This document shows, piece by piece, positions 1-64,000 of a stretch of 64,000 bases of DNA. The stretch lies in NCBI RefSeq assembly GCF_019655855.1, contig NZ_BPFX01000019.1:1-64000 (forward strand). The letters run 5' to 3'. The position numbers were made by a program, and so were the translations under genes. The notes below the pieces were generated by a model, which saw only the letters and a program-made list of their open reading frames with translations, was not told where the DNA came from and ran no database searches. This DNA comes from Pseudomonas paralcaligenes (lineage in GTDB: Bacteria; Pseudomonadota; Gammaproteobacteria; Pseudomonadales; Pseudomonadaceae). Within the stretch, counting starts at the first letter, position 1; each line of letters starts with the position of its first letter.

Positions 1-113
1 TCGCCCCCTGCGCGCCCCTGCTCCAGCAGCAGCACATCCCGTCCCGCCTCGGCCAGCATCCGCGCGCTCAACAGCCCGATGGCTCCCGCCCCCACCACAA
101 TCACCCGACTCAC
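1..113 (-). CDS. thiO: ThiO-like FAD-dependent glycine/D-amino acid oxidase, N-terminal part only
   Basis: This is the first 37 codons of a minus-strand gene that runs off the left edge. The start is a GTG at 111-113 preceded by a GAGAGGTG ribosome site. The translation opens with a Rossmann dinucleotide-binding motif (VIVVGAGAIGLLSARMLAEAG, i.e. GxGxxG) followed by an acidic residue at the end of the second strand (LLLE), the usual FAD ADP-binding signature. ThiO oxidises glycine to the imine used to build the thiazole of thiamine. The identification rests on this motif and on position: a thiO-like oxidase gene lies divergent from fimT in P. aeruginosa. The catalytic part is not visible, so another FAD oxidase of the DAO family cannot be excluded. 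Confidence 0.65.
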   Translation of the reverse strand, partial: MSRVIVVGAGAIGLLSARMLAEAGRDVLLLEQGRAGG

Positions 114-141
114 TTGCACCTCTCGAGAACTGATCTATACC
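114..141 (+). promoter_or_regulatory. candidate sigma-70 promoter of fimT
   Basis: TTGCAC (114-119), a 16-base spacer and TATACC (136-141) lie upstream of fimT in the short gap to thiO. Each hexamer matches four of six consensus positions, so this is only a moderate candidate. A 7-bp inverted repeat, ATGCGAA/TTCGCAT (148-166), follows just downstream. Confidence 0.35.
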
Positions 142-192
142 GAAAAATGCGAAAGGAATTCGCATGACACAAAATGACCCAAGGATGACGCC

Positions 193-696
193 ATGAACCC
201 GTCAAGATCGACAGGCTTCACGCTCGTGGAGCTGATCATCGCATTGGCCGTAATCGCGATACTGGCCACCCTCGCCGCTCCAGCCCTGGCCAAATTGCTG
301 CAAACCTCGCGAGACCAGGCCGCCATGGAAGAGCTGAACACCCTGCTGCACCATGCGCGCAGCCGAGCCGTCGAGCACAAACGAACGCTGCGTCTGTGCC
401 CCAGCCTGAACGGCATCGACTGCAGCACGGACTGGTCCCAGCCCTGGCTGCTCAGCACCGAGCAAGGCAAGAAGCTCTACCACTCGACGCCCTACTCCGG
501 CAGCCGACCTCTCCAATGGTCAGGCTTCAGCGATGCCATCCGCTTTCACGGCAACGGCACCAGCCCTATCAGCAACGGCCGTTTCTACATCTGCGACGAA
601 CAAGCCATCACGCGGCAACTGGTCATCAATCGGCAGGGAAGGATACGCCGCGCCGGCATCCAGGAAAACCAGGAGCAGAGCCACCGCTGCCTGTAG
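193..696 (+). CDS. fimT: FimT, type IV pilus minor pilin-like protein
   Basis: A 167-residue prepilin of the GspH/FimT family. The type III signal is short and basic and is cut after Gly8 (STG/FTLVELIIAL), with Glu at +5 of the mature chain and a hydrophobic helix to about residue 35. Cys residues near 69, 76, 139 and the C-terminus could form the disulfides usual in this family. It would be processed by PilD at the inner membrane. FimT is dispensable for pili in P. aeruginosa, and FimT proteins of some species bind DNA in natural transformation. The C-terminus (IRRAGIQENQEQSHRCL) contains several basic residues, but I cannot tell whether it binds DNA. The gene stands alone ahead of fimU, 114 bp away, so it may be transcribed separately. 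Confidence 0.9.
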   Translation: MNPSRSTGFTLVELIIALAVIAILATLAAPALAKLLQTSRDQAAMEELNTLLHHARSRAVEHKRTLRLCPSLNGIDCSTDWSQPWLLSTEQGKKLYHSTPYSGSRPLQWSGFSDAIRFHGNGTSPISNGRFYICDEQAITRQLVINRQGRIRRAGIQENQEQSHRCL

Positions 697-810
697 CCCT
701 AGCGTGGTTGAAGCCAGTCATCCGGGACATTTCACCGGTTATCCAGCGATGCAGGACATGAGAAAGGCCATGGCCGACTATTCGCATCACGAAACCAACC
801 GGAGCAGCAC

Positions 811-1329
811 ATGTCCCGTGCACGTAACAATCGGGGCTTCACCCTGGTGGAACTGATGGTTGTCATAAGCCTGCTGGCCATCATGGCTTTCATCGCCGTG
901 CCCAACTTCACCCAACTAGTCCGCAATAACCAAGTGCAGGCCAAAGCCGAGGAGCTGAAAACCTTCCTGGTGATGGCCCGTACCGAGGCGGTCAACTGGC
1001 GCACCACCATCGATCTCGATCTTGCCGCTAGCGACACTTGGCAAGCCAAACGCCCAAGCAAGAACGACCAGCTACTCCGCAAGATCGAACTCCCTCAGGT
1101 CCCGATGAAGGCAGTTGCCACCGACGCCAGCGGCACCACCATCACCGAACTCACCTATCTGCCCTCCGGCACTGCCAGCGGCGCGGCACGCTTTACCGTG
1201 TGCTACGACGAAGACGCCGTGAATGGCTTTCTTATTACCGTCCAGCCCAATGGAAGCGTACGACTGCATCCGCGCGGGAAGGATGTAGATGCATCCAACA
1301 ACCCTATAACCCTGGCCTCTTGCGAATAG
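811..1329 (+). CDS. fimU: FimU, minor pilin
   Basis: A 172-residue minor pilin and first gene of the fimU-pilVWXY1E operon. The prepilin signal is MSRARNNRG/FTLVELMVVIS (cleavage after Gly9, Glu at +5), followed by a GspH-type beta domain with conserved Cys residues (CYDEDAV near 132 and the C-terminal SCE). In Pseudomonas, FimU joins the PilV-PilW-PilX tip complex to the major pilin and primes assembly. A ribosome site, GGAG, lies at 801-804. The next gene begins 9 bp downstream. The 114-bp gap after fimT is the likely site of the operon promoter. In P. aeruginosa that promoter is activated by AlgR and Vfr, but I could not find a convincing AlgR site here. Confidence 0.93.
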   Translation: MSRARNNRGFTLVELMVVISLLAIMAFIAVPNFTQLVRNNQVQAKAEELKTFLVMARTEAVNWRTTIDLDLAASDTWQAKRPSKNDQLLRKIELPQVPMKAVATDASGTTITELTYLPSGTASGAARFTVCYDEDAVNGFLITVQPNGSVRLHPRGKDVDASNNPITLASCE

Positions 1330-1338
1330 GAGCTTCCC

Positions 1339-1899
1339 TTGAACAACAGTAAAGGCTTCAGCCTCATTGAGGTACTGGTCACTCTGCTGCTTGTCACGCT
1401 GGGGATTCTCGGCATGGTCGCCTTGCAAAGCCGCAGCATTCAGTACACTCAGGACTCGGTCCAACGCAACTCTGCGGTAGAGTTGTCCAACCAACTCATC
1501 GACATGATGCGTACCAATCCCGCCGAGCTGTTCACCGATATCCCCCCGGACTATCCGGCCAACGACGGACTCAAAAACAGTTCGCTGTTCTTCAAGAACA
1601 AAGGCAGTAACTTCTCCCCAGCCCCCACAGTGCCTTCCGCCAGTGCCTGTGTAGACCCGGAGGGAGCACAACTACAACGTGACTGCTGGGTCGAGCAGGT
1701 CAAGGCCAGACTGCCTGATAGCGCAACCCTGTTGACGTCACAGTCTTACATCTGCCGCAGTTCTACGGCGGGCGACTGCAACAACCAAGGTTCCACCATC
1801 GAAATCCAGCTGGCTTGGCAGGTGAAGAAGGACGCCTGTCCGGATATTCGCACCCCCAATGCCACTACCTGCATCTACCGCACTCGGATTGAGCTATGA
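1339..1899 (+). CDS. pilV: PilV, minor pilin (TTG start)
   Basis: A 186-residue minor pilin. The signal MNNSKG/FSLIEVLVTLLLVTLGILGMVALQ is cleaved after Gly6 with Glu at +5. The start is TTG at 1339-1341, chosen because it follows a TAGGAG site by 6 bases and gives the short basic leader typical of prepilins. The domain after the helix contains paired cysteines (SACVD, RDCWV, YICRS, GDCNN), consistent with disulfide-stabilised loops. PilV forms the tip-priming complex with PilW, PilX and PilY1. Its stop codon overlaps the pilW start (ATGA at 1896-1899), implying translational coupling. Confidence 0.92.
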   Translation: MNNSKGFSLIEVLVTLLLVTLGILGMVALQSRSIQYTQDSVQRNSAVELSNQLIDMMRTNPAELFTDIPPDYPANDGLKNSSLFFKNKGSNFSPAPTVPSASACVDPEGAQLQRDCWVEQVKARLPDSATLLTSQSYICRSSTAGDCNNQGSTIEIQLAWQVKKDACPDIRTPNATTCIYRTRIEL

Positions 1900-2732
1900 A
1901 TAGCCTCAGAATACGCCGCGGCCAGCGAGGTCTCTCCCTCGTCGAATTGATGGTCGCCCTCGCCATTGGTTGCTTCCTGATTCTTGGTATCACCCAGATA
2001 TACATCGACAACCGCCGCAACTACAACTTCCAGCAACAGCAAGCCGGGAACCAGGAAAATCAACGCTTCCTCGTCACCCTGATGGAAAGCTACCTGAACA
2101 AGGTCGGCTTTCGCAGAACCCCGGCACAATTGCCCGAGTATGCTTTCCGCCGCCTAGATGCCACCACCGACTGCGAGGCCTTCAAGCCAGAGTCCTCCAT
2201 CACCCGCGCCCAGCCCGATAACGGTACGGTTGGCGTATGCCTGCGCTACTTCCCTCTCGTTCAGGGTGAATTGGACTGCACCGGCAAGGCCACACCGAAC
2301 TTCGAGGGTAGCGACAAGGCATATAGTCTTAAGGGCGATCCCGTCGTCATGGTGCTGCGCTTCAAGCCGGATGACAATGGTGGCCTCAACGGCAAGCTGG
2401 AGTGCAAGGCCGGCAACACCACTGCCGAACTGGTTACCGGCATCGCAGACTTCCGCATGGCCTTCGGTGTAGGCGAAGGCCTGGATCGCAAGATCGACCG
2501 CGTCGTCAAATCGACGGACTACAACGGCACCGGCTACATCATGCAGGTTCGCTTCAACGCCCTGATGGCCAGTAGCGACAACCAGCGCCCGGATGGCAGC
2601 GACTCCCTTGCCCTGACCACTTGGACCAGGGACGCCACTACTGCGGAAAAAGCCTGGCTCACGAGCCGTGATAAAGGCCAGATATTTCAGATTGCCAGCA
2701 GTAACGTAGCGCTAAGGAACGTGATGCCATGA
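1896..2732 (+). CDS. pilW: PilW, minor pilin
   Basis: A 278-residue minor pilin of the PilW family. The signal MNSLRIRRGQRG/LSLVELMVALAIG is cleaved after Gly12; the first mature residue is Leu rather than Phe, and Glu is at +5. The long globular part has conserved cysteines (DCEAF, GVCLRYF, LDCTG, LECKAG), as usual for PilW. It is a core component of the tip complex with PilV, PilX and PilY1, acting in the inner membrane and then at the pilus tip. In P. aeruginosa the PilW-PilX-PilY1 group also affects surface-induced c-di-GMP. It overlaps pilV by 4 bp and pilX by 4 bp. Confidence 0.93.
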   Translation: MNSLRIRRGQRGLSLVELMVALAIGCFLILGITQIYIDNRRNYNFQQQQAGNQENQRFLVTLMESYLNKVGFRRTPAQLPEYAFRRLDATTDCEAFKPESSITRAQPDNGTVGVCLRYFPLVQGELDCTGKATPNFEGSDKAYSLKGDPVVMVLRFKPDDNGGLNGKLECKAGNTTAELVTGIADFRMAFGVGEGLDRKIDRVVKSTDYNGTGYIMQVRFNALMASSDNQRPDGSDSLALTTWTRDATTAEKAWLTSRDKGQIFQIASSNVALRNVMP

Positions 2733-3391
2733 AAAGTCTCGATAGAAACCGGCAAACCGGCGCCACATTGTTGGTGGCGCTGGTCCTGCTGGCCGTGGTG
2801 ACCGTTCTCACCGTCAGCAACATGCGCGAAGTTACTCTCGAAGGGCGGATGACCGCCAACCGCATCGAGGTACAGCAACTGCGACTGGCCAGCGAATCGG
2901 CACTACGTGAAGCGGAAAAACGCTATTACGGCCCAACCAACATCGAAGATAAGCTTACAGAAAAGCCCGACAACTGTAAGAAAAGCAACATATATAAGCG
3001 ACTCTCACACAATAAGCCCTGTCTGATCAAACTCACTGACACGTCGGTAATAGATTTGGAAGCGCACTTGGACTTTCAGCGCAACCCATTGCAGTACATA
3101 AAAGATAGTGGCTACCTCAATAACTGGACCGGCCTAGAAACCGACACTGCGGACAATAACACCTTCGTGCCTTGGATGCCCTATCGTGGCACTACCCCTG
3201 GAAACACCAGCACTCTTGAGCACAAGGCCTACTGGAACACCGTACTGCTACCCAACGACGATATCAACGCCGAGTATGGTGACGCCTTGCAGGGCAAGGG
3301 CACATATTTCTATCTGGTGACCGCTCAGGCAGCTGACCAGTTCGCACTGCAGACGACCATGGCCAACATCTACGTCGGCATCAACAACTAA
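2729..3391 (+). CDS. pilX: PilX, minor pilin (GspK-like, no Glu5)
   Basis: A 220-residue minor pilin. The leader MKSLDRNRQTG is followed by ATLLVALVLLAVVTVLTV. The mature chain begins with Ala and has no Glu at +5, the pattern of the GspK-like pilin that caps pseudopili. The start overlaps the pilW stop (ATGA). Much of the central and C-terminal coding sequence (about 2930-3130) is clearly more A/T-rich than neighbouring housekeeping genes, suggesting fast divergence or exchange of this surface-exposed part. It works in the tip complex that carries PilY1. The last base is shared with the first codon of pilY1. Confidence 0.9.
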   Translation: MKSLDRNRQTGATLLVALVLLAVVTVLTVSNMREVTLEGRMTANRIEVQQLRLASESALREAEKRYYGPTNIEDKLTEKPDNCKKSNIYKRLSHNKPCLIKLTDTSVIDLEAHLDFQRNPLQYIKDSGYLNNWTGLETDTADNNTFVPWMPYRGTTPGNTSTLEHKAYWNTVLLPNDDINAEYGDALQGKGTYFYLVTAQAADQFALQTTMANIYVGINN

Positions 3392-6300
3392 TGCACAGGG
3401 TGATGCACATGACCCGCAAGAGTTTTCAAATCAGCGGCAAGTTTCTGAGCAGTCTGGCCATCAGCAGCGGCATTCTTCTAGCCGCCTTGGATGTGCAGGC
3501 CGCTGTATCGCAAAGCCCTCTGAGTCTGACCATTGGGGTACCGCCAAATCTGATTCTGACACTGGATGACTCCAGCAGTATGGATCGGGCCTATGTTCCC
3601 GACAGCATTCCAGGGGGAGGAAGTACCCGGCGCTACAACTCAGCCGATTACAATCCGATGTACTACAACCCGGCAGTGACCTACCGTATTCCACCATCTT
3701 TCAATAGCGATGGAACACAGGCAACCGCATTTACAACTTCGTTCACTGCGGCACGACGCAATGGATTCAACTCCTCTCGCGGAACGGTAAACCTAAGCAC
3801 TTCCTATCGTTCGACCTATACCTACACCGTTACTTCTAGCTCCAACGGCTCGGAAGGTAATAATCCCGCTCCCGACTTCTATCTGAGCTTCAACCAATCG
3901 GGCGTCAACCTCACCGCTGGCGCTACATCGGGAATTTATACGAGAAACGGTGTGGACTACAGGCTGACCCGAGCCTCCAGTGGCTCTGGTTGTAGTGTCA
4001 CGGTCGTCTCTCCACAAAATTACCCCGCAATCAGTTGCACTCGCTCCAGTTCGACGTCGACGACCTATCAACTTAGCATTCCTGACCGTCGCACTACCGG
4101 AGTACCGGCCTACTACTATGTATACGACAACACATTGACAGACTGCACACAGGCCAAGACCGATGACAACTGCTACCGCAAGATCGATGTCAGCAGTACA
4201 TCTGGAAGGACGAGAAGCGAAGATCCAATCGCTGGAACTGACGAACGCCAGAACTTTGCCATTTGGTATTCATTTTATCGCTCTCGCAACTTGGCTACCG
4301 TCAGCGCAGCCAGCATGGCCTTTGCCGACCTCTCTTCCAGCACCCGTCTGACATGGCAAGGACTGACGGACTGCACCACCCTTAATAGCAATAACTGCAA
4401 CAACAACCGCTTCCGCGAATATACGACTGCACAGCGTGGCAGACTGTTCGGCTGGATGCAGAACATGACATTTCCTGGGAACACTCCATTGCGTGCCGCA
4501 TTGGACAGGGCAGGGAAATTCCTCCAGACCGACACCGCCTGGCATAAATACCCCAACGAGAGCGGCAATACAGACGCCAACACATATGCATGCCGCCCCA
4601 GCTACCATATTTTGATGACTGACGGCATATGGAATAGCAGCAATGGCAACCCGACAAACACTCTCCGCGCCGACCATAGCAACTTCACACTGCCGGACGG
4701 TACAAGTTATGCCAATCGGAGACCTTATGTTGATGGCACCCAAAGTACTCTGGCCGACTTGGCCATGCATTATTGGGCAACCGATCTGCGCGCCAATACA
4801 TCTGCCGGCGGAGCCAATGATCTGAAACCCTATATTTTGTATAAGAGCGGCAATAGCACGACCGACTACTGGGACGCGAGAAACAACCCAGCCACATGGC
4901 AACACATGGTCAACTTCACAGTCGGTCTCGGCCTTAGTGGCTCGCTCAACCAAGCAGGGCTAGAGTGGGACAGCGAACGCGGCGCTCTTGGCGGCACGGC
5001 CTATAACAATCTTGTCTCAGGAGCAAGGCAATGGCCCGCTGCATCCTCAGACAGCGTCAACAACGTTTACGACTTATGGCATGCAGCGATTAACTCTCGT
5101 GGCGACTTCTTTAGCGCAGACTCACCCGAGAGTGTCATACAGGCTTTTGCCGACATCATGTCGCGCATCTCTGCCGACAAATCCACTGCCTCTCGCCCGG
5201 CAATGAACTCCGGCCAAGTGACGGAGGATGAGAACAACAATGGCATCATCAAGACGGTGTCCTACCACACCACCTATGCCAGCATCGAGAACTGGTCCGG
5301 AGACCTGATCCGCACCGAGAAGGAACGTAGCTTCAACTCTGTGACGGGACTCCCCCAGGACACCCTGCGTACCGCATGGCGAGCCAGCGAACAGATGCCC
5401 GCCCCAAGCTCGCGAAGAATCTACATCCCCACAAGCAACTCCAATGGGCTGCAAGCATTCACTTGGAACAATGCAGGCAATCCCAACACCGAAGGCACCC
5501 TGGCCCACCATCTGCGCCGCAACCCAGAAAATGGCAGTCTCGATAACGCAACGAAGGGTGAGGAGCGGCTGAACTATCTGCGCGGCGTACGCACTGGCGA
5601 AGGCACCACCTATCGGACTCGCTCCTCGATATTAGGCGATCTGTACTCTTCAACACCGGTTGGTGTGTCCAAAGCTCGTTACCTAGTAAATATAGCCAAC
5701 CGCACCGAGGGCAACACCGCTTATGCCTCTTTCGCACAGTCAGTTTTGAACCGCAAGGGTATGGTCTACGTTGGCGGCAATGATGGCATGCTGCATGGTT
5801 TCAACTCTCAGACAGGCCGCGAAGAGTTCGCCTTCATCCCGAGTGCAGTATTCCCCAACCTGAACAAGCTGACCGGCAATAACTACAGCCATCACTTCTA
5901 TGTCGACGGCTCGCCGGTGGCAGCCGACGTTTATGACAACGGCACCTGGAAAACCATCTTGGTCGGTACACTGCGCGCCGGCGGCAAGAGCATCTTCGCC
6001 CTCGACGTCACCGACCCAGATAACATAAGGCTGCTCTGGGAATTCGACGACCGTAGGATCACCGGCACGAATGCTGTGAAAATGGGCTACAGCTTCTCAA
6101 AACCGACCGTTGCACGACTCAATACCGGCAGGTGGGCCGTGGTGTTCGGCAATGGCTACGAGGCACAAAACCACACCAATGGCAAAGCCGCGTTGTTCGT
6201 GCTGGACGCCGTCAACGGTACCCTGCTGAAAAGTCTGGAGGTTGAGGGAACAGAGGGGCTGGCAAACGGCCTATCCACGCCGAAACTTTCGGACTACAAC

Positions 6301-7188
6301 GCCGACGGCATCACTGAGTTCGCCTACGCTGGCGACCTGCAGGGTAACTTGTGGCGTTTCAACCTGCATTCCAACAGCGCCAACAGCTTCTCCGTAGCCT
6401 ATGGAGGCAAGCCGATGTTCAGCGCCGTGGCGGATAGCGCCTATAGCAGCAAGCGTCAGCCTATCACTGCCGCTCCCTCTCTGGTACGCCATCCCAGCGG
6501 CAACGGTTATCTGGTGGTTTTCGGCACAGGTAAGTACTTCGAAGACGGTGACAAGGACGGTGACAAGTCCATGGCCCAGACGCTCTATGGCATCTGGGAT
6601 CGCTACACCCGCCTGATCAACGAAGACATCAGTGCCAGTAATGGTGCGATCACCATCAATCGCAGCCGCTTGGTTGCGCAAACCATCGACACCGCAACCA
6701 CGGCTACCAACCGGGCAGGAAAAAGTATGGACGCTCGTACTATGAGCGATAATCACATCGCCTGGTACAACAATGAGGGCGGCGTGGATAAGCTGGGCTG
6801 GCGCCTGGATTTCAAGCAGGGAGCGGAAGCGCTGGATGGAGAAATGTTGGTAGACGACATGGCCACACTTGGGCGTAGCCTGTTCCTGCAGACCTTGGTA
6901 CCCAATGACGACCCCTGCGCCGACGGAGCCAGCAACTGGACCTACGCCATCAACCCGCATAGCGGCGGCCGCCTGCGGCATAATGCCCTCATTCTGACAG
7001 CCCCTACCTTGGAGAGTGGCGTATTCCCCTCCGGCCAACAACAGTCAGGCGAAGGCGGCTTGACCATTTCGCAGAAACCCGATGGCAACTTCGAGGTCTG
7101 CACCGGAACCACCTGCAATGACATCAGGCCGGATCCGGCCAGCATTGGCCGGCAAAGCTGGCGCTTGGTCGATGAAATCGAGGAATGA
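3391..7188 (+). CDS. pilY1: PilY1/PilC-type pilus tip adhesin with vWA-like and beta-propeller domains
   Basis: A 1265-residue secreted tip adhesin and mechanosensor. A signal peptide spans residues 1-38 (the start may be ATG 3391, 3403 or 3409; the first overlaps the pilX stop). A MIDAS-like DxSxS (Asp59-Ser61-Ser63, in LTLDDSSSM) begins a von Willebrand A-like N-terminal region. An RGD tripeptide is at 570-572. A Ca-loop-like DENNNG lies at 613-618, and a clear DxNxDGxxE loop (LSDYNADGITE) in the C-terminal PilC-type beta-propeller. In P. aeruginosa the C-terminal calcium loop controls retraction and the RGD binds integrin. The N-terminal 600 codons are A/T-richer and Ser/Thr/Asn/Tyr-rich compared with the C-terminal part, as expected for a variable adhesive head on a conserved base. 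The stop overlaps the pilE start region. No pilY2 follows. Confidence 0.93.
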   Translation: MHRVMHMTRKSFQISGKFLSSLAISSGILLAALDVQAAVSQSPLSLTIGVPPNLILTLDDSSSMDRAYVPDSIPGGGSTRRYNSADYNPMYYNPAVTYRIPPSFNSDGTQATAFTTSFTAARRNGFNSSRGTVNLSTSYRSTYTYTVTSSSNGSEGNNPAPDFYLSFNQSGVNLTAGATSGIYTRNGVDYRLTRASSGSGCSVTVVSPQNYPAISCTRSSSTSTTYQLSIPDRRTTGVPAYYYVYDNTLTDCTQAKTDDNCYRKIDVSSTSGRTRSEDPIAGTDERQNFAIWYSFYRSRNLATVSAASMAFADLSSSTRLTWQGLTDCTTLNSNNCNNNRFREYTTAQRGRLFGWMQNMTFPGNTPLRAALDRAGKFLQTDTAWHKYPNESGNTDANTYACRPSYHILMTDGIWNSSNGNPTNTLRADHSNFTLPDGTSYANRRPYVDGTQSTLADLAMHYWATDLRANTSAGGANDLKPYILYKSGNSTTDYWDARNNPATWQHMVNFTVGLGLSGSLNQAGLEWDSERGALGGTAYNNLVSGARQWPAASSDSVNNVYDLWHAAINSRGDFFSADSPESVIQAFADIMSRISADKSTASRPAMNSGQVTEDENNNGIIKTVSYHTTYASIENWSGDLIRTEKERSFNSVTGLPQDTLRTAWRASEQMPAPSSRRIYIPTSNSNGLQAFTWNNAGNPNTEGTLAHHLRRNPENGSLDNATKGEERLNYLRGVRTGEGTTYRTRSSILGDLYSSTPVGVSKARYLVNIANRTEGNTAYASFAQSVLNRKGMVYVGGNDGMLHGFNSQTGREEFAFIPSAVFPNLNKLTGNNYSHHFYVDGSPVAADVYDNGTWKTILVGTLRAGGKSIFALDVTDPDNIRLLWEFDDRRITGTNAVKMGYSFSKPTVARLNTGRWAVVFGNGYEAQNHTNGKAALFVLDAVNGTLLKSLEVEGTEGLANGLSTPKLSDYNADGITEFAYAGDLQGNLWRFNLHSNSANSFSVAYGGKPMFSAVADSAYSSKRQPITAAPSLVRHPSGNGYLVVFGTGKYFEDGDKDGDKSMAQTLYGIWDRYTRLINEDISASNGAITINRSRLVAQTIDTATTATNRAGKSMDARTMSDNHIAWYNNEGGVDKLGWRLDFKQGAEALDGEMLVDDMATLGRSLFLQTLVPNDDPCADGASNWTYAINPHSGGRLRHNALILTAPTLESGVFPSGQQQSGEGGLTISQKPDGNFEVCTGTTCNDIRPDPASIGRQSWRLVDEIEE

Positions 7189-7190
7189 TG

Positions 7191-7616
7191 ATGAAGTCTA
7201 AAACCCAAGCTCAACAGGGCTTTACTCTGATCGAGCTGATGATCGCCGTGACCGTCATCTCGATCATTGCAGCTATCGCCTATCCGAGTTACAGCGAATA
7301 CGTCAGTCGCGGAAATCGTAGCGAAGGGCAGGCTCTTCTCAGCGATGCAGCCGCCGCTCAGGAGCGCTATTACGCACAGAACTTCGTTTACATCACGACT
7401 GCGGCGAATCTCAGTAAGCTGTTCAATACGCCCACCCCTACCTCGCGGACCGGCAAGTACACGCTGTCAGTGGGCACTACAGCAAATGATGGTGGCTACA
7501 CTCTGACAGCTACCCCGACCTTCGACGACAGCGCCTGCGGCGCCCTGACCCTCAACGCGCTAGGCGAGCGGGACCGGACAGGCTCAGAAAAGACTCGAGG
7601 CGAATGTTGGCGATAG
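7191..7616 (+). CDS. pilE: PilE, minor pilin
   Basis: A type IV minor pilin of about 141 residues. The signal is MKSKTQAQQG/FTLIELMIAVTVISIIAAIAYP, cleaved after Gly10 with Glu at +5. The mature part has the PilE pattern YxxYVxRGxRSEGQALL, AAAQERYYAQN, and a C-terminal Cys pair (DDSACGAL, GECWR). Three consecutive ATG codons lie at 7185, 7188 and 7191. I chose 7191 because the GAGG at 7180-7183 is then seven bases away. Starting at 7185 or 7188 would only add one or two Met. PilE connects the tip complex to the major pilin together with FimU. It ends the operon and is followed by a strong terminator. Confidence 0.92.
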   Translation: MKSKTQAQQGFTLIELMIAVTVISIIAAIAYPSYSEYVSRGNRSEGQALLSDAAAAQERYYAQNFVYITTAANLSKLFNTPTPTSRTGKYTLSVGTTANDGGYTLTATPTFDDSACGALTLNALGERDRTGSEKTRGECWR

Positions 7617-7630
7617 ACTTGCGCTCAAGC

Positions 7631-7665
7631 AAAAGGCCCAATCCATGATTGGGCCTTTTGTTTTT
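7631..7665 (+). terminator. rho-independent terminator of the pil operon
   Basis: A perfect 12-bp stem (AAAAGGCCCAAT at 7631-7642, ATTGGGCCTTTT at 7648-7659) with a 5-base loop is followed by GTTTTT. It lies 14 bp after the pilE stop. Because the flanks are A/T-rich on both sides it may also stop minus-strand transcripts leaving fkpB. Confidence 0.9.
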
Positions 7666-7724
7666 ACCAAGGCAATTACTGGGCTGCGCTGAACTCCATC
7701 CAGATTACCGTTTGGAAGCAGCAG

Positions 7725-8162
7725 TCAGACCGAACGAACCTCAATGATCTCCACATCGAAGCTCAACGTCTTCCCAGCCAGCGGATGATTGAAGTCGATG
7801 GTCACCTGCTGCTCGTCGAACGCCTTGACGACCCCCGGCAGCTCGGTATTGGCGGCATCGTTGAAGATGATCAGCAGCCCTTCGGACAGTTCCATCTCGG
7901 CGAACTGGGAGCGCGGCATTACCTGCACGTTCTGCGGGTTGGGCTGGCCGAAAGCGTTTTCCGGCTCGATCTGCAGGCTGCGCTTGTCGCCGGCCTTGAA
8001 GCCGTAGAGCGCGGCCTCGAAGCCCGGTAGCAGGTTGCCGTCGCCAACCTTGAAGGTGGCCGGCTGCTTGTCGAAGGTGCTGTCGACCACATCGCCGTTG
8101 GCCAGCTTGAGGGCGAAGTGCAGAGTCACCTCTTTGTCCGGGCCGATACGCTGTTCAGTCAT
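7725..8162 (-). CDS. fkpB: FKBP-type peptidyl-prolyl isomerase, SlpA/FkpB family
   Basis: A 145-residue SlyD-like FKBP with no signal peptide, so cytoplasmic. The FKBP core is recognisable in LHFALKLANGDVVDSTFDKQP, the GDGNLLPGFEAALYGFKAGDK turn and the C-terminal NHPLAGKTLSFDVEII. An IF (insert-in-flap) segment between these adds chaperone activity in the family. The start ATG at 8160-8162 overlaps the lspA stop by 8 bp, so it is translated from the ileS-lspA message. In most pseudomonads ispH follows it directly. Here the next 60 bp hold only the pil terminator and no ispH coding sequence. Confidence 0.93.
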   Translation of the reverse strand: MTEQRIGPDKEVTLHFALKLANGDVVDSTFDKQPATFKVGDGNLLPGFEAALYGFKAGDKRSLQIEPENAFGQPNPQNVQVMPRSQFAEMELSEGLLIIFNDAANTELPGVVKAFDEQQVTIDFNHPLAGKTLSFDVEIIEVRSV

Positions 8163-8664
8163 GGGCGGGTTCTCCGGACTTCTTGCTCTTGAACATGTCC
8201 AGCGCCAGCATCACGGCGCCGACGGTGATACCGCTGTCGGCCAGGTTGAAGGCCGGGAAACGGTAGCGGTCCTGCCAGTGGACCAGGATGAAGTCGACCA
8301 CATGGCCGAGCACCACCCGGTCGTACAGGTTGCCCAACGCGCCCCCCAGCACCAGCGCCAGGGCGATGGCCAGCCAGGTTTCGTCGCGCTTCAGGCGTTT
8401 CATCCACACCACCAGCACAGCGCTGACGCCAAGCGCGATGGCCGCGAAGAACCAGCGCTGCCAGCCGGACTCGCCGGCCAGGAAGCTGAAGGCGGCGCCG
8501 CGGTTGTAGACGTGCACCCAGTCGAAGTAGCCGTCGATCACCGTGACCCGCTGGCCATACTCCAGCACCTGCAGCACGATCTGCTTGCTGCCCTGGTCGA
8601 GCAGGAACACCGCTAGGGTCAACCATAGCCAGGCCAGGCGACCGAAACGCGAGGCATCAGACAT
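8155..8664 (-). CDS. lspA: lipoprotein signal peptidase (signal peptidase II)
   Basis: A 169-residue inner-membrane aspartic protease that removes signal peptides from prolipoproteins after diacylglyceryl transfer. Four hydrophobic segments are visible. Both catalytic aspartates are in their motifs ([15 protein letters not shown] and [11 protein letters not shown]). The DQGSKQ motif of TM1 is also present. The start at 8662-8664 ([10 protein letters not shown]) was preferred over an upstream in-frame ATG because it gives the family length and overlaps the ileS stop by 8 bp. It is part of the ribF-ileS-lspA-fkpB run. Confidence 0.96.
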
Positions 8665-11491
8665 GCTTGCGCACCTCGCCATCGCCCTCGATGTTGCTCA
8701 CGCAACGCTCGCACAGCTCCGGGTGGGCGGCATTGCCGCCGACGTCGGCACGGAAGTGCCAGCAGCGACCGCACTTGGCATGGGCCGACTTGACGATCTT
8801 CAGCTTGAGGCCGGGCACTTCGGTGTCCACCGCATCGGCCGGCGCATCGGCCAGCGGCGCGACGGTGGCGGCGGAAGTGATCAGGGCGAAGCGCAGCTCG
8901 TTGTCGAGCTTGGCCAAAGACTGCTGCAGAGATTCGTCGCCGTACAGGGTGACCTCGGCCTGCAGGTTGCCGCCGATGGCCTTGCTGTTGCGCAGGCTCT
9001 CCAGCTCCTTGTTCACAGCCGTGCGAACAGCGGTGAGTTGCTCCCAGTAGGCGCGATCCAGTTCGAAGCCTTGCGGCAGGCGATCGAGCCCTTCGTACCA
9101 GGTGTTCAGCATCACCGACTCGTTGCGCTCGCCTGGCAGGAACGACCAGATCTCGTCGGCGGTGAAGGCCAGGATCGGCGCGATCCAGCGCACCAGCGCC
9201 TCGGCGATGTGGTACTGGGCGCTCTGGCAGGAGCGGCGCGCGACGCTGTCGGCGGCGGTGGTGTACTGGCGGTCCTTGATCACGTCCAGATAGAAGCCAC
9301 CCAGCTCCTGCACGCAGAAGTTGTGCACCTTGGAGTAGACGTTCCAGAAGCGGTATTCGCCGTAAGCCTCGATGATCTCGGCCTGCAGGCGCGCGGTGGC
9401 GTCCACGGCCCAGCGATCCAGATCGAGCATCTGCGCGGCCGGCAGCAGGTCCTTGGCCGGGTCGAAGTCGCCCAGGTTGGCCAGCAGGAAGCGCATGGTG
9501 TTGCGGATGCGGCGGTAGGCGTCGGCACTGCGCTGCAGGATCTGGTCGGAAACCGCCATCTCGCCGGAGTAGTCGGTCGACGCCACCCACAGGCGCAGGA
9601 TGTCGGCGCCCAGGCTGTCGATCACTTTCTGCGGCGCGACCACATTACCCAAGGACTTGGACTGCTTGCGACCCTGCTCGTCGACGGTAAAACCGTGGGT
9701 CAGCAGCTCCTTGTACGGTGCATGGCCGTCGATGGCGCAGCCCGTCAGCAGCGAGGAGTGGAACCAGCCGCGGTGCTGGTCGGAGCCTTCCAGGTACAGG
9801 TCGGCCGCCGGACCGGTAACATGCGCCAGTTCGGCGTGGGAGCCGCGCAATACGTGCCAGTGGGTGGTACCCGAGTCGAACCACACGTCGAGGGTGTCGC
9901 GGCTCTTGTCATACTGGCCGGCTTCTTCACCGAGCAGTTCAGCAGCGTCGAGCTTGAACCAGGCTTCGATGCCCTCCTTCTCGACACGCCGGGCGACTTC
10001 CTCCATCAGCTCCACGGTACGCGGATGCAGTTCGCCGCTTTCCTTGTGGGTGAAGAACGGGATCGGTACTCCCCAGTTGCGCTGACGCGAGATGCACCAG
10101 TCTGGGCGACCGGCAATCATGCTGTGCAAGCGCGCCTGGCCCCAGGCCGGGACGAACTTGGTCTGTTCGATGGCGGCCAGCGAGCGCTCACGCAGGGTAG
10201 CGCCCTCATTTGGCTTGCTGTCCATACCGACGAACCACTGCGCGGTGGCGCGGTAGATCAGCGGGGTCTTGTGACGCCAGCAGTGCATGTAGCTGTGGCT
10301 GATCGACTCATGTTTGAGCAGCGCGCCCACTTCCTCGAGCTTGGCGACGATGTTCGGGTTGGCCTTCCAGATGAACTGGCCGCCGAAGAACGGCAGCGAG
10401 TCGACATACACACCGTTGCTCTGCACCGGGTTGAGGATGTCGTCGTTGCTCATCCCGTAGCGTTTGCAGCTGTAGAAGTCGTCTTCACCATAGGCCGGCG
10501 CGGAGTGGACGATGCCAGTACCAGCACCCAGTTCGACGTAGTCGGCCAGGTACAGCGGCGACAGGCGATCGTAGAACGGATGGCGGAAATTGATCAGCTC
10601 CAGTGCGGCGCCCGGGGCAGTGGCAATGACTTCGCCCTGCAGGCCATAGCGCTGCAGGCTGCTCTCGACCATTTCTTCGGCCAGCAGCAGCAGGCGATCA
10701 CCCACATCCACCAGCGCGTAGGTGAACTCCGGGTGCACGTTCAGCGCCTGGTTGGCCGGAATGGTCCAGGGGGTGGTGGTCCAGATGACGATGGCGGTCG
10801 GCTTGTCCAGGCTGACCAGGCCGAAGGCGGCGGCCAGCTTGTCGGCGTCCTCGATCGGGAAGGCGACGTCAATGGCGTCGGACTTCTTGTCCTGATACTC
10901 GACCTCGGCCTCGGCCAGGGCCGAACCGCAATCGAAGCAGAAGTTGACCGGCTTCAGGCCCTTGAACACGAAACCGTTCTTGACGATTTCTGCCAGCGCG
11001 CGGATTTCGCCGGCTTCGTTGGCGAAGTTCATGGTCAGGTAGGGATTGTCCCACTCGCCCAGCACGCCCAGGCGAATGAAGCCGGCCTTCTGCTCCGCCA
11101 CCTGCTCTGCGGCGTAGGCACGGCAGCGCTCGCGGGTCAGGTCGGCAGGCTGGTTCTTGCCGAAGGTGGTTTCCACCTTGTGCTCGATCGGCAGGCCATG
11201 GCAATCCCAGCCCGGCACGTAGGGCGCATCGAAGCCGGCCATGGTCTTGGAGCGGGTGATGATGTCCTTGAGAATCTTGTTCAGCGCGTGACCGATGTGA
11301 ATGCTGCCGTTGGCGTAGGGCGGGCCGTCGTGCAGGACGAACTTCGGCCGGGTCTCGCCGAGCTGGCGCAGCTTCTGGTACAGGCCAATGCTGTCCCAGC
11401 GTGCCAGGGTCTCCGGCTCGCGCTGCGGCAGGCCGGCTTTCATCGGGAAGGCGGTATCCGGGAGGTTCAGCGTGGCTTTGTAGTCGGTCAT
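8657..11491 (-). CDS. ileS: isoleucyl-tRNA synthetase
   Basis: A 944-residue class I aminoacyl-tRNA synthetase that charges tRNA-Ile. The N-terminal HIGH signature is in [11 protein letters not shown]. The editing domain holds the [15 protein letters not shown] motif that clears Val-tRNA. The second catalytic loop reads KQSKS in place of the textbook KMSKS. A C-terminal zinc finger is present (CGRCWHF ... CERC). Start: [16 protein letters not shown] at 11489-11491, preferred over an ATG six codons upstream. The gene sits 14 bp after ribF and overlaps lspA, the standard gammaproteobacterial arrangement. Length and gene order leave no doubt about identity. Confidence 0.98.
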
Positions 11492-11505
11492 CTCAGGCTC
11501 TTCGA

Positions 11506-12444
11506 TCAATCAAGCGGTTGGCCAAGCCAGTAGGCCCGGGCGGCGGCGACATCCGCGTCGATCGCCGTCTTCAGCGCCTCCAGGGAGGCGAAACGCTGCT
11601 CATCGCGCAGCTTGTGGTGGAATTCCACCGTCAGGCGCTGGCCATAGAGATCGCCAGCGTATTCCAGCAAATGCACTTCCAGATGCGGGCTGCCATCGCC
11701 CGCCACGGTCGGCCGCTGTCCGATATTGGCGACGCCGGGGAAGCGATGCCCCTCGTGCGCCGCGGTAACCAGAAACACTCCGCGCAGCGGCGGTTTGCGC
11801 CGCTTCAACTGCACGTTGGCGGTCGGTGTACCGAGCTGGCGGGCCAGCTTCTGGCCATGCAGCACACGGCCGGTCAAGGCATAGGGGCGGCCCAGCAGGC
11901 GCTCGGCCAACTCCAGTTCGCCGGCCTGCAGGGCCTGGCGCACACGGGTGCTGCTGACGCGCTCGCCATCCAGCTCGACGGTCAGCGCCGCCTCGACGCT
12001 GAAGCCCTGCTGCTCGCCGGCCTGGACCAGGAAGGCGAAGTCACCGGAGCGACCGGCACCAAAGCGGAAGTCGTCACCGACCTCCAGATGCTTCACGTGC
12101 AGCCCATCCACCAGCACCTGGCGCACGAACTCGTCGGCGGACAGCTCGCGCAGGCGGCGATTGAAGGCCAGGCACAACACCCGGTCGACGCCCTGGGCAG
12201 CCAGCAGCTCGAGCTTCTCGCGCAGACGGGTGAGACGCGCAGGTGCGGTATCGGGCGCGAAGAATTCACGCGGCTGCGGCTCGAAGATCACCACGCAGCT
12301 CGGCACGCCCAGCTCGATGGCGCGTTCGCGCAGGCGAGCCAGGATGGCCTGGTGACCACGGTGCACGCCATCGAAATTGCCGATGGTGGCAACGCATCCC
12401 TGGGTCAGGGGTAGCAGATTGTGGAGGCCGCGGACCAGCTGCAT
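11506..12444 (-). CDS. ribF: bifunctional riboflavin kinase / FAD synthetase
   Basis: A 312-residue cytoplasmic enzyme making FMN from riboflavin and then FAD. The N-terminal nucleotidyltransferase half has the [14 protein letters not shown] motif and a later SSTRVRQAL motif. The C-terminal riboflavin kinase half contains GTPTANVQL and the Glu-containing [14 protein letters not shown] segment. The start [10 protein letters not shown] at 12442-12444 was chosen by family length; an ATG 13 codons upstream has no support. It precedes ileS by 14 bp and presumably shares its message. MurJ is 82 bp upstream on the same strand. Confidence 0.97.
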
Positions 12445-12526
12445 AGCGTGCTTCTTGCTTACAAAGTGGCCGATTATACGCACAGGCGACTATCGGCGAC
12501 AGGCAGTGTGTCAGCCGCCGGGCAAG

Positions 12527-14071
12527 TCAATGAATAGTGCGGCGGGCAAAATCCCTCGGGCGAAAACCGAGCAGCAGCAACATACCGAAATAGGTCACCA
12601 CCCCGGTTGCCACCAGCGCTCCCAGGCGCAGCAGCCGCATCAGCATGTCGCCCTGCTCCCAAGCCGGCATGACATGCATCAGCGCCAGCAGCACCGCCGC
12701 CATGACCATCACCGCCAGCACCAGCTTGAGCAGGAACGGCGTCCAGCCCGGCTGCGGCTGGTACATGCGCCGGCTGCGCAGCTGCCAGTAGAGCAGCCCC
12801 GCGTTGAGGCACGCCGCCAGGCTGATGGCCAGTGCCAGCCCGGCGTGCCGAAGGTCCAGGCCGAAGACGAACAGCGCATTCATCGCCTGGGTCGCCAGCA
12901 GGCTGACGATGGCGATGCGCACCGGGGTCTTGATGTTCTGCTGGGCATAGAAGCCCGGCGCCAGGATCTTGATCAGGATCAGCGCCAGCAGGCCGACTGC
13001 GTAGGCGACCAGCGCCTGCTGGGTCATGGCCGAGTCGTGGGCAGTGAACTTGCCGTACTGGAATAGCGAGACGACCAGCGGCTCGGCGATGATCGCCAGC
13101 GCCAGGGTGCAGGGCAGTACCAACAGGAAGCAGAGGCGCAGCCCCCAGTCGAGCAGCCGCGAATACTCCTCGCGGTCGGCGCTGGCGTAGGTCTTGGCCA
13201 GCGCCGGCAGCAGGATGGTCCCCAACGCCACGCCGAGCACGCCGGAGGGCAGCTCCATCAGGCGATCCGCGTAATACATCCAAGACACGGAGCCGGCCAC
13301 TAGGAAGGAGGCGAAGATGGTGTTGATGATCAGCGAGATCTGGCTCACCGACACGCCGAAGATCGCCGGCCCCATCTGCTTGAGCACCCGCCACACGCCC
13401 GTGTCGCGCAGGCTCAGGCGCGGCAGCACCAGCATGCCGGTCTTCTTCAGCGCCGGCAGCTGCCAGAGGAACTGGGCCAGGCCGCCGACCAGCACGGCCC
13501 AGCCCAGCGCCATGATCGGCGGATCGAAATACGGCGCGAACCAGACCGAGAACACGATCATGCTGACGTTCAGCAGGGTCGGCACGAACGCCGGCACCGA
13601 GAAGCGGTTCCAGGTGTTGAGCACCGCACCGACCAGCGACGACAGCGAGATCAGCAATATGTAGGGGAAAGTCACCCGCAACAGATCGGTGGTCAGCGCG
13701 AACCGCTCGGCCTCGTCGGCGAAGCCCGGCGCGGTGATCCAGACGATCCACGGCGCGGCGAGGATGCCGAGCAAGGTCACCAGCGCCAGCACCAGGGTCA
13801 GCAGGCCGGCGACGTAGGCCAGGAAGGTGCGGGTCGCCTCCTCGCCCTGCTGGGTCTTGTACTCGGCCAGGATCGGCACGAAGGCCTGGGAGAAGGCGCC
13901 CTCGGCGAAGATCCGGCGCAGCAGGTTGGGCAGCTTGAAGGCGACGACGAAGGCGTCCGACGCCACGCCGGCGCCGAAGGTGCGCGCGATGATCGTGTCG
14001 CGGACGAAGCCCAGCACGCGGGAGAGCATGGTCAGGGAACTGACGGCGGCCAGGGACTTGAGCAGATTCAT
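12527..14071 (-). CDS. murJ: lipid II flippase MurJ
   Basis: A 514-residue polytopic inner-membrane protein with about 14 hydrophobic segments. It moves the peptidoglycan precursor lipid II to the outer leaflet. The N-terminus ([35 protein letters not shown]) and the following [22 protein letters not shown] stretch are the MurJ/MviN signature, including the conserved Arg and Asp of TM1. It stands between ribF and the divergent rpsT, as in other pseudomonads. The promoter must lie in the 182 bp shared with rpsT. Confidence 0.97.
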
Positions 14072-14253
14072 GGAGTCTCGACGATCCGGAGGGCCGGCGC
14101 GGCTGGCCGGCAGATGAAGGCGAGGAGTGTAACCAGCCGCCGCTGGTCAGACCAGCCAATGAAGACACTTCCCCACTTGACAGGCACGCTGCGCATCGGC
14201 ATGATTCGCGGCCTTATTTGTTGCTATCCCCCTAGTTTTCGAGGAGCTTGACG

Positions 14254-14526
14254 GTGGCCAATACACCTTCTGCCAAAAAACGCGCCAAACAGGCTGAGAA
14301 GCGTCGTAGCCATAACGCCAGCCTGCGCTCCATGGTCCGTACCTACATCAAGAACGTGGTCAAGGCCATCGACGCCAAGGACCTGGAAAAGGCTCAGACC
14401 GCCTACACCCTGGCCGTTCCGGTCATCGACCGCATGGCCGACAAGGGCATCATCCACAAGAACAAGGCCGCTCGCCACAAGAGCCGCCTGAACGGCCACA
14501 TCAAGGTTCTGGCTACCGCCGCCTGA
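14254..14526 (+). CDS. rpsT: 30S ribosomal protein S20 (GTG start)
   Basis: A 90-residue basic primary 16S rRNA-binding protein. It begins [20 protein letters not shown] after the initiator and has the long-helix composition of S20. The initiator is GTG at 14254, seven bases after a GAGGAG site (14241-14246). An in-frame TTG two codons upstream would overlap that site and is unlikely. Weak start codons are common in rpsT, and in E. coli S20 represses its own translation. It is monocistronic, with a terminator immediately downstream. Confidence 0.97.
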
Positions 14527-14546
14527 TTGGTTCTGCTCTTGAAAAG

Positions 14547-14570
14547 ACCGGCCTCAGGGCCGGTTTTTTA
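14547..14570 (+). terminator. rho-independent terminator of rpsT
   Basis: ACCGGCC (14547-14553) pairs with GGCCGGT (14558-14564) around TCAG and runs into TTTTTA. It lies 20 bp after the rpsT stop. Confidence 0.9.
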
Positions 14571-14588
14571 TTGCCCGCGATTTTTCTC

Positions 14589-14622
14589 AAACAAAAGAAA
14601 AGCCGGAGCATGCCCCGGCTTT
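14589..14622 (-). terminator. rho-independent terminator of creA
   Basis: AAAGCCGG (14599-14606) pairs with CCGGCTTT (14615-14622). Read on the minus strand it is followed by TCTTTTG, just after the creA stop. Confidence 0.8.
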
Positions 14623-14627
14623 CTTGA

Positions 14628-15089
14628 TTACTGCGCCGCCCAGGGCAGGATCGGGATGGCCGTCACCGCATTCTGCGGACTGCCCTCGATCACCCTGTCG
14701 CTGTACACCAGATAGACCAGGGTATTGCGCTTCTGGTCGAAGAAACGCACCACCTGCATGGTCTTGAACACCAGCGAGGTACGCTCCTTGAACACTTCCT
14801 CGCCATCCTTCAGCTTGCCGACGAAGCGGACGGGGCCGACCTGACGACAGGCAATAGATGCCTCGGCACGATCCTCGGCCAAGCCCAGCCCACCCTTGAC
14901 CCCGCCCGTCTTGGCGCGCGACAGGTAGCAGGTCACGCCCTCCACCTTGGGATCGTCGAAGGCCTCGACCACGATCCTGTCGTTCGGCCCCACCCACTTG
15001 AACACCGTGGAAACCTCACCGATCTCCTCCGCCTGCGCCACCAGCGGCAACGCCAGGCATACCGCCAGCAAACCCTTCGCAATACGCAT
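14628..15089 (-). CDS. creA: CreA family periplasmic protein
   Basis: A 153-residue protein of the CreA family. A cleavable signal peptide ([22 protein letters not shown], cut after AQA) directs it to the periplasm. The mature part shows the family pattern [38 protein letters not shown] and a conserved second Cys (SIACRQVGP). Its molecular function is unknown despite being widespread. The ribosome site GGAGGT (15093-15098) directly abuts the end of the 142-bp repeat element that separates it from proB. Its promoter must therefore lie inside that element, or it is read through from proB. Confidence 0.9.
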
Positions 15090-15098
15090 AACACCTCC

Positions 15099-15240
15099 AA
15101 AATCGGCTCACAGACTCGCGAGCTAGAGCCATGCAAGGCAAAAGCAGGCGAGGAAGCGGAGTTTACAAGCCGCAAATGAGCTTTCCGAGCCTGCTTTTAA
15201 CGCGGCAGGGCCGACGCGCAGCAGCCTGTGAGCCGATTTT
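15099..15240. repeat. 142-bp MITE-like element with 15-bp perfect terminal inverted repeats
   Basis: AAAATCGGCTCACAG (15099-15113) is exactly inverted at 15226-15240. Inside is a second perfect inverted pair, AAAAGCAGGC (15140-15149) and GCCTGCTTTT (15189-15198). No coding frame of note exists in it. One end touches the proB stop codon and the other the creA ribosome site. This nested-palindrome form without a transposase resembles a miniature inverted-repeat element. I recall similar sequences dispersed in Pseudomonas genomes but cannot verify that here. Confidence 0.7.
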
Positions 15241-16358
15241 CAGACCAGAATCAGATTGTCCCGGTGCACCAGTTCCGGCTCGTCGACATAGCCCAGCAGC
15301 CTCTCGATGGCATCGGAAGGCTGGCCGATGATCTTCTGCGCCTCCAGGGCACTGTAGTTGGCCAGACCACGGGCGATCTCGCGCCCATCGGGACCGACGC
15401 AGACCACCATCTCGCCACGACGGAAACTGCCCCGCACCTCTCGCACCCCGACCGGCAGCAGGCTCTTGCGGTCGGCCGTCAGCGCCTTCACCGCCCCCGC
15501 ATCCAGCACCAGGGTGCCGCGAGTCTGCAGATGCCCCGCCAGCCATTGCTTGCGCGCCGCCAGCAAGCCGCGCTCGGGCGCCAGCAGAGTACCCAGGCGC
15601 TCGCCCGCCTTGAGGCGATCCAGCACGCGCTCGATGCGCCCGCCGACGATTACCGTGTGCGCCCCGGAGCGCGCCGCCAGACGCGCCGCGCGCAGCTTGG
15701 TCTGCATGCCGCCACGCCCAAGGGTGCCGCCGGTACCACCCGCCACCGCATCCAGCGACGGATCGTCGGCGCGCGCCTCGAAAATCAGCTGAGCATCGGG
15801 ATTGTGCCGCGGATCGGCATCGAACATGCCGTCACGGTCGGTGAGGATCACCAGCAGGTCGGCCTCCACCAGGTTGGCCACCAGCGCCGCCAGGGTGTCG
15901 TTGTCGCCGAAGCGGATCTCGTCGGTGACCACGGTGTCGTTCTCGTTGATCACCGGCACCACGCTCAGGTCGACCAGCGTGCGCAGGGTGCTGCGGGCAT
16001 TCAGGTAGCGCTTGCGATCGGACAGGTCATCGTGGGTCAGCAGCACCTGGGCGGTGTGATTGCCATGCTCGGCGAAGCTCGACTCCCAGGCCTGCACCAG
16101 CACCATCTGGCCGATGGCTGCCGCCGCCTGCAACTCGTGCATCGCGCTCGGCCGGGCAGTCCAGCCGAGGCGACTCATGCCCGCCGCCACCGCGCCGGAC
16201 GACACCAGCACCAGCTCCACCCCCGCCTCGCGCAGGGCCACCATCTGCTCGACCCACACCGCCATGGCGGAGCGATCCAGGCCACGCCCGTCGGCGGTCA
16301 GCAGCGCACTTCCTATCTTCACCACCCAGCGCTGCGCGCCGGTCACCTTGTCCCGCAT
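15240..16358 (-). CDS. proB: glutamate 5-kinase
   Basis: A 372-residue enzyme for the first step of proline synthesis (glutamate to glutamyl-5-phosphate). The N-terminal amino-acid kinase fold is seen in [32 protein letters not shown], the VINENDTV loop, [12 protein letters not shown] and [15 protein letters not shown]-terminal PUA domain follows from about residue 280. The start [11 protein letters not shown] at 16356-16358 gives the usual Pseudomonas length; an upstream ATG would add 22 unsupported residues. It lies 68 bp downstream of obg on the same strand, as in other pseudomonads. proA is not adjacent. The last bases of its stop codon coincide with the end of the MITE-like repeat. Confidence 0.97.
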
Positions 16359-16426
16359 GATGCCCTCTGCATTCAAGCCAATCGGCACAACGCCGCTGTT
16401 AAAGCGGCGCTGCACGATACCCATTG

Positions 16427-18015
<1,589 letters not shown>

Positions 18016-18039
18016 GAGTCATAGCCTCCTAAAAGGGGA

Positions 18040-18351
18040 TCAGGCCTGGATGCCGGTGATCTTGATTTCGGTGAACCACTGACGGTGGCCCTGACGCTTC
18101 ATGTGGTGCTTGCGACGGCGGAACTTGATGATGGTCACTTTGTCGTGACGGCCTTGGGAGACCACCTCGGCGACAACCTTGGCACCATCGACCACCGGAG
18201 CGCCGATTTTCACGTCGTCACCGTTGCCAACCAGCAGAACGCGGTCGAAAGTCACGGACTCGCCGGTGGCGACTTCCAGCTTCTCGACCTTGAGGAATTC
18301 ACCTTCGGCGACTTTGTACTGCTTGCCACCGGTAACAATTACTGCGTACAT
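18040..18351 (-). CDS. rplU: 50S ribosomal protein L21
   Basis: A 103-residue protein beginning [25 protein letters not shown]. The C-terminal [26 protein letters not shown] is the L21 23S rRNA-binding signature. Start at 18349-18351. It is first gene of the rplU-rpmA-(obg-proB) unit, with a strong sigma-70 promoter at 18487-18515 and a leader of about 130 nt that could hold regulation. Confidence 0.99.
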
Positions 18352-18486
18352 GGATTTTTCTCCGTTGAACCTGCTCACCCGACTCTTTATAGGAAGAGTT
18401 ATTGGCCGGCATGGCTGCATGGGGCCGGAACTGACGCCCGTGCAATTGCGTAAGGCAGGGAGTGCCCATAGAAGTTTGGTGCCGCG

Positions 18487-18515
18487 ATTGTACGGAAACC
18501 CCGGAGGCGAGGCAA
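18487..18515 (-). promoter_or_regulatory. sigma-70 promoter of rplU
   Basis: On the minus strand TTGCCT (18510-18515), a spacer of exactly 17, then TACAAT (18487-18492). The -10 matches five of six consensus bases. The distance to the rplU ATG leaves a leader of about 130 nt. Confidence 0.75.
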
Positions 18516-18533
18516 GCCCTGCCAGGCCTTGCC

Positions 18534-18562
18534 TTGACAGCCCCTACCCCGCCCCCTAGCAT
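18534..18562 (+). promoter_or_regulatory. sigma-70 promoter of ispB
   Basis: A perfect -35 TTGACA (18534-18539), a spacer of 17 and TAGCAT (18557-18562), about 90 bp ahead of the ispB ATG. The promoter is divergent from that of rplU. The rest of the roughly 300-bp gap between rplU and ispB (18352-18655) shows no gene. Confidence 0.7.
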
Positions 18563-18655
18563 GCCGCGCAGCCCGGTCTGCCCAGGCAGACCCGCCATTT
18601 CGCCGCCCTCCGCCCCGCGAGGCAGCCGGCCCCGTTCCAGGAGCTCCCGTCACCG

Positions 18656-19624
18656 ATGCAACCCCAGGCCTTCCAAAGCGTGGTCGCGGACGACTTCACC
18701 GCCGTCGACGGCATCATCCGCCAGCAGCTGAAGTCCCATGTGCCCCTGGTGGAAAAGATCGGCGACTACATCATCTCCGCCGGCGGCAAGCGCCTGCGCC
18801 CGCTGCTGGTACTGCTCAGCGGCAAGGCGCTCGGCTACCAGGCCGACGACCTGCGCCTGCTGGCCGCCACCATCGAGTTCCTGCATACCGCCACCCTGCT
18901 GCACGACGACGTGGTCGACATGTCCGGCATGCGCCGCGGCCGCGCCACCGCCAACGCCCAGTGGGGCAACGCGCCCAGCGTGCTGGTCGGCGACTTCCTC
19001 TATTCCCGCTCGTTCGAGATGATGGTCGAGCTCGGCTCCATGCCGGTGATGCGCATCCTCTCCCGCGCCACCCGGGTGATCGCCGAAGGCGAGGTGCTGC
19101 AGCTGTCCAAGGTGCGCGACGCCAGCACCACCGAAGAGACCTACATGGACGTCATCCGCGGCAAGACCGCCATGCTGTTCGAGGCCTCGACCCACAGCGC
19201 CGCCGCCCTGGCCGGCGCGAGCGAGGCGCAGAGCGAGGCCCTGCGCCACTTCGGCGACCACCTCGGCATCGCCTTCCAGCTGGTCGACGATCTGCTCGAC
19301 TACCAGGGCGACGCCACCACCCTGGGCAAGAACGTCGGCGACGACCTGGCCGAGGGCAAGCCGACCCTGCCGCTGATCTACACCATGCGCGAGGGCAGCG
19401 CCGAACAGGCCGCACTGGTGCGCACCGCCATCCAGAAGGGCGGCATCGAGGATTTGGAGAGCATCCGCGCCGCCGTGCAGGCCTCCGGCTCCCTGGACTA
19501 CACCGCCCGCCTGGCACGCGAGCATGCCGAGAAGGCGATCGCCTGCCTGGAGGCCCTTCCGGACAATGCCTACCGCGACGCCCTGATCGAGCTGAGCCAC
19601 TTCGCCGTCGCCCGCACCCACTGA
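18656..19624 (+). CDS. ispB: long-chain polyprenyl diphosphate synthase (ubiquinone side chain)
   Basis: A 322-residue trans-isoprenyl diphosphate synthase that elongates farnesyl diphosphate to the ubiquinone tail precursor. Pseudomonas usually makes UQ-9, so the product may be nonaprenyl rather than octaprenyl. The first Asp-rich motif is in TATLLHDDVVDMSGMRRG and the second in AFQLVDDLLDYQGD; the KRLRPLL motif is at about 44-50. It stands alone between divergent rplU and a terminator. The gene is high-GC like the surrounding core. Confidence 0.95.
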   Translation: MQPQAFQSVVADDFTAVDGIIRQQLKSHVPLVEKIGDYIISAGGKRLRPLLVLLSGKALGYQADDLRLLAATIEFLHTATLLHDDVVDMSGMRRGRATANAQWGNAPSVLVGDFLYSRSFEMMVELGSMPVMRILSRATRVIAEGEVLQLSKVRDASTTEETYMDVIRGKTAMLFEASTHSAAALAGASEAQSEALRHFGDHLGIAFQLVDDLLDYQGDATTLGKNVGDDLAEGKPTLPLIYTMREGSAEQAALVRTAIQKGGIEDLESIRAAVQASGSLDYTARLAREHAEKAIACLEALPDNAYRDALIELSHFAVARTH

Positions 19625-19644
19625 CACGGCGCCGCGCGATAAAG

Positions 19645-19670
19645 AGCCCGTCCCTGTGACGGGCTTTTTT
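19645..19670 (+). terminator. rho-independent terminator of ispB
   Basis: AGCCCGTC (19645-19652) pairs with GACGGGCT (19658-19665), followed by TTTTT. It lies 20 bp after the ispB stop. Confidence 0.9.
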
Positions 19671-19713
19671 GTGCCCAGCCATCCTCGCGGCCACCACATG
19701 TAGCGACGTCAGG

Positions 19714-19735
19714 AATCGCTGCAGGCGATTTTTTT
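19714..19735 (+). terminator. second rho-independent terminator
   Basis: AATCGC (19714-19719) and GCGATT (19725-19730) enclose a 5-base loop and are followed by TTTTT. The T-run continues into TGTGAGCCGAT (19735-19745), an 11-base match to the end of the MITE-like element at 15226-15240. Confidence 0.65.
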
Positions 19736-19794
19736 GTGAGCCGATCTCGGCACACACGACGACCGTTCGGTCGAGTGCCCGACAAAAGACGCGA

Positions 19795-19830
19795 TTGACG
19801 CTTGCTATTTTGATAATAGGAATTATTCTC
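19795..19830 (+). promoter_or_regulatory. Fur box over the promoter of the 80-residue gene
   Basis: GATAATAGGAATTATTCTC (19812-19830) matches 14 of 19 positions of the classical Fur box and is A/T-rich in a GC-rich setting. A -35-like TTGACG is at 19795-19800. The box therefore covers the expected -10 and start region, the standard layout for iron-dependent repression. The ATG is 35 bp downstream. Confidence 0.75.
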
Positions 19831-19864
19831 ATATCCATTGAATGGACGACAAAGGAGATGAGCC

Positions 19865-20107
19865 ATGACCTATCTGATCGATGCCTGGCTGGATCGCCCC
19901 CACCCCTATCTGCGCATCCTCAACAGGGAGACCGGCGAGGTGTGTGCCGTGCTGGAAGAGGAAGCCATAGGCGAGCTGCGTGATCAGGGCGACCTCGACC
20001 TCGCCGGCCTCAGCTCGTGCGAACCGGGCGTGCTCAAGGAGCTGGTGCGCGGCCTGTTCCTGTTCTGCTACGCACGGGCACTCAGGCCCCACAGCGAGCC
20101 GCACTGA
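19865..20107 (+). CDS. small conserved protein under a Fur box
   Basis: An 80-residue, moderately acidic soluble protein with no signal peptide, membrane segment or recognised domain. It opens MTYLIDAWLDRPHPYLRILN and has two cysteines (GEVCAVL, LSSCEPG). A GGAG ribosome site lies nine bases before the ATG. The Fur box immediately upstream predicts expression under iron limitation. A small gene in the same place beside ispB in P. aeruginosa (PA4570) is, from memory, among those induced by iron starvation. Function unknown; a role in adapting to low iron is inference from the promoter only. Confidence 0.75.
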   Translation: MTYLIDAWLDRPHPYLRILNRETGEVCAVLEEEAIGELRDQGDLDLAGLSSCEPGVLKELVRGLFLFCYARALRPHSEPH

Positions 20108-20241
20108 GCCACGCTGACGAGACGCGGCCAGACCGCCAGTCTCGTCGGCAACCCGGCACAGGGAGCGTGCCGGGATAGCGCGGAGCGATTGCCCCGCGCA
20201 GGTGCCCGGATCGGTCAGGAAGGCCGTCCGGGCATCGCCTT

Positions 20242-20871
20242 TTACAGGATGTCGAGCAGCTCGACGTCGAACACCAGCACACTGTGCGGCGGGATGCTGC
20301 CGACAGCCTGGCCACCGTAGGCCAGCTCACTCGGCACGTGCAGGCGCCACTTGCTGCCGGCGTTCATCAGTTGCAGGGCCTCGACCCAGCCGGCAATCAC
20401 GCCGCCGACCGGAAATTCGGCCGGCTGGCCACGATCATAGGAACTGTCGAACACGGTGCCGTCGATCAGGGTGCCGTGGTAATGGGTACGCACATGATCC
20501 TCGCGCGACGGTTTGGCACCCTCGCCCGCCACCAGCACTTCGTACTGCAGGCCGGACTCCAGCACGGTCACGCCCTCACGCTTGGCGTTCTCGACCAGAT
20601 ACTCGCGCCCGGCACCGGCGGCAGCCTCGGCCTTGGCGGCGGCCTCGGCCTGCATGACTTCGCGGATCACCCGGAAGCTGGCGTTCAGTGCCTCGGGCGA
20701 GACCTGGCTGGGCTGGCCGTTGAAGGCGTCGCGCAGGCCGGCGACGATGGCCTCCAAGCTGGCGCCGGGCGGCGGGTTGTCGCGCAGCTGGTCGCCCAGT
20801 TGGCGGCCGATGCCGTAGCTGACACGGCCTTCGTCGGTGGAAAGCTCGCTGGAAAGGTTCAGGTCGGACAT
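20242..20871 (-). CDS. fklB: FKBP-type peptidyl-prolyl isomerase, FklB/Mip family
   Basis: A 209-residue protein in two parts. The N-terminal dimerisation region (residues 1-95) has the FKBP_N pattern RVSYGIGRQLGDQL and an Ala/Glu-rich helix. A C-terminal FKBP domain (about 100-209) has HYHGTLIDGTVFDSSYDRGQPAEFPVGGVIAGWVEALQLM and YGGQAVGSIPPHSVLVFDVELL. No signal peptide is evident, so it is likely the cytoplasmic FklB rather than periplasmic FkpA. It is followed by an unrelated convergent gene and appears monocistronic. Confidence 0.93.
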   Translation of the reverse strand: MSDLNLSSELSTDEGRVSYGIGRQLGDQLRDNPPPGASLEAIVAGLRDAFNGQPSQVSPEALNASFRVIREVMQAEAAAKAEAAAGAGREYLVENAKREGVTVLESGLQYEVLVAGEGAKPSREDHVRTHYHGTLIDGTVFDSSYDRGQPAEFPVGGVIAGWVEALQLMNAGSKWRLHVPSELAYGGQAVGSIPPHSVLVFDVELLDIL

Positions 20872-20983
20872 GGCCGGGCTCCGCTAGGGGGTCGAAAAAG
20901 GTCGGCCAGACTAGCACAGCCACCCGCAAACGAAACCGCCCGGGCATCTCGCGACGGCCGGGCGGTTGCGACACGAGGCGGGA

Positions 20984-21475
20984 TCAATCGTGCTTGGTCA
21001 GCTTGTCCAGGTAGCCCATCGCGAAGGCCGAGGCGACGAAGGTCATGTGGATGATCACGTACCACATCAGGTGGGTACTGTCGTAGTTGCGCGCATCCAT
21101 GAACACCCGCAGCAGGTGGATCGAGGAGATCGCCACGATTGACGCCGCCACCTTCATCTTCAGCGAGCTGGAGTCCATCTTGCCCAGCCAGTTGAGCTTC
21201 TCCTTGGACTCGTCGATGTCCAGCTGGGACACGAAGTTCTCGTAGCCGGAGATCATCACCATCACCAGCAGGCCGCCGACCAGGGCCATGTCGATCAGCG
21301 ACAGCAGCACCAGGATCAGTTCGGCCTCGGCCATCGCGAAGACGCTGGGCAGAATATGGAAGACTTCCTGGAAGAACTTCAGCGCCAGCGCCAGCAGTCC
21401 CAGCGACAGGCCGAAGTAGATAGGCGCCAGCAGCCAGCGCGAGGCGTACATCGCGTTTTCGATAAAGCGTTCCAT
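20984..21475 (-). CDS. UPF0114 (YqhA family) inner-membrane protein
   Basis: A 163-residue membrane protein with about four hydrophobic segments (residues 10-35, 50-75, 105-125, 140-158). The family opening [28 protein letters not shown] and the motif [47 protein letters not shown] identify UPF0114. Function is unknown in the family. Start at 21473-21475. An 8-bp-stem hairpin (21480-21487 with 21503-21510) sits directly before the start and could affect translation. A promoter with TATACT is at 21508-21535, and a DnaA-box dyad lies further upstream. Confidence 0.9.
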
Positions 21476-21507
21476 GTTGACTCGCCGAGTGGAAAAAACA
21501 GGCGGCG

Positions 21508-21535
21508 AGTATACCCAGCCAGCCATGACGGGCAA
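21508..21535 (-). promoter_or_regulatory. sigma-70 promoter of the UPF0114 gene
   Basis: On the minus strand TTGCCC (21530-21535), a spacer of 16, then TATACT (21508-21513), about 35 bp before the start codon. Confidence 0.6.
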
Positions 21536-21555
21536 GGCACCCGCGTCGCCGAGAG

Positions 21556-21580
21556 GTTATCCCCGTCTGCTGTGGATAAC
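21556..21580. promoter_or_regulatory. DnaA-box dyad 1
   Basis: GTTATCCCC, seven bases, then TGTGGATAAC. The right half contains TGTGGATAA (21571-21579), an exact DnaA box; the left is a near box in inverted orientation. A near copy is at 22064-22088. It is centred about 67 bp upstream of the predicted start of transcription of the UPF0114 gene. Confidence 0.5.
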
Positions 21581-21655
21581 CTTGTGGGCAGAGGCAGGAA
21601 GGATTGCCGTATCCCCGGCGCAGCGGGAGTCCCGTACGGATTGGGCAAAAAGCGC

Positions 21656-21997
21656 TCAGCTCTCCGGGTGGAACTGACAGATACCGGTCGGCCCCGGGCA
21701 TGCGCCATTCAACCTGCGCAGCTCCGCCAGCAGATGCAGGCGCCAGATGGGCTCCTCCGTACAGGGCTCATAGCCTTGAACAGCCAGGCAATCGGCAATC
21801 GAATCGAGCACCCTCTCGGCGACGAAAGGCCCGTGGAATGGGCCTTGCGCCTTGATCGCCGAGGGCTGCGCCCCCGACATGCCAGCCGCGCACAGTAGCG
21901 TCCACAGGCCACGCCCGCCGGCTAGCGGACGGATCTCGCACTCGATACGGGTGGTCAGGCCCAGGCACTGACGGGTGAGGCAGAGGCTGCACGGCAT
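21656..21997 (-). CDS. small conserved Cys-rich hypothetical protein
   Basis: About 113 residues from the ATG at 21995-21997, chosen because a GAGGA site lies eight bases before it. An in-frame ATG nine codons upstream (22024) has no ribosome site. The protein begins MPCSLCLTRQCLGLTTRIECEIRP, with four Cys in the first 20 residues in a CxxC...C pattern that could hold a metal. Three more Cys occur later (TLLCAAG, EPCTEE, GACPG...GICQF). No signal peptide or membrane segment. It lies in the same gene order as a P. aeruginosa hypothetical (next to the Lon-like protease). I do not recognise a function. Confidence 0.65.
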   Translation of the reverse strand: MPCSLCLTRQCLGLTTRIECEIRPLAGGRGLWTLLCAAGMSGAQPSAIKAQGPFHGPFVAERVLDSIADCLAVQGYEPCTEEPIWRLHLLAELRRLNGACPGPTGICQFHPES

Positions 21998-22063
21998 GGC
22001 GGCGATCCTCGCGAGGTCTGGCATTCAGCCTACACCCCGCCACACCGCTTCGGAAAGGTGAAA

Positions 22064-22088
22064 GTTATCCCCGCAGACTGTGGATAAC
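22064..22088. promoter_or_regulatory. DnaA-box dyad 2
   Basis: GTTATCCCC, seven bases, TGTGGATAAC, identical in both arms to the dyad at 21556-21580 and with an exact TGTGGATAA box at 22079-22087. It is followed by another TGTGGA. It lies about 65 bp upstream of the small Cys-rich gene. Confidence 0.5.
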
Positions 22089-22186
22089 TCTGTGGACGGT
22101 ACCTGGGAAAAGCCGTCGCAGCGACGCCCGCCGAGGGCGCCGCCGGAATGCGCAGAGACTGACCAGTTGTCGTGTGACCACAAGCG

Positions 22187-24637
22187 TCATTCCTTGGGCG
22201 CTTTCGCCGCCGGCTTGGCCCGGGTCTTCACTTCCTTGATCTTCGGCTCCTTGTCCTTCTCGTCCTCTTCCATCCCCATCTCGGCGATGCTGCGCAGGCG
22301 CTCCACCACCCGCGCGTTGACGCTGCCCTTGGGGAAGCGCCCCTTCTCGTCCGGCGCGCCCGCCGGCTCACCCAGCAGCAGGGCCAGGGCCTCGTCGACG
22401 TGGCGTACGGCATAGACGTTGAACTGGCCGTTGCGCACCGCCTGCAGCACGCGCTCGTCGAGCATCAGGTTGCTGACGTTGGAATGGGGGATGATCACCC
22501 CCTGTTCGCCGGTCAGGCCGCGCGCCTCGCACAGGCGGAAGAAACCCTCGATCTTCTCGTTGACGCCACCGACCGCCTGCACCTCGCCGAACTGGTTGAT
22601 CGAGCCGGTGATCGCGAAGCACTGCTTGAGCGGCGTGCGCGACAGGGCCGAGATCAGGGTACAGACCTCGCCGAGGGAAGCACTGTCGCCGTCGACATAG
22701 CCGTAGGACTGTTCCAGCGCGATGCTGGCGGAAATCTCCAGGGGGAATTCCTGGGCGTAACGACTGCCTAGGAAGCCGGTGACGATCATCACGCCCTTGG
22801 AATGGATCGGCTGCCCCAGGCTGACCTCGCGCTCGATGTCGACGATGCCCGAGCCGCCCGGGTAGACGGTGGCGGAAATCCGCGCCGGCACGCCGAAGGC
22901 GGAGTCGCCGACTTCCAGCACGGTCAGCCCGTTGCACTTGCCGATGGCCTCGCCGGCGGTGTCAATTAGGATGATGCCGGCCAGCATGTCGTCGATGATC
23001 CGCGCCGACACGCGCCCGGTGCGGTCGGACTTGGCCTTCAGCGCCCGCTCGATATGGCCGACGTCGGTCACCGCATCGCCGGCCAGCTGACGCACGAAGT
23101 CGGCCTCGCTGACCAGCTGGAACAGGTCGCCGATACGTGCCGACAACCGCCCCTGGTGCTCGGCCAGGCGCGCGCTGTAGGTGGCCAGGCGCGCCACGGC
23201 GGCGGCGCTCAGCGGCGCCATGCCCTCCTCCGAGGTGCGGGTTTTGAGCAGCTGGGCGAACTGTTCGAGGCTGTCGTCGGCGACCGGGATCTCCTCGTCG
23301 AAGTCCACCAGCACGCGGAACATCTCCTGGAAGTCGGAATCCAGGTCCTGCAGCGCGTAGTACAGCTGGCGCGAGCCGATGATGACGACCTTGAGCTGCA
23401 GCGGGATGACCTGTGGCGTGAGGGTCACGGTGGCGATGCGCCCCATGTCGCCGAGCGGCGACTCCATCTTCAGCTGGCGCGAATGCAGCGCGCGCTTGAG
23501 CGCGTCCCAGACGAAGGGCTCGCCGAGCAGCTTCTCCGCCTCCACGATCAGATAGCCGCCGTTGGCACGGTGCAAGGCACCCGGGCGCAACTGGCGGTAG
23601 CTGGTGTAGAGCGCGCCCTGGTCGGTGCTGTACTCGATGCGGCCGAACAGGTTGTCGTAGGTCGGGTGCGATTCGAACACCACCGGGGCGCCGCCGTCGG
23701 CGTGATGATCGACCACCAGGCTGGGGCAGTACTGCTCCTCCAGCATCTCGCGGCGCTGGACGTCGGGCTTGTCGTCCAGCAACTGGTCGACCACCGTGCG
23801 CAGCAGGTTGACCTGCACCGCCTGCAGGTAGGCGCAGACGCCGGTGTTCTCCGCGTATTTCTCCGAGAGCGGCGCGAGCAACGGCTGCAGGGCCAGGGTG
23901 ATGGTTTCCTCGTTGAGCTGGCGCAGCTGGTTGCTGCTCTCGCGCTTCCACTGGGGCAGGCTGGCCAGCTCCTCGTTGAGGCGCTCTTCCAGCACGGCGA
24001 TGTCCTCATGGAAGCGCTCGCGCTCGGCTTCCGGCAACTGGGCGAATTCCGCTTCGTCGAGCGCCTTGCCGTCCTTCATCGGCGTGAAGGCGATGTTCGA
24101 GCTGTCGCGGTAAAGGGCGACATCCTTCTCCAGCGCCAACTTCTCGATCAGGTCCAGCGCCTTGTCGTAGCGCTGGTTGAAGATGCGGTCGATGGCACCC
24201 TTCTTCTGCTGGTAAGTGGGCGTCTCGAACACCGCGGGGAAGGTCGCCAGCAGGTTGTCGATCAGATGGCCCACATCGGCGGTGAACTCCGCGGCGGTGC
24301 CGGGCGGCAGCTCCAGCGCGCGCGGCTCGCGCGGCTCATCGAAGTTGTTGACGTAGACCCGGTCGTCCGGCGTGGCCTGGCGCTTGGCCTCGGCCTTGAG
24401 GTAACGCTGCACGAAGGAGAAGCGGCCGGTGCCCGGCTCGCCCATCACGTACACGTTGTAGCCGGGGCGCGGCATCGCCACGCCGAACTGCAGGGCCTCG
24501 ACGGCGCGCTCCTGGCCGAGCACGCCACGGAAGGGTTCGAGATCGTCGGTGGTGGTGAAGTTGAACTGGTCGGGGGCGCAGGGGCGGGTCAGGGCATCGG
24601 GCGCCAGGCGCAGGCTGGCAGCGAAGGATTCGGGCAT
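22187..24637 (-). CDS. Lon-related ATP-dependent protease (LonB/YcbZ type) with Arg in the P-loop
   Basis: An 816-residue cytoplasmic AAA+ protease of the Lon-like group. The N-terminal P-loop region reads GEPGTGRFSF (66-75), where the invariant Walker A Lys is Arg72. A long helical insertion follows (about 110-260). The C-terminal Lon-type Ser/Lys protease has Ser652 in GDSASLGE and Lys695 in GGVNEKIEGFF, with the usual 43-residue spacing. The tail (residues about 790-816) is highly charged (KDKEPKIKEVKTRAKPAAKAPKE). The Arg substitution suggests altered ATP use, as known for several LonB/LonC-like proteins. The gene stands alone and is transcribed away from the DksA-like gene, 78 bp upstream on the same strand. 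Confidence 0.9.
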   Translation of the reverse strand: MPESFAASLRLAPDALTRPCAPDQFNFTTTDDLEPFRGVLGQERAVEALQFGVAMPRPGYNVYVMGEPGTGRFSFVQRYLKAEAKRQATPDDRVYVNNFDEPREPRALELPPGTAAEFTADVGHLIDNLLATFPAVFETPTYQQKKGAIDRIFNQRYDKALDLIEKLALEKDVALYRDSSNIAFTPMKDGKALDEAEFAQLPEAERERFHEDIAVLEERLNEELASLPQWKRESSNQLRQLNEETITLALQPLLAPLSEKYAENTGVCAYLQAVQVNLLRTVVDQLLDDKPDVQRREMLEEQYCPSLVVDHHADGGAPVVFESHPTYDNLFGRIEYSTDQGALYTSYRQLRPGALHRANGGYLIVEAEKLLGEPFVWDALKRALHSRQLKMESPLGDMGRIATVTLTPQVIPLQLKVVIIGSRQLYYALQDLDSDFQEMFRVLVDFDEEIPVADDSLEQFAQLLKTRTSEEGMAPLSAAAVARLATYSARLAEHQGRLSARIGDLFQLVSEADFVRQLAGDAVTDVGHIERALKAKSDRTGRVSARIIDDMLAGIILIDTAGEAIGKCNGLTVLEVGDSAFGVPARISATVYPGGSGIVDIEREVSLGQPIHSKGVMIVTGFLGSRYAQEFPLEISASIALEQSYGYVDGDSASLGEVCTLISALSRTPLKQCFAITGSINQFGEVQAVGGVNEKIEGFFRLCEARGLTGEQGVIIPHSNVSNLMLDERVLQAVRNGQFNVYAVRHVDEALALLLGEPAGAPDEKGRFPKGSVNARVVERLRSIAEMGMEEDEKDKEPKIKEVKTRAKPAAKAPKE

Positions 24638-24715
24638 CGGAAGTCCTTGTCGAAGCGGGCTAGCCGCAAGATGGGACCATTCTGGCGCCGCCCCGGCGCC
24701 GCTGGCAAGGCGCGA

Positions 24716-25042
24716 TCAGCTCGCTCCCTGCCCGACACAGCCCAGGCAGAACTCCGCCGCGGGCAAGGCCTGCAGGCGGGCCGGCGCGATAGCCTCGCCA
24801 CAGCCAGCGCACAGCCCGTAACGCCCTTCGGCCAGGCGCTGGCATGCCAGGCCGACCTGGCGCAGGCCCTCCTCCGCCTCGGCCAGCAGGGCATGCAACA
24901 CGTCGTCGTTCTGTCGCTCCGAGGCCTGCTCGGCGAAATCCGGACTGCGCTGCAGCGCGAGGTCGCGCCGGATCGCATCGGCGCGCCGGTCGTATTCGGC
25001 GAACAGCAGGTCGAGGGCGGTATGGGGATCGAAGCGGGTCAT
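24716..25042 (-). CDS. TraR/DksA-type zinc-finger protein
   Basis: A 108-residue protein of the TraR/DksA family. A helical part with a central hinge covers residues 1-75. The C-terminal zinc finger has four Cys (CAGCGEAIAPARLQALPAAEFCLGC, residues about 79-103). It is shorter than DksA (about 150 aa) but keeps the finger spacing. Members bind the RNA polymerase secondary channel and modify initiation. Without the DksA-type DxxDxA tip I cannot say whether this one does (the visible acidic residues are in LLFAEYDRRADAIRRDLA). Start MTRFDPHTALDLLF at 25040-25042. In P. aeruginosa a DksA-like gene (PA4577) sits at the same place. Confidence 0.85.
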   Translation of the reverse strand: MTRFDPHTALDLLFAEYDRRADAIRRDLALQRSPDFAEQASERQNDDVLHALLAEAEEGLRQVGLACQRLAEGRYGLCAGCGEAIAPARLQALPAAEFCLGCVGQGAS

Positions 25043-25181
25043 GGTGAAACTCCCGGAGGACTTCCAACAGTGTGGCCCCATGCACGCGGAACGCACTGAC
25101 GCTCGTCAATGCGATAAGGGATCGAGGGCTTTTCCGGATTGCATCCGAGGCGACCTCACTCAACAGCCCCGTATATGCCCC

Positions 25182-25201
25182 GGTGCGCACGGCGCACCCT
25201 A
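25182..25201. repeat. dispersed 20-bp repeat, copy 1
   Basis: GGTGCGCACGGCGCACCCTA here is the exact inverse complement of 53706-53725. Related copies occur at 59327-59346 and 59365-59384. Each is a short palindrome (GGTGCGC/GCGCACC). Confidence 0.7.
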
Positions 25202-25243
25202 TAAGCCATGACAAAGGTCATGGCCACGTGAGTTGTTGCACAC

Positions 25244-25311
25244 CTTGTGGGAGCGGATTTATCCGCGAATTTCGCGGCCAATCGGAATGCCGCCCCAGCC
25301 GCTCCCACAAG
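25244..25311. repeat. REP-type palindrome
   Basis: CTTGTGGGAGCG (25244-25255) is inverted exactly at 25300-25311, with a degenerate centre. It belongs to the GTGGGAGCGG family seen many times in this window. Confidence 0.8.
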
Positions 25312-25351
25312 AGCAGAATTACGCCTCCAACACGTAACGGGTACATAACCA

Positions 25352-25378
25352 TGAAAAAGGCCGCCAGATGGCGGCCTT
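25352..25378 (-). terminator. rho-independent terminator of gdhA
   Basis: AAGGCCGCC (25357-25365) pairs with GGCGGCCTT (25370-25378) around AGAT; on the minus strand it is followed by TTTC. It lies 19 bp after the gdhA stop. Confidence 0.88.
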
Positions 25379-25397
25379 CGGGCATCGCAGGGGGAGA

Positions 25398-26838
<1,441 letters not shown>

Positions 26839-26865
26839 TTCTGTAAAAGCAACTGGAAAAACCAT

Positions 26866-26891
26866 GAAAAAACGGGGCCATCCGGCCCCGT
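26866..26891 (-). terminator. rho-independent terminator of ettA
   Basis: ACGGGGCC (26872-26879) pairs with GGCCCCGT (26884-26891) and on the minus strand is followed by TTTTTTC. A second hairpin, TGGTGCG/CGCACCA (26906-26923), lies between it and the ettA stop. Confidence 0.88.
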
Positions 26892-26934
26892 CTTCATGCA
26901 CGTCATTGGTGCGAATGCGCACCAGACGGGCACA

Positions 26935-28602
26935 TCACTGCGCCAGCTTCTTGTGGCGGACCCGGTGCGGCTGGGCAGCAGCCTCGCCGAGGCGTTTCTT
27001 GCGGTCGGCCTCGAACTCGGTGTAGTTGCCCTCGAAGAAGTACACCTGGCCATCGTCCTCGTAGGAGAGGATGTGGGTGGCGATGCGGTCCAGGAACCAG
27101 CGGTCGTGGCTGATCACGATGGCGGCGCCGGGGAAGTCCAGCAGCGCCTCTTCCAGGGCGCGCAGGGTTTCCACGTCGAGGTCGTTGGACGGTTCGTCGA
27201 GCAGCAGCACGTTGCCGCCCTGCTTCAGGGTCAGCGCCAGGTGCAGGCGGCCGCGTTCACCGCCGGAGAGGTCCTTGACGAACTTCTGCTGGTCGGCACC
27301 CTTGAAGTTGAAGCGCCCGACGTAGCCGCGCGACGGCACCTCGTAGTTGCCTACCTTGATCATATCGAGACCGTCGGAGACCTGCTCCCACACGGTCTTG
27401 CCGCCGTCCAGGCTGTCGCGGCTCTGGTCGACGCTGGCGATCTGCACGGTGTCGCCGATCTCGATGGTGCCGGAGTCCGGCTGCTCCTTGCCGGTGATCA
27501 TGCGGAACAGGGTCGACTTGCCCGCGCCGTTGCCGCCGATCACGCCGACGATGGCGCCCTTGGGGATGCTGAGCGACAGGTTGTCGATCAGTACGCGATC
27601 GCCGTAGCCCTTGCTGACGTTGTTCAGCTCGATGACCTTGTCGCCCAGGCGCGGACCGGCCGGGATGTAGATCTCGTTGGTCTCGCTGCGCTTCTGGAAT
27701 TCCTGGGACTGCATTTCCTCGAAGCGCTGCAGGCGGGCCTTGGACTTGGACTGGCGGGCCTTGGCGCCCTGGCGCACCCATTCCAGTTCGGCCTTCATCG
27801 CCTTGGCGTGGGACGCCTCGGCCTTGGCTTCCTGGGCCAGGCGGTTGGACTTCGACTCCAGCCAGCCGGAGTAATTGCCCTCGTAGGGGATGCCGTGGCC
27901 ACGGTCCAGTTCGAGAATCCAGCCGGCGACGTTGTCGAGGAAGTAGCGGTCGTGGGTGATCGCCACCACGGTGCCCGGGAAGTCGTGGAGGAAGCGTTCC
28001 AGCCAGGCGACGGAGTCGGCGTCCAGGTGGTTGGTCGGTTCGTCCAGCAGCAGCATGTCGGGGGCCGACAGCAGCAGGCGGCACAGGGCCACGCGGCGCT
28101 TCTCGCCACCGGACAGGTGCTCGATCTTCGCCTCCCACGGCGGCAGGCGCAGGGCGTCGGCGGCAACCTCCAGCTGGCGCTCCAGGTTGTGGCCGTCGCT
28201 GGCCTGGAGGATGGCCTCCAGCTTGGCCTGCTCGGCGGCCAGGGCGTCGAAGTCGGCATCCGGTTCGGCGTAGGCGGCATACACTTCATCCAGACGGGCC
28301 TGGGCCTGCTTGATCTCGCCCACGGCCTCCTCGACGATCTCGCGCACGGTCTTGGCCGGGTCGAGCTGCGGCTCCTGCGGCAGGTAGCCGACCTTGATGC
28401 CCGGCATCGGACGGGCCTCACCGTCGATCTCGGTGTCGACCCCGGCCATGATGCGCAGCAGGGTGGACTTGCCGGCGCCGTTCAGGCCGAGCACGCCGAT
28501 CTTGGCGCCGGGGAAGAACGACAGGGAGATGTCCTTGAGGATTTCGCGCTTCGGGGGCACGACCTTGCTGACCCGATGCATGGTATAGACGTACTGAGCC
28601 AT
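26935..28602 (-). CDS. ettA: energy-dependent translational throttle protein EttA (ABC-F)
   Basis: A 555-residue soluble ABC-F ATPase that binds the ribosomal E site and gates entry into elongation according to ATP/ADP. There are two ABC domains: Walker A GLNGAGKST and GGNGAGKST, signatures LSGGEKRRVALCR and LSGGERGRLHLA, Walker B MLLLDEPTNHLD and VLLLDEPSNDLD. The linker between them carries the P-site tRNA-interacting motif. No membrane segments. Start MAQYVYTMHRVSKVVPPKREIL at 28600-28602, the usual EttA opening; an upstream in-frame ATG would add 42 residues of no quality. It is divergent from morA. Confidence 0.97.
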   Translation of the reverse strand: MAQYVYTMHRVSKVVPPKREILKDISLSFFPGAKIGVLGLNGAGKSTLLRIMAGVDTEIDGEARPMPGIKVGYLPQEPQLDPAKTVREIVEEAVGEIKQAQARLDEVYAAYAEPDADFDALAAEQAKLEAILQASDGHNLERQLEVAADALRLPPWEAKIEHLSGGEKRRVALCRLLLSAPDMLLLDEPTNHLDADSVAWLERFLHDFPGTVVAITHDRYFLDNVAGWILELDRGHGIPYEGNYSGWLESKSNRLAQEAKAEASHAKAMKAELEWVRQGAKARQSKSKARLQRFEEMQSQEFQKRSETNEIYIPAGPRLGDKVIELNNVSKGYGDRVLIDNLSLSIPKGAIVGVIGGNGAGKSTLFRMITGKEQPDSGTIEIGDTVQIASVDQSRDSLDGGKTVWEQVSDGLDMIKVGNYEVPSRGYVGRFNFKGADQQKFVKDLSGGERGRLHLALTLKQGGNVLLLDEPSNDLDVETLRALEEALLDFPGAAIVISHDRWFLDRIATHILSYEDDGQVYFFEGNYTEFEADRKKRLGEAAAQPHRVRHKKLAQ

Positions 28603-28866
28603 GGCTGACCTTGGTTCTGCGTAAACTGGGAATGAAAAGGAAACCGCGCCCCCGGCCCACCGGCCGGAGGCAGTAATTCCGGGAGCGAGGGGCAGTATCA
28701 GGAAACCGTGCGCCCGCGCGTGCGGCAAAGCTACCGGAATGCACCGCGCGGGGCAAACCAGGCGATGGGCTGTGATGGCACTGTGCCGTTTTTACGGGCA
28801 TGCTACGCGGTCCCGATTGCCAGGAAGGCCCCGACTTGGCAACCGTACGTGCAGGGTTCATAACGC

Positions 28867-31800
28867 GTGTCACTATCCCGCCTCCGTTCTTCCCGCTCCT
28901 CGGGCGACCCCCTCGCCCGGCCCAGCCGCGGCTCCCTGAAGGGCGCCCTGGCACTGCTGGTGGCCCTGATGCTGGGCCTGCTGCTGTGGCAGTTGCAGCA
29001 GGAGGCAAGCCACCTGGAGCAGAGCGAGCGCCAGCGCCACCTGGACCACGCCAGCCAGCTCGCCAGCCATCTGGCCCTGACCATGCGGCTCAAGGCCGAG
29101 TCCGGCCGTATCTTCCTCGCCAGCCAGGCCCGCCAACCCCTGAGCGGAGAGCCGCTCGACGCGCTGCTGGAGCGCCTGCATCGCTACTACCCCACGCTGG
29201 ACAGCCTCGTCTGGGTCGACGCCGATGGCCGGGTGCTGGGCGACAGTCGCCCGGCCGCCGATGACGGCGCGCCGTTCGACCGGGGCCGGCCCTATCACTT
29301 CGCGCTGTCCCGCCTCGATCCCGGCCTGATTCAGGTCGACCTGCAGTCGCCGGATGACGCGGGCGGCTGGCGCCTGCGCTTCGCGGCCGAGGCCCTGCGC
29401 CACTGGCTGCCGGAACAGCCGGCCGACCTGCCCTGGCTGCTGCATGAAGAGGCCCGCGGCCTGGTCCTGCTACGCCACCCCGCCGGTGATCGGGCCGAGC
29501 GCCTGACCGACGCGGAGCGGGCACTGAGCATCCAGCGCACTCCGCTGGCCGGCAGCGACTGGCAGGTGGTCGCCCTGTTCGACGCCCCCGCGCTGCGCGC
29601 CAAGGTGCTGCCGCGTCAGGCCAGCAAGCTGCTGCTGTTCATCCTCTGCGGGACGCTGACCCTGCTCGCCCTGTTCGGTCTGCTGCGCGAACAGAGCCGC
29701 CTGCGCGCCTACCACGCGCTGTCGCGCCGCTCCATGGAGGACGCCATTGGCGCCCTCGGTGCGATCGACGAACGGGTGCTGGTGACCCAGCCCGACGGCC
29801 ATATCAGCTACCTCAACCCGCGCGCCGAACAGATGTTCGGCCTGGACCTGGCCACCGCCAGCCAGATGCACCTGCTGGAGCTGCTACCGGCACTGGCGCC
29901 CTGGCTGGAGAACGCCTTCTACGAGCAGAGCGCACCGATCGAGGTGCTGCAGGACGGCGAGCGCCGCCTGTACGACGTCACCTGCCACGCCCTCTACACC
30001 GACAACCCGGAGCCGGGGCGCGCCTGGGTGCTGCGCGACGTGACCGAGGAACAGCAGGCCCTGCGCGTGCTGCAGGACACCCGCCGGCGCTACCAGGACA
30101 TCTTCGAGGGCAGCGGCGTGGCCCTCTGCGTGCTCGACCTGTACGAGTTGAGCATCTACCTCGAGGCCCAGGGCCTGCACAGCAGCGCCGAGCTGCAGCC
30201 CTGGCTGGACGAAGACGAGGCGCGCCACGAGGAGCTGCTGCGGCGCATCCGCGTCAGCGAGGTGAACAAGGTGGCCCTGCAGCTGCTCGGCGTCGACAGC
30301 CCGCAGCAGGTCTGGGAACACCTGATCGCCGCCGCCCCCCTGCGCCCGGGCGGCCCACGCCACACCCTGGTCAGCGCCCTGCTCGACGGCAACCGGGACA
30401 TGATGGTGGAGAACCGCATGTTCACGCCCCAGGGCCACGAGCGTTACCTGTGGCTCAACCTGCAGTTCCCGGAGAGCCGCGAGGAACTGCACGCGGTGAC
30501 CCTCAGCGTGCACGACATCACCAGCCGCAAGCGCGTCGAACTGTCGCTGGTCGAGCGCGAGCGCTTCTGGTCCGATGTGCTGCGCTCGGTGCCGGACACC
30601 CTGTACGTGCACGACATGGGCACCATGCGGGTGATGTTCAGCAACAACCGCCTGGGCCCCGACCTGGGCTACAGCAAGGAAGAGATGCGCCGTTTCGGCG
30701 ACAAGCTGTGGGAGAAGATCCTCCACCCCGACGACGTCGAGCTGTACCAGCGCGTGCGCAACCTGCAGAAGGTGGTCGGCGACGGCCAGCTGCTGCACTG
30801 CCAGCTGCGCTGGCGCCACCGCGACGGCAGCTGGCACTGGTTCGACATCCGCGAGCACGCGCTCAGCCGCGACCGCAGCGGCAGGGTCAGCCGCCTGATC
30901 GGCGTGGCCAAGGACATCACCGGCGAGATCAACGCCCAGGCCAGCCTGCTCGACAGCGAGCGGCGCTACCGGCTGCTGGCGGAGAGCATCAGCGACGTGA
31001 TCCTCTCCACCGACAGCACGATGAAGCTCAACTACGTCAGCCCGTCGGCCGAAGGCTTCTTCGGCTACAGCCCCGAGTGGGTGCTGGAGAACGGCCTGCT
31101 CGACATCGCCACCAGCCCGCGCCAGCTGGCCGACCTCCTGCAACTGCTGGAGCAGGTGCGCGGCGCCCTCGGCGATGCGCAGCGGCTGGCCGAACTGCAG
31201 GCGGGCCTGGGCGGGCGCACCTTCGTCTTCGACGGCGTGCGCGCCGACGGCCGCAAGATCACCGTGGAGATGCGCCTGACCCTGATGTGGGACGAGCAGG
31301 AGCGCTTCGAGGGCGTGCTCGGCATCGGCCGCGACATCACCCAGCAGCGCCGCGCCGAACGCGATCTGCGCATGGCGGCCACGGTGTTCGACCACTCCAC
31401 CGCCGCCATCCTGGTCACCGATCCGGCCGGCTACATCGTGCGCATCAACGAGACCTTCCAGCGCATCACCGGCTTCGCCGGCGCCGAGGTGCTCGACCAG
31501 ATGCCCGGCATGCTCACCGCCGATCGCCAGCAGGCCGCCCAGTTCGCCTACATCCTCGCCCAGCTCAACAAGCACGGCAGCTGGGAAGGCGAGGTCTGGC
31601 TCAAGCGCCGCAACGGCGAGCAGTTCCCGGCCTGGGTGGGCATCACCGCGGTGCAGGACGACGACGGCGACCTGGTCAGCTACGTGTGCTTCTTCAACGA
31701 CATCAGCGAGCGCAAGGCCAGCGAGCAGCGCATCCACCGCCTGGCCTACTACGACGCCCTGACCCTGCTGCCCAACCGCACCCTGTTCCAGGACCGCCTG

Positions 31801-33054
31801 CACACCGCCCTGCTGCACGCAGAGCGGCACGACGAGTGGGTGGTGCTGATGTTCCTCGACCTCGACCGCTTCAAGCCGATCAACGACTCCCTCGGCCACG
31901 CCGCCGGCGACCGCATGCTCAAGGACGTGGCCGTGCGTCTGGCCGCCTGCGTCGACGAGGACGACACCGTGGCGCGCATGGGCGGCGACGAATTCACCCT
32001 GCTGCTGCAGCCGCGCAACACCCGGGCGGGCGCCCTCAACCGGGCCATCCACGTGGCCGAGCGGATTCTCGCCAGCCTGGCCCAGCCGTTCGTCCTGCAG
32101 GGCCGCGAGTTCTTCGTCACCGCCTCCATCGGCATCGCCCTCAGCCCTCAGGACGGCGACGAGCTGAGCCAGCTGATGAAGAACGCCGACACCGCCATGT
32201 ACCACGCCAAGGAGCGCGGCAAGAACAACTTCCAGTTCTACCAGGCGGAGATGAACGCCACCGCCCTGCAGCGCCTGGAACTGGAGAGCGACCTGCGCCA
32301 CGCCCTGGAACAGGGCCAGTTCCTTCTCTATTACCAGCCGCAGCTGTCCAGCGACGGCAAGCGTCTGACCGGCGTCGAGGCCCTGCTGCGCTGGAACCAC
32401 CCGCGCCGTGGCCTGGTGGCGCCCTACGAGTTCATTCCGGTGCTGGAGGAGCTGGGCCTTATCGTCCAGGTCGGCGACTGGGTGATCGCCGAGGCCTGCC
32501 GCCAGATCAAAGCCTGGCACGACGCCGAGGTCAGGGTGCCCAAGGTCTCGGTCAACCTGTCCGCCCGCCAGTTCGCCGACGGCCAGCTGGGCATGCGCAT
32601 CTCCCGCGTCCTCGGCGAGAGCGGCCTGCCGCCGGCCTGCCTGGAGCTGGAACTGACCGAATCGATCCTGATGCGCGACGTCGGCGAGACCCTGCAGGTG
32701 CTGGCCAGCCTCAAGCGCCTGGGCCTGTCCATCGCGGTGGACGACTTCGGCACCGGCTACTCGTCGCTCAACTACCTCAAGCAGTTCCCCATCGACGTGC
32801 TGAAGATCGACCGCAGCTTCGTCGACGGCGTGCCCGGCGGCGAACAGGACGCGCAGATCGCCCGCGCCATCATCGCCATGGCCCACAGCCTGAACCTGGC
32901 GGTGATCGCCGAGGGCGTGGAGACCCAGGGCCAGCTGGACTTCCTCCGCGAGCACGGCTGCGACGAGGTGCAGGGCTATCTGTTCGGCAAGCCGATGGCG
33001 GCCGACCAGTTCGAGGCGCAGTTCGGCGGCAGCGCCCTGTTCATGCTCACCTGA
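28867..33054 (+). CDS. morA: MorA-type membrane diguanylate cyclase/phosphodiesterase
   Basis: A 1395-residue c-di-GMP enzyme. TM1 (about 25-45) and TM2 (about 255-275) enclose a periplasmic sensor region. Next come several PAS/PAC domains (about 290-940), GGDEF at 1039-1043 and an EAL domain (EAL at 1171-1173, with LELTESILM, DDFGTGYSSL, LKIDRSFV). Both catalytic signatures are intact, so synthesis and hydrolysis are possible. The autoinhibitory I-site RxxD is absent (DEDD there). MorA controls flagellar timing, motility and biofilm in Pseudomonas. Start is the GTG at 28867, the first start after an in-frame stop; AGGG lies ten bases before it. Neighbouring mapZ and pilY1 belong to the same signalling network. 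Confidence 0.93.
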   Translation: MSLSRLRSSRSSGDPLARPSRGSLKGALALLVALMLGLLLWQLQQEASHLEQSERQRHLDHASQLASHLALTMRLKAESGRIFLASQARQPLSGEPLDALLERLHRYYPTLDSLVWVDADGRVLGDSRPAADDGAPFDRGRPYHFALSRLDPGLIQVDLQSPDDAGGWRLRFAAEALRHWLPEQPADLPWLLHEEARGLVLLRHPAGDRAERLTDAERALSIQRTPLAGSDWQVVALFDAPALRAKVLPRQASKLLLFILCGTLTLLALFGLLREQSRLRAYHALSRRSMEDAIGALGAIDERVLVTQPDGHISYLNPRAEQMFGLDLATASQMHLLELLPALAPWLENAFYEQSAPIEVLQDGERRLYDVTCHALYTDNPEPGRAWVLRDVTEEQQALRVLQDTRRRYQDIFEGSGVALCVLDLYELSIYLEAQGLHSSAELQPWLDEDEARHEELLRRIRVSEVNKVALQLLGVDSPQQVWEHLIAAAPLRPGGPRHTLVSALLDGNRDMMVENRMFTPQGHERYLWLNLQFPESREELHAVTLSVHDITSRKRVELSLVERERFWSDVLRSVPDTLYVHDMGTMRVMFSNNRLGPDLGYSKEEMRRFGDKLWEKILHPDDVELYQRVRNLQKVVGDGQLLHCQLRWRHRDGSWHWFDIREHALSRDRSGRVSRLIGVAKDITGEINAQASLLDSERRYRLLAESISDVILSTDSTMKLNYVSPSAEGFFGYSPEWVLENGLLDIATSPRQLADLLQLLEQVRGALGDAQRLAELQAGLGGRTFVFDGVRADGRKITVEMRLTLMWDEQERFEGVLGIGRDITQQRRAERDLRMAATVFDHSTAAILVTDPAGYIVRINETFQRITGFAGAEVLDQMPGMLTADRQQAAQFAYILAQLNKHGSWEGEVWLKRRNGEQFPAWVGITAVQDDDGDLVSYVCFFNDISERKASEQRIHRLAYYDALTLLPNRTLFQDRLHTALLHAERHDEWVVLMFLDLDRFKPINDSLGHAAGDRMLKDVAVRLAACVDEDDTVARMGGDEFTLLLQPRNTRAGALNRAIHVAERILASLAQPFVLQGREFFVTASIGIALSPQDGDELSQLMKNADTAMYHAKERGKNNFQFYQAEMNATALQRLELESDLRHALEQGQFLLYYQPQLSSDGKRLTGVEALLRWNHPRRGLVAPYEFIPVLEELGLIVQVGDWVIAEACRQIKAWHDAEVRVPKVSVNLSARQFADGQLGMRISRVLGESGLPPACLELELTESILMRDVGETLQVLASLKRLGLSIAVDDFGTGYSSLNYLKQFPIDVLKIDRSFVDGVPGGEQDAQIARAIIAMAHSLNLAVIAEGVETQGQLDFLREHGCDEVQGYLFGKPMAADQFEAQFGGSALFMLT

Positions 33055-33077
33055 GCGCCGGCCTCGCGCCAGGCGCC

Positions 33078-33144
33078 GTGGGAGCGGCCTTGGCCGCGAA
33101 GTCTTTACCGCCCTGACCCGGTTCGCGGCCAAGGCCTCTGCCAC
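33078..33144. repeat. REP-type palindrome after morA
   Basis: GTGGGAGCGGCCTTGGCCGC (33078-33097 and three more bases) is inverted at 33122-33144 with 21 of 23 positions matching. It lies 23 bp after the morA stop and may act as a transcript end or mRNA stabiliser. Confidence 0.8.
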
Positions 33145-33226
33145 ACGCGCATCGCCTGCTTTCGCGAGAGCGTGAACAGGATCGGCGGTGCGTGAGTCCC
33201 GCTCGTCCGCCACTTGACCGCCTTTC

Positions 33227-33257
33227 ATGTGCCAGGCTGTGGCACATCGGGTAGAAT
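33227..33257 (+). promoter_or_regulatory. palindrome and -10 element upstream of glyA
   Basis: ATGTGCCA (33227-33234) and TGGCACAT (33240-33247) form a perfect 8-bp dyad with a 5-base centre. A -10-like TAGAAT begins four bases later (33252-33257). No good -35 is visible, so the promoter may need an activator, and the dyad sits where a regulator would bind. Confidence 0.4.
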
Positions 33258-33299
33258 GCGCGCCTTTCCCCCAGCACCCCGATCCCTAAGAGGACCGCC

Positions 33300-34553
33300 A
33301 TGTTCAGCCGTGACTTGACCATTGCCCGCTACGATGCAGAACTCTTCGCCGCCATGGAGCAGGAAGCCCAGCGCCAGGAAGAGCACATCGAGCTGATCGC
33401 CTCCGAGAACTACACCAGCCCGGCGGTGATGGAAGCCCAGGGCAGCGTGCTGACCAACAAGTACGCCGAAGGCTACCCGGGCAAGCGCTACTACGGCGGC
33501 TGCGAGTACGTCGACGTGGTCGAGCAACTGGCCATCGACCGTGCCAAGGAGCTGTTCGGCGCCGACTACGCCAACGTCCAGCCGCACGCCGGCTCCCAGG
33601 CCAACGCCGCCGTCTACCTGGCCCTGCTGAGCGCCGGCGACACCATCCTCGGCATGAGCCTGGCCCACGGCGGCCACCTGACCCACGGCGCCTCCGTATC
33701 CTCCTCCGGCAAGCTGTACAACGCCGTGCAGTACGGCATCACCGACGCCGGCCTGATCGACTACGACGAAGTCGAGCGCCTGGCCCTCGAGCACAAGCCG
33801 AAGATGATCGTCGCCGGCTTCTCCGCCTACTCCCAGGTGCTGGACTTCGCCCGCTTCCGTGCCATCGCCGACAAGGTAGGCGCCTACCTGTTCGTCGACA
33901 TGGCCCACGTGGCCGGTCTGGTCGCCGCCGGCGTGTACCCGAACCCGGTGCCGTTCGCCGACGTGGTCACCACCACCACCCACAAGACCCTGCGCGGCCC
34001 GCGCGGCGGCCTGATCCTGGCGAAGAAGAACGAGGAGATCGAGAAGAAGCTCAACTCCGCCGTCTTCCCGGGCGCCCAGGGCGGCCCGCTGGAGCACGTG
34101 ATCGCGGCCAAGGCCATCTGCTTCAAGGAAGCCCTGCAGCCCGAGTTCAAGGCCTACCAGCAGCAGGTGGTGAAGAACGCCCAGGCCATGGCCGGCGTGT
34201 TCATCGAGCGCGGCTTCGACGTGGTTTCCGGCGGCACCCAGAACCACCTGTTCCTGCTGTCGCTGATCAAGCAGGACATCACCGGCAAGGACGCGGACGC
34301 CGCCCTGGGTCGCGCCTTCATCACCGTGAACAAGAACAGCGTGCCGAACGACCCGCGCTCGCCTTTCGTCACCTCCGGCCTGCGCATCGGCACCCCGGCC
34401 GTCACCACCCGTGGCTTCAAGGAAGCCGAGTGCCAGGAACTGGCCGGCTGGATCTGCGACATCCTGCAGAACCTGGGCGACGAGTCCGTGGTCGACGCGG
34501 TGCGCGAGAAGGTCAAGGCCGTGTGCGCCAAGTTCCCGGTGTACGGCAAGTAA
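33300..34553 (+). CDS. glyA: serine hydroxymethyltransferase
   Basis: A 417-residue PLP enzyme interconverting serine and glycine with tetrahydrofolate. The PLP Lys is residue 229 in [15 protein letters not shown]. The N-terminal [43 protein letters not shown] block is the family signature. An AGAGGA site precedes the ATG. P. aeruginosa has several glyA copies; by position after morA this corresponds to the one called glyA3 or glyA1 in different annotations. It is monocistronic, with a strong terminator. Confidence 0.97.
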
Positions 34554-34569
34554 GCGTCAGCGCTGCATG

Positions 34570-34600
34570 AAAAAGCCCGGCACTCGCCGGGCTTTTTCGT
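34570..34600 (+). terminator. rho-independent terminator of glyA
   Basis: A perfect 12-bp stem (AAAAAGCCCGGC at 34570-34581, GCCGGGCTTTTT at 34586-34597) with loop ACTC, 16 bp after the stop. Confidence 0.93.
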
Positions 34601-34605
34601 TTGTA

Positions 34606-34709
34606 CTCCCTCTCCCTTCGGGAGAGGGTTGGGGTGAGGGTGCCATGGGCCGCTCGCAGTCGCCTGGAAGCCCCTCACCCCCGCCCCCTCTCCCGGAGGG
34701 AGAGGGGAG
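34606..34709. repeat. inverted repeat pair of the DUF559-cassette type, without a gene
   Basis: Left arm 34606-34640 (CCCTCTCCCTTCGGGAGAGG palindrome, then GGGGTGAGGG) and right arm 34671-34709 (CCCCTCACCCCC, then the palindrome inverted) enclose only 30 bp. The layout, palindrome outside and GTGAGGG tail inside, is the same as that of the repeats around the DUF559 gene at 55177-55659. The right arm supplies the end of the yjiA reading frame. Confidence 0.75.
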
Positions 34710-35676
34710 TTAGCGCGGCGAAACCCGCGCGGATTTCCTCTTCCGGCAGGTCGTCGCCGATGAACACCAGCACGCTCTGGCGCGTCTCGCCCTCGGCCCA
34801 GGGCTCGTCCCAGTCGAAGCCGTACAGGCGCAGCACGCCCTGGAACACCAGGCGGCGCTCGTCGCCGGCCACTTCGAGCACGCCCTTGTAGCGCAGCAGC
34901 GCGTTGCCGTGGCGCTCCAGCAGGTCGTCCATGAAGGCGCTCAGACGCTCCATGTCCAGCGGGCCATCGCTCTGCAGCACCAGGGTGCGGATGCGGTCCG
35001 GGGACGGCCCCACGGGGGCCAGCGGGCGCAGGGCCGGCGTCACCGCCACCTCGGCGTTGAGGTTGAAGCCACGGATGTCGAGCAGCTCGGCCAGGTCGAC
35101 GCGGCCGTGCTCCACCACACCCACCGGCGCGCGGCGGTTGATCCGTGCCAGGCGCTCGCGCAGCGCCTCGACCTGCTCCGCCGACGCCAGGTCGGTCTTG
35201 CTCAGCAGGATGCGGTCGGCGAAGCCGACCTGGGCCTGGGCGATGGTTTCCCGCAGGTGGCGCTCGGCGTTCACCGCGTCGACCAGGGTGACGATGCCGT
35301 CGAGGATGTAGCGCTGGGCCAGTTCCTCGTCGGCGAAGAAGGTCTGCGCCACCGGTGCCGGGTCGGCCAGGCCGGTGCACTCGATCACCAGGCGGTCGAA
35401 GGCCAGTTCGCCGGCGTCCAGCTTGTCCAGCAGCAGGAACAGGGCCTTCTCCAGCTCGACATGGATGGAGCAGCAGACGCAGCCGTTGGCCAGGGTCAGC
35501 AGCTCCACCGGCCTGTCGCCGAGCAGCTGGCCGTCGATGGGCGTCTCGCTGAATTCGTTCTCGATCACCGCCAGCCTGAGGCCGTGCTCGGCCTCCAGCA
35601 TGTGGCGCAGCAGCGTGGTCTTGCCGGCGCCGAGGAAGCCGGTGAGGACGGTGACGGGAATGGGCTGAAAGATCAT
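34675..35676 (-). CDS. yjiA: CobW/YjiA-family GTPase (metal-handling COG0523)
   Basis: A 333-residue G3E-family GTPase. The P-loop GFLGAGKTT is at 13-21, the metal-binding CxCC motif (GCVCC, Cys66, 68, 69) follows, then ECTGLADP and SKTD nucleotide motifs. The C-terminal CobW_C domain spans about residues 225-320. Family members deliver or sense zinc, cobalt or nickel; E. coli YjiA lies next to YjiX and a CstA-type transporter, as here. The last ten residues (PLSLRERGRG) and the stop codon are encoded by a dispersed inverted repeat, so the C-terminus is probably not native. Start MIFQPIPVTVLTGFLG at 35674-35676. Confidence 0.9.
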   Translation of the reverse strand: MIFQPIPVTVLTGFLGAGKTTLLRHMLEAEHGLRLAVIENEFSETPIDGQLLGDRPVELLTLANGCVCCSIHVELEKALFLLLDKLDAGELAFDRLVIECTGLADPAPVAQTFFADEELAQRYILDGIVTLVDAVNAERHLRETIAQAQVGFADRILLSKTDLASAEQVEALRERLARINRRAPVGVVEHGRVDLAELLDIRGFNLNAEVAVTPALRPLAPVGPSPDRIRTLVLQSDGPLDMERLSAFMDDLLERHGNALLRYKGVLEVAGDERRLVFQGVLRLYGFDWDEPWAEGETRQSVLVFIGDDLPEEEIRAGFAALTPLSLRERGRG

Positions 35677-35693
35677 GGAACTCCTTGAAACTA

Positions 35694-35721
35694 TGTGGGA
35701 GCGGCCTTGGCCGCTCCCACA
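35694..35721. repeat. compact REP palindrome between yjiX and yjiA
   Basis: A perfect 13-bp inverted repeat (TGTGGGAGCGGCC and its complement) with a 2-base loop. It occupies almost the whole gap between the two genes and is likely to form a stable hairpin in the message. Confidence 0.85.
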
Positions 35722-35724
35722 GGT

Positions 35725-35928
35725 TCAGCAGCAGCGAATGGGCCTGCCCTTGCCACCACCGTAGCGAGCCTCCTGGCGTTCGCGGAAAAACGCCTCGTAG
35801 CTCATCACCGGCAGGTCCGGGTGCTTGCGACTCATGTGCTCGACATAGTTGTCGTAGTCGGGCATGCCCACCAGCATCCTGGCGGCCTGGCCGAGGTACT
35901 TACCCATGCGGCTGAGGTCGTTGAACAT
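35725..35928 (-). CDS. yjiX: YbdD/YjiX family small protein
   Basis: A 67-residue protein of the DUF466 family. It opens [32 protein letters not shown] and ends with [13 protein letters not shown], both highly conserved in the family. It is found almost always next to CstA-type transporters and is thought to be a small accessory partner; for BtsT of E. coli the homologue is needed for full pyruvate uptake. It is 10 bp downstream of the transporter gene here. The C-terminal Cys pair may be functional (inference). Confidence 0.92.
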
Positions 35929-35938
35929 GGCGATTTCC

Positions 35939-38005
35939 TCAGGCGTCCGCGATCGACTGGTACGGGCTTTCCCTGTCCGTCCGCTCGGGCCTGATCCAGG
36001 CGGCGCGGCCGACCTTGATCGCGTAGAACAGCACGCTGAGGACCACGAACAGGAACAGCACGGTCAACACCGAGTTGGTGTAGGCGTTGAAGATCACGTG
36101 CTGCATCTGGCCGATGTCCTTGGCCGGAGCCAGCACCTGACCGGCGTCCAGCGCGTCGCTGTACTTCTTGGCCAGGGCCAGGAAGCCGACCGCCGGGTTC
36201 GGGTCGAGCAGCTTGATCAGGCCGGCGGTGGTGGTGCAGATCAGCAACCAGCAGGCCGGCACCAGGGTGACCCAGACGTAGCGCTGGCGCTTCATCTTGA
36301 TCAGCACCACGCTGCCGAGCATCAGGGCGATGCCCGCGAGCATCTGGTTGGAGATGCCGAACAGCGGCCACAGGGTGTTGATGCCGCCGAGCGGGTCGAT
36401 CACGCCCTGGTACAGCAGCCAGCCCCACATCGCCACGCAGCCTGCGGTGGCGATCACGTTGGCGCCCCAGGACTCGGTCTTCTTCAGGGCCGGCACGAAG
36501 TTGCCGAGCAGGTCCTGCAGCATGAAGCGCCCGGCACGGGTGCCGGCGTCCACCGCGGTGAGGATGAACAGCGCCTCGAACAGAATGGCGAAGTGGTACC
36601 AGAACGCCATGGTGTTCTCGCCCGGCAGCACGCTGTGGAGGATCTGCGCAATACCCACGGCCAGGGTCGGCGCACCGCCGGCCCGGGCCAGGATGGTGTT
36701 CTCGCCGATATCGCGGGCCACCGCTTCCAGCGCGTCCGGAGTGATGGCGAAGCCCCAGCTGCTGACGGTCGCGGCCACCGCGGCGGCGTCGGAGCCGACC
36801 ACCGCGGCCGGGCTGTTCATGGCGAAGTACACGCCCGGCTCGATCACCGAGGCGGCGACCATGGCCATGATGGCGACGAACGACTCCATCAGCATGCCGC
36901 CGTAGCCGATGTAGCGGGCGTGCGACTCGTTGGCCAGCAGCTTGGGCGTAGTGCCAGAGCTGATCAGCGCGTGGAAGCCGGACACCGCGCCGCAGGCGAT
37001 GGTGATGAACAGGAACGGGAACAGGGTGCCCTTCCACACGGGGCCGGTGCCGTCGGTGAACTGGGTCAGCGCCGGCATCTTCAGCTCGGGCATGACCACC
37101 AGAATGCCGATGGCCAGGGCGATGATGGTGCCGATCTTGAGGAAGGTCGACAGGTAGTCGCGCGGCGCCAGGATCAGCCACACCGGCAGCACGGCGGCGA
37201 CGAAGCCGTAGCCGATCAGCATCCAGGTGATCTGCACGCCGGTGAAGGTGAAGGCCGGGCCCCAGGTCGGGTCGGCCGCCACCTGGCCGCCGGCCCAGAT
37301 CGAGGCGAGCAGCAGGACCACGCCGATCACCGAAATCTCACCGATACGGCCCGGGCGGATATAGCGCATGTATACCCCCATGAACACAGCGATGGGGATA
37401 GTGGCGATCACCGTGAACATGCCCCACGGGCTCTCGGCCAGGGCCTTGACCACGATCAGCGAGAGCACCGCGAGGATGATGATCATGATCAGGAAGGCGC
37501 CGAACAGGGCGATGGTGCCCGGTATCTGGCCCATCTCCTCGCGCACCAGCTCGCCCAGGGAGCGGCCGTTGCGGCGGGTGGAGATGAACAGGACCATGAA
37601 GTCCTGCACCGCGCCGGCCAGCACCACGCCGGCGATCAGCCACAGCGTGCCGGGCAGGTAGCCCATCTGCGCGGCGAGCACCGGGCCGACCAGCGGTCCG
37701 GCGCCGGCGATGGCGGCGAAATGGTGGCCGAAGAGGATGTGCTTGTTGGTCGGCACGTAGTCCAGACCATCGTTGTTGATCAGCGCCGGGGTGGCGCGGG
37801 TCGGGTCCAGCTGCATCACCTTGTTGGCGATGAACAGGCTGTAGTAGCGGTAGGCGACGAGATAGAGGGCGACGGCCGCCACCACTATCCACAAGGCATT
37901 GATGGCTTCGCCGCGGCGCAGCGCCACGACACCCAAGGCACAGGCGCCCACCACTGCCAGCACTGCCCAGGGCAGGTGGCGCAGCAGGCTATTGTTATTG
38001 TTCAT
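35939..38005 (-). CDS. CstA/BtsT family carbon-starvation (pyruvate/peptide) transporter
   Basis: A 688-residue inner-membrane protein with about 16-18 hydrophobic segments, of the CstA family. Conserved stretches include [43 protein letters not shown] and [14 protein letters not shown]. CstA and its paralogue BtsT import peptides and pyruvate, respectively, and the adjacent yjiX-yjiA pair resembles the E. coli btsT locus. Substrate cannot be fixed from sequence. Start [17 protein letters not shown] at 38003-38005 was chosen for the hydrophobic segment that follows; in-frame starts upstream extend through Arg-rich sequence. It is divergent from the DUF3142 gene. Confidence 0.9.
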
Positions 38006-38224
38006 GATTACTCCTAACTGATGGACAGACAGGCTGCCGCTCAAGCTTAGACGCTGGATGGCGAATGCATTACTCGACCTTGGTCTAAGCCGCCGCAGGT
38101 ACGCCATGGGCATCGGAGTAGCACTTTGCCAGCGGCGAAAAAGGCTGCGTGCCCGCCCTGCACCTGTCACCGCCACACGGCTACACTAGCTCCCTTTCCG
38201 GCGACGCCAAGGATGCCACGCCGC

Positions 38225-39406
38225 ATGTTCCGCTTCCCCTATAACTCCCTGCTGGTCCTGCTGCTCGCCGGCATGCTCGGATGCGCCGAGGAACACCCGC
38301 CGCTGGACCAGCAGGTCTACGTCTGGCAGCGCCAGTGGCGCACCTCCCATGCCGAGGCGCTGGCGCAGAGCCGCACCGACTTCTCCACCCTGCGCGTGCT
38401 GGCCCTGCAGGCGCACCCGCAGGCGGGCTGGAGCCGCGCCCGCCCCAACCTCGAACTGCTCAGGCGCGACGGCCGTCCGCTGCTCGCGGTGGTGCGCCTG
38501 GACGGCCAGCTGCCGCAGCTGGACCCGGCCGAGATCGAGCAGCAGATCGCCGGCCTGGTGCGCGACTGGCGCGACGCCGGCCTGCCGCTGCGGGGCCTGG
38601 AAATCGACCACGACTGCGCCACCGCGCGCCTGCCCGTCTACGCCGCGCTGCTGCGCGAACTGCGCCGGCAACTGCCGGCCGAGCTGCCGCTGAGCATCAC
38701 CGCCCTGCCCGCCTGGCTCGCCAGCCCGGCGCTGGACGAAGTGCTCGCCGCGGTGGATGCCTCGGTACTCCAGGTGCACGCGGTGGTGGCGCCGCAGCAG
38801 GGCCTGTTCGACCCGAAACAGGCCCTCGACTGGGCCGAACGCTATGGCGAGCGCAGCCACAAGCCCTTCCACCTCGCCCTGCCGGCCTATGGCGTGGCCC
38901 TCACCGACGACGGCCAGGTGGAAAGCGAGACACCGCTGCGTCAGGGCGGCCCCCGCCACGAGCTGCGCGCCGACCCGCGCCAGGTGGAAGAGCTGCTGAC
39001 CAAGCTGCGCCGCACACGCCCCGACCACCTGGCCGGCATCATCTGGTTCCGCCTGCCGCTGGCCGGCGACCGCCGCGCCTGGCCGATGCCCACACTACTG
39101 GCGGTGGTGCGCGGCCAGCCGCTGGAACCCGCGCTGGCCCTGCAGCACCAGCAGAAGCAGGGCTTCAGCCATTTGCAATTGTTCAACAACGGCACCCTGG
39201 CCAGCCGCCTGCCCAGCCGTATCGAACTGCCGGTCCAGGCCTGCTCGGCGGCCGACGCCGTGGGCGACTACCGGGTGGAGCGCAGCGAAGACCGCCTGGC
39301 CTTCGTCCGTCGCCGCGAAGGCCGGCTGGATGCCGGCGAACACCGCGCCCTGGGTTGGGCGCGCTGCGAACAGATCGACCAAGGAGGCATGCATGTACAG
39401 TTCTAG
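38225..39406 (+). CDS. DUF3142 family probable lipoprotein
   Basis: A 393-residue exported protein. The N-terminus MFRFPYNSLLVLLLAGMLGCAEEHPPL is a lipoprotein-like signal with Cys20 after MLG. The family signature is clear: VYVWQRQW, then GLEIDHDCATARLPVYAALLRELR, LSITALPAWLASPALD and VDASVLQVHAV. The pattern suggests a TIM-barrel fold like glycoside hydrolases, but no activity is known for DUF3142. Start at 38225 follows AAGGAT by about 11 bases; an ATG at 38213 is an alternative. It overlaps the next gene by 14 bp and so belongs to an operon with the 728-residue protein and mapZ. As I recall, P. aeruginosa does not carry this pair at the locus. Confidence 0.75.
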   Translation: MFRFPYNSLLVLLLAGMLGCAEEHPPLDQQVYVWQRQWRTSHAEALAQSRTDFSTLRVLALQAHPQAGWSRARPNLELLRRDGRPLLAVVRLDGQLPQLDPAEIEQQIAGLVRDWRDAGLPLRGLEIDHDCATARLPVYAALLRELRRQLPAELPLSITALPAWLASPALDEVLAAVDASVLQVHAVVAPQQGLFDPKQALDWAERYGERSHKPFHLALPAYGVALTDDGQVESETPLRQGGPRHELRADPRQVEELLTKLRRTRPDHLAGIIWFRLPLAGDRRAWPMPTLLAVVRGQPLEPALALQHQQKQGFSHLQLFNNGTLASRLPSRIELPVQACSAADAVGDYRVERSEDRLAFVRRREGRLDAGEHRALGWARCEQIDQGGMHVQF

Positions 39407-41579
39407 AACCCTGCTGGCCCTGGCGCTCGGCGCCCTGGTGCCGCTCGGCGCGGCCCAGGCCTGCGGGCCGGAATTCCCCTATCGCCTGCTCTCCGACCGC
39501 GCCGGCGCCCTGGGCGAACTGCCGGAAGGCAACTTCGCCTTCGAGATCGGCCGCATCGCTCCGGCCATCCCGGGCCTCGGCCAGGCCGGCAACGCCACCC
39601 TGCAGCCCTACTGGGACGAGAACAACCAGCGCTATGTGGACGCCCGCACCGTGGTGGAAAAGGAGCAGCTCGACGACGAGCGCTTCGCCCTGGTCAGCCG
39701 CCTGCGCGGCCTGAGCGACGCCCACCAGGCCGAGGCCGAAGGCGCCGCCCTGCCGGCCGAACTGCGCCTGTACAGCGCCGGCGCGGTGGCCTTCGCCCGT
39801 CACGACATGGCGCTGGCTGCCGACTACTTCCGCCGCGTGCTGGCCCTGCCCGAGGCCGAGCGCCCGCTGCGCGGCATCTGGGCCGCCTATTCCCTCGGCC
39901 GCGCCCTGGCCGAGCACGCAGTCAGCGCGCCGGATACGCCGCTCGACGAGGCCGCCGCCCTGCAGCGCCAGCGCGACCTGCGCCAGCAGGCCAGAGCAGC
40001 CTTCCAGCAGGCCCGCGCGATGGCCGTGGCCGGCGCCGACGACCCGCTGGAACTGGGCATCGCCAGCCTCGGCGAAGAAGCCCGTCTGGCCCTGGACGAC
40101 GGCGACTGGAGCAGCGCCATCCGCCTCTACGCCAGCCAGTCCCGGCAGGGCTCCTCGACCGGCTACAGCTCGCTGCGGGAACTGAGCCGCCAGCTGACGC
40201 GCCTGGACGACGCGCAACTGCGGCCGCTGCTGGAAGTCGCGGAGGTCCAGCAGTTGCTGACGGCCCAGCTGTTCAGCCGCCTGGACGCCTACGACACCGA
40301 TGGCAAGGCGACCCAGCGCCTGTTGCAGCTGCTGCAGTCCGTGCAGGTCCAGCCGCAGATCGCCGACCGCCTGGCCGCGCTCAGCTACCAGCAGGGCGAC
40401 TACGACTCGGCCCGCCGCTTCGCCGAACAGGCGGGCGACGGCGGCCTGGCCTGGTGGCTACGCGCCAAGCTGGCACTGCAGAACGGCGACAAGGACGCCG
40501 CCGTCAAGGCCTATGCCAAGGCCGCGGCGGCCTTCCCCGCCGAGGAGGACTGGGGCTGGCGGCGCACCGAGAACTGGGACTACGAGACACTCAAGCCGCG
40601 CTGCCGCATCGAGGGCGAGATGGCGATCCTGGCGCTGGAGCGCGGCGACTACCTGGAAGCCTTCGACCAGCTCTACCGCAGCGGCGAACTCTACTGGCAG
40701 GACGCCGCCGAAGTCGCCGAGCGGGTCCTCAGCAGCAGCGAACTCAAGGGCTACGTCGACGCCGAGGTCACCACCGCGCCGGCCGACGGCAAGCAGTACG
40801 GCTACTGGAACCGGCCGCCGGCCCTGGCCCTGCGCGAACTGCTCGGCCGCCGCCTGCTGCGCGAGGGCCGCTACGCCGAGGCGGTGCCCTACTTCGCCAG
40901 CCCCGAGCTGCAACAGGCCGCGCGCCAGTACGGCGAAGCCCGCGTGCAGGCGGAAAAGGCCTGGACCTCGATCGGCCGCGCCGAGGGCTACTACGAGGCC
41001 GCCAAGCTGGCCCGCGCCCTGGGCATGGAACTGCTCGGCTACGAGTTGGGGCCCGACGAGGCCTGGACCGGCGGCAACTTCGGCGGCGAGACGGCCAAGC
41101 CAGTGCAGGCCGGCGGCCTGATCAGCGCCGCCGAGGCGCAACTGCAGAACGCCAGCGCCGCCCAGCCGAACCGGCGCTTCCACTACCGCTGGGTCGCCGC
41201 CGACCTGGCCAACCGCGCGGCCGACCTGCTGCCCACCAGCAGCCAGGCCTTCGCCGCCGTGCTGTGCAAGGCCAGCGGCTGGATCAACTACCGCGACCTG
41301 GAAGGCGCCCGGGTCTACTACCGGCGCTACGTCGAGCACGGCCCCTACGTGGAGTGGGCGGGCAACTTCGGCTTCGACTGCCAGGAACCGGACTTCGACG
41401 GCGCCCGCCAGCGCCAGTGGGACGAGCGCCGGCAGGCGACGGTCCAGGCGCTGCGCCCCTACAAGTACTGGCTGCCGCTGGGCACGCTGGCCCTGCTCGC
41501 CACGGCCATCTACTGGCAGCGCCGGCGGCGCGCCTTGGCTATAGTGGACAAAACTGCGGAGGAAACCCGTCATGAGTGA
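39393..41579 (+). CDS. large periplasmic repeat protein with C-terminal membrane anchor (unknown function)
   Basis: A 728-residue protein. The signal peptide [28 protein letters not shown] is cut near AQA, leaving Cys at the mature N-terminus region. A long alpha-helical part (about 80-660) has TPR-like pieces ([79 protein letters not shown] type). A C-terminal transmembrane segment (about 691-708, [17 protein letters not shown]) is followed by RRRR. This predicts a periplasmic scaffold anchored at the inner membrane. I know no function. An AAGGAGG site lies five bases before the ATG. It overlaps the DUF3142 gene by 14 bp and mapZ by 8 bp, implying co-translation. Confidence 0.75.
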
Positions 41580-41943
41580 TACGCCCAGCGAGCGTCGGCG
41601 CTTCCAGCGCATCGCCTTCGACGCCGCCACCGAACTCGCCCAGGGCGAGCGGCACTGGCCGGTCCAGCTGCACGACGTGTCGCTCAAGGGCCTGCTGGTG
41701 GAGCAACCACGCGACTGGAACGGCGATCCCAACCAGCCCTTCGTCGCCACCATCAGCCTGGAGGCCAACACCCGGCTGCAGATGGAAGTGGTGCTGACCC
41801 GCACCCGCGACGACCTGCTCGGCTTCGTGTGCCGGCACATCGACCTGGAGTCCATCAGCCACCTGCGCCGGCTGGTCGAACTCAACCTGGGCGACGAGAG
41901 CCTGCTGGAGCGCGAACTGGCGGCCTTGGGCGAGCCTGACTGA
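41572..41943 (+). CDS. mapZ: MapZ, single-domain PilZ c-di-GMP receptor
   Basis: A 123-residue PilZ protein. The c-di-GMP motifs are intact: RxxxR (Arg9-Arg13, in RRRFQR) and DxSxxG (Asp35-Ser37-Gly40, DVSLKG). The C-terminal [23 protein letters not shown] matches P. aeruginosa PA4608/MapZ closely. There it binds the chemotaxis methyltransferase CheR1 when loaded with c-di-GMP and so alters flagellar switching. A GGAGGA site precedes the ATG, and the start overlaps the upstream gene. Coupling with the DUF3142 and periplasmic repeat genes is the new feature of the locus. Confidence 0.92.
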
Positions 41944-41999
41944 GCCCTTCGGGCTACGCGCCGACTGCCTCTCCCCGAATCGCATCCGGGCTACGGACC

Positions 42000-42600
42000 T
42001 GTGGGAGCGGCCTTGGCCGCGAAGTCCCCGTTCCGGCCCGTATCGCGGCCAAGGCCGCTCCTACAGAAAGCCAAGCGGTGCGCACGGCACCTGTCGCCGG
42101 GCTACGCGCCTTTCTTGCCGGCCTGCTGCCGTTCGCGGCGCGCCTGCACACGGCGGGTGCCGATGCTCGTGGGAGCGGCCTTGGCCGCGAAGTCCCCGTT
42201 CCGGCCCGATCGCGGCCAAGGCCGCTCCCACAGAAAGCCAAGCGATGCGCACGGCACCTGTCGCCGGGCTACGCGCCTTTCTTGCCGGCCTGCGCCGTTC
42301 GCGGCACGCCTGCACGCGGCGGGTACCGATGTTTGTGGGAGCGGCCTTAGCCACGAAGTCTCCGTCCCGGCCCGTATCGCGGCCAAGGCCGCTCCCACAG
42401 AAAGCCAAGCGGTGCGCACAGCACCTGTCACCGGATTACGCGCCTTTCTTGCCGGCCTGCTGCCGTTCGCGGCGTGCCTGCACACGGCGGGTGCCGCTCC
42501 TACAGAAAGCCAGCGGTGCGCACGGCACCTGTCGCCGGGCTACGCGCCTTTCTTGTCGGCCTGCTGCCGCTCGCGGCGCGCCTGTACGCGGCGGGTGCCG
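42000..42600. repeat. tandem array of a gene 3' end plus REP element
   Basis: Units begin GTGCGCAC.GCACCTGTC at 42078, 42245, 42412 and 42515. The first two are 167 bp each, the third is cut to 103 bp by loss of the REP centre, and the fourth runs into the genuine 3' end of the small gene at 42540-42692. A REP alone (42000-42076) precedes the first unit. Each full unit holds a degenerate copy of the last 20 or so codons of that gene followed by a GTGGGAGCGGCCTTGGCCGC palindrome. The stretch 41944-42539 has no other gene. Confidence 0.85.
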
Positions 42601-42692
42601 ATGCTCGCCTCGCGGCGCTCCTCGGCGCTGTCGCGGGGGCGGCCCGGTTCGTAGTTGAGGGTTCTGGCGAAGAAGTCGAAGAACAGGAACAT
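42540..42692 (-). CDS. small basic protein at the end of the repeat array
   Basis: A 50-residue protein from the ATG at 42690-42692, with GAGGAG about eight bases upstream. The sequence MFLFFDFFARTLNYEPGRPR is followed by a highly charged, Arg-rich tail (AEERREASIGTRRVQARRERQQADKKGA). The hydrophobic-aromatic start and the basic tail could suit membrane contact, but no family is known to me. Its 3' end has been copied several times downstream in the tandem array. Moderate confidence that it is a real gene: the frame is intact, has a good ribosome site, and sits beside radA. Confidence 0.6.
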   Translation of the reverse strand: MFLFFDFFARTLNYEPGRPRDSAEERREASIGTRRVQARRERQQADKKGA

Positions 42693-42807
42693 GGACCCAT
42701 CTCCTCTATATATGGACATGGCGCCATGCTCCTCCTCCGCCGGCGGGCAGAACTTGATCTGCGACAACTGCCACGACGCGCCCCCAGCGGCAGAGCGCCG
42801 CAGGCAG

Positions 42808-44175
42808 TCACTCGAACAGGGCGTCGAGCGCCTGCTCCAGACGTGTCACCGCGATCACCTGCAGGCCGGCCGGCGCCTCCTTGGGCGCGTTGCCCTTGGG
42901 CACGATGGCGCGCTTGAAGCCATGCTTGGCCGCCTCCTTGAGACGCTCCTGGCCGCTCGGCACCGGGCGAATCTCGCCGGACAGGCCGATCTCGCCGAAT
43001 ACCAGCAGGTCGTGGGGCAGCGGGCGGTTGCGCAGGCTGGAGATCACCGCGGCCATCAGCGCCAGGTCGGAAGCCGTCTCCAGCACCTTCACCCCACCCA
43101 CCACGTTGAGGAACACGTCCTGGTCGTAGGTGGGGATGCCGCCGTGGCGGTGCAGCACGGCCAGCAGCATGGCCAGGCGGTTCTGGTCCAGGCCCAGGGT
43201 CACGCGCTTGGGATTGGCCATATGGCTGGTGTCCACCAGCGCCTGAACCTCCACCAGCATCGGCCGGGTGCCTTCCCAGGTCGCCATCACCACGCTGCCC
43301 GGCACCGACTCCTGGGCGCGGGTGAGGAAAATCGCCGAGGGGTTGGTCACTTCCTTGAGGCCCTTGTCGGTCATGCCGAACACGCCCAGCTCGTTGACCG
43401 CGCCGAAGCGGTTCTTCACCGCCCGCAGCAGGCGCAGACGGCCGTCGGATTCGCCCTCGAAGTACAGCACCGTGTCCACCATGTGCTCCAGCACGCGCGG
43501 GCCGGCCAGTGCGCCCTCCTTGGTCACGTGGCCGACCAGGAAGATCGCCGTGCCGCTCTGCTTGGCGTAGCGCACCAGCAGCGCTGCGCTCTCGCGCACC
43601 TGTGCGACGCCGCCCGGAGCCGACTGCAGCTGCTCGGTGAAGATGGTCTGGATCGAGTCGATCACCATCACCTTGGGCTGCTCGCGGCGCGCCACGTCGA
43701 TGATCGACTCGATGCAGGTCTCGGTCATGACCTTGAGCCGGTCCTGGGGCAGCTCCAGGCGCCGGGCGCGCATGGCCACCTGCTGCTGGGATTCCTCGCC
43801 GGTGACGTACAGGGCCGGCAGGCGCTGGGCGATGTTGCACAGGGTCTGCAGCAGGATGGTCGACTTGCCGATGCCGGGGTCGCCGCCGATCAGCACCACC
43901 GAGCCGTCCACCAGGCCGCCGCCGAGCACCCGGTCCAGCTCACCGGAGGCGGTGGAGAAGCGCGGCACTTCCTCGACGCTGACCTCGGCCAGGGTCTTGA
44001 TCTGCGCCTGCTGCCCGGCCCAGCCGCCGCGCCCGGACGGCGCGGCCGCGCCACCGCTCTCGATCACCGTCTCGGTCAGGGTGTTCCAGGCCCCGCACTC
44101 GCCGCACTGCCCGGCCCACTTGGGAAAGGTGGCGCCGCACTCGATGCAGCCGTACATGCGCTTGGCCTTGGCCAT
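42808..44175 (-). CDS. radA: DNA repair protein RadA
   Basis: A 455-residue RecA-like protein that promotes branch migration in homologous recombination. An N-terminal C4 zinc finger (YGCIECGATFPKWAGQCGECGAWN) comes first, then the P-loop GGDPGIGKST, the RadA-specific KNRFG motif (AVKNRFGAVNE) and a C-terminal Lon-like domain without protease residues. Start MAKAKRMYGCIECG at 44173-44175; an upstream in-frame extension is not credible. It is divergent from the GNAT gene with only 64 bp between start codons. Confidence 0.97.
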   Translation of the reverse strand: MAKAKRMYGCIECGATFPKWAGQCGECGAWNTLTETVIESGGAAAPSGRGGWAGQQAQIKTLAEVSVEEVPRFSTASGELDRVLGGGLVDGSVVLIGGDPGIGKSTILLQTLCNIAQRLPALYVTGEESQQQVAMRARRLELPQDRLKVMTETCIESIIDVARREQPKVMVIDSIQTIFTEQLQSAPGGVAQVRESAALLVRYAKQSGTAIFLVGHVTKEGALAGPRVLEHMVDTVLYFEGESDGRLRLLRAVKNRFGAVNELGVFGMTDKGLKEVTNPSAIFLTRAQESVPGSVVMATWEGTRPMLVEVQALVDTSHMANPKRVTLGLDQNRLAMLLAVLHRHGGIPTYDQDVFLNVVGGVKVLETASDLALMAAVISSLRNRPLPHDLLVFGEIGLSGEIRPVPSGQERLKEAAKHGFKRAIVPKGNAPKEAPAGLQVIAVTRLEQALDALFE

Positions 44176-44239
44176 GGGAATCTCCACCGCTGGAAAAGCG
44201 GCGATAATAACGTTCCCGCCACCCACGAGTCGCCCCGCG

Positions 44240-44731
44240 ATGCAGATCGAACTTGTCCGCACCACCGTCGAGCAGCTGCCGCTGATCGCCAACCTCTACC
44301 AGTACTACGCCTACGAGTCGTCGGACTGGGAGGAGGAAGAGGTGGAGCCGGACGGCCGTTTCTACCTGCACGAGCCGCACCTGGTGCGCTACTGGCAGGA
44401 GCCGGAGTGGAGTGCAGAGCTGATCCTGGCGGACGGCTTCATCGCCGGCTTCCTGCTGATCGAGCGCAGCGAACTGGCCGGCATCGACGCGCTGGAGTTC
44501 GCCGACCTGTTCATCCTGAAGAAATACCGGCGCCAGGGCATCGGCCGGCTGCTGGCCCAGCAGGTGCTGAACCGCGGCGGCACCTGGCTGGTGCGCCTGT
44601 ACGCCCAGGACCAACTGGCCATGGCGTTCTGGCGCAGCATGCAGGCCGAGCTGCCGCTGGGCTCGCGGCAGGTCTGGCCGGACGACGACCCGGAGCTACT
44701 CAGCTACCTGATCAACCCGCCGCTACACTAG
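44240..44731 (+). CDS. GNAT family N-acetyltransferase
   Basis: A 163-residue acetyltransferase. The acetyl-CoA motif A is LFILKKYRRQGIGRLLAQQVLNR (R/QxxGxG/A as RRQGIG, about residues 95-100). The C-terminal WLVRLYAQDQLAMAFWRSM helix with a bulky residue pattern fits the GNAT fold. The substrate is not predictable. The start at 44240 has no obvious ribosome site. The stop overlaps the stop of the convergent YdcH-like gene by 3 bp. P. aeruginosa has a similar gene near radA as I recall. Confidence 0.85.
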   Translation: MQIELVRTTVEQLPLIANLYQYYAYESSDWEEEEVEPDGRFYLHEPHLVRYWQEPEWSAELILADGFIAGFLLIERSELAGIDALEFADLFILKKYRRQGIGRLLAQQVLNRGGTWLVRLYAQDQLAMAFWRSMQAELPLGSRQVWPDDDPELLSYLINPPLH

Positions 44732-45006
44732 CCGGCGCAGCCGTTGCCGCAGCCGCAGCACTGCCCGGAGGCGCGCTTGAGCTGGCGTGCCAGGTCGTCC
44801 TTGAGGGCCACGCGCTCCTGCTTGAGGCGGCCGAGGGCGGCTTCGTCCAGCAGTTCGATACCATCCTCGACCCGACAGATGCGCTTGTCCAGCGCCTCGT
44901 ACTCCTCGGCCTGGCGGGCGAAGTGCTGATCCTCCTGGCGCAGGCGCTGCAGCTCCCCGCGCAGCTCGGGGAAATCCTGGACCAGCGGATGATGTTCGAC
45001 ATGCAT
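44728..45006 (-). CDS. YdcH/DUF465 family protein with Cys-rich tail
   Basis: A 92-residue protein. The DUF465 core is seen in MHVEHHPLVQDFPELRGELQRLRQEDQHFARQAEEYEALDKRICRVEDG and LKQERVALKDDLARQL, a helical hairpin. After residue 77 it has an added tail RASGQCCGCGNGCAG with four Cys, resembling a small metal-binding or redox motif not typical of the family. Start at 45004-45006. It faces the next gene (a paralogue) across a 137-bp divergent region. Confidence 0.85.
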   Translation of the reverse strand: MHVEHHPLVQDFPELRGELQRLRQEDQHFARQAEEYEALDKRICRVEDGIELLDEAALGRLKQERVALKDDLARQLKRASGQCCGCGNGCAG

Positions 45007-45143
45007 GGCGTAAGCTCCGGAAAAAGATGTCCAACCCTACCCGCCCCCGGGAAGGAGGCCATTGACCGGGATCAAACCGCCGTCCCGGCGCCTCCCCCTG
45101 AGCTAGGCTGAACGCGAACGCACCATGAGGAGTCATCATCGCC

Positions 45144-45392
45144 ATGCCACTCGAACATCATCCGCTGACCCGCGAATTCCCCGAATACCGCCAGCAACTG
45201 CAGGCCCTGCACGCGGAGGACGCGCACTTCGCCCAGCTAGCGCAGCACTACGAGAGCCTCGACAAGCGCATCTACGAGGTGGAGGACGGCCGTGAGGCGC
45301 TGGACGACCTGGCGCTGCAGGCGTTGAAGAGCGAGCGGGTCCAGCTCAAGGACCAGATCGCCGAGCGGCTGCGCAAGGCCAACGGCGCCTGA
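45144..45392 (+). CDS. YdcH/DUF465 family protein
   Basis: An 82-residue helical protein of the DUF465 family (MPLEHHPLTREFPEYRQQLQALHAEDAHFAQLAQHYESLDKRIYEVEDG, then LKSERVQLKDQIAERLRKANGA). It is clearly paralogous to the divergent 92-residue protein but lacks the Cys tail. Family function is unknown; some members are induced under stress. A GAGGAGT site lies about twelve bases upstream of the ATG. Confidence 0.88.
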   Translation: MPLEHHPLTREFPEYRQQLQALHAEDAHFAQLAQHYESLDKRIYEVEDGREALDDLALQALKSERVQLKDQIAERLRKANGA

Positions 45393-45465
45393 ACCAGCCA
45401 CCATCCCGCCCGGCCCGAGAGCTGGTTTAAACTGCAGCCAGAATCAGAAACCCAGGGAGTGAAAC

Positions 45466-45876
45466 ATGAGCTTATTGCAAGAATTCAAGGCCTTCGCGGT
45501 CAAGGGCAACGTGGTCGACATGGCCGTCGGTATCATCATCGGCGCGGCCTTCGGCAAGATCGTCAGCTCCTTCGTCGGTGATGTGATCATGCCGCCGATC
45601 GGCCTGCTGATCGGTGGCGTCGACTTCAGCGACCTGGCCGTCACCCTCAAGGCCGCCGAAGGCGACCTGCCGGCCGTGGTGCTCAGCTACGGCAAGTTCA
45701 TCCAGACCATCCTCGACTTCATCATCGTCGCCTTCGCCATCTTCATGGGCATCAAGGTGATCAACAAGCTCAAGCGCGAAGAGGCCGAGGAGCCTTCGGT
45801 GCCGCCGGCGCCGAGCCCCGAGGAAGTGCTGTTGACGGAAATCCGCGACCTGCTGAAGACTCAGCAGAAGCCATAA
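45466..45876 (+). CDS. mscL: large-conductance mechanosensitive channel MscL
   Basis: A 136-residue inner-membrane pentameric channel opened by membrane tension in hypo-osmotic shock. N-terminal amphipathic helix [44 protein letters not shown] (S1/TM1), a periplasmic loop, and TM2 ([25 protein letters not shown]). The C-terminal bundle ([15 protein letters not shown]) is intact. A GGGAG ribosome site is present and a terminator follows. Confidence 0.98.
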
Positions 45877-45880
45877 AAGA

Positions 45881-45910
45881 GAACGGCGCCCGAGGGCGCC
45901 GTTCTTCATC
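45881..45910. terminator. bidirectional terminator between mscL and the TerC-family gene
   Basis: GAACGGCGCC (45881-45890) is inverted at 45895-45904 around CGAG. It lies four bases after mscL and seven before the end of the convergent gene. T-rich flanks are present on both sides but are short. Confidence 0.8.
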
Positions 45911-45911
45911 A

Positions 45912-47468
45912 TCACGCCGCAGGCGTCAGCAGCAGGCGGTTGACCCGTCGCTCGCGCACTTCTTCCACGCGCATGCGCCAGCCGGCGAACTCCACCTCGT
46001 CGCCCACCGCCGGCAGGCGGTCGAGCAGGCTCATCACCAACCCGGCCAGGGTCTGGTAGTCCTCGGTGGCCCTGGCCTGCAGGCCGATGCGCTCGCGCAG
46101 CAGGGCCAGGTTGAGCGCACCGCTGACGCGGAAGCCCTCGTCCAGCCGCTCGATGTCCGGCCCGTCCACCTCGCTGGCGTCCGGCAGCTCGCCGGCGATG
46201 GCCTCGAGGATGTCGGTCAGGGTCAGCATGCCCTCGAAACCGCCGAACTCGTTGACCACGAAGGCGACGTGGGTCGAGGCCTGGCGCATCTGCTCCAGGG
46301 CACCGAGCACGGTGCAGCTGTCCGGCAGGTTGAGCGGCTGGCGCAGCAGGCTCTCGATGTCAGGCTGGTCGCCGCGCAGCAACTCGCGCAGCAGTTCCTT
46401 CTTGTGCACGAAGCCCAGCGGCTCGTCGATCTGCCCGCCGCGTACCACCGCCAGGCGCGAATAGGGCGACTCCAGCAGCACCTGGCGCACCTGCTCGGGG
46501 TCGTGGCCCAGGTCGATGTGGTCGACCCGGGTGCGCTCGGTCATCACCCTGCGGATCGACTGCTCGGCCAGGCCCAGCACGCCGCGGATCATCACCCGCT
46601 CGCGGCGGTCGAACAGCGCGGCCTCGCCGGCGCCACCCTCGAGCATGTCGGCGATCTCCTCACCCACCTCGTCGGCCTCGATCTTGCCGCCGAGCAGGCG
46701 CAGCACCGCGTGAGCGGTGCGCTCGCGCATGCCGCGGCCGTTCTGCATCTGCCGCTTGCGCTTGTGACGCACCAGCTGGTTGGCCACCTCGATGAGGATG
46801 GAGAAGCCGATGGCCGCGTACAGGTAGCCTTTCGGGATGTGGAAGCCCAGGCCCTCGGCGGTGAGACTGAAGCCGATCATCATCAGGAAGCCCAGGCACA
46901 GCATGATCACCGTCGGGTGGGCGTTGACGAAGGCGGTCAGCGGCTTGCTGGCGACGATCATCAGGCCGATGGAGACGATCACGGCGATCATCATCACTTC
47001 CAGGTGCTCGACCATGCCGACGGCGGTGATCACCGCATCCAGGGAGAACACCGCGTCGAGCACCACGATCTGCGCCACCACCGGCCAGAACGCGGCGTAC
47101 ACGCGGTTGCCGGTCGGCTGATGGGCACGCCCCTCGAGGCGCTCGTGCAGCTCCATGGTGGCCTTGAACAGCAGGAACACACCGCCGAACAGCATGATCA
47201 GGTCGCGCCCGGAGAAGCTCTTGCCGAACACCTCGATCAGCGGCTCGGTCAGGGTCACCAGCCAGGAGATGCTCGCCAGCAGGCCCAGGCGCATCAGCAG
47301 CGCCAGGCTCAGGCCGATGATCCGCGCGCGGTCGCGCAGGTGCGGTGGCAGCTTGTCGGCGAGGATGGCGATGAACACCAGGTTATCGATGCCGAGGACG
47401 ATTTCCAGGACGATCAGGGTCAGCAGGCCGAGCCACGCGGTGGGGTCGGCCATCCATTCGAAGATCAT
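45912..47468 (-). CDS. TerC-family membrane protein with CBS and CorC/HlyC domains (YoaE/YegH type)
   Basis: A 518-residue protein. The N-terminal TerC domain (1-235, about seven TM segments) carries the conserved acidic motifs [14 protein letters not shown] and [15 protein letters not shown]. Two cytoplasmic CBS motifs follow (about 300-420, including VRVIRGVLGL-type and [22 protein letters not shown]). A C-terminal CorC_HlyC transporter-associated domain covers about 435-518. TerC proteins handle metal ions, notably manganese export, but YoaE-type members are uncharacterised. The 228-bp region upstream (47469-47696) has no yybP-ykoY riboswitch that I can find, although such genes often have one. 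Confidence 0.9.
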
Positions 47469-47696
47469 GCGAGTCTCCCGCGGGCAGGCGTCGACGCGGC
47501 GCGGGCGCAGGAGCTGCGGCGCTGGGCGTATCGATCAGACAGGGTAGAGAAGAGACGCGCGAGGGCGTCGGAGGAAGGGAGGCCACGCGGGGGTGGCTGG
47601 CAACAATCGCTGTCCATGGGGTCCATTGCGACGGAAAGGGACGCCCATCCTAGCGGCGGACACGGCGATCCCTAAGCGGCAAAGCGTAACCAATCC

Positions 47697-48473
47697 TTAC
47701 CAGTAGTTCTCCACCGCCACCTGGCCGGGCCGGCGGGTCAGCGCCAGGTTCAGGCCGCGCGCCTTGAGCACGGCGCGGGTGTCCTCGATCATCTGCGGGT
47801 TGCCGCAGAGCATGATGCGCGAGTGCTCGGGCTCCAGCGCCAGGCCGGCGGCGCGCTCCAGCTCGCCGTTCTCGATCAGCGTGGTGACCCGCGCGCCGAG
47901 CGCCCCCGGCACCTGCTCGCGGGTCACCACCGGGATGTACTGCAGCTTGTGCCCCGCCCCTTCCAGCCATTCGCGCCGCGGCAGCTCGGCAATCAGCTCC
48001 TGGTAGGCCAGCTCGCCGCGGTCGCGGGCGCTGTACACCAGCACGATGCGCTCGAAGCGCTGCCAGACTTCCAGGTCCTGCAGGATCGAGAGGAACGGCG
48101 CCAGCCCGGTACCCGTGCCGATCAGCCACAGGTCGCGGCCGTCGGGGAAACGGTCGAGGGTGAGGAAGCCGGTGACCTGCTTCTCCACCAGCAGTTCGTC
48201 GCCCGCCTGCAGGCGGTTCAGTTCGCTGGTGAACTCGCCGCCCGGGACCACGATGGAAAAGAATTCCAGGTAGTCGTCATGGGGCGCCGAGACCAGCGAG
48301 TAGGCACGCCAGACAATGCAGCCGCTGGTCTTGCGCACACCCAGGCGGACGAACTGGCCGGCGCGGAAGCGGAAGCCGGGGTCGCGGGTGCAACGCAGGC
48401 TGAACAGGCTGGGCGACCAGACCCGCACCTCGGTGAGGGTCTGGCGGGTGAACTTCTCTTCGCTGGCGGTCAT
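47697..48473 (-). CDS. fpr: ferredoxin/flavodoxin-NADP+ reductase
   Basis: A 258-residue FAD enzyme of the bacterial subclass I FNR type. FAD-binding motif RAYSLVSAP (RxYS), NADPH-binding GTGTGLAPFLSIL, and the terminal VENYW ending that is typical of this class. It transfers electrons between NADPH and ferredoxin or flavodoxin and is linked to oxidative stress and Fe-S or heme-iron metabolism in Pseudomonas. Start MTASEEKFTRQTLTEVR at 48471-48473. It is 75 bp downstream of dctP on the same strand. Confidence 0.94.
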   Translation of the reverse strand: MTASEEKFTRQTLTEVRVWSPSLFSLRCTRDPGFRFRAGQFVRLGVRKTSGCIVWRAYSLVSAPHDDYLEFFSIVVPGGEFTSELNRLQAGDELLVEKQVTGFLTLDRFPDGRDLWLIGTGTGLAPFLSILQDLEVWQRFERIVLVYSARDRGELAYQELIAELPRREWLEGAGHKLQYIPVVTREQVPGALGARVTTLIENGELERAAGLALEPEHSRIMLCGNPQMIEDTRAVLKARGLNLALTRRPGQVAVENYW

Positions 48474-48547
48474 GGTTTCCCCCTTGTGCTGGTACCCGCG
48501 CAGTCTGGCGCAAAGGCGGCCAGACAAACACCACCAGTTCACAGGGA

Positions 48548-49531
48548 TTAGCGTCGATTGACCGCCTGCGCGGCGCGCAGCACGTCGGCGCCAATCTCAG
48601 CCTCGTACTGCTGCCACAGTGGCTGCATGGCGGCGCGCCAGGCGTTGCGTTCTTCCTGGCTCAGGGCGACCAGGCGGGTGCGGCCGGCGGCGGCCAGCTG
48701 CTCGCGGCCCTTGCGATTGAGCTGCTCGGCGTCCTTGTTCACCTGCAGGGTGACTTCCTCGACGATCGACTCCAGCTCGGTGCGGGTGGCGTAGGGAATG
48801 CTCTGCCAGAACGAGGAACTGCTGATCAGCATGTAGTTGAGCGAACCGTGGCCGGTCTCGGTGACGAACGGCTGGGCCTGGTCGAAGCCCGCCGCGGTCA
48901 TGTTCGACCAGACGTTCTCGGTGCCCTGCACCACGCCGCTCTGCAGCGCCTTGAGCGACTCGCCGAAGGGGATGCGCTTGGCCTCGGCGCCGAGCGCGGC
49001 GAACTGGCTCTCCAGCACGCTGGACGGCTGGATGCGGAACGCCAGGCCCTTGGCGTCGGCCGGTGTGCGCAGCTCGCGGTTGGCCGAGAGCTGCTTCATG
49101 CCGTTGTTCCAAAAGGCCAGGCCGTAGATGTTCTGCCCGGCCATGGAACGCAGCAGCTGGCGGCTCTTCTCGCGGCGCTGGAAGCGCTTGACCGCCTCCA
49201 GGTCGTCGAACAGGAACGGCAGGTCGAACACCTGCAGCTGCTTGGTGTAGGCCTCGAACTTGGATACCGAGGGCGCCAGCATCTGCACCTCGCCGCGCTG
49301 CAGCGCGGCCATCTCGTCGGCGTCACCGAACAGGCTGGAGTCGGGGTAGACCTCGACCTTCACCGCGCCGCCCAAGCGCTCGGCCACCAGGCGCTGGAAC
49401 AGCAGGGCGCCACGGCCCTTGGGCGTGTCTTCGGCGACCACGTGGGAGAACTTGATCAGGATGGGTTCGGCATGGGCCGGAGCGGACAGCAGCAGAGCGA
49501 ACGACAGGCAAAGCGTGAACAGGTACTTCAT
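48548..49531 (-). CDS. dctP: TRAP transporter DctP-type solute-binding protein (orphan)
   Basis: A 327-residue periplasmic binding protein. Signal peptide MKYLFTLCLSFALLLSAPAHA cut after AHA. The DctP family is recognisable by IKFSHVVAEDTPKGRGALLFQRLV, VEVYPDSSLFGD, and the substrate-binding Arg region AFRIQPSSVLESQFAALGA plus GVVQGTENVWSNM. Likely ligands are C4-dicarboxylates, but this is family inference. No dctQ or dctM genes are near, so it must work with a membrane unit coded elsewhere. Start at 49529-49531 with AAGGAAG before it. A sigma-54-like promoter lies just upstream. Confidence 0.9.
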   Translation of the reverse strand: MKYLFTLCLSFALLLSAPAHAEPILIKFSHVVAEDTPKGRGALLFQRLVAERLGGAVKVEVYPDSSLFGDADEMAALQRGEVQMLAPSVSKFEAYTKQLQVFDLPFLFDDLEAVKRFQRREKSRQLLRSMAGQNIYGLAFWNNGMKQLSANRELRTPADAKGLAFRIQPSSVLESQFAALGAEAKRIPFGESLKALQSGVVQGTENVWSNMTAAGFDQAQPFVTETGHGSLNYMLISSSSFWQSIPYATRTELESIVEEVTLQVNKDAEQLNRKGREQLAAAGRTRLVALSQEERNAWRAAMQPLWQQYEAEIGADVLRAAQAVNRR

Positions 49532-49548
49532 GGACTTCCTTGAGGCAA

Positions 49549-49564
49549 TGCAATAGCTGCGCCC
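49549..49564 (-). promoter_or_regulatory. candidate sigma-54 (RpoN) promoter of dctP
   Basis: On the minus strand GGGCGC-N5-TTGCA has the invariant GG and GC ten bases apart and matches nine of eleven consensus positions of TGGCAC-N5-TTGCA. The start of transcription would fall only some 7-11 bases before the ATG, which weakens the case. A GCCCCGC/GCGGGGC hairpin (49561-49581) overlaps the -24 element. The rest of 49532-49825 holds no gene. Confidence 0.35.
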
Positions 49565-49825
49565 CGCAAACGTGGCGGGGCGAATGGCTGGTTTCTGGGG
49601 AGTCGGGCCGTCGGCCCGGGGTTCGGACAGTGCCTGCGCATCAGGTCGCGCGGCCATCCGATTTGTTGTTGGGGCATGCCGCCCGGTGCGGAATTTCGAC
49701 GGCGGCAAGTGACTGCGTATTCTCCGGATCGCACCACCGGGTCACAAGCCGTCTGTTTCTCACTTCGAGACATTTCCTTGTTCATCCGGGACAATGTTGC
49801 CCGCTTCCTTCGCCGATCCAGCCCC

Positions 49826-50950
49826 ATGCCGACTCTCGCCACGCCCTTCGCCCAGCTCGACCTGATCCGCCAGCCCGAAATGGCCAACGAACCGCTGCAG
49901 GCCTTCGATGCCGCCGACGAGTACCTGCTCGCCCACGTGCACGAACTCGGCCTGCCGCCGGACAGCCGGGTGCTGCTGCTCAACGACGGCTTCGGCGCCC
50001 TCGCCTGCTCACTGGCGGCCCATTGCCGGGTGACCAGCAGCGGCGACTCGCACCTCGGCTTCCTCGCCCTGCGGAAGAACCTGCAGCGCAACGGCCTGGC
50101 CGCCGACAGCGTGCGCTTCGTGCCGGCCAGCGCGACGGCCGAAGGCCCGTTCGACCTGGTCCTGCTGCGGGTGCCCAAGACCCTGGCCCTGCTCGAAGAA
50201 CAACTGATCCGCCTGCACGGCCGGCTGGCCCCCGGCGCCAGGGTGATCGCCGGCGCCATGATCAAGCACCTGCCGCGCGCCGCCGGCGAGCTGATGGAGC
50301 ACTACATCGGCCCGCTGCAGGCCTCGCTGGCGGTGAAGAAGGCCCGCCTGCTGACGGCCACGGCCGAGGCCAGGCCGGCGCCAACCTCGCCCTACCCGAC
50401 CCGCTACCGCCTGGACACCCCGGCCCTGGAGCTGATCAACCACGCCAACGTGTTCTGCCGCGAAGGCCTGGACATCGGCACCCGCGCCTTCCTTCCCCAC
50501 CTGCCGAAACGCCTGACACCCCAGCGGGTGGCCGACCTCGGCTGCGGCAACGGCGTGCTGGGCATCGCCTACGCCCTGGCCAACCCCGAGGCCGAGCTGA
50601 CCCTGGTGGACGAGTCCTACATGGCCGTGCAGTCCGCCGAGGAGAACTGGCGCGCGGCCCTGGGCGAGCGCCCGGCCACCTTCCGCGCCGCCGACGGCCT
50701 GGCCGACCAGCCCGGCGAGTCACTCGACCTGGTGCTGTGCAACCCGCCCTTCCACCAGCAGCAGGTGGTCGGCGACTTCCTCGCCTGGCGCATGTTCCAG
50801 CAGTCCCGCGCGGCGCTGGTCACCGGTGGCGAGCTGTGGATCGTGGGCAACCGCCACCTGGGCTACCACACCAAGCTCAAGCGCCTGTTCCGGGGCGTGG
50901 AGCAGGTGGCGGCCAATCCCAAGTTCGTCGTGTTGAAAGCGACCCGCTAA
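49826..50950 (+). CDS. rlmG: 23S rRNA (guanine-N2) methyltransferase RlmG
   Basis: A 374-residue SAM enzyme modifying G1835 of 23S rRNA. The N-terminal half is a degenerate methyltransferase-like domain. The catalytic C-terminal half has SAM motif VADLGCGNGVLGIAYA and NPPF motif LVLCNPPFHQQ, the class marker for N2-guanine methylation. Start MPTLATPFAQLDLIRQPEM at 49826 gives the standard length; in-frame sequence upstream is not conserved in character. It stands alone and is divergent from dctP. Confidence 0.93.
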   Translation: MPTLATPFAQLDLIRQPEMANEPLQAFDAADEYLLAHVHELGLPPDSRVLLLNDGFGALACSLAAHCRVTSSGDSHLGFLALRKNLQRNGLAADSVRFVPASATAEGPFDLVLLRVPKTLALLEEQLIRLHGRLAPGARVIAGAMIKHLPRAAGELMEHYIGPLQASLAVKKARLLTATAEARPAPTSPYPTRYRLDTPALELINHANVFCREGLDIGTRAFLPHLPKRLTPQRVADLGCGNGVLGIAYALANPEAELTLVDESYMAVQSAEENWRAALGERPATFRAADGLADQPGESLDLVLCNPPFHQQQVVGDFLAWRMFQQSRAALVTGGELWIVGNRHLGYHTKLKRLFRGVEQVAANPKFVVLKATR

Positions 50951-51094
50951 GCTTCTGGAGACGCCGGGGGACGCAGCGCCGGCGGTCCCGCCCGCCCCCG
51001 GATAAAAGGTGAACCACCCAGCACCATCCGCGCTCCGAGTCACTGCGACCAATTGCCCGATGCGACAATCCGCCAACTGCGACCAAAGTCCGGG

Positions 51095-51119
51095 TTGACG
51101 GATTATTGATCCAGATCAA
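51095..51119 (+). promoter_or_regulatory. Anr/Fnr box between promoter and start of the bd-oxidase operon
   Basis: TTGAT-CCAG-ATCAA (51106-51119) is a perfect Anr/Fnr site. A -35-like TTGACG is at 51095-51100. The box centre is only about 25 bp before the ATG, so it covers or lies downstream of the expected start of transcription, a repressing position. Confidence 0.7.
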
Positions 51120-51137
51120 TTGCAGGAGTGGCCTTTC

Positions 51138-52571
51138 ATGTTTGGCCTGGATGCACTGGAACTGGCCCGAATCCAGTTCGCCTTCACCGTTTCCTTCCAC
51201 ATCATCTTCCCCGCCATCAGTATCGGCCTGGCCAGCTACCTGGCAGTGCTCGAAGGCCTGTGGCTGAAGACCGGCAAGGAGGTCTACTACGATCTCTACC
51301 GCTTCTGGCTGCAGATCTTCGCCGTCACCTTCGGCATGGGCGTGGTCTCCGGCGTGGTGATGAGCTACCAGTTCGGCACCAACTGGAGCGAGCTGTCGGC
51401 GGCGGCGGGCAGCATCATGGGGCCGCTGCTGACCTACGAGGTGCTCACCGCCTTCTTCCTCGAGGCGGGCTTCCTCGGGATCATGCTGTTCGGCCTGAAC
51501 AAGGTCGGCCGCGGCCTGCACTTCTTCGCCACCCTGATGGTGGCCATCGGCACCCTGATCTCGACCTTCTGGATTCTCTCCTCGAACAGCTGGATGCACA
51601 CCCCGCAGGGCTTCACCCTGGTGGACGGCATCTTCACCCCCGCGTCCTGGTGGGAGATCGTGTTCAACCCGTCCTTCCCCTATCGCCTTGCGCACATGGC
51701 CGTGGCGGCCTTCATCAGCACCGCCTTCGTGGTCGGCGGCACCGCCGCCTGGCACCTGCTCAAGGGCAAGCGCGACCCGGCCACCCGCATGATGTTCTCC
51801 ATGGCCTTGTGGATGGCGCTGATAGTCGCGCCGATCCAGGCGGTGATCGGCGACTTCCACGGCCTCAACACCCTCAAGCACCAGCCGGCGAAGATCGCCG
51901 CCATCGAGGGGCACTGGGAGACCGAGCGCGGCGTGCCGCTGCTGCTGTTCGGCATCCCCGACATGGCCGCCGAGACCACCCACTACGCGGTGGGCATCCC
52001 GCGCCTGGCCAGCCTGATCCTCGCCCACGACCTCGACGCGGAGATCAAGGGCCTCAAGGAGTGGGCGCCGGAAGACCGGCCCAACTCGCTGATCGTGTTC
52101 TGGAGCTTCCGCGTGATGGTCGGCCTGGGCCTGCTGATGATCCTCTGCGGGGTCGTCGGGTTGTGGCTGAGGCGTGGCGACAAAGTCTACGAGTCGCGCG
52201 GCTTCCACCGCCTGATGCTGCTGATGGGGCCGAGCGGGATCGTCGCCCTGCTCGCCGGCTGGGTGACCACCGAGGTCGGCCGCCAGCCCTGGGTGATCTA
52301 CGGCCTGCTGCGCACCAGCGACGCCGTGTCCAACCACAGCGCCACCCAGATGGGCGTCTCGCTGACGATCTTCGTGGTGGTCTATTTCATGGTCTTCGGC
52401 GTCGGCATCACCTACCTGCTGCGGATGATGCGCAAGGGCCCGGTGCTGGGCCTGCTCACCGCCCAGATCGCGGAAGAGGGTGGCCCCGGCCACAGCCGCA
52501 CACCGGCGCGGCCGCTGTCCGCCGCCGCGGATGGCGTCGAGGACGAAGCCGACCAGGAGAACCGCCAATGA
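51138..52571 (+). CDS. cioA: cytochrome bd-type quinol oxidase subunit I, cyanide-insensitive (CioA) type
   Basis: A 477-residue inner-membrane heme subunit that oxidises quinol and reduces oxygen. It opens FGLDALELARIQFAFTVSFHIIFPAISIGLASYL with the conserved heme-ligand His. The motif GRGLHFFATLMVAIGTLISTFWILSSNSWMHTPQG marks the CioA branch (GRGLHFF). The Q-loop between TM6 and TM7 is short, as in CIO rather than E. coli CydA. The start ATG at 51138 follows GGAG by about twelve bases. The perfect Anr box upstream suggests oxygen-dependent control. The stop overlaps the cioB start (ATGA). Confidence 0.93.
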   Translation: MFGLDALELARIQFAFTVSFHIIFPAISIGLASYLAVLEGLWLKTGKEVYYDLYRFWLQIFAVTFGMGVVSGVVMSYQFGTNWSELSAAAGSIMGPLLTYEVLTAFFLEAGFLGIMLFGLNKVGRGLHFFATLMVAIGTLISTFWILSSNSWMHTPQGFTLVDGIFTPASWWEIVFNPSFPYRLAHMAVAAFISTAFVVGGTAAWHLLKGKRDPATRMMFSMALWMALIVAPIQAVIGDFHGLNTLKHQPAKIAAIEGHWETERGVPLLLFGIPDMAAETTHYAVGIPRLASLILAHDLDAEIKGLKEWAPEDRPNSLIVFWSFRVMVGLGLLMILCGVVGLWLRRGDKVYESRGFHRLMLLMGPSGIVALLAGWVTTEVGRQPWVIYGLLRTSDAVSNHSATQMGVSLTIFVVVYFMVFGVGITYLLRMMRKGPVLGLLTAQIAEEGGPGHSRTPARPLSAAADGVEDEADQENRQ

Positions 52572-53572
52572 GCATCGATCTGCCGCTGATCTGGGCCGGG
52601 GTGATCGCCTTCGGCATCTTCATGTACGTGGTGATGGACGGCTTCGACCTGGGCATCGGCATCCTCTACCCGTTCTTCCGCGACAAGGACGAGCGCGACG
52701 CCATGATGAACACCGTGGCGCCGATCTGGGATGGTAACGAGACCTGGCTGGTGCTCGGCGGCGCCGGCCTGTTCGCCGCGTTCCCGCTGGCCTACTCGGT
52801 GGTGCTCACGGCCCTGTACATCCCCCTGGTGGTGATGCTGGTGGCGCTGATCTTCCGCGGCGTGGCCTTCGAGTTCCGCTTCAAGGCCAAGCGCACCCGC
52901 CACCTGTGGGACGCCGCCTTCATCTGGGGCTCGGTGCTCGCCACCTTCTCCCAGGGCGTGGTGCTGGGCGCGTTCATCGACGGCATCCGCGTGGAAGGCC
53001 GCAGCTTCGCCGGTGGCCCGTTCGACTGGCTGTCGCCCTTCCCGCTGTTCTGCGGCGCCGGGCTGGTGGCCGGCTACGCCATGCTCGGCTGCGCCTGGCT
53101 GCTGCTCAAGACCGAGGGCAAGCTGCGCCACAAGATGTACAAGCTGATGCTGCCGCTGACCTGCGTGCTGCTGCTGTTCATCGCCGCCGTCAGCCTGTGG
53201 ACGCCGCTGGCGCACCCGGAGATCGCCAAGCGCTGGTTCACCCTGCCCAACCTGTTCTACTTCATGCCGGTGCCGACCCTGGTGGCGGTGACCACCCTGG
53301 GCATCGTCCGCGCCGTGAACCTGAAGATCGACTGGCAGCCGTTCGTCCTGACCCTGGCCCTGATCGCCCTGGCCTACGCCGGGCTGGCGATCAGCCTGTG
53401 GCCGAATATCATCCCGCCGGACATCAGCATCTGGGCGGCATCGGCGCCGGAAAGCAGCCAGGCGTTCACCCTGGTCGGGGTTGCCATCATGGTGCCGGTC
53501 ATCCTCCTCTACACCGGCTACAGCTACTACGTGTTCCGCGGCAAGGTGAAAGTCGGCGAGGGCTACCACTGA
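52568..53572 (+). CDS. cioB: cytochrome bd-type quinol oxidase subunit II (CioB)
   Basis: A 334-residue inner-membrane subunit with about eight or nine TM segments. It begins MSIDLPLIWAGVIAFGIFMYVVMDGFDLGIGILYPF and contains APIWDGNETWLVLGGAGLFAAFP, the CydB signature. It forms the heterodimer with CioA. Its start overlaps the cioA stop and its stop overlaps the start of the small third gene (TGATG), so the three are translationally coupled. Confidence 0.95.
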   Translation: MSIDLPLIWAGVIAFGIFMYVVMDGFDLGIGILYPFFRDKDERDAMMNTVAPIWDGNETWLVLGGAGLFAAFPLAYSVVLTALYIPLVVMLVALIFRGVAFEFRFKAKRTRHLWDAAFIWGSVLATFSQGVVLGAFIDGIRVEGRSFAGGPFDWLSPFPLFCGAGLVAGYAMLGCAWLLLKTEGKLRHKMYKLMLPLTCVLLLFIAAVSLWTPLAHPEIAKRWFTLPNLFYFMPVPTLVAVTTLGIVRAVNLKIDWQPFVLTLALIALAYAGLAISLWPNIIPPDISIWAASAPESSQAFTLVGVAIMVPVILLYTGYSYYVFRGKVKVGEGYH

Positions 53573-53694
53573 TGAACGCCACCAAACAGCCGCTGGCCAA
53601 ACGCCTGGCCTGGTTCGTCCTGCTCTGGCTGGGCGGCGTGGTGGCGGTGGGCATCCTCGCCTACGCCATCAAGTGGGGCATGGGCCTGACCTGA
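53572..53694 (+). CDS. DUF2474/CydX-like small subunit of the bd oxidase
   Basis: A 40-residue single-TM protein (KRLAWFVLLWLGGVVAVGILAYAIKWGMGL). Small subunits of this kind (CydX, CydZ/DUF2474) stabilise the hemes of bd oxidases. The start ATG overlaps the cioB stop. It resembles DUF2474 proteins, which are linked to CioAB-type operons. Short but convincing because of the coupling and composition. Confidence 0.8.
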   Translation: MNATKQPLAKRLAWFVLLWLGGVVAVGILAYAIKWGMGLT

Positions 53695-53705
53695 GCGCTC
53701 ATCCG

Positions 53706-53725
53706 TAGGGTGCGCCGTGCGCACC
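53706..53725. repeat. dispersed 20-bp repeat, copy 2
   Basis: An exact inverse complement of 25182-25201, here 11 bp after the bd-oxidase operon. The palindrome GGGTGCGC/GCGCACC could act as a weak transcript end. Confidence 0.7.
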
Positions 53726-53744
53726 GGACGCATAAGCCATGCGC

Positions 53745-54080
53745 TCATCCCAGCAGGCGTCTCAGGTCCTCATCGATCGGCATCGGGCGGAACGCGCTGA
53801 CCCGCGCCCGCCCGGTGTTGCCCAGCGGCACCCACAGCCGCAAGAACAGCAGCGCGGCGAGGATGCGCGGCACCTGCCCCACCACTTCGCGCCAGTCGCC
53901 GAGCTGCCAGCCGGCCCTGAGCATCAGCCAGTGGGAGCGGGCATGAGGCAACGCCAGGCGCTGGCCGAGGATATGCGCCCGCTCCAGCCAGACCAGCGCC
54001 ACCCCCGGCTCGTTCCGCGCCAGCGCCGCCTCCGCCTCGGCGAAGGCCATGCGCAATGCCGCTTCCTGCTCAGTGCGCAT
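53745..54080 (-). CDS. DUF3703 family protein
   Basis: A 111-residue soluble protein that matches DUF3703 (ALVWLERAHILGQRLALPHARSHWLMLRAGWQLGDWREVVGQVPRILAALLFLRLWVPLGNTGRARVSAFRPMPI). It contains a TPR-like helical pair and the conserved LGNTGRA loop. DUF3703 genes are often next to metal-ion efflux genes. Its start overlaps the end of the CDF gene by 11 bp, so it is co-translated with the exporter. Role unknown; assistance in metal efflux is inference from this coupling. Confidence 0.85.
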   Translation of the reverse strand: MRTEQEAALRMAFAEAEAALARNEPGVALVWLERAHILGQRLALPHARSHWLMLRAGWQLGDWREVVGQVPRILAALLFLRLWVPLGNTGRARVSAFRPMPIDEDLRRLLG

Positions 54081-54702
54081 GGCCGTGGCCGTCCTTCAGC
54101 TCGCCATCGGCCTGGCGCAGCACCTGCACGGCGGCGGTGATGGCCAGGAGCGCCATGATGCTGGCGACGATCAGGTCCGGCCAGGCGCTGCCCGTGCCGA
54201 ACACACCGAGGGCCGCTCCCAGCACCGCCAGGTTGCCCAGGGCATCGTTGCGGGTGCAGAGCCAGACGCTGCGCATGTTGCTGTCGCCCTCGCGGTAGGC
54301 GTACAGCAGGACCGCGACACCCAGGTTGGCCAGCAGCGCCAGGGTGCCCACCACGCCCATGGTTGGCGCGCTCGGCACCTCGCCCTGCCACCAGTGCCAG
54401 AGCGCCGTGCCCAGCACGCCGAGGCCGAACAGCAGCATGGTGACCGCCTTGAACTGGGCGGCACGGGCGCGAATGGCCAGGCTCATGCCGAGTACCCAGA
54501 GGCTGATGCCGTAGTTGGCGGAGTCGCCGAGGAAGTCCAGCGAGTCGGCCAGCAGCGACACCGAGCCGGCCTTGACGCCCGCCCCGATCTCCACCACGAA
54601 CATGGCCAGGTTGACCAGCAGTGCGATCCACAGGATGCGCCGGTAGCGCCTGGAGCGCAGCGCGGCCTCGGGCGAGTCGTGATTGCAGCAGTGAGCACCC
54701 AT
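54070..54702 (-). CDS. cation diffusion facilitator (CDF) transporter, short form
   Basis: A 210-residue inner-membrane exporter with six TM segments. The N-terminus MGAHCCNHDS and C-terminus KDGHGHAH are likely metal ligands. Site A is DxxxD in TM2 (Asp56, Asp60 in DSLDFLGDSAN). In TM5 the usual HxxxD is Asp153...Asn157 (RNDALGN). It lacks the cytoplasmic C-terminal domain of longer CDF proteins. Metal cannot be predicted with certainty; divalent cations such as zinc, cadmium or cobalt are likely. The MerR-type regulator is divergent with a classical 19-bp-spacer promoter between. Confidence 0.9.
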   Translation of the reverse strand: MGAHCCNHDSPEAALRSRRYRRILWIALLVNLAMFVVEIGAGVKAGSVSLLADSLDFLGDSANYGISLWVLGMSLAIRARAAQFKAVTMLLFGLGVLGTALWHWWQGEVPSAPTMGVVGTLALLANLGVAVLLYAYREGDSNMRSVWLCTRNDALGNLAVLGAALGVFGTGSAWPDLIVASIMALLAITAAVQVLRQADGELKDGHGHAH

Positions 54703-54731
54703 TTGGCATCTCCTTGATTGAGGTGCAGACT

Positions 54732-54762
54732 AAGCTAAACCCTGTAGCCACTACGGAGTCAA
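54732..54762 (-). promoter_or_regulatory. MerR-type promoter/operator of the CDF operon
   Basis: On the minus strand TTGACT (54757-54762), a spacer of 19 and TAGCTT (54732-54737). The over-long spacer contains the dyad CCGTAG-TGG-CTACAGG, the hallmark of promoters that a metal-bound MerR-type activator untwists. The dyad also covers the ribosome site of merR (GGAG, 54755-54758). Confidence 0.8.
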
Positions 54763-54763
54763 C

Positions 54764-55177
54764 ATGGGCAAGCCCATCACCATCGGCGTGTTGGCCCGCG
54801 AGAGCGGCGTCAACCTGGAGACCATCCGTTTCTACGAGCGCAGCGGCCTGCTGCCGCCGCCCCAGCGCAGCGACTCGGGATACCGCCACTATCAGGAAGT
54901 GGACGTGCGTCGGCTGCGCTTCATCCGCCGCGGCCGCGAACTGGGCTTCAGTCTGGAGGAAATCCGCAGCCTGCTGGACCTGGCCGCCCACCCCGAGAGC
55001 CCCTGCGACGCCGCCGACCGCATGGCACGCGAGCATCTGGACGCCATCGAGGCACGCATCCGCGACCTGCAGAGCATGCGCGCCGAACTGAGCAAACTGG
55101 CCGACTGCCACAGCGGCCACGCCGAGCACTGCCGGCTGCTGGAGGCGCTGGATAGCCGCGAGTGCTGCAACCATTAG
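54764..55177 (+). CDS. MerR-family heavy-metal-responsive regulator
   Basis: A 137-residue activator. The N-terminal MerR winged helix is ITIGVLARESGVNLETIRFYERSGLLPPPQRSDSGYRHY. A long dimerisation helix follows, then the metal-binding loop region with Cys81, Cys115, His119 and Cys123 and a terminal CC (Cys134-135). The pattern resembles Zn/Cd/Pb sensors (ZntR, CadR, PbrR), not copper or mercury ones. Divergent from the CDF gene, sharing the 19-bp-spacer promoter. The last base of its stop codon is the first base of the DUF559-cassette repeat. Confidence 0.9.
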   Translation: MGKPITIGVLARESGVNLETIRFYERSGLLPPPQRSDSGYRHYQEVDVRRLRFIRRGRELGFSLEEIRSLLDLAAHPESPCDAADRMAREHLDAIEARIRDLQSMRAELSKLADCHSGHAEHCRLLEALDSRECCNH

Positions 55178-55216
55178 TCACCCCTCTCCCTCCGGGAGAG
55201 GGGCCGGGGGTGAGGG
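55177..55216 (+). repeat. left inverted repeat of the DUF559 cassette
   Basis: It starts at the last base of the merR stop codon and contains the palindrome CCCCTCTCCC/GGGAGAGGGG. It matches the right repeat in 39 of 40 positions. Confidence 0.9.
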
Positions 55217-55256
55217 TCTACTAGGCTATGCAGAACCTCAGGAAGGGAATCCTGCC

Positions 55257-55658
55257 ATGCCTCATCACAAGACTCCGCTCAACCCCCTACAACTCGAGTT
55301 CGCCCGCCAATTGCGACGTGACGCCACCGACGCAGAACATCTGCTCTGGCGCCACTTGCGTGGCCGCCAGGTGGCTGGCTGCAAGTTTCGTCGGCAGCAT
55401 CCTATAGAGCCTTACGTTCTGGACTTCTACTGCGAGGCATTGAAGCTGGGGATCGAGCTGGATGGCAGCCAGCACTATCACGATGCGGGGCAGGCTCATG
55501 ATCGGCAGCGCGCCCAGCACCTAATTGGCAAAGGCGTACGTCTACTGCGCTTCAGCAATCGGGAAGTGTTGTTGGAGCTGCCAGCGGTGCTGGAAAGAAT
55601 TTTCATGGAGGCCATATCTCCCTCACCCCCGGCCCCTCTCCCGAAGGGAGAGGGGTGA
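55257..55658 (+). CDS. DUF559 family protein (Vsr/restriction-endonuclease-like fold)
   Basis: A 133-residue protein of the DUF559 family, which is related to very-short-patch repair endonucleases. Signatures: ARQLRRDATDAEHLLWRHLRGRQVAGCKFRRQHPIEPYVLDFYC, LGIELDGSQHYHD and a C-terminal VRLLRFSNREVL. The D/E residues (Asp in VLDFYC, Glu and Asp in IELDG) and the Gln (RRQHPI) fit a PD-(D/E)xK-like active site. The final 12 residues (PSPPAPLPKGEG) come from the right inverted repeat. A GGAA-type ribosome site is present. Function is unknown for the family; here its bracketing by near-identical inverted repeats suggests a link to them. Confidence 0.88.
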   Translation: MPHHKTPLNPLQLEFARQLRRDATDAEHLLWRHLRGRQVAGCKFRRQHPIEPYVLDFYCEALKLGIELDGSQHYHDAGQAHDRQRAQHLIGKGVRLLRFSNREVLLELPAVLERIFMEAISPSPPAPLPKGEG

Positions 55659-55659
55659 C
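55620..55659 (-). repeat. right inverted repeat of the DUF559 cassette
   Basis: The inverted counterpart of 55177-55216, including the stop codon of the DUF559 gene. One mismatch is in the palindrome loop. Confidence 0.9.
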
Positions 55660-55661
55660 AG

Positions 55662-56186
55662 CTAGCGGCTCCAGTCGCGCACCAGCGCTTCCGCTTCTTC
55701 CAGCGTATCGAAACCGGTCAGGGCGACGCGGCCGTCCGACACCGGCTCATCGACGATGGGCGCCAGGCGCACTTCGCCATCCACCAGGATGGCCAGGGGC
55801 CGGCCAAGATAGGTGCGGGTCAGTTCGGCCAGCACGGCGCGGCCATCGTCGGTCAGGGTCAGCACCACGGCCGGCTGGCCATCGGGCGTGAGGGCCAGCT
55901 CCGCCGTCTGCACATCCGCCTCGGTCAGCGCCGGCTGCGGCGCCACCCACAGGCGCACGCCGCTGTGGCGGTCGGTCATCGCCTGCAGGCCATCGGCGCT
56001 GGCGGTGCGTGCCGGGTGGATGCCGAGCTGGTGGTGTGCCGAAGGCAGCCGCGCATCGCTGGCGCAACCGGCCAGCAGTGCAAGGGCAAGGAGCCATGCA
56101 CATGCAACTGTGGGAGCGGCCTTGGCCGCGATATGGGCCAGAACAGAGCTTTCGCGGCCAAGGCCGCTCCCACAGAAAAGCTTCAT
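55662..56186 (-). CDS. lipoprotein with a SecD P1-head-like domain; signal peptide carries a REP insert
   Basis: A 174-residue predicted lipoprotein with lipobox LLAGC (Cys41). The C-terminal part (about 95-174) resembles the P1 head of SecD: VVLTLTDDGRAVLAELTRTYLGRPLAILVDGEVRLAPIVDEP and a following GFDTLEEAEAL. The ATG at 56184-56186 overlaps the stop of the DJ-1 gene (ATGA). It is the only standard start before the hydrophobic stretch. Residues 4-26 (starting FCGSGLGRE) are the translation of a REP palindrome, giving an abnormally long n-region. Such orphan SecD-head lipoproteins have no known role. Either the REP is tolerated or the protein is poorly exported. Confidence 0.7.
   Translation of the reverse strand: MKLFCGSGLGRESSVLAHIAAKAAPTVACAWLLALALLAGCASDARLPSAHHQLGIHPARTASADGLQAMTDRHSGVRLWVAPQPALTEADVQTAELALTPDGQPAVVLTLTDDGRAVLAELTRTYLGRPLAILVDGEVRLAPIVDEPVSDGRVALTGFDTLEEAEALVRDWSR
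56108..56175. repeat. REP palindrome inside a lipoprotein signal sequence
   Basis: A perfect 24-bp inverted repeat (CTGTGGGAGCGGCCTTGGCC plus four bases, 56108-56131; inverse at 56152-56175) with a 20-bp centre. It lies in frame in the 5' end of the lipoprotein gene. Confidence 0.9.
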
Positions 56187-56740
56187 GCCGGCACCAGCAT
56201 TGCCTCGGCCACGGCCTTGCGCCGGGCCTTGCCGAGCAGTTGCTCGACCAGGGTCAGAGCAAACTCCAGCGCAGTGGCCGGCCCCTGGCTGGTGACGCAG
56301 TTGCCGTCCACCACCACCGGCTGGTCGACGAAGGTGCAGCCGGACAGGCGGTCGCTCAGCGCCGGGTAGCAGGTCATGCGCCGCTGCCTGAGCACACCGT
56401 AGCCCTGCAAGGCCAGCGCCGGGGCGGCGCAGATGGCGGCGAACAGCCGGCCGGCCCCGGCCTGTTCGCGCACCTTGTCGGCCAGCGGCTCGTGATCGGC
56501 CAGGTGCTGGGCGCCCGGCAGGCCGCCGGGCAGCACGATCAGGTCGAACTCCTGGGCCAGCACGTCCACCAGCATGGCGTCGGCGGTCACCCGGGTGCCG
56601 CGGGCGCAGGTAAACATGCGGCGGTCTTCGATGCTGGCGACCACGGTTTCCACCTCGGCGCGGCGCAGCACGTCGATCAGGGTGATGGTCTCGATGTCTT
56701 CCACGCCGTCGGCGACGGCGATCAGGGCGCGGCGGGTCAT
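56183..56740 (-). CDS. DJ-1/PfpI (YajL-like) family protein
   Basis: A 185-residue class I glutamine amidotransferase-like protein. The nucleophile Cys104 is in the elbow AAICAAPALAL, with Glu14 in DGVEDIETI completing the DJ-1 site. Start MTRRALIAVADGVEDIE at 56738-56740. DJ-1/YajL proteins protect against carbonyl and oxidative damage; the precise activity is debated. The stop overlaps the lipoprotein start, so the two are coupled. Confidence 0.9.
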   Translation of the reverse strand: MTRRALIAVADGVEDIETITLIDVLRRAEVETVVASIEDRRMFTCARGTRVTADAMLVDVLAQEFDLIVLPGGLPGAQHLADHEPLADKVREQAGAGRLFAAICAAPALALQGYGVLRQRRMTCYPALSDRLSGCTFVDQPVVVDGNCVTSQGPATALEFALTLVEQLLGKARRKAVAEAMLVPA

Positions 56741-56787
56741 CTGTCTCTTCCCTCGGACGAAACCGATACTGTCCATCCGGTCATAAA

Positions 56788-56816
56788 TTCACCGCTCGGG
56801 GGTGAGCTGGTATAGT
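56788..56816 (+). promoter_or_regulatory. promoter of the purine-permease/trmA operon
   Basis: TTCACC (56788-56793), a spacer of 17 and TATAGT (56811-56816). The leader to the ATG at 56935 is about 115 nt and shows no riboswitch I can recognise. Confidence 0.6.
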
Positions 56817-56934
56817 GCGCGGCTTTTCCGGACCCGGCCGAATCTGCGCTCGTTCTTCTTCGAGCTGGCAGCCTTTGTGCTTTGCTTTCGCAGTCCGCAA
56901 ATCGTTGCCGCACCAGCCCCACGGGAGCCCCACC

Positions 56935-58233
56935 ATGCTTGAAAAGCTGTTCCAACTCAAGGCGCACGACACCAACGTGCGCACCGAGATCCTCGCCGGC
57001 CTGACCACCTTCCTGACCATGGCGTACATCCTGTTCGTCAACCCGGCGATCCTCGGCGAAACCGGCATGGACAAGGGCGCCGTGTTCGTCGCCACCTGCC
57101 TGGCCGCGGCCATCGGCTCGGCGGTGATGGGCCTGATCGCCAACTACCCGATCGCCCTGGCGCCCGGCATGGGCCTCAACGCCTTCTTCACCTACACCGT
57201 GGTCCTGCACATGGGTTACACCTGGCAGACCGCGCTGGGCGCGGTGTTCATCTCCGCCACCCTGTTCTTCCTGCTGTCGATCTTCCGCATCCGCGAGTGG
57301 ATCGTGAACAGCATCCCGCTGCCGCTGCGCTCGGCCATCGCCGCCGGCATCGGCCTGTTCCTCGCGTTGATCGCGCTGAAGGAAGCCGGCCTGGTGGTGG
57401 ACAACCCGGCTACCCTGGTCGGCCTCGGCGACCTGACCGCCCCCGGCCCGCTGCTGGCCGTGCTCGGCTTCTTCCTGATCGTCGCCCTGGAGGCCCGCCG
57501 CGTGACCGGCGCGGTGATGATCGGCATCCTCGCGATCACCGCCCTCGCCATCGCCCTGGGCGTGACTCCATTCGGCGGCGTGGTGTCGATGCCGCCGTCG
57601 CTGGCGCCGACCTTCCTCCAGCTGGATATTGCCGGCGCCTTCGAAGTGGGCATGATCAGCGTGATCTTCGCCTTCCTGTTCGTCGACCTGTTCGACAACA
57701 CCGGCACCCTGATCGGCGTGGCCAAGCGCGCCGGCCTGATGAGCAAGGACGGCCACCTGCCGAAGATGGGCCGCGCCCTGATCGCCGACAGCACCGCCGC
57801 CATGGGTGGCTCGCTGCTCGGCACCAGCACCACCACCAGTTATATCGAGTCCGCCTCGGGGGTGGCCGCCGGCGGCCGCACCGGCCTAACCGCCATCGTG
57901 GTCGCCGTGCTGTTCCTGCTGGCGCTGTTCTTCGCCCCGCTGGCCGGCACCGTGCCCGCCTTCGCCACCGCGCCGGCGCTGCTGTTCGTCGCCGTGCTGA
58001 TGACCTCCGGCCTGGCCGAGATCGACTGGGACGACATCACCGTCGCCGCGCCGGTGGTGATCACCGCCCTGGCCATGCCGCTGACCTTCTCCATCGCCAA
58101 CGGCATCGCCTTCGGCTTCATCGCCTGGGTGCTGATCAAGGCGCTGGCCGGCCGTTTCCGCGACCTCAACCCGGCCCTGGTGATCCTCGCCGCGATCTTC
58201 GTGGTCAAGTTCGCCTTCGGCGCCAACGCATGA
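56935..58233 (+). CDS. NCS2 family purine permease (AzgA/PbuG type)
   Basis: A 432-residue inner-membrane transporter with about 12-14 TM segments. The opening [36 protein letters not shown] and the motif [14 protein letters not shown] are typical of the AzgA branch of NCS2, which takes up adenine, guanine or hypoxanthine with protons. The later [21 protein letters not shown] and [25 protein letters not shown] segments also fit. Start at 56935 with GGGAG before it. It overlaps trmA by 4 bp (ATGA). Confidence 0.94.
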
Positions 58234-59315
58234 TCCAGGTGCGCGACGACGCGGCCTACGCCGCCCAACTGGACGAGAAGGTCGCGCGTCTGCGCGAGCT
58301 GCTGGCGCCCTTCGCCGCGCCGGAGCCGCAGGTGTTCGACTCACCGCGCGAACACTACCGTCTGCGCGCCGAGTTCCGCCTGTGGCGCGAGCAGGAAGAG
58401 CGTCACTACGCGATGTTCGAGGCCGGCGACAAGCACACGCCGATCCTGATCGAAGAGTTCCCCATCGCCAGCGCCCGCATCAACACGCTGATGCCCCGGC
58501 TCAAGGCCGCCTGGCAGGCAAGCCGCGCGCTGTCGTTCAAGCTGTTCCAGGCCGAGTTCCTCACCACCCTGGCCGGCGACGCGCTGATCACCCTGTGCTA
58601 CCACCGCCCGCTGGACGCCGCGTGGCAGGCCGAGGCCGAGCGCCTGGCGGTGGACCTGGGCGTCAGCCTGGTCGGCCGTTCGCGCGGGCAGCGCCTGGTG
58701 ATCGGCAAGGACTACGTCGAGGAAGAGATGACGGTGGCCGGCCGCACCTTCCGCTACCGCCAGCCGGAGGGCGCCTTCACCCAGCCCAACGGCACGGTGT
58801 GCCAGAAGATGCTGCAGTGGGCCTACGACGCCTTGGGCCAGCGCGACGACGACCTGCTGGAGCTGTACTGCGGCAACGGCAACTTCACCCTGCCGCTGTC
58901 CACCCGGGTCAGGAAGGTGCTGGCCACCGAGATCAGCAAGACCTCGGTGAATGCCGCCCTGGCCAACCTGGCCGACAACGGCATCGATAACATCGAGCTG
59001 GTGCGCCTGTCCGCCGAGGAGCTGACCCAGGCCCTCAACGAGGTGCGCCCGTTCCGCCGACTGGCCGGCATCGACCTGAAGGCCTACGACTTCGGCTGCG
59101 TGTTCGTCGACCCGCCCCGCGCCGGCATGGACCCGGACACCTGCGAGCTGACCCGGCGCTTCGACCGCATCCTGTACATCTCCTGCAACCCGGAGACCCT
59201 GGCCGCCAACATCGCCCAGCTGAACGACACCCACCGTATCGAGCGTTGTGCGCTGTTTGACCAGTTTCCGTGGACCCATCACATGGAGTCAGGCGTGCTG
59301 CTGGTTCGCCGCTGA
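58230..59315 (+). CDS. trmA: tRNA (uracil-5-)-methyltransferase TrmA
   Basis: A 361-residue SAM enzyme making m5U54 of tRNA. SAM motif [15 protein letters not shown], motif [11 protein letters not shown] and catalytic Cys in [15 protein letters not shown]; the general base Glu follows near the C-terminus (HHMESGVLL). It lacks the TRAM domain and Fe-S cluster seen in RlmD, in line with TrmA. Start overlaps the permease stop. The pairing of permease and trmA is conserved in Pseudomonas. Confidence 0.96.
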
Positions 59316-59323
59316 AATCAACC

Positions 59324-59387
59324 TTGTAGGGTGCGCCATGCGCACCTGGCCCCCGGCAGTCCTCGGTGCGCACAGCGCACCCTACAA
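59324..59387. repeat. dispersed repeat pair (copies 3 and 4 of the 20-bp family)
   Basis: TTGTAGGGTGCGC (59324-59336) is inverted exactly at 59375-59387. Within it 59327-59346 and 59365-59384 are near copies of the repeat at 25182-25201 and 53706-53725. Confidence 0.75.
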
Positions 59388-59388
59388 C

Positions 59389-59442
59389 CGTAGGGCGGGT
59401 GAAACCCGCGATCCTCCCTTCGCGGGTTTCACCCGCCCTACG
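59389..59442. repeat. perfect 22-bp inverted repeat with 10-base loop
   Basis: CGTAGGGCGGGTGAAACCCG (59389-59408, plus CG) is exactly inverted at 59421-59442. It stands between the trmA stop and the terminator and is a different repeat family from the REP elements. Confidence 0.85.
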
Positions 59443-59471
59443 AAAAAGCCCCGGCATGCCGGGGCTTTTTT
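59443..59471. terminator. bidirectional rho-independent terminator
   Basis: AAAAAGCCCCGG (59443-59454) is inverted at 59459-59470 with loop CATG. It serves trmA on the plus strand and the outer-membrane efflux gene on the minus strand. Confidence 0.92.
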
Positions 59472-59486
59472 GTTTCGGAGCGACCG

Positions 59487-60923
59487 TCAGTCAGCGGCGG
59501 GAGCCGTCGCCAGCTGGGTCCGCTCGTTCCAACCGCCGCCGAGGGCCTTGTACAGGTTGACCTCGCTGGTGAGCTGGTTGAGGCGGTCGCCGATCAGCTG
59601 CTGGCGCGCGCTGAACAACTGACGCTGGGCGTCGAGCACGGTCAGGTAGCTGTCCACCCCGGTGCGGAAGCGGCGCTCGGCGAGGCGGTAATACTCCTCG
59701 CTGGTGTCGACCAGGGCGCTCTGGGCGGTGAGCTGCTGCTCGTAGGTGGTACGCGCGGCCAGGCCGTCGGCCACTTCCTGGAAGGCAATCTGGATCGCCT
59801 TCTCGTACTGGGCCACCTGGATGTCCTTCTGCACTTCGGCATAGTCCAGGCTGGCGCGCAGGCGGCCGGCCGTGAAGATCGGCAAGTTGATCTGCGGCTG
59901 GAACAGCCAGGTGCCGGAGCCGCCGTCGAACAGGCCGGACAGCTCGCTGCTGGCGGTGCCGGCGTTGGCGGTCAGGCTGATGGACGGGAAGAACGCCGCG
60001 CGCGCGGCGCCGATGCTGGCGTTGGCCGCCTTCAGCGAGTGCTCGGCCTGGCGCAGGTCCGGGCGGCGCTGCAGCAGTTCGGACGGCAGCCCGGCCGGCA
60101 CCTCGGCCAGCAGGTCGTCGTTCAGCGGCAGGCCGGCGGGGATTTCCGCCGAACCGCCCAGCAGCATCGCCAGGGCATTGCGGTCCTGGGCGACCAGGCG
60201 GCTGTACTGGGCCAGGCTGGCCTCAGCGCTCTGCACCGCGGTGCGCGCCTGGCTCAGCGACAGCGCATCGGCCACCCCGACGTTGAAGCTGCGCTCGGTG
60301 AGGGCGTAGCTCTTGCGGTAGGTGTCCAGGGTGTCGCGGGTCAGCTGCAGCAGCTCCTGGTCGGCCTGCAGGGTCAGCCAGGCGTTGGCGACGCTGGCCA
60401 CCAGGGCGATCTGCGCGCTGCGCTGCGCCTCCTCGGTGGCGAAGTACTGTTCCAGGGCCTGCTCGCTGAGGCTGCGCAGGCGGCCGAAGAAGTCGATCTC
60501 CCAGGCGCTGGTGCCAACGGTGGCGCTGTACTGCCCGCCGGTGGTGGCCTCGCCGGTCTGCGACAGGTCGCCCGGCAGGCGCTGGCGGGTGCCGCTGCCG
60601 CTGGCGGAGATGGTCGGGAACAACTCCGAACGCTGGATGCGGTGCTGGGCGCGGTAGGCCTCCACGTTCAGCGCGGCGATGCGCAGGTCGCGGTTGTTGG
60701 CCAGGGCCACTTCCACCAGGCGTTGCAGCGCCGGGTCGCGGAAGAACTCGCGCCAGCCCAGGTCCGCCGCGGCGGTATCGGTCTGCGCGGCGCCGCTGGC
60801 GGTGTAGGCCTCGCCTTGCGGCCAGTCGGCGGCTACCGGCGCCGCGGGGCGCTGGTAGTCGGGGATCAGGCTGCAGCCGCCGAGCGCGACGGCCACTGCC
60901 AGGGTCAACAGGGAATGCCTCAC
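59487..60923 (-). CDS. OprM/TtgC-type outer membrane efflux lipoprotein
   Basis: A 478-residue TolC-like channel of the NodT family. Lipoprotein signal [17 protein letters not shown] (Cys17), then the paired repeats of the outer-membrane factor ([40 protein letters not shown] and the second [29 protein letters not shown]). It joins the RND pump and a periplasmic adaptor to the outside. GTG start at 60921-60923 overlaps the pump stop (GTGA). Sequence resembles OprM/TtgC most. No further gene lies downstream before the terminator. Confidence 0.94.
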
Positions 60924-63900
60924 TGCAGGGCCTCCTTCTCGGTGGCCGGTTCGGCCCGCTTCTTCTCGAACAGCGAGCAGACCAGCACGTAGAACAGCGG
61001 AATCCAGAAGATCGCCAGGATCAGGGCGCTGAGCATGCCGCCGATCACCCCGGTGCCGATGGCGTGCTTGCTGCCGGCGCCGGCGCCGCTGGCGATGGCC
61101 AGCGGCAGCACGCCGAGGATGAACGCCAGCGAGGTCATCACGATCGGCCGCAGACGCATGCGGCAGGCCTCGATGGCCGCATCGACCAGGCTCATGCCCT
61201 GCTCGTACTGGGCCTTGGCGAACTCGACGATGAGGATCGCGTTGCGCGCCGACAGGCCGATGGTGGTGAGCAGGCCGACCTGGAAGAACACGTCGTTGGA
61301 CAGGCCGCGCAGGCTGGTGAACAGCAGCGCGCCGATGATCCCCAGCGGCACCACCAGCATCACCGAGAACGGCACCGACCAGCTCTCGTACAGCGCCGCC
61401 AGGCAGAGGAACACCACCAGCAGCGAGATGGCGTACAGCGCCGGAGCCTGGGCGCCGGACAGGCGTTCCTCGTAGGACAGGCCGGTCCAGGCGTAGCCGA
61501 CGCCTTCCGGCATCTGCCGGGCGATTTCCTCCACCGCGACCATGGCGTCACCCGAGCTGTAGCCGGGCGCCGGGGCGCCGAGGATCTCCACCGCCGACAC
61601 CCCGTTGTAGCGCGCCAGCTTGGGCGGGCCATAGGTCCACTCGCCGCTGGCGAAGGCGCTGAACGGCACCATCTGGCCCTGGTCGTTGCGCACGTACCAC
61701 TTGTTCAGGTCTTCCGGGCTCATGCGCGAATCGGGCGCCCCCTGCAGGTACACCTTCTTCACCCGGCCGCGGTCGATGAAGTCGTTGACGTAACTGGCGC
61801 CCCAGGAGATCGACAGGGTGCTGTTGATGTCCGCCAGGGACAGGCCGAGGGCCCGCGCGCGCTCGTCGTCGATCAGCAGCTGGTACTGCGGCTCGTCGTA
61901 CAGGCCGTTGGCGCGCACGCTGTCGAGCACCGGGTGCTCGTTGGCCAGTTGCAGGAACTTGTCCCGCGCCTGGTTGAGCACTTCGTGGCCGACGCCGGCC
62001 TGGTCCTGCAGGAACAGGTTGAAGCCGGTGGCGTTGCCCAGCTCCATCACCGCCGGCGGGGCGAAGGCGAACACCATGGCGTCGCGGAAGCTGAAGAAGT
62101 GCTGCTGCGCGCGGTGCGCCAGGGCAGCCACGCCGTTCTCCTCGCCAGGGCGGTCCCCCCAGGGCTTGAGCATGATGAAGGCCATGCCCGAACTCTGGCC
62201 GCGGCCGGCGAAGTTGAAACCGGTGACGGTGAACACCGACTTGACCGTGCTGGCCTCGTCCTCGAGCAGGTACTGGCGCATGTCGTCGACCACCGCCTGG
62301 GTGCGCTCGGCGCTGGAGCCGGCCGGGGTCTGCACCTGGGCGAACAGCACGCCCTGGTCTTCCTCGGGGAGGAAGGCGGTGGGGATGCGGGTGAACATCC
62401 AGATCATGATGCCGACGATCACCAGGTACAGCAGCAGGTACGGTGCCTTGCGCTTGAGCATGCCGCCCACACCGCGCTGGTAGGCGTTGCTGCCACGGTC
62501 GAAGACGCGGTTGAACCAGCCGAAGAAGCCGCGCTTGGCCTCGTGGTGGTCGCCGTCGATGGGCTTGAGCAGGGTGGCGCACAGCGCGGGAGTGAAGATC
62601 AGCGCCACCAGCACCGACAGGCTCATGGCCGAGACGATGGTGATGGAGAACTGCCGGTAGATCACCCCGGTGGAGCCGCCGAAGAAGGCCATCGGCAGGA
62701 ACACCGCCGACAGCACCAGGGCGATGCCGATCAGGGCGCCCTGGATCTGCCCCATGGACTTGCGCGTCGCCTCCCTGGGCGACAACCCATCCTCGCGCAT
62801 CACCCGTTCGACGTTCTCCACCACCACGATGGCGTCGTCCACCAGCAGGCCGATGGCCAGCACCATGGCGAACATGGTCAGAGTATTGATCGAGAAGCCG
62901 AAGGCCGACAGCACGCCGAAGGTGCCGAGCAGCACCACCGGCACCGCCAGGGTGGGGATGATGGTCGCCCGCAGGTTCTGCAGGAACAGGAACATCACCA
63001 GGAACACCAGCACGATGGCCTCGAACAGGGTGTGCACCACCCCCTCGATGGAGGCCGAGATCACCGGAGTGGTGTCGTAGGGGAAGACCACTTCCATGCC
63101 CGCCGGGAAGAACGGCTCCAGGTTGGCGATGGTCTCGCGCACCGCCTTGGCGGTGTCGAGGGCGTTGGCACCGGTGGCCAGCTTGATCGCCAGGCCGGAG
63201 GCCGGCATGCCGTTGTACTGGGCGTTGATCGCGTAGTTCTCGCCGCCCAGCTCGACCTTGGCCACGTCGCCCAGGCGCACCTGGGAACCGTCGCGGTTGA
63301 CCTTGAGCAGGATGTTGCGGAATTCCTCCGGCGTCTGCAGACGGGTCTTGCCGATGATGGTGGCGTTGAGCTGGTTGCCCGGCGCGGCAGGTAGGCCGCC
63401 GAACTGGCCGGAGGAAATCTGCACGTTCTGCGCCTGAATGGCGCTGCGCACGTCCACCGGGGTCAGCTGGAAGTTGTTCAGCTTGGCCGGGTCGAGCCAG
63501 ATGCGCATGGCGTACTGGGCGCCGAACACCTGGAAGTCGCCCACACCCTTGGTCCGCGAGATCGGGTCCTGCAGGTTGGAGACGATGTAGTTGGACAGGT
63601 CCTCGCGGGTCATGCTGCCGTCGCGGGAGACCACGCCGATCACCAGCAGGAAGTTGCGCACCGACTTGGTCACGCGGATGCCCTGCTGCTGGACCTCCTG
63701 CGGCAACAGCGGGGTGGCGAGCTGCAGCTTGTTCTGCACCTGGACCTGGGCGATGTCGGGGTTGACCCCCTGCTCGAAGGTCACGGTGATTTCCATGCTG
63801 CCGTCGGAGTTGCTCGACGAACTGACATAGCGCAGGCCGTCGATGCCGTTGAGCTGCTGCTCGATCACCTGCACCACGGTGTCCTGCACGGTCTGCGCCG

Positions 63901-64000
63901 AGGCGCCCGGGTAGGACACCTGGATGCCGACGGCCGGCGGCGCGATGCTCGGGTACTGGTTGATGGGCAGCTTGAGGATGGACAAGCCGCCGGCCAGCAT
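60920..64000 (-). CDS. MexB/TtgB-type RND multidrug efflux pump, N-terminus cut
   Basis: 1026 residues of an inner-membrane proton-driven exporter of the HAE1 RND family. It lacks only the first 20 or so residues, which lie beyond the window. The sequence [60 protein letters not shown] and the TM4 Asp pair ([18 protein letters not shown]) match MexB closely throughout. It ends with KEALQ. The adaptor (mexA/ttgA-like) should be upstream, outside the window. Physiological range includes many antibiotics and solvents in homologues. Confidence 0.95.

Follow-up and report, generated by a model that had tools for sequence, protein, structure and literature searches.

A small DUF559 gene framed by BoxC/PIT-type triplex repeats and its possible role as the partner nuclease of the repeat

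In the 64-kb stretch of DNA analysed here (the window), a merR reading frame (54764-55177) is followed by two 40-bp repeats in inverted orientation with a single gene between them (Table 1). The left repeat overlaps merR by a single base, the final one of the stop codon. The repeats agree in 15 of 40 positions if they are compared directly, and theirs is the sole pair of 40-mers in the window that has at least 34/40 inverted identity at a distance of at most 700 bp. The gene encodes a DUF559 protein of 133 amino acids (PF04480, E = 1.5e-33, profile search), whose last 12 residues (PSPPAPLPKGEG) and stop codon lie within the right repeat. This arrangement is what the original prediction had described, and the pair search and the reading-frame coordinates bear it out. 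Each copy of the repeat has a 10-bp pyrimidine/purine hairpin and a third block (GGGGTGAGGG) that faces the gene, with a CCG linker between them. The layout is CCCCTCTCCC-TCC-GGGAGAGGGG-CCG-GGGGTGAGGG, where TCC is the hairpin loop of the left copy (the loop of the right copy reads GAA on the + strand). Elsewhere in the window, a further copy has 1 mismatch to the 23-base core, for a chance expectation of 0.00. The window also contains a 24-bp perfect inverted repeat (CTGTGGGAGCGGCCTTGGCCGCGA; 56108-56175, 20 bp spacing) that has several more copies in the same genome and looks like a separate REP-type element.

Table 1. Positions in the window of the framed DUF559 gene, its repeats, and a dispersed copy
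Feature	Position	Strand	Evidence
Left repeat, BoxC/PIT type	55177..55216	+	39/40 inverted match to right repeat
Left-repeat hairpin arms	55181-55190 (CCCCTCTCCC), 55194-55203 (GGGAGAGGGG)		
Left-repeat linker	55204-55206 (CCG)		
Left-repeat third strand, towards gene	55207-55216 (GGGGTGAGGG)		Mirror score 1.00 on gene side, 0.50 on far side
DUF559 gene, small stand-alone nuclease-like protein	55257..55658	+	PF04480 profile match, alignment, structure model, structural matches
Right repeat, BoxC/PIT type, inverted	55620..55659	-	39/40 inverted match to left repeat
Right-repeat third strand, towards gene	55620-55629		
Right-repeat hairpin arms	55633-55642, 55646-55655		
Dispersed copy of window repeat (matched core only), no DUF559 gene adjoining	34672..34694	+	

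As judged by its layout, the window repeat is the known BoxC/PIT/TM_ECO repeat, a putative intrastrand-triplex element that is spread through many bacterial genomes, including E. coli (Holder et al., 2015, PMC4666352; cited throughout from the accessible parts of that article). The published consensus, CCCTCNCCCN3-6GGGNGAGGGN3GGGNGAGGG, has a pyrimidine arm, a purine arm, and a third strand, and the window repeat has all three. The window arms, at 10 nt, are one base over the consensus length, so the linker becomes 5 if 9-nt arms are assumed. The original prediction knew of no description of this layout, but the repeat itself has been described. Intrastrand triplex folding was published in vitro for E. 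coli oligonucleotides, and the accessible parts of the article report no in vivo triplex footprint. They also call the origin of the repeat unclear, state that activities giving mobility at its sites were never found, and, for the main text, do not contain the words nuclease, endonuclease, DUF, or ycjD (PMC4666352).

The many-copy dispersal that is expected of BoxC/PIT/TM_ECO is seen in the window's own genome, which has 84 exact hairpins of the form CCCTCTCCCN{2,8}GGGAGAGGG (control, 0). A looser motif has 43 matches, which by themselves prove no excess because the backwards-read control gives 40; the loose pattern is nearly mirror-symmetric, which explains the high control. As a single strand, the hairpin is modestly more stable than shuffled sequences (z of -1.3 to -2.4, from a folding program that does not include the third strand). 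Several of the dispersed copies in this genome (L004, L005, L009, L012, L021, L025, and others) have a second conserved palindromic stretch (~AGGCNGCTC...GCCT) before the repeat. This stretch is absent from the DUF559 brackets, and the dispersed unit may extend beyond the triplex core.

The protein matches only PF04480 and, weakly, PF18741. Nine residues are invariant in an alignment of 61 sequences (W31, R35, Q47, D56, E67, D69, H73, R85, and R98). A structure model with a pLDDT of 85.5 has Vsr and I-Bth0305I as structural matches (another model, made without an alignment, had a pLDDT of 41.8 and was left unused). The protein is thus predicted to have a Vsr- or EDxHD-type fold with invariant acidic and histidine residues as candidate active-site residues, which agrees with the kinship to Vsr-type nucleases that had been suggested for DUF559. 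Its setting differs from those of its structural relatives. The relevant part of I-Bth0305I, an EDxHD homing endonuclease, is the catalytic domain of an intron-borne enzyme, whereas the window protein is free-standing and framed by repeats. Vsr and Vsr-like proteins such as VsrA of Caulobacter are tied to a cytosine methylase (PMC12907096, accessible parts), whereas the link of the DUF559 gene is to a dispersed repeat. The same source reports SOS induction by a DUF559 protein of Caulobacter in a methylase mutant. Another relative, NGO0050 of Neisseria gonorrhoeae (3hrl), is titled a putative endonuclease-like protein, with no function stated.

Besides the window gene, PF04480 has one other match in the genome, within a frame of 1764 codons. 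A search for defence families gave weak partial matches and nothing stronger. A loose regular expression for a repeat-like C-terminal tail fits 84 of the best 120 among 1377 proteins, and part of these fits surely arise by chance. In the control genomes, PF04480 had matches in Caulobacter and Corynebacterium and none in E. coli, even though ycjD of E. coli K-12 has E = 1.4e-49; perhaps the control E. coli is a strain that does not have ycjD.

To see how DUF559 genes are flanked elsewhere, we considered 105 loci: 61 that came from searching public genomes with the window protein (picked irrespective of repeats), 26 from the genus, 16 from the class (from genomes without canonical BoxC), ycjD, and the window locus itself. 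The flanks could be tested for 101 of these, with near-duplicates kept (e.g., L038/L039 and L128/L141). We counted pyrimidine-rich hairpins with a stem of at least 7 and one mismatch, either within 250 bp upstream or between 60 bp before the stop and 250 bp past it; these criteria were fixed after a first look at the flank data. Hairpins were present on both sides of 61 of the 101 DUF559 genes but of only 8 of 170 neighbouring ORFs at the same loci. With exact 7-nt arms, the counts were 50/101 and 1/170, or, outside Pseudomonas, 23/48 and 1/97. At least one side had a hairpin for 93/101 DUF559 genes and for 99/170 neighbouring ORFs, which often share the flank. So, as the original prediction required, most of the tested DUF559 genes do have such flanks, and pairs are much less common around neighbouring ORFs.

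Brackets around DUF559 genes are present in several phyla. According to the record titles, those with exact arms come from Pseudomonas, Dyella, Rhodanobacter, Aeromonas, Brevundimonas, Hoeflea, Gallionellaceae, Nitrosomonadales, Deltaproteobacteria, Verrucomicrobia, Nitrospinota, Ignavibacteriae, Eubacteriales, and Clostridia. The two Chloroflexi loci and the Bacteroidetes locus scored on a single side, and contig ends truncate the Planctomycetota and Archangium loci. There was no exact-arm hairpin on either side at 15 of the 101 loci, ycjD included, and six loci look bare (L061, L079, L084, L092, L093, and L106; the last matches of L092 and L093 are partial). In class genomes that have DUF559 but lack canonical BoxC, 10 of 16 loci (9 of 14 genomes) had an inverted pair that scored above all 200 shuffles. 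In 5 bracket pairs, and in the repeat pairs of genome G110, the two ends are of different types (linker CTG on the left, TTA on the right). We dropped this as a general rule because it does not hold beyond these cases. The pairs in G110 face outward; four of the five E. coli pairs face inward, by the published coordinates (PMC4666352).

The brackets might be a coincidence, if the repeats settle in loose intergenic spots around dispensable genes and DUF559 genes are among these. Indeed, neighbouring ORFs commonly have a repeat on one side (37/170 on the left and 70/170 on the right), although these flanks are partly those of the DUF559 gene itself. We consider coincidence very improbable because pairs around the neighbours are so rare, because we saw no BoxC-like hairpin at the three RAYT loci and three weak-DUF559 loci that we examined, and because the gene and the repeat are associated across the genomes of the genus and across families (see below).

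The sequence of the arms differs by lineage (CCCTCTCCC, CCTTCCCCC, CCCCCTCCT, TCTCCCCCTT, CCCCCTTT, and others). The third block mirrors the purine arm, often after a 3-nt linker, such that G lies opposite G and either A or T lies opposite A. Such a mirror arrangement is the pairing rule of antiparallel purine-motif triplexes. For 122 flank hairpins, the mean mirror score was 0.85 on the gene side, 0.70 on the far side, and 0.68 for shuffles. Scores of at least 0.85 were reached by 78/122 on the gene side and by 36/122 on the far side, where some belong to the other repeat of a pair. Among the chosen matches, G is opposite G in 273/277 cases and A or T is opposite A in 94/100, but the same rule was used to choose them, so the contrast between the mirror and direct readings is the sole independent test. 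Among mirror-asymmetric arms, the mirror reading scored better in 47 cases and the direct reading in 8 (24 ties). If a third strand is present (at least 0.85 in either reading), then the counts are 40 for mirror, 1 for direct, and 8 ties, or, for distinct arms, 25, 0, and 6. The mirror rule supports the predicted folding of the repeat into an intrastrand triplex.

The repeat and the gene also tend to occur in the same genomes. In the genus (149 genomes), 27 genomes have a full DUF559 (E ≤ 1e-25, a limit that was chosen after seeing the profile scores for the genus). All 27 have at least one BoxC hairpin, as compared to 21 of the 122 others, and 22/27 have at least 10, as compared to 10/122 (the other 5 of the 27 have fewer than 10). 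Where there are only weak matches or larger proteins with the DUF559 domain, 1 genome in 15 has at least 5 repeats. In the class (323 genomes), at least one hairpin was found in 51/65 genomes with a full DUF559 and in 52/258 without (41/221 of those without any DUF559 match). Genome-level P values ignore relatedness, but the association is also seen if the sampled genomes of the class are collapsed into 164 numbered families (42/53 versus 27/111, P = 2.5e-11). Finally, the canonical hairpin was found in 17 of 22 DUF559 genomes from mixed phyla, and the DUF559 genome G110 has 465 complete triplex cores (backwards control, 0). Overall, the association of DUF559 with the repeat is strong.

Some genomes have the repeat but not the gene. 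Of the 21 class genomes with at least 5 repeats and no DUF559 match, 11 are in families with a sampled full DUF559 and 10 are not; the 11 fit a scenario in which loss of the gene precedes that of the repeats. Within the genus, G013, G016, G027, G028, G029, G047, G063, and G117 are rich in repeats (31 to 150) and have no full DUF559, and G013 and G047 have no RAYT either. Such genomes could reflect either loss of the gene or another driver. We ruled out RAYT (PF01797) as the driver because it is not associated with the repeats in the genus (45/134 versus 3/15, P = 0.39). The similarity of the proteins is weakly correlated with that of the repeats (r = 0.24, P = 0.002, 42 loci), either because our comparison of arms is crude or because specificity is loose.

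Another explanation for these patterns is that the protein has a housekeeping role, as a Vsr-like repair nuclease or a remover of harmful triplexes that repeat-rich genomes keep, while the flanks only regulate or terminate the gene. A housekeeping role would also yield some co-distribution. We think that it is unlikely because it does not explain why repeats are on both sides so much more often than at neighbouring genes, why the third strand lies towards the gene, or why the repeat encodes the C terminus; also, the accessible parts of PMC4666352 cite no terminator or promoter activity for the element.

E. coli K-12 has both the gene and the repeat. Its DUF559 gene is ycjD (PF04480), and no. 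9 of the published BoxC elements (1351204-1351239; PMC4666352) lies behind it. A second, degenerate BoxC overlaps the 3' end of ycjD, and in strain S1-SRB-02-B this copy fits the consensus. We saw no BoxC copy on the 5' side of ycjD at the K-12 locus. A query that comprises ycjD and BoxC is at least 80% present in 3364 of 5426 E. coli genomes. From this ranking we took 60 records at even steps: the 37 with ycjD have 13-32 places of the BoxC type (median 20, with the place at ycjD subtracted), and the 23 without it have 2-20 (median 12), but as E. coli is clonal, this contrast reflects few independent events.

Is there evidence that the repeat moves? Between pstB and pstA, K-12 has a BoxC that is cleanly absent from three aligned strains. 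The insert comprises 92 extra bases with an 8-bp direct repeat, AACCGTGT, at both ends, and among the matches listed (40 records) we found 23 short forms and 16 long ones. However, it is not a bare repeat, as it contains a third AACCGTGT and its left part is single-copy (a 39-base query from it is present in 2089 genomes and is single in each of them except one). The difference could be a gain or a precise loss of the insert. Strains 190 and FCI48 have ycjD together with the short form of the pst site. The BoxC sites at tktB-ypfG, adk-hemH, and yjdP-phnP showed differing sequence or deletions and gave no clean pair, and by inspection of the listing, frlR-yhfS was no better. In the first 60 kb of six Pseudomonas-genus genomes, there was one comparable repeat site, and the repeat was present in all three of the comparable genomes.

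For the gene itself, the empty site that the original prediction expected next to merR did not turn up in clean form: the two relatives that have both neighbours (G013 and G028) have unrelated genes there, and tblastn for a DUF559 remnant at the merR site of relatives found none (best E = 1.2). The location of the gene varies, as four neighbouring proteins from the window had 0 tblastn matches in the nine closest loci. At the ycjD locus, the six ycjD-less strains compared (L143-L147 and L152) carry genes for a TetR-type regulator and an RND efflux adaptor after fabI, so they do not provide a clean empty allele. In E. coli strain 167 (L153), ycjD is annotated as incomplete and a stretch of the locus is absent.

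Genome G178 has three near-identical DUF559 cassettes (L128, L141, and L187) with terminal inverted repeats of about 100 bp and direct repeats of 10-11 bp. We considered self-transposition of these cassettes and set it aside because their tip (AGGTATCTACACAA) is also found without the gene, at five further places that have no second, inverted copy among the matches listed. A transposase that acts in trans is as likely, and we do not use G178 as evidence.

A homing-type cassette would be another way for the gene to be bracketed: the nuclease would cut its targets, the gene and its brackets would be copied into the break by recombination, and the repeats would be the target or homology arms and would spread by other means. 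Homing would lead to some co-distribution as well. This seems rather unlikely because the majority of repeats lie far away from DUF559 genes (the window's genome has one small DUF559 gene for its 84 hairpins) and because the loci compared at merR and ycjD included no clean cassette-free allele. Also, a transposase that acts in trans may be what moves the G178 cassettes.

The closest known parallel is RAYT (TnpA-REP) with REP/REPIN, where inverted copies of a palindromic repeat likewise frame a nuclease gene, the repeat being dispersed both singly and in inverted pairs, and where RAYT has been proposed to spread or keep REP (PMC8266576, accessible parts). The DUF559 repeat shares the framing of the gene, the genome-wide dispersal, and the co-distribution with the gene. 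In contrast, the window protein is predicted to have a Vsr-type fold instead of the Y1 (HUH) domain, and the repeat is of the triplex type, is not associated with RAYT, and does not have the GTAG tag at the foot of REP hairpins (PMC3733652, accessible parts): the window copies have GTCA before the arm and the E. coli copies have GGTC. As both the HUH domain and the tag are absent, the DUF559 system is not RAYT, and the most likely explanation is a RAYT/REP-like partnership with an unrelated nuclease. The original prediction of a nuclease that mobilises or maintains its own repeat thus stands as far as co-distribution with dispersed repeats goes, while mobilisation is something that we infer, and so "maintains" and "mobilises" are alternatives.

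Because related genes and repeats co-occur, the DUF559 enzyme is a good candidate for spreading or maintaining the repeat. Specifically, we propose, with a little more than even confidence, that BoxC/PIT-class intrastrand-triplex repeats have the small DUF559 protein as their partner nuclease and that it cuts at the folded repeat and so spreads or keeps it. Two inverted repeats frame the gene, and their third strands tend to point towards it. When the repeat becomes single-stranded, during replication or repair, it would fold into a hairpin plus a third strand; the Vsr-fold nuclease would recognise this structure and nick or cut there; and repair or recombination would then copy the repeat elsewhere or keep it in place. 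Binding and cutting by the nuclease, and cutting that spreads the repeat rather than only maintaining it, are the conjectural steps. A wider proposal, which we put forward tentatively and at short of even confidence, is that there is a widespread class of mobile repeats in several phyla in which a Vsr-fold PD-(D/E)xK nuclease recognises and thereby spreads an intrastrand triplex. The class would have gene-bearing (autonomous) and gene-less (dispersed and paired) forms, and in E. coli, BoxC/PIT would be the trace and ycjD the engine.

The repeat and the protein family were each known before. In the accessible parts of PMC4666352, the repeat appears without a partner gene or a spreading agent, and here it is linked to DUF559; we also add variants of the arms and a mirror rule that holds across lineages. 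We found no paper that links DUF559 with BoxC/PIT in the open-licence PubMed Central literature, and within that literature, as far as we searched it, the link, the wider triplex variants, and the cross-lineage mirror rule are new. Having a nuclease family that is framed by BoxC/PIT makes the spread of the repeat directly testable in E. coli K-12. If our proposal is correct, then DUF559 would have a substrate, the problem that REP and RAYT solve would have a second solution with an unrelated enzyme, and a DNA triplex would have been kept through matched sequence changes in its strands.
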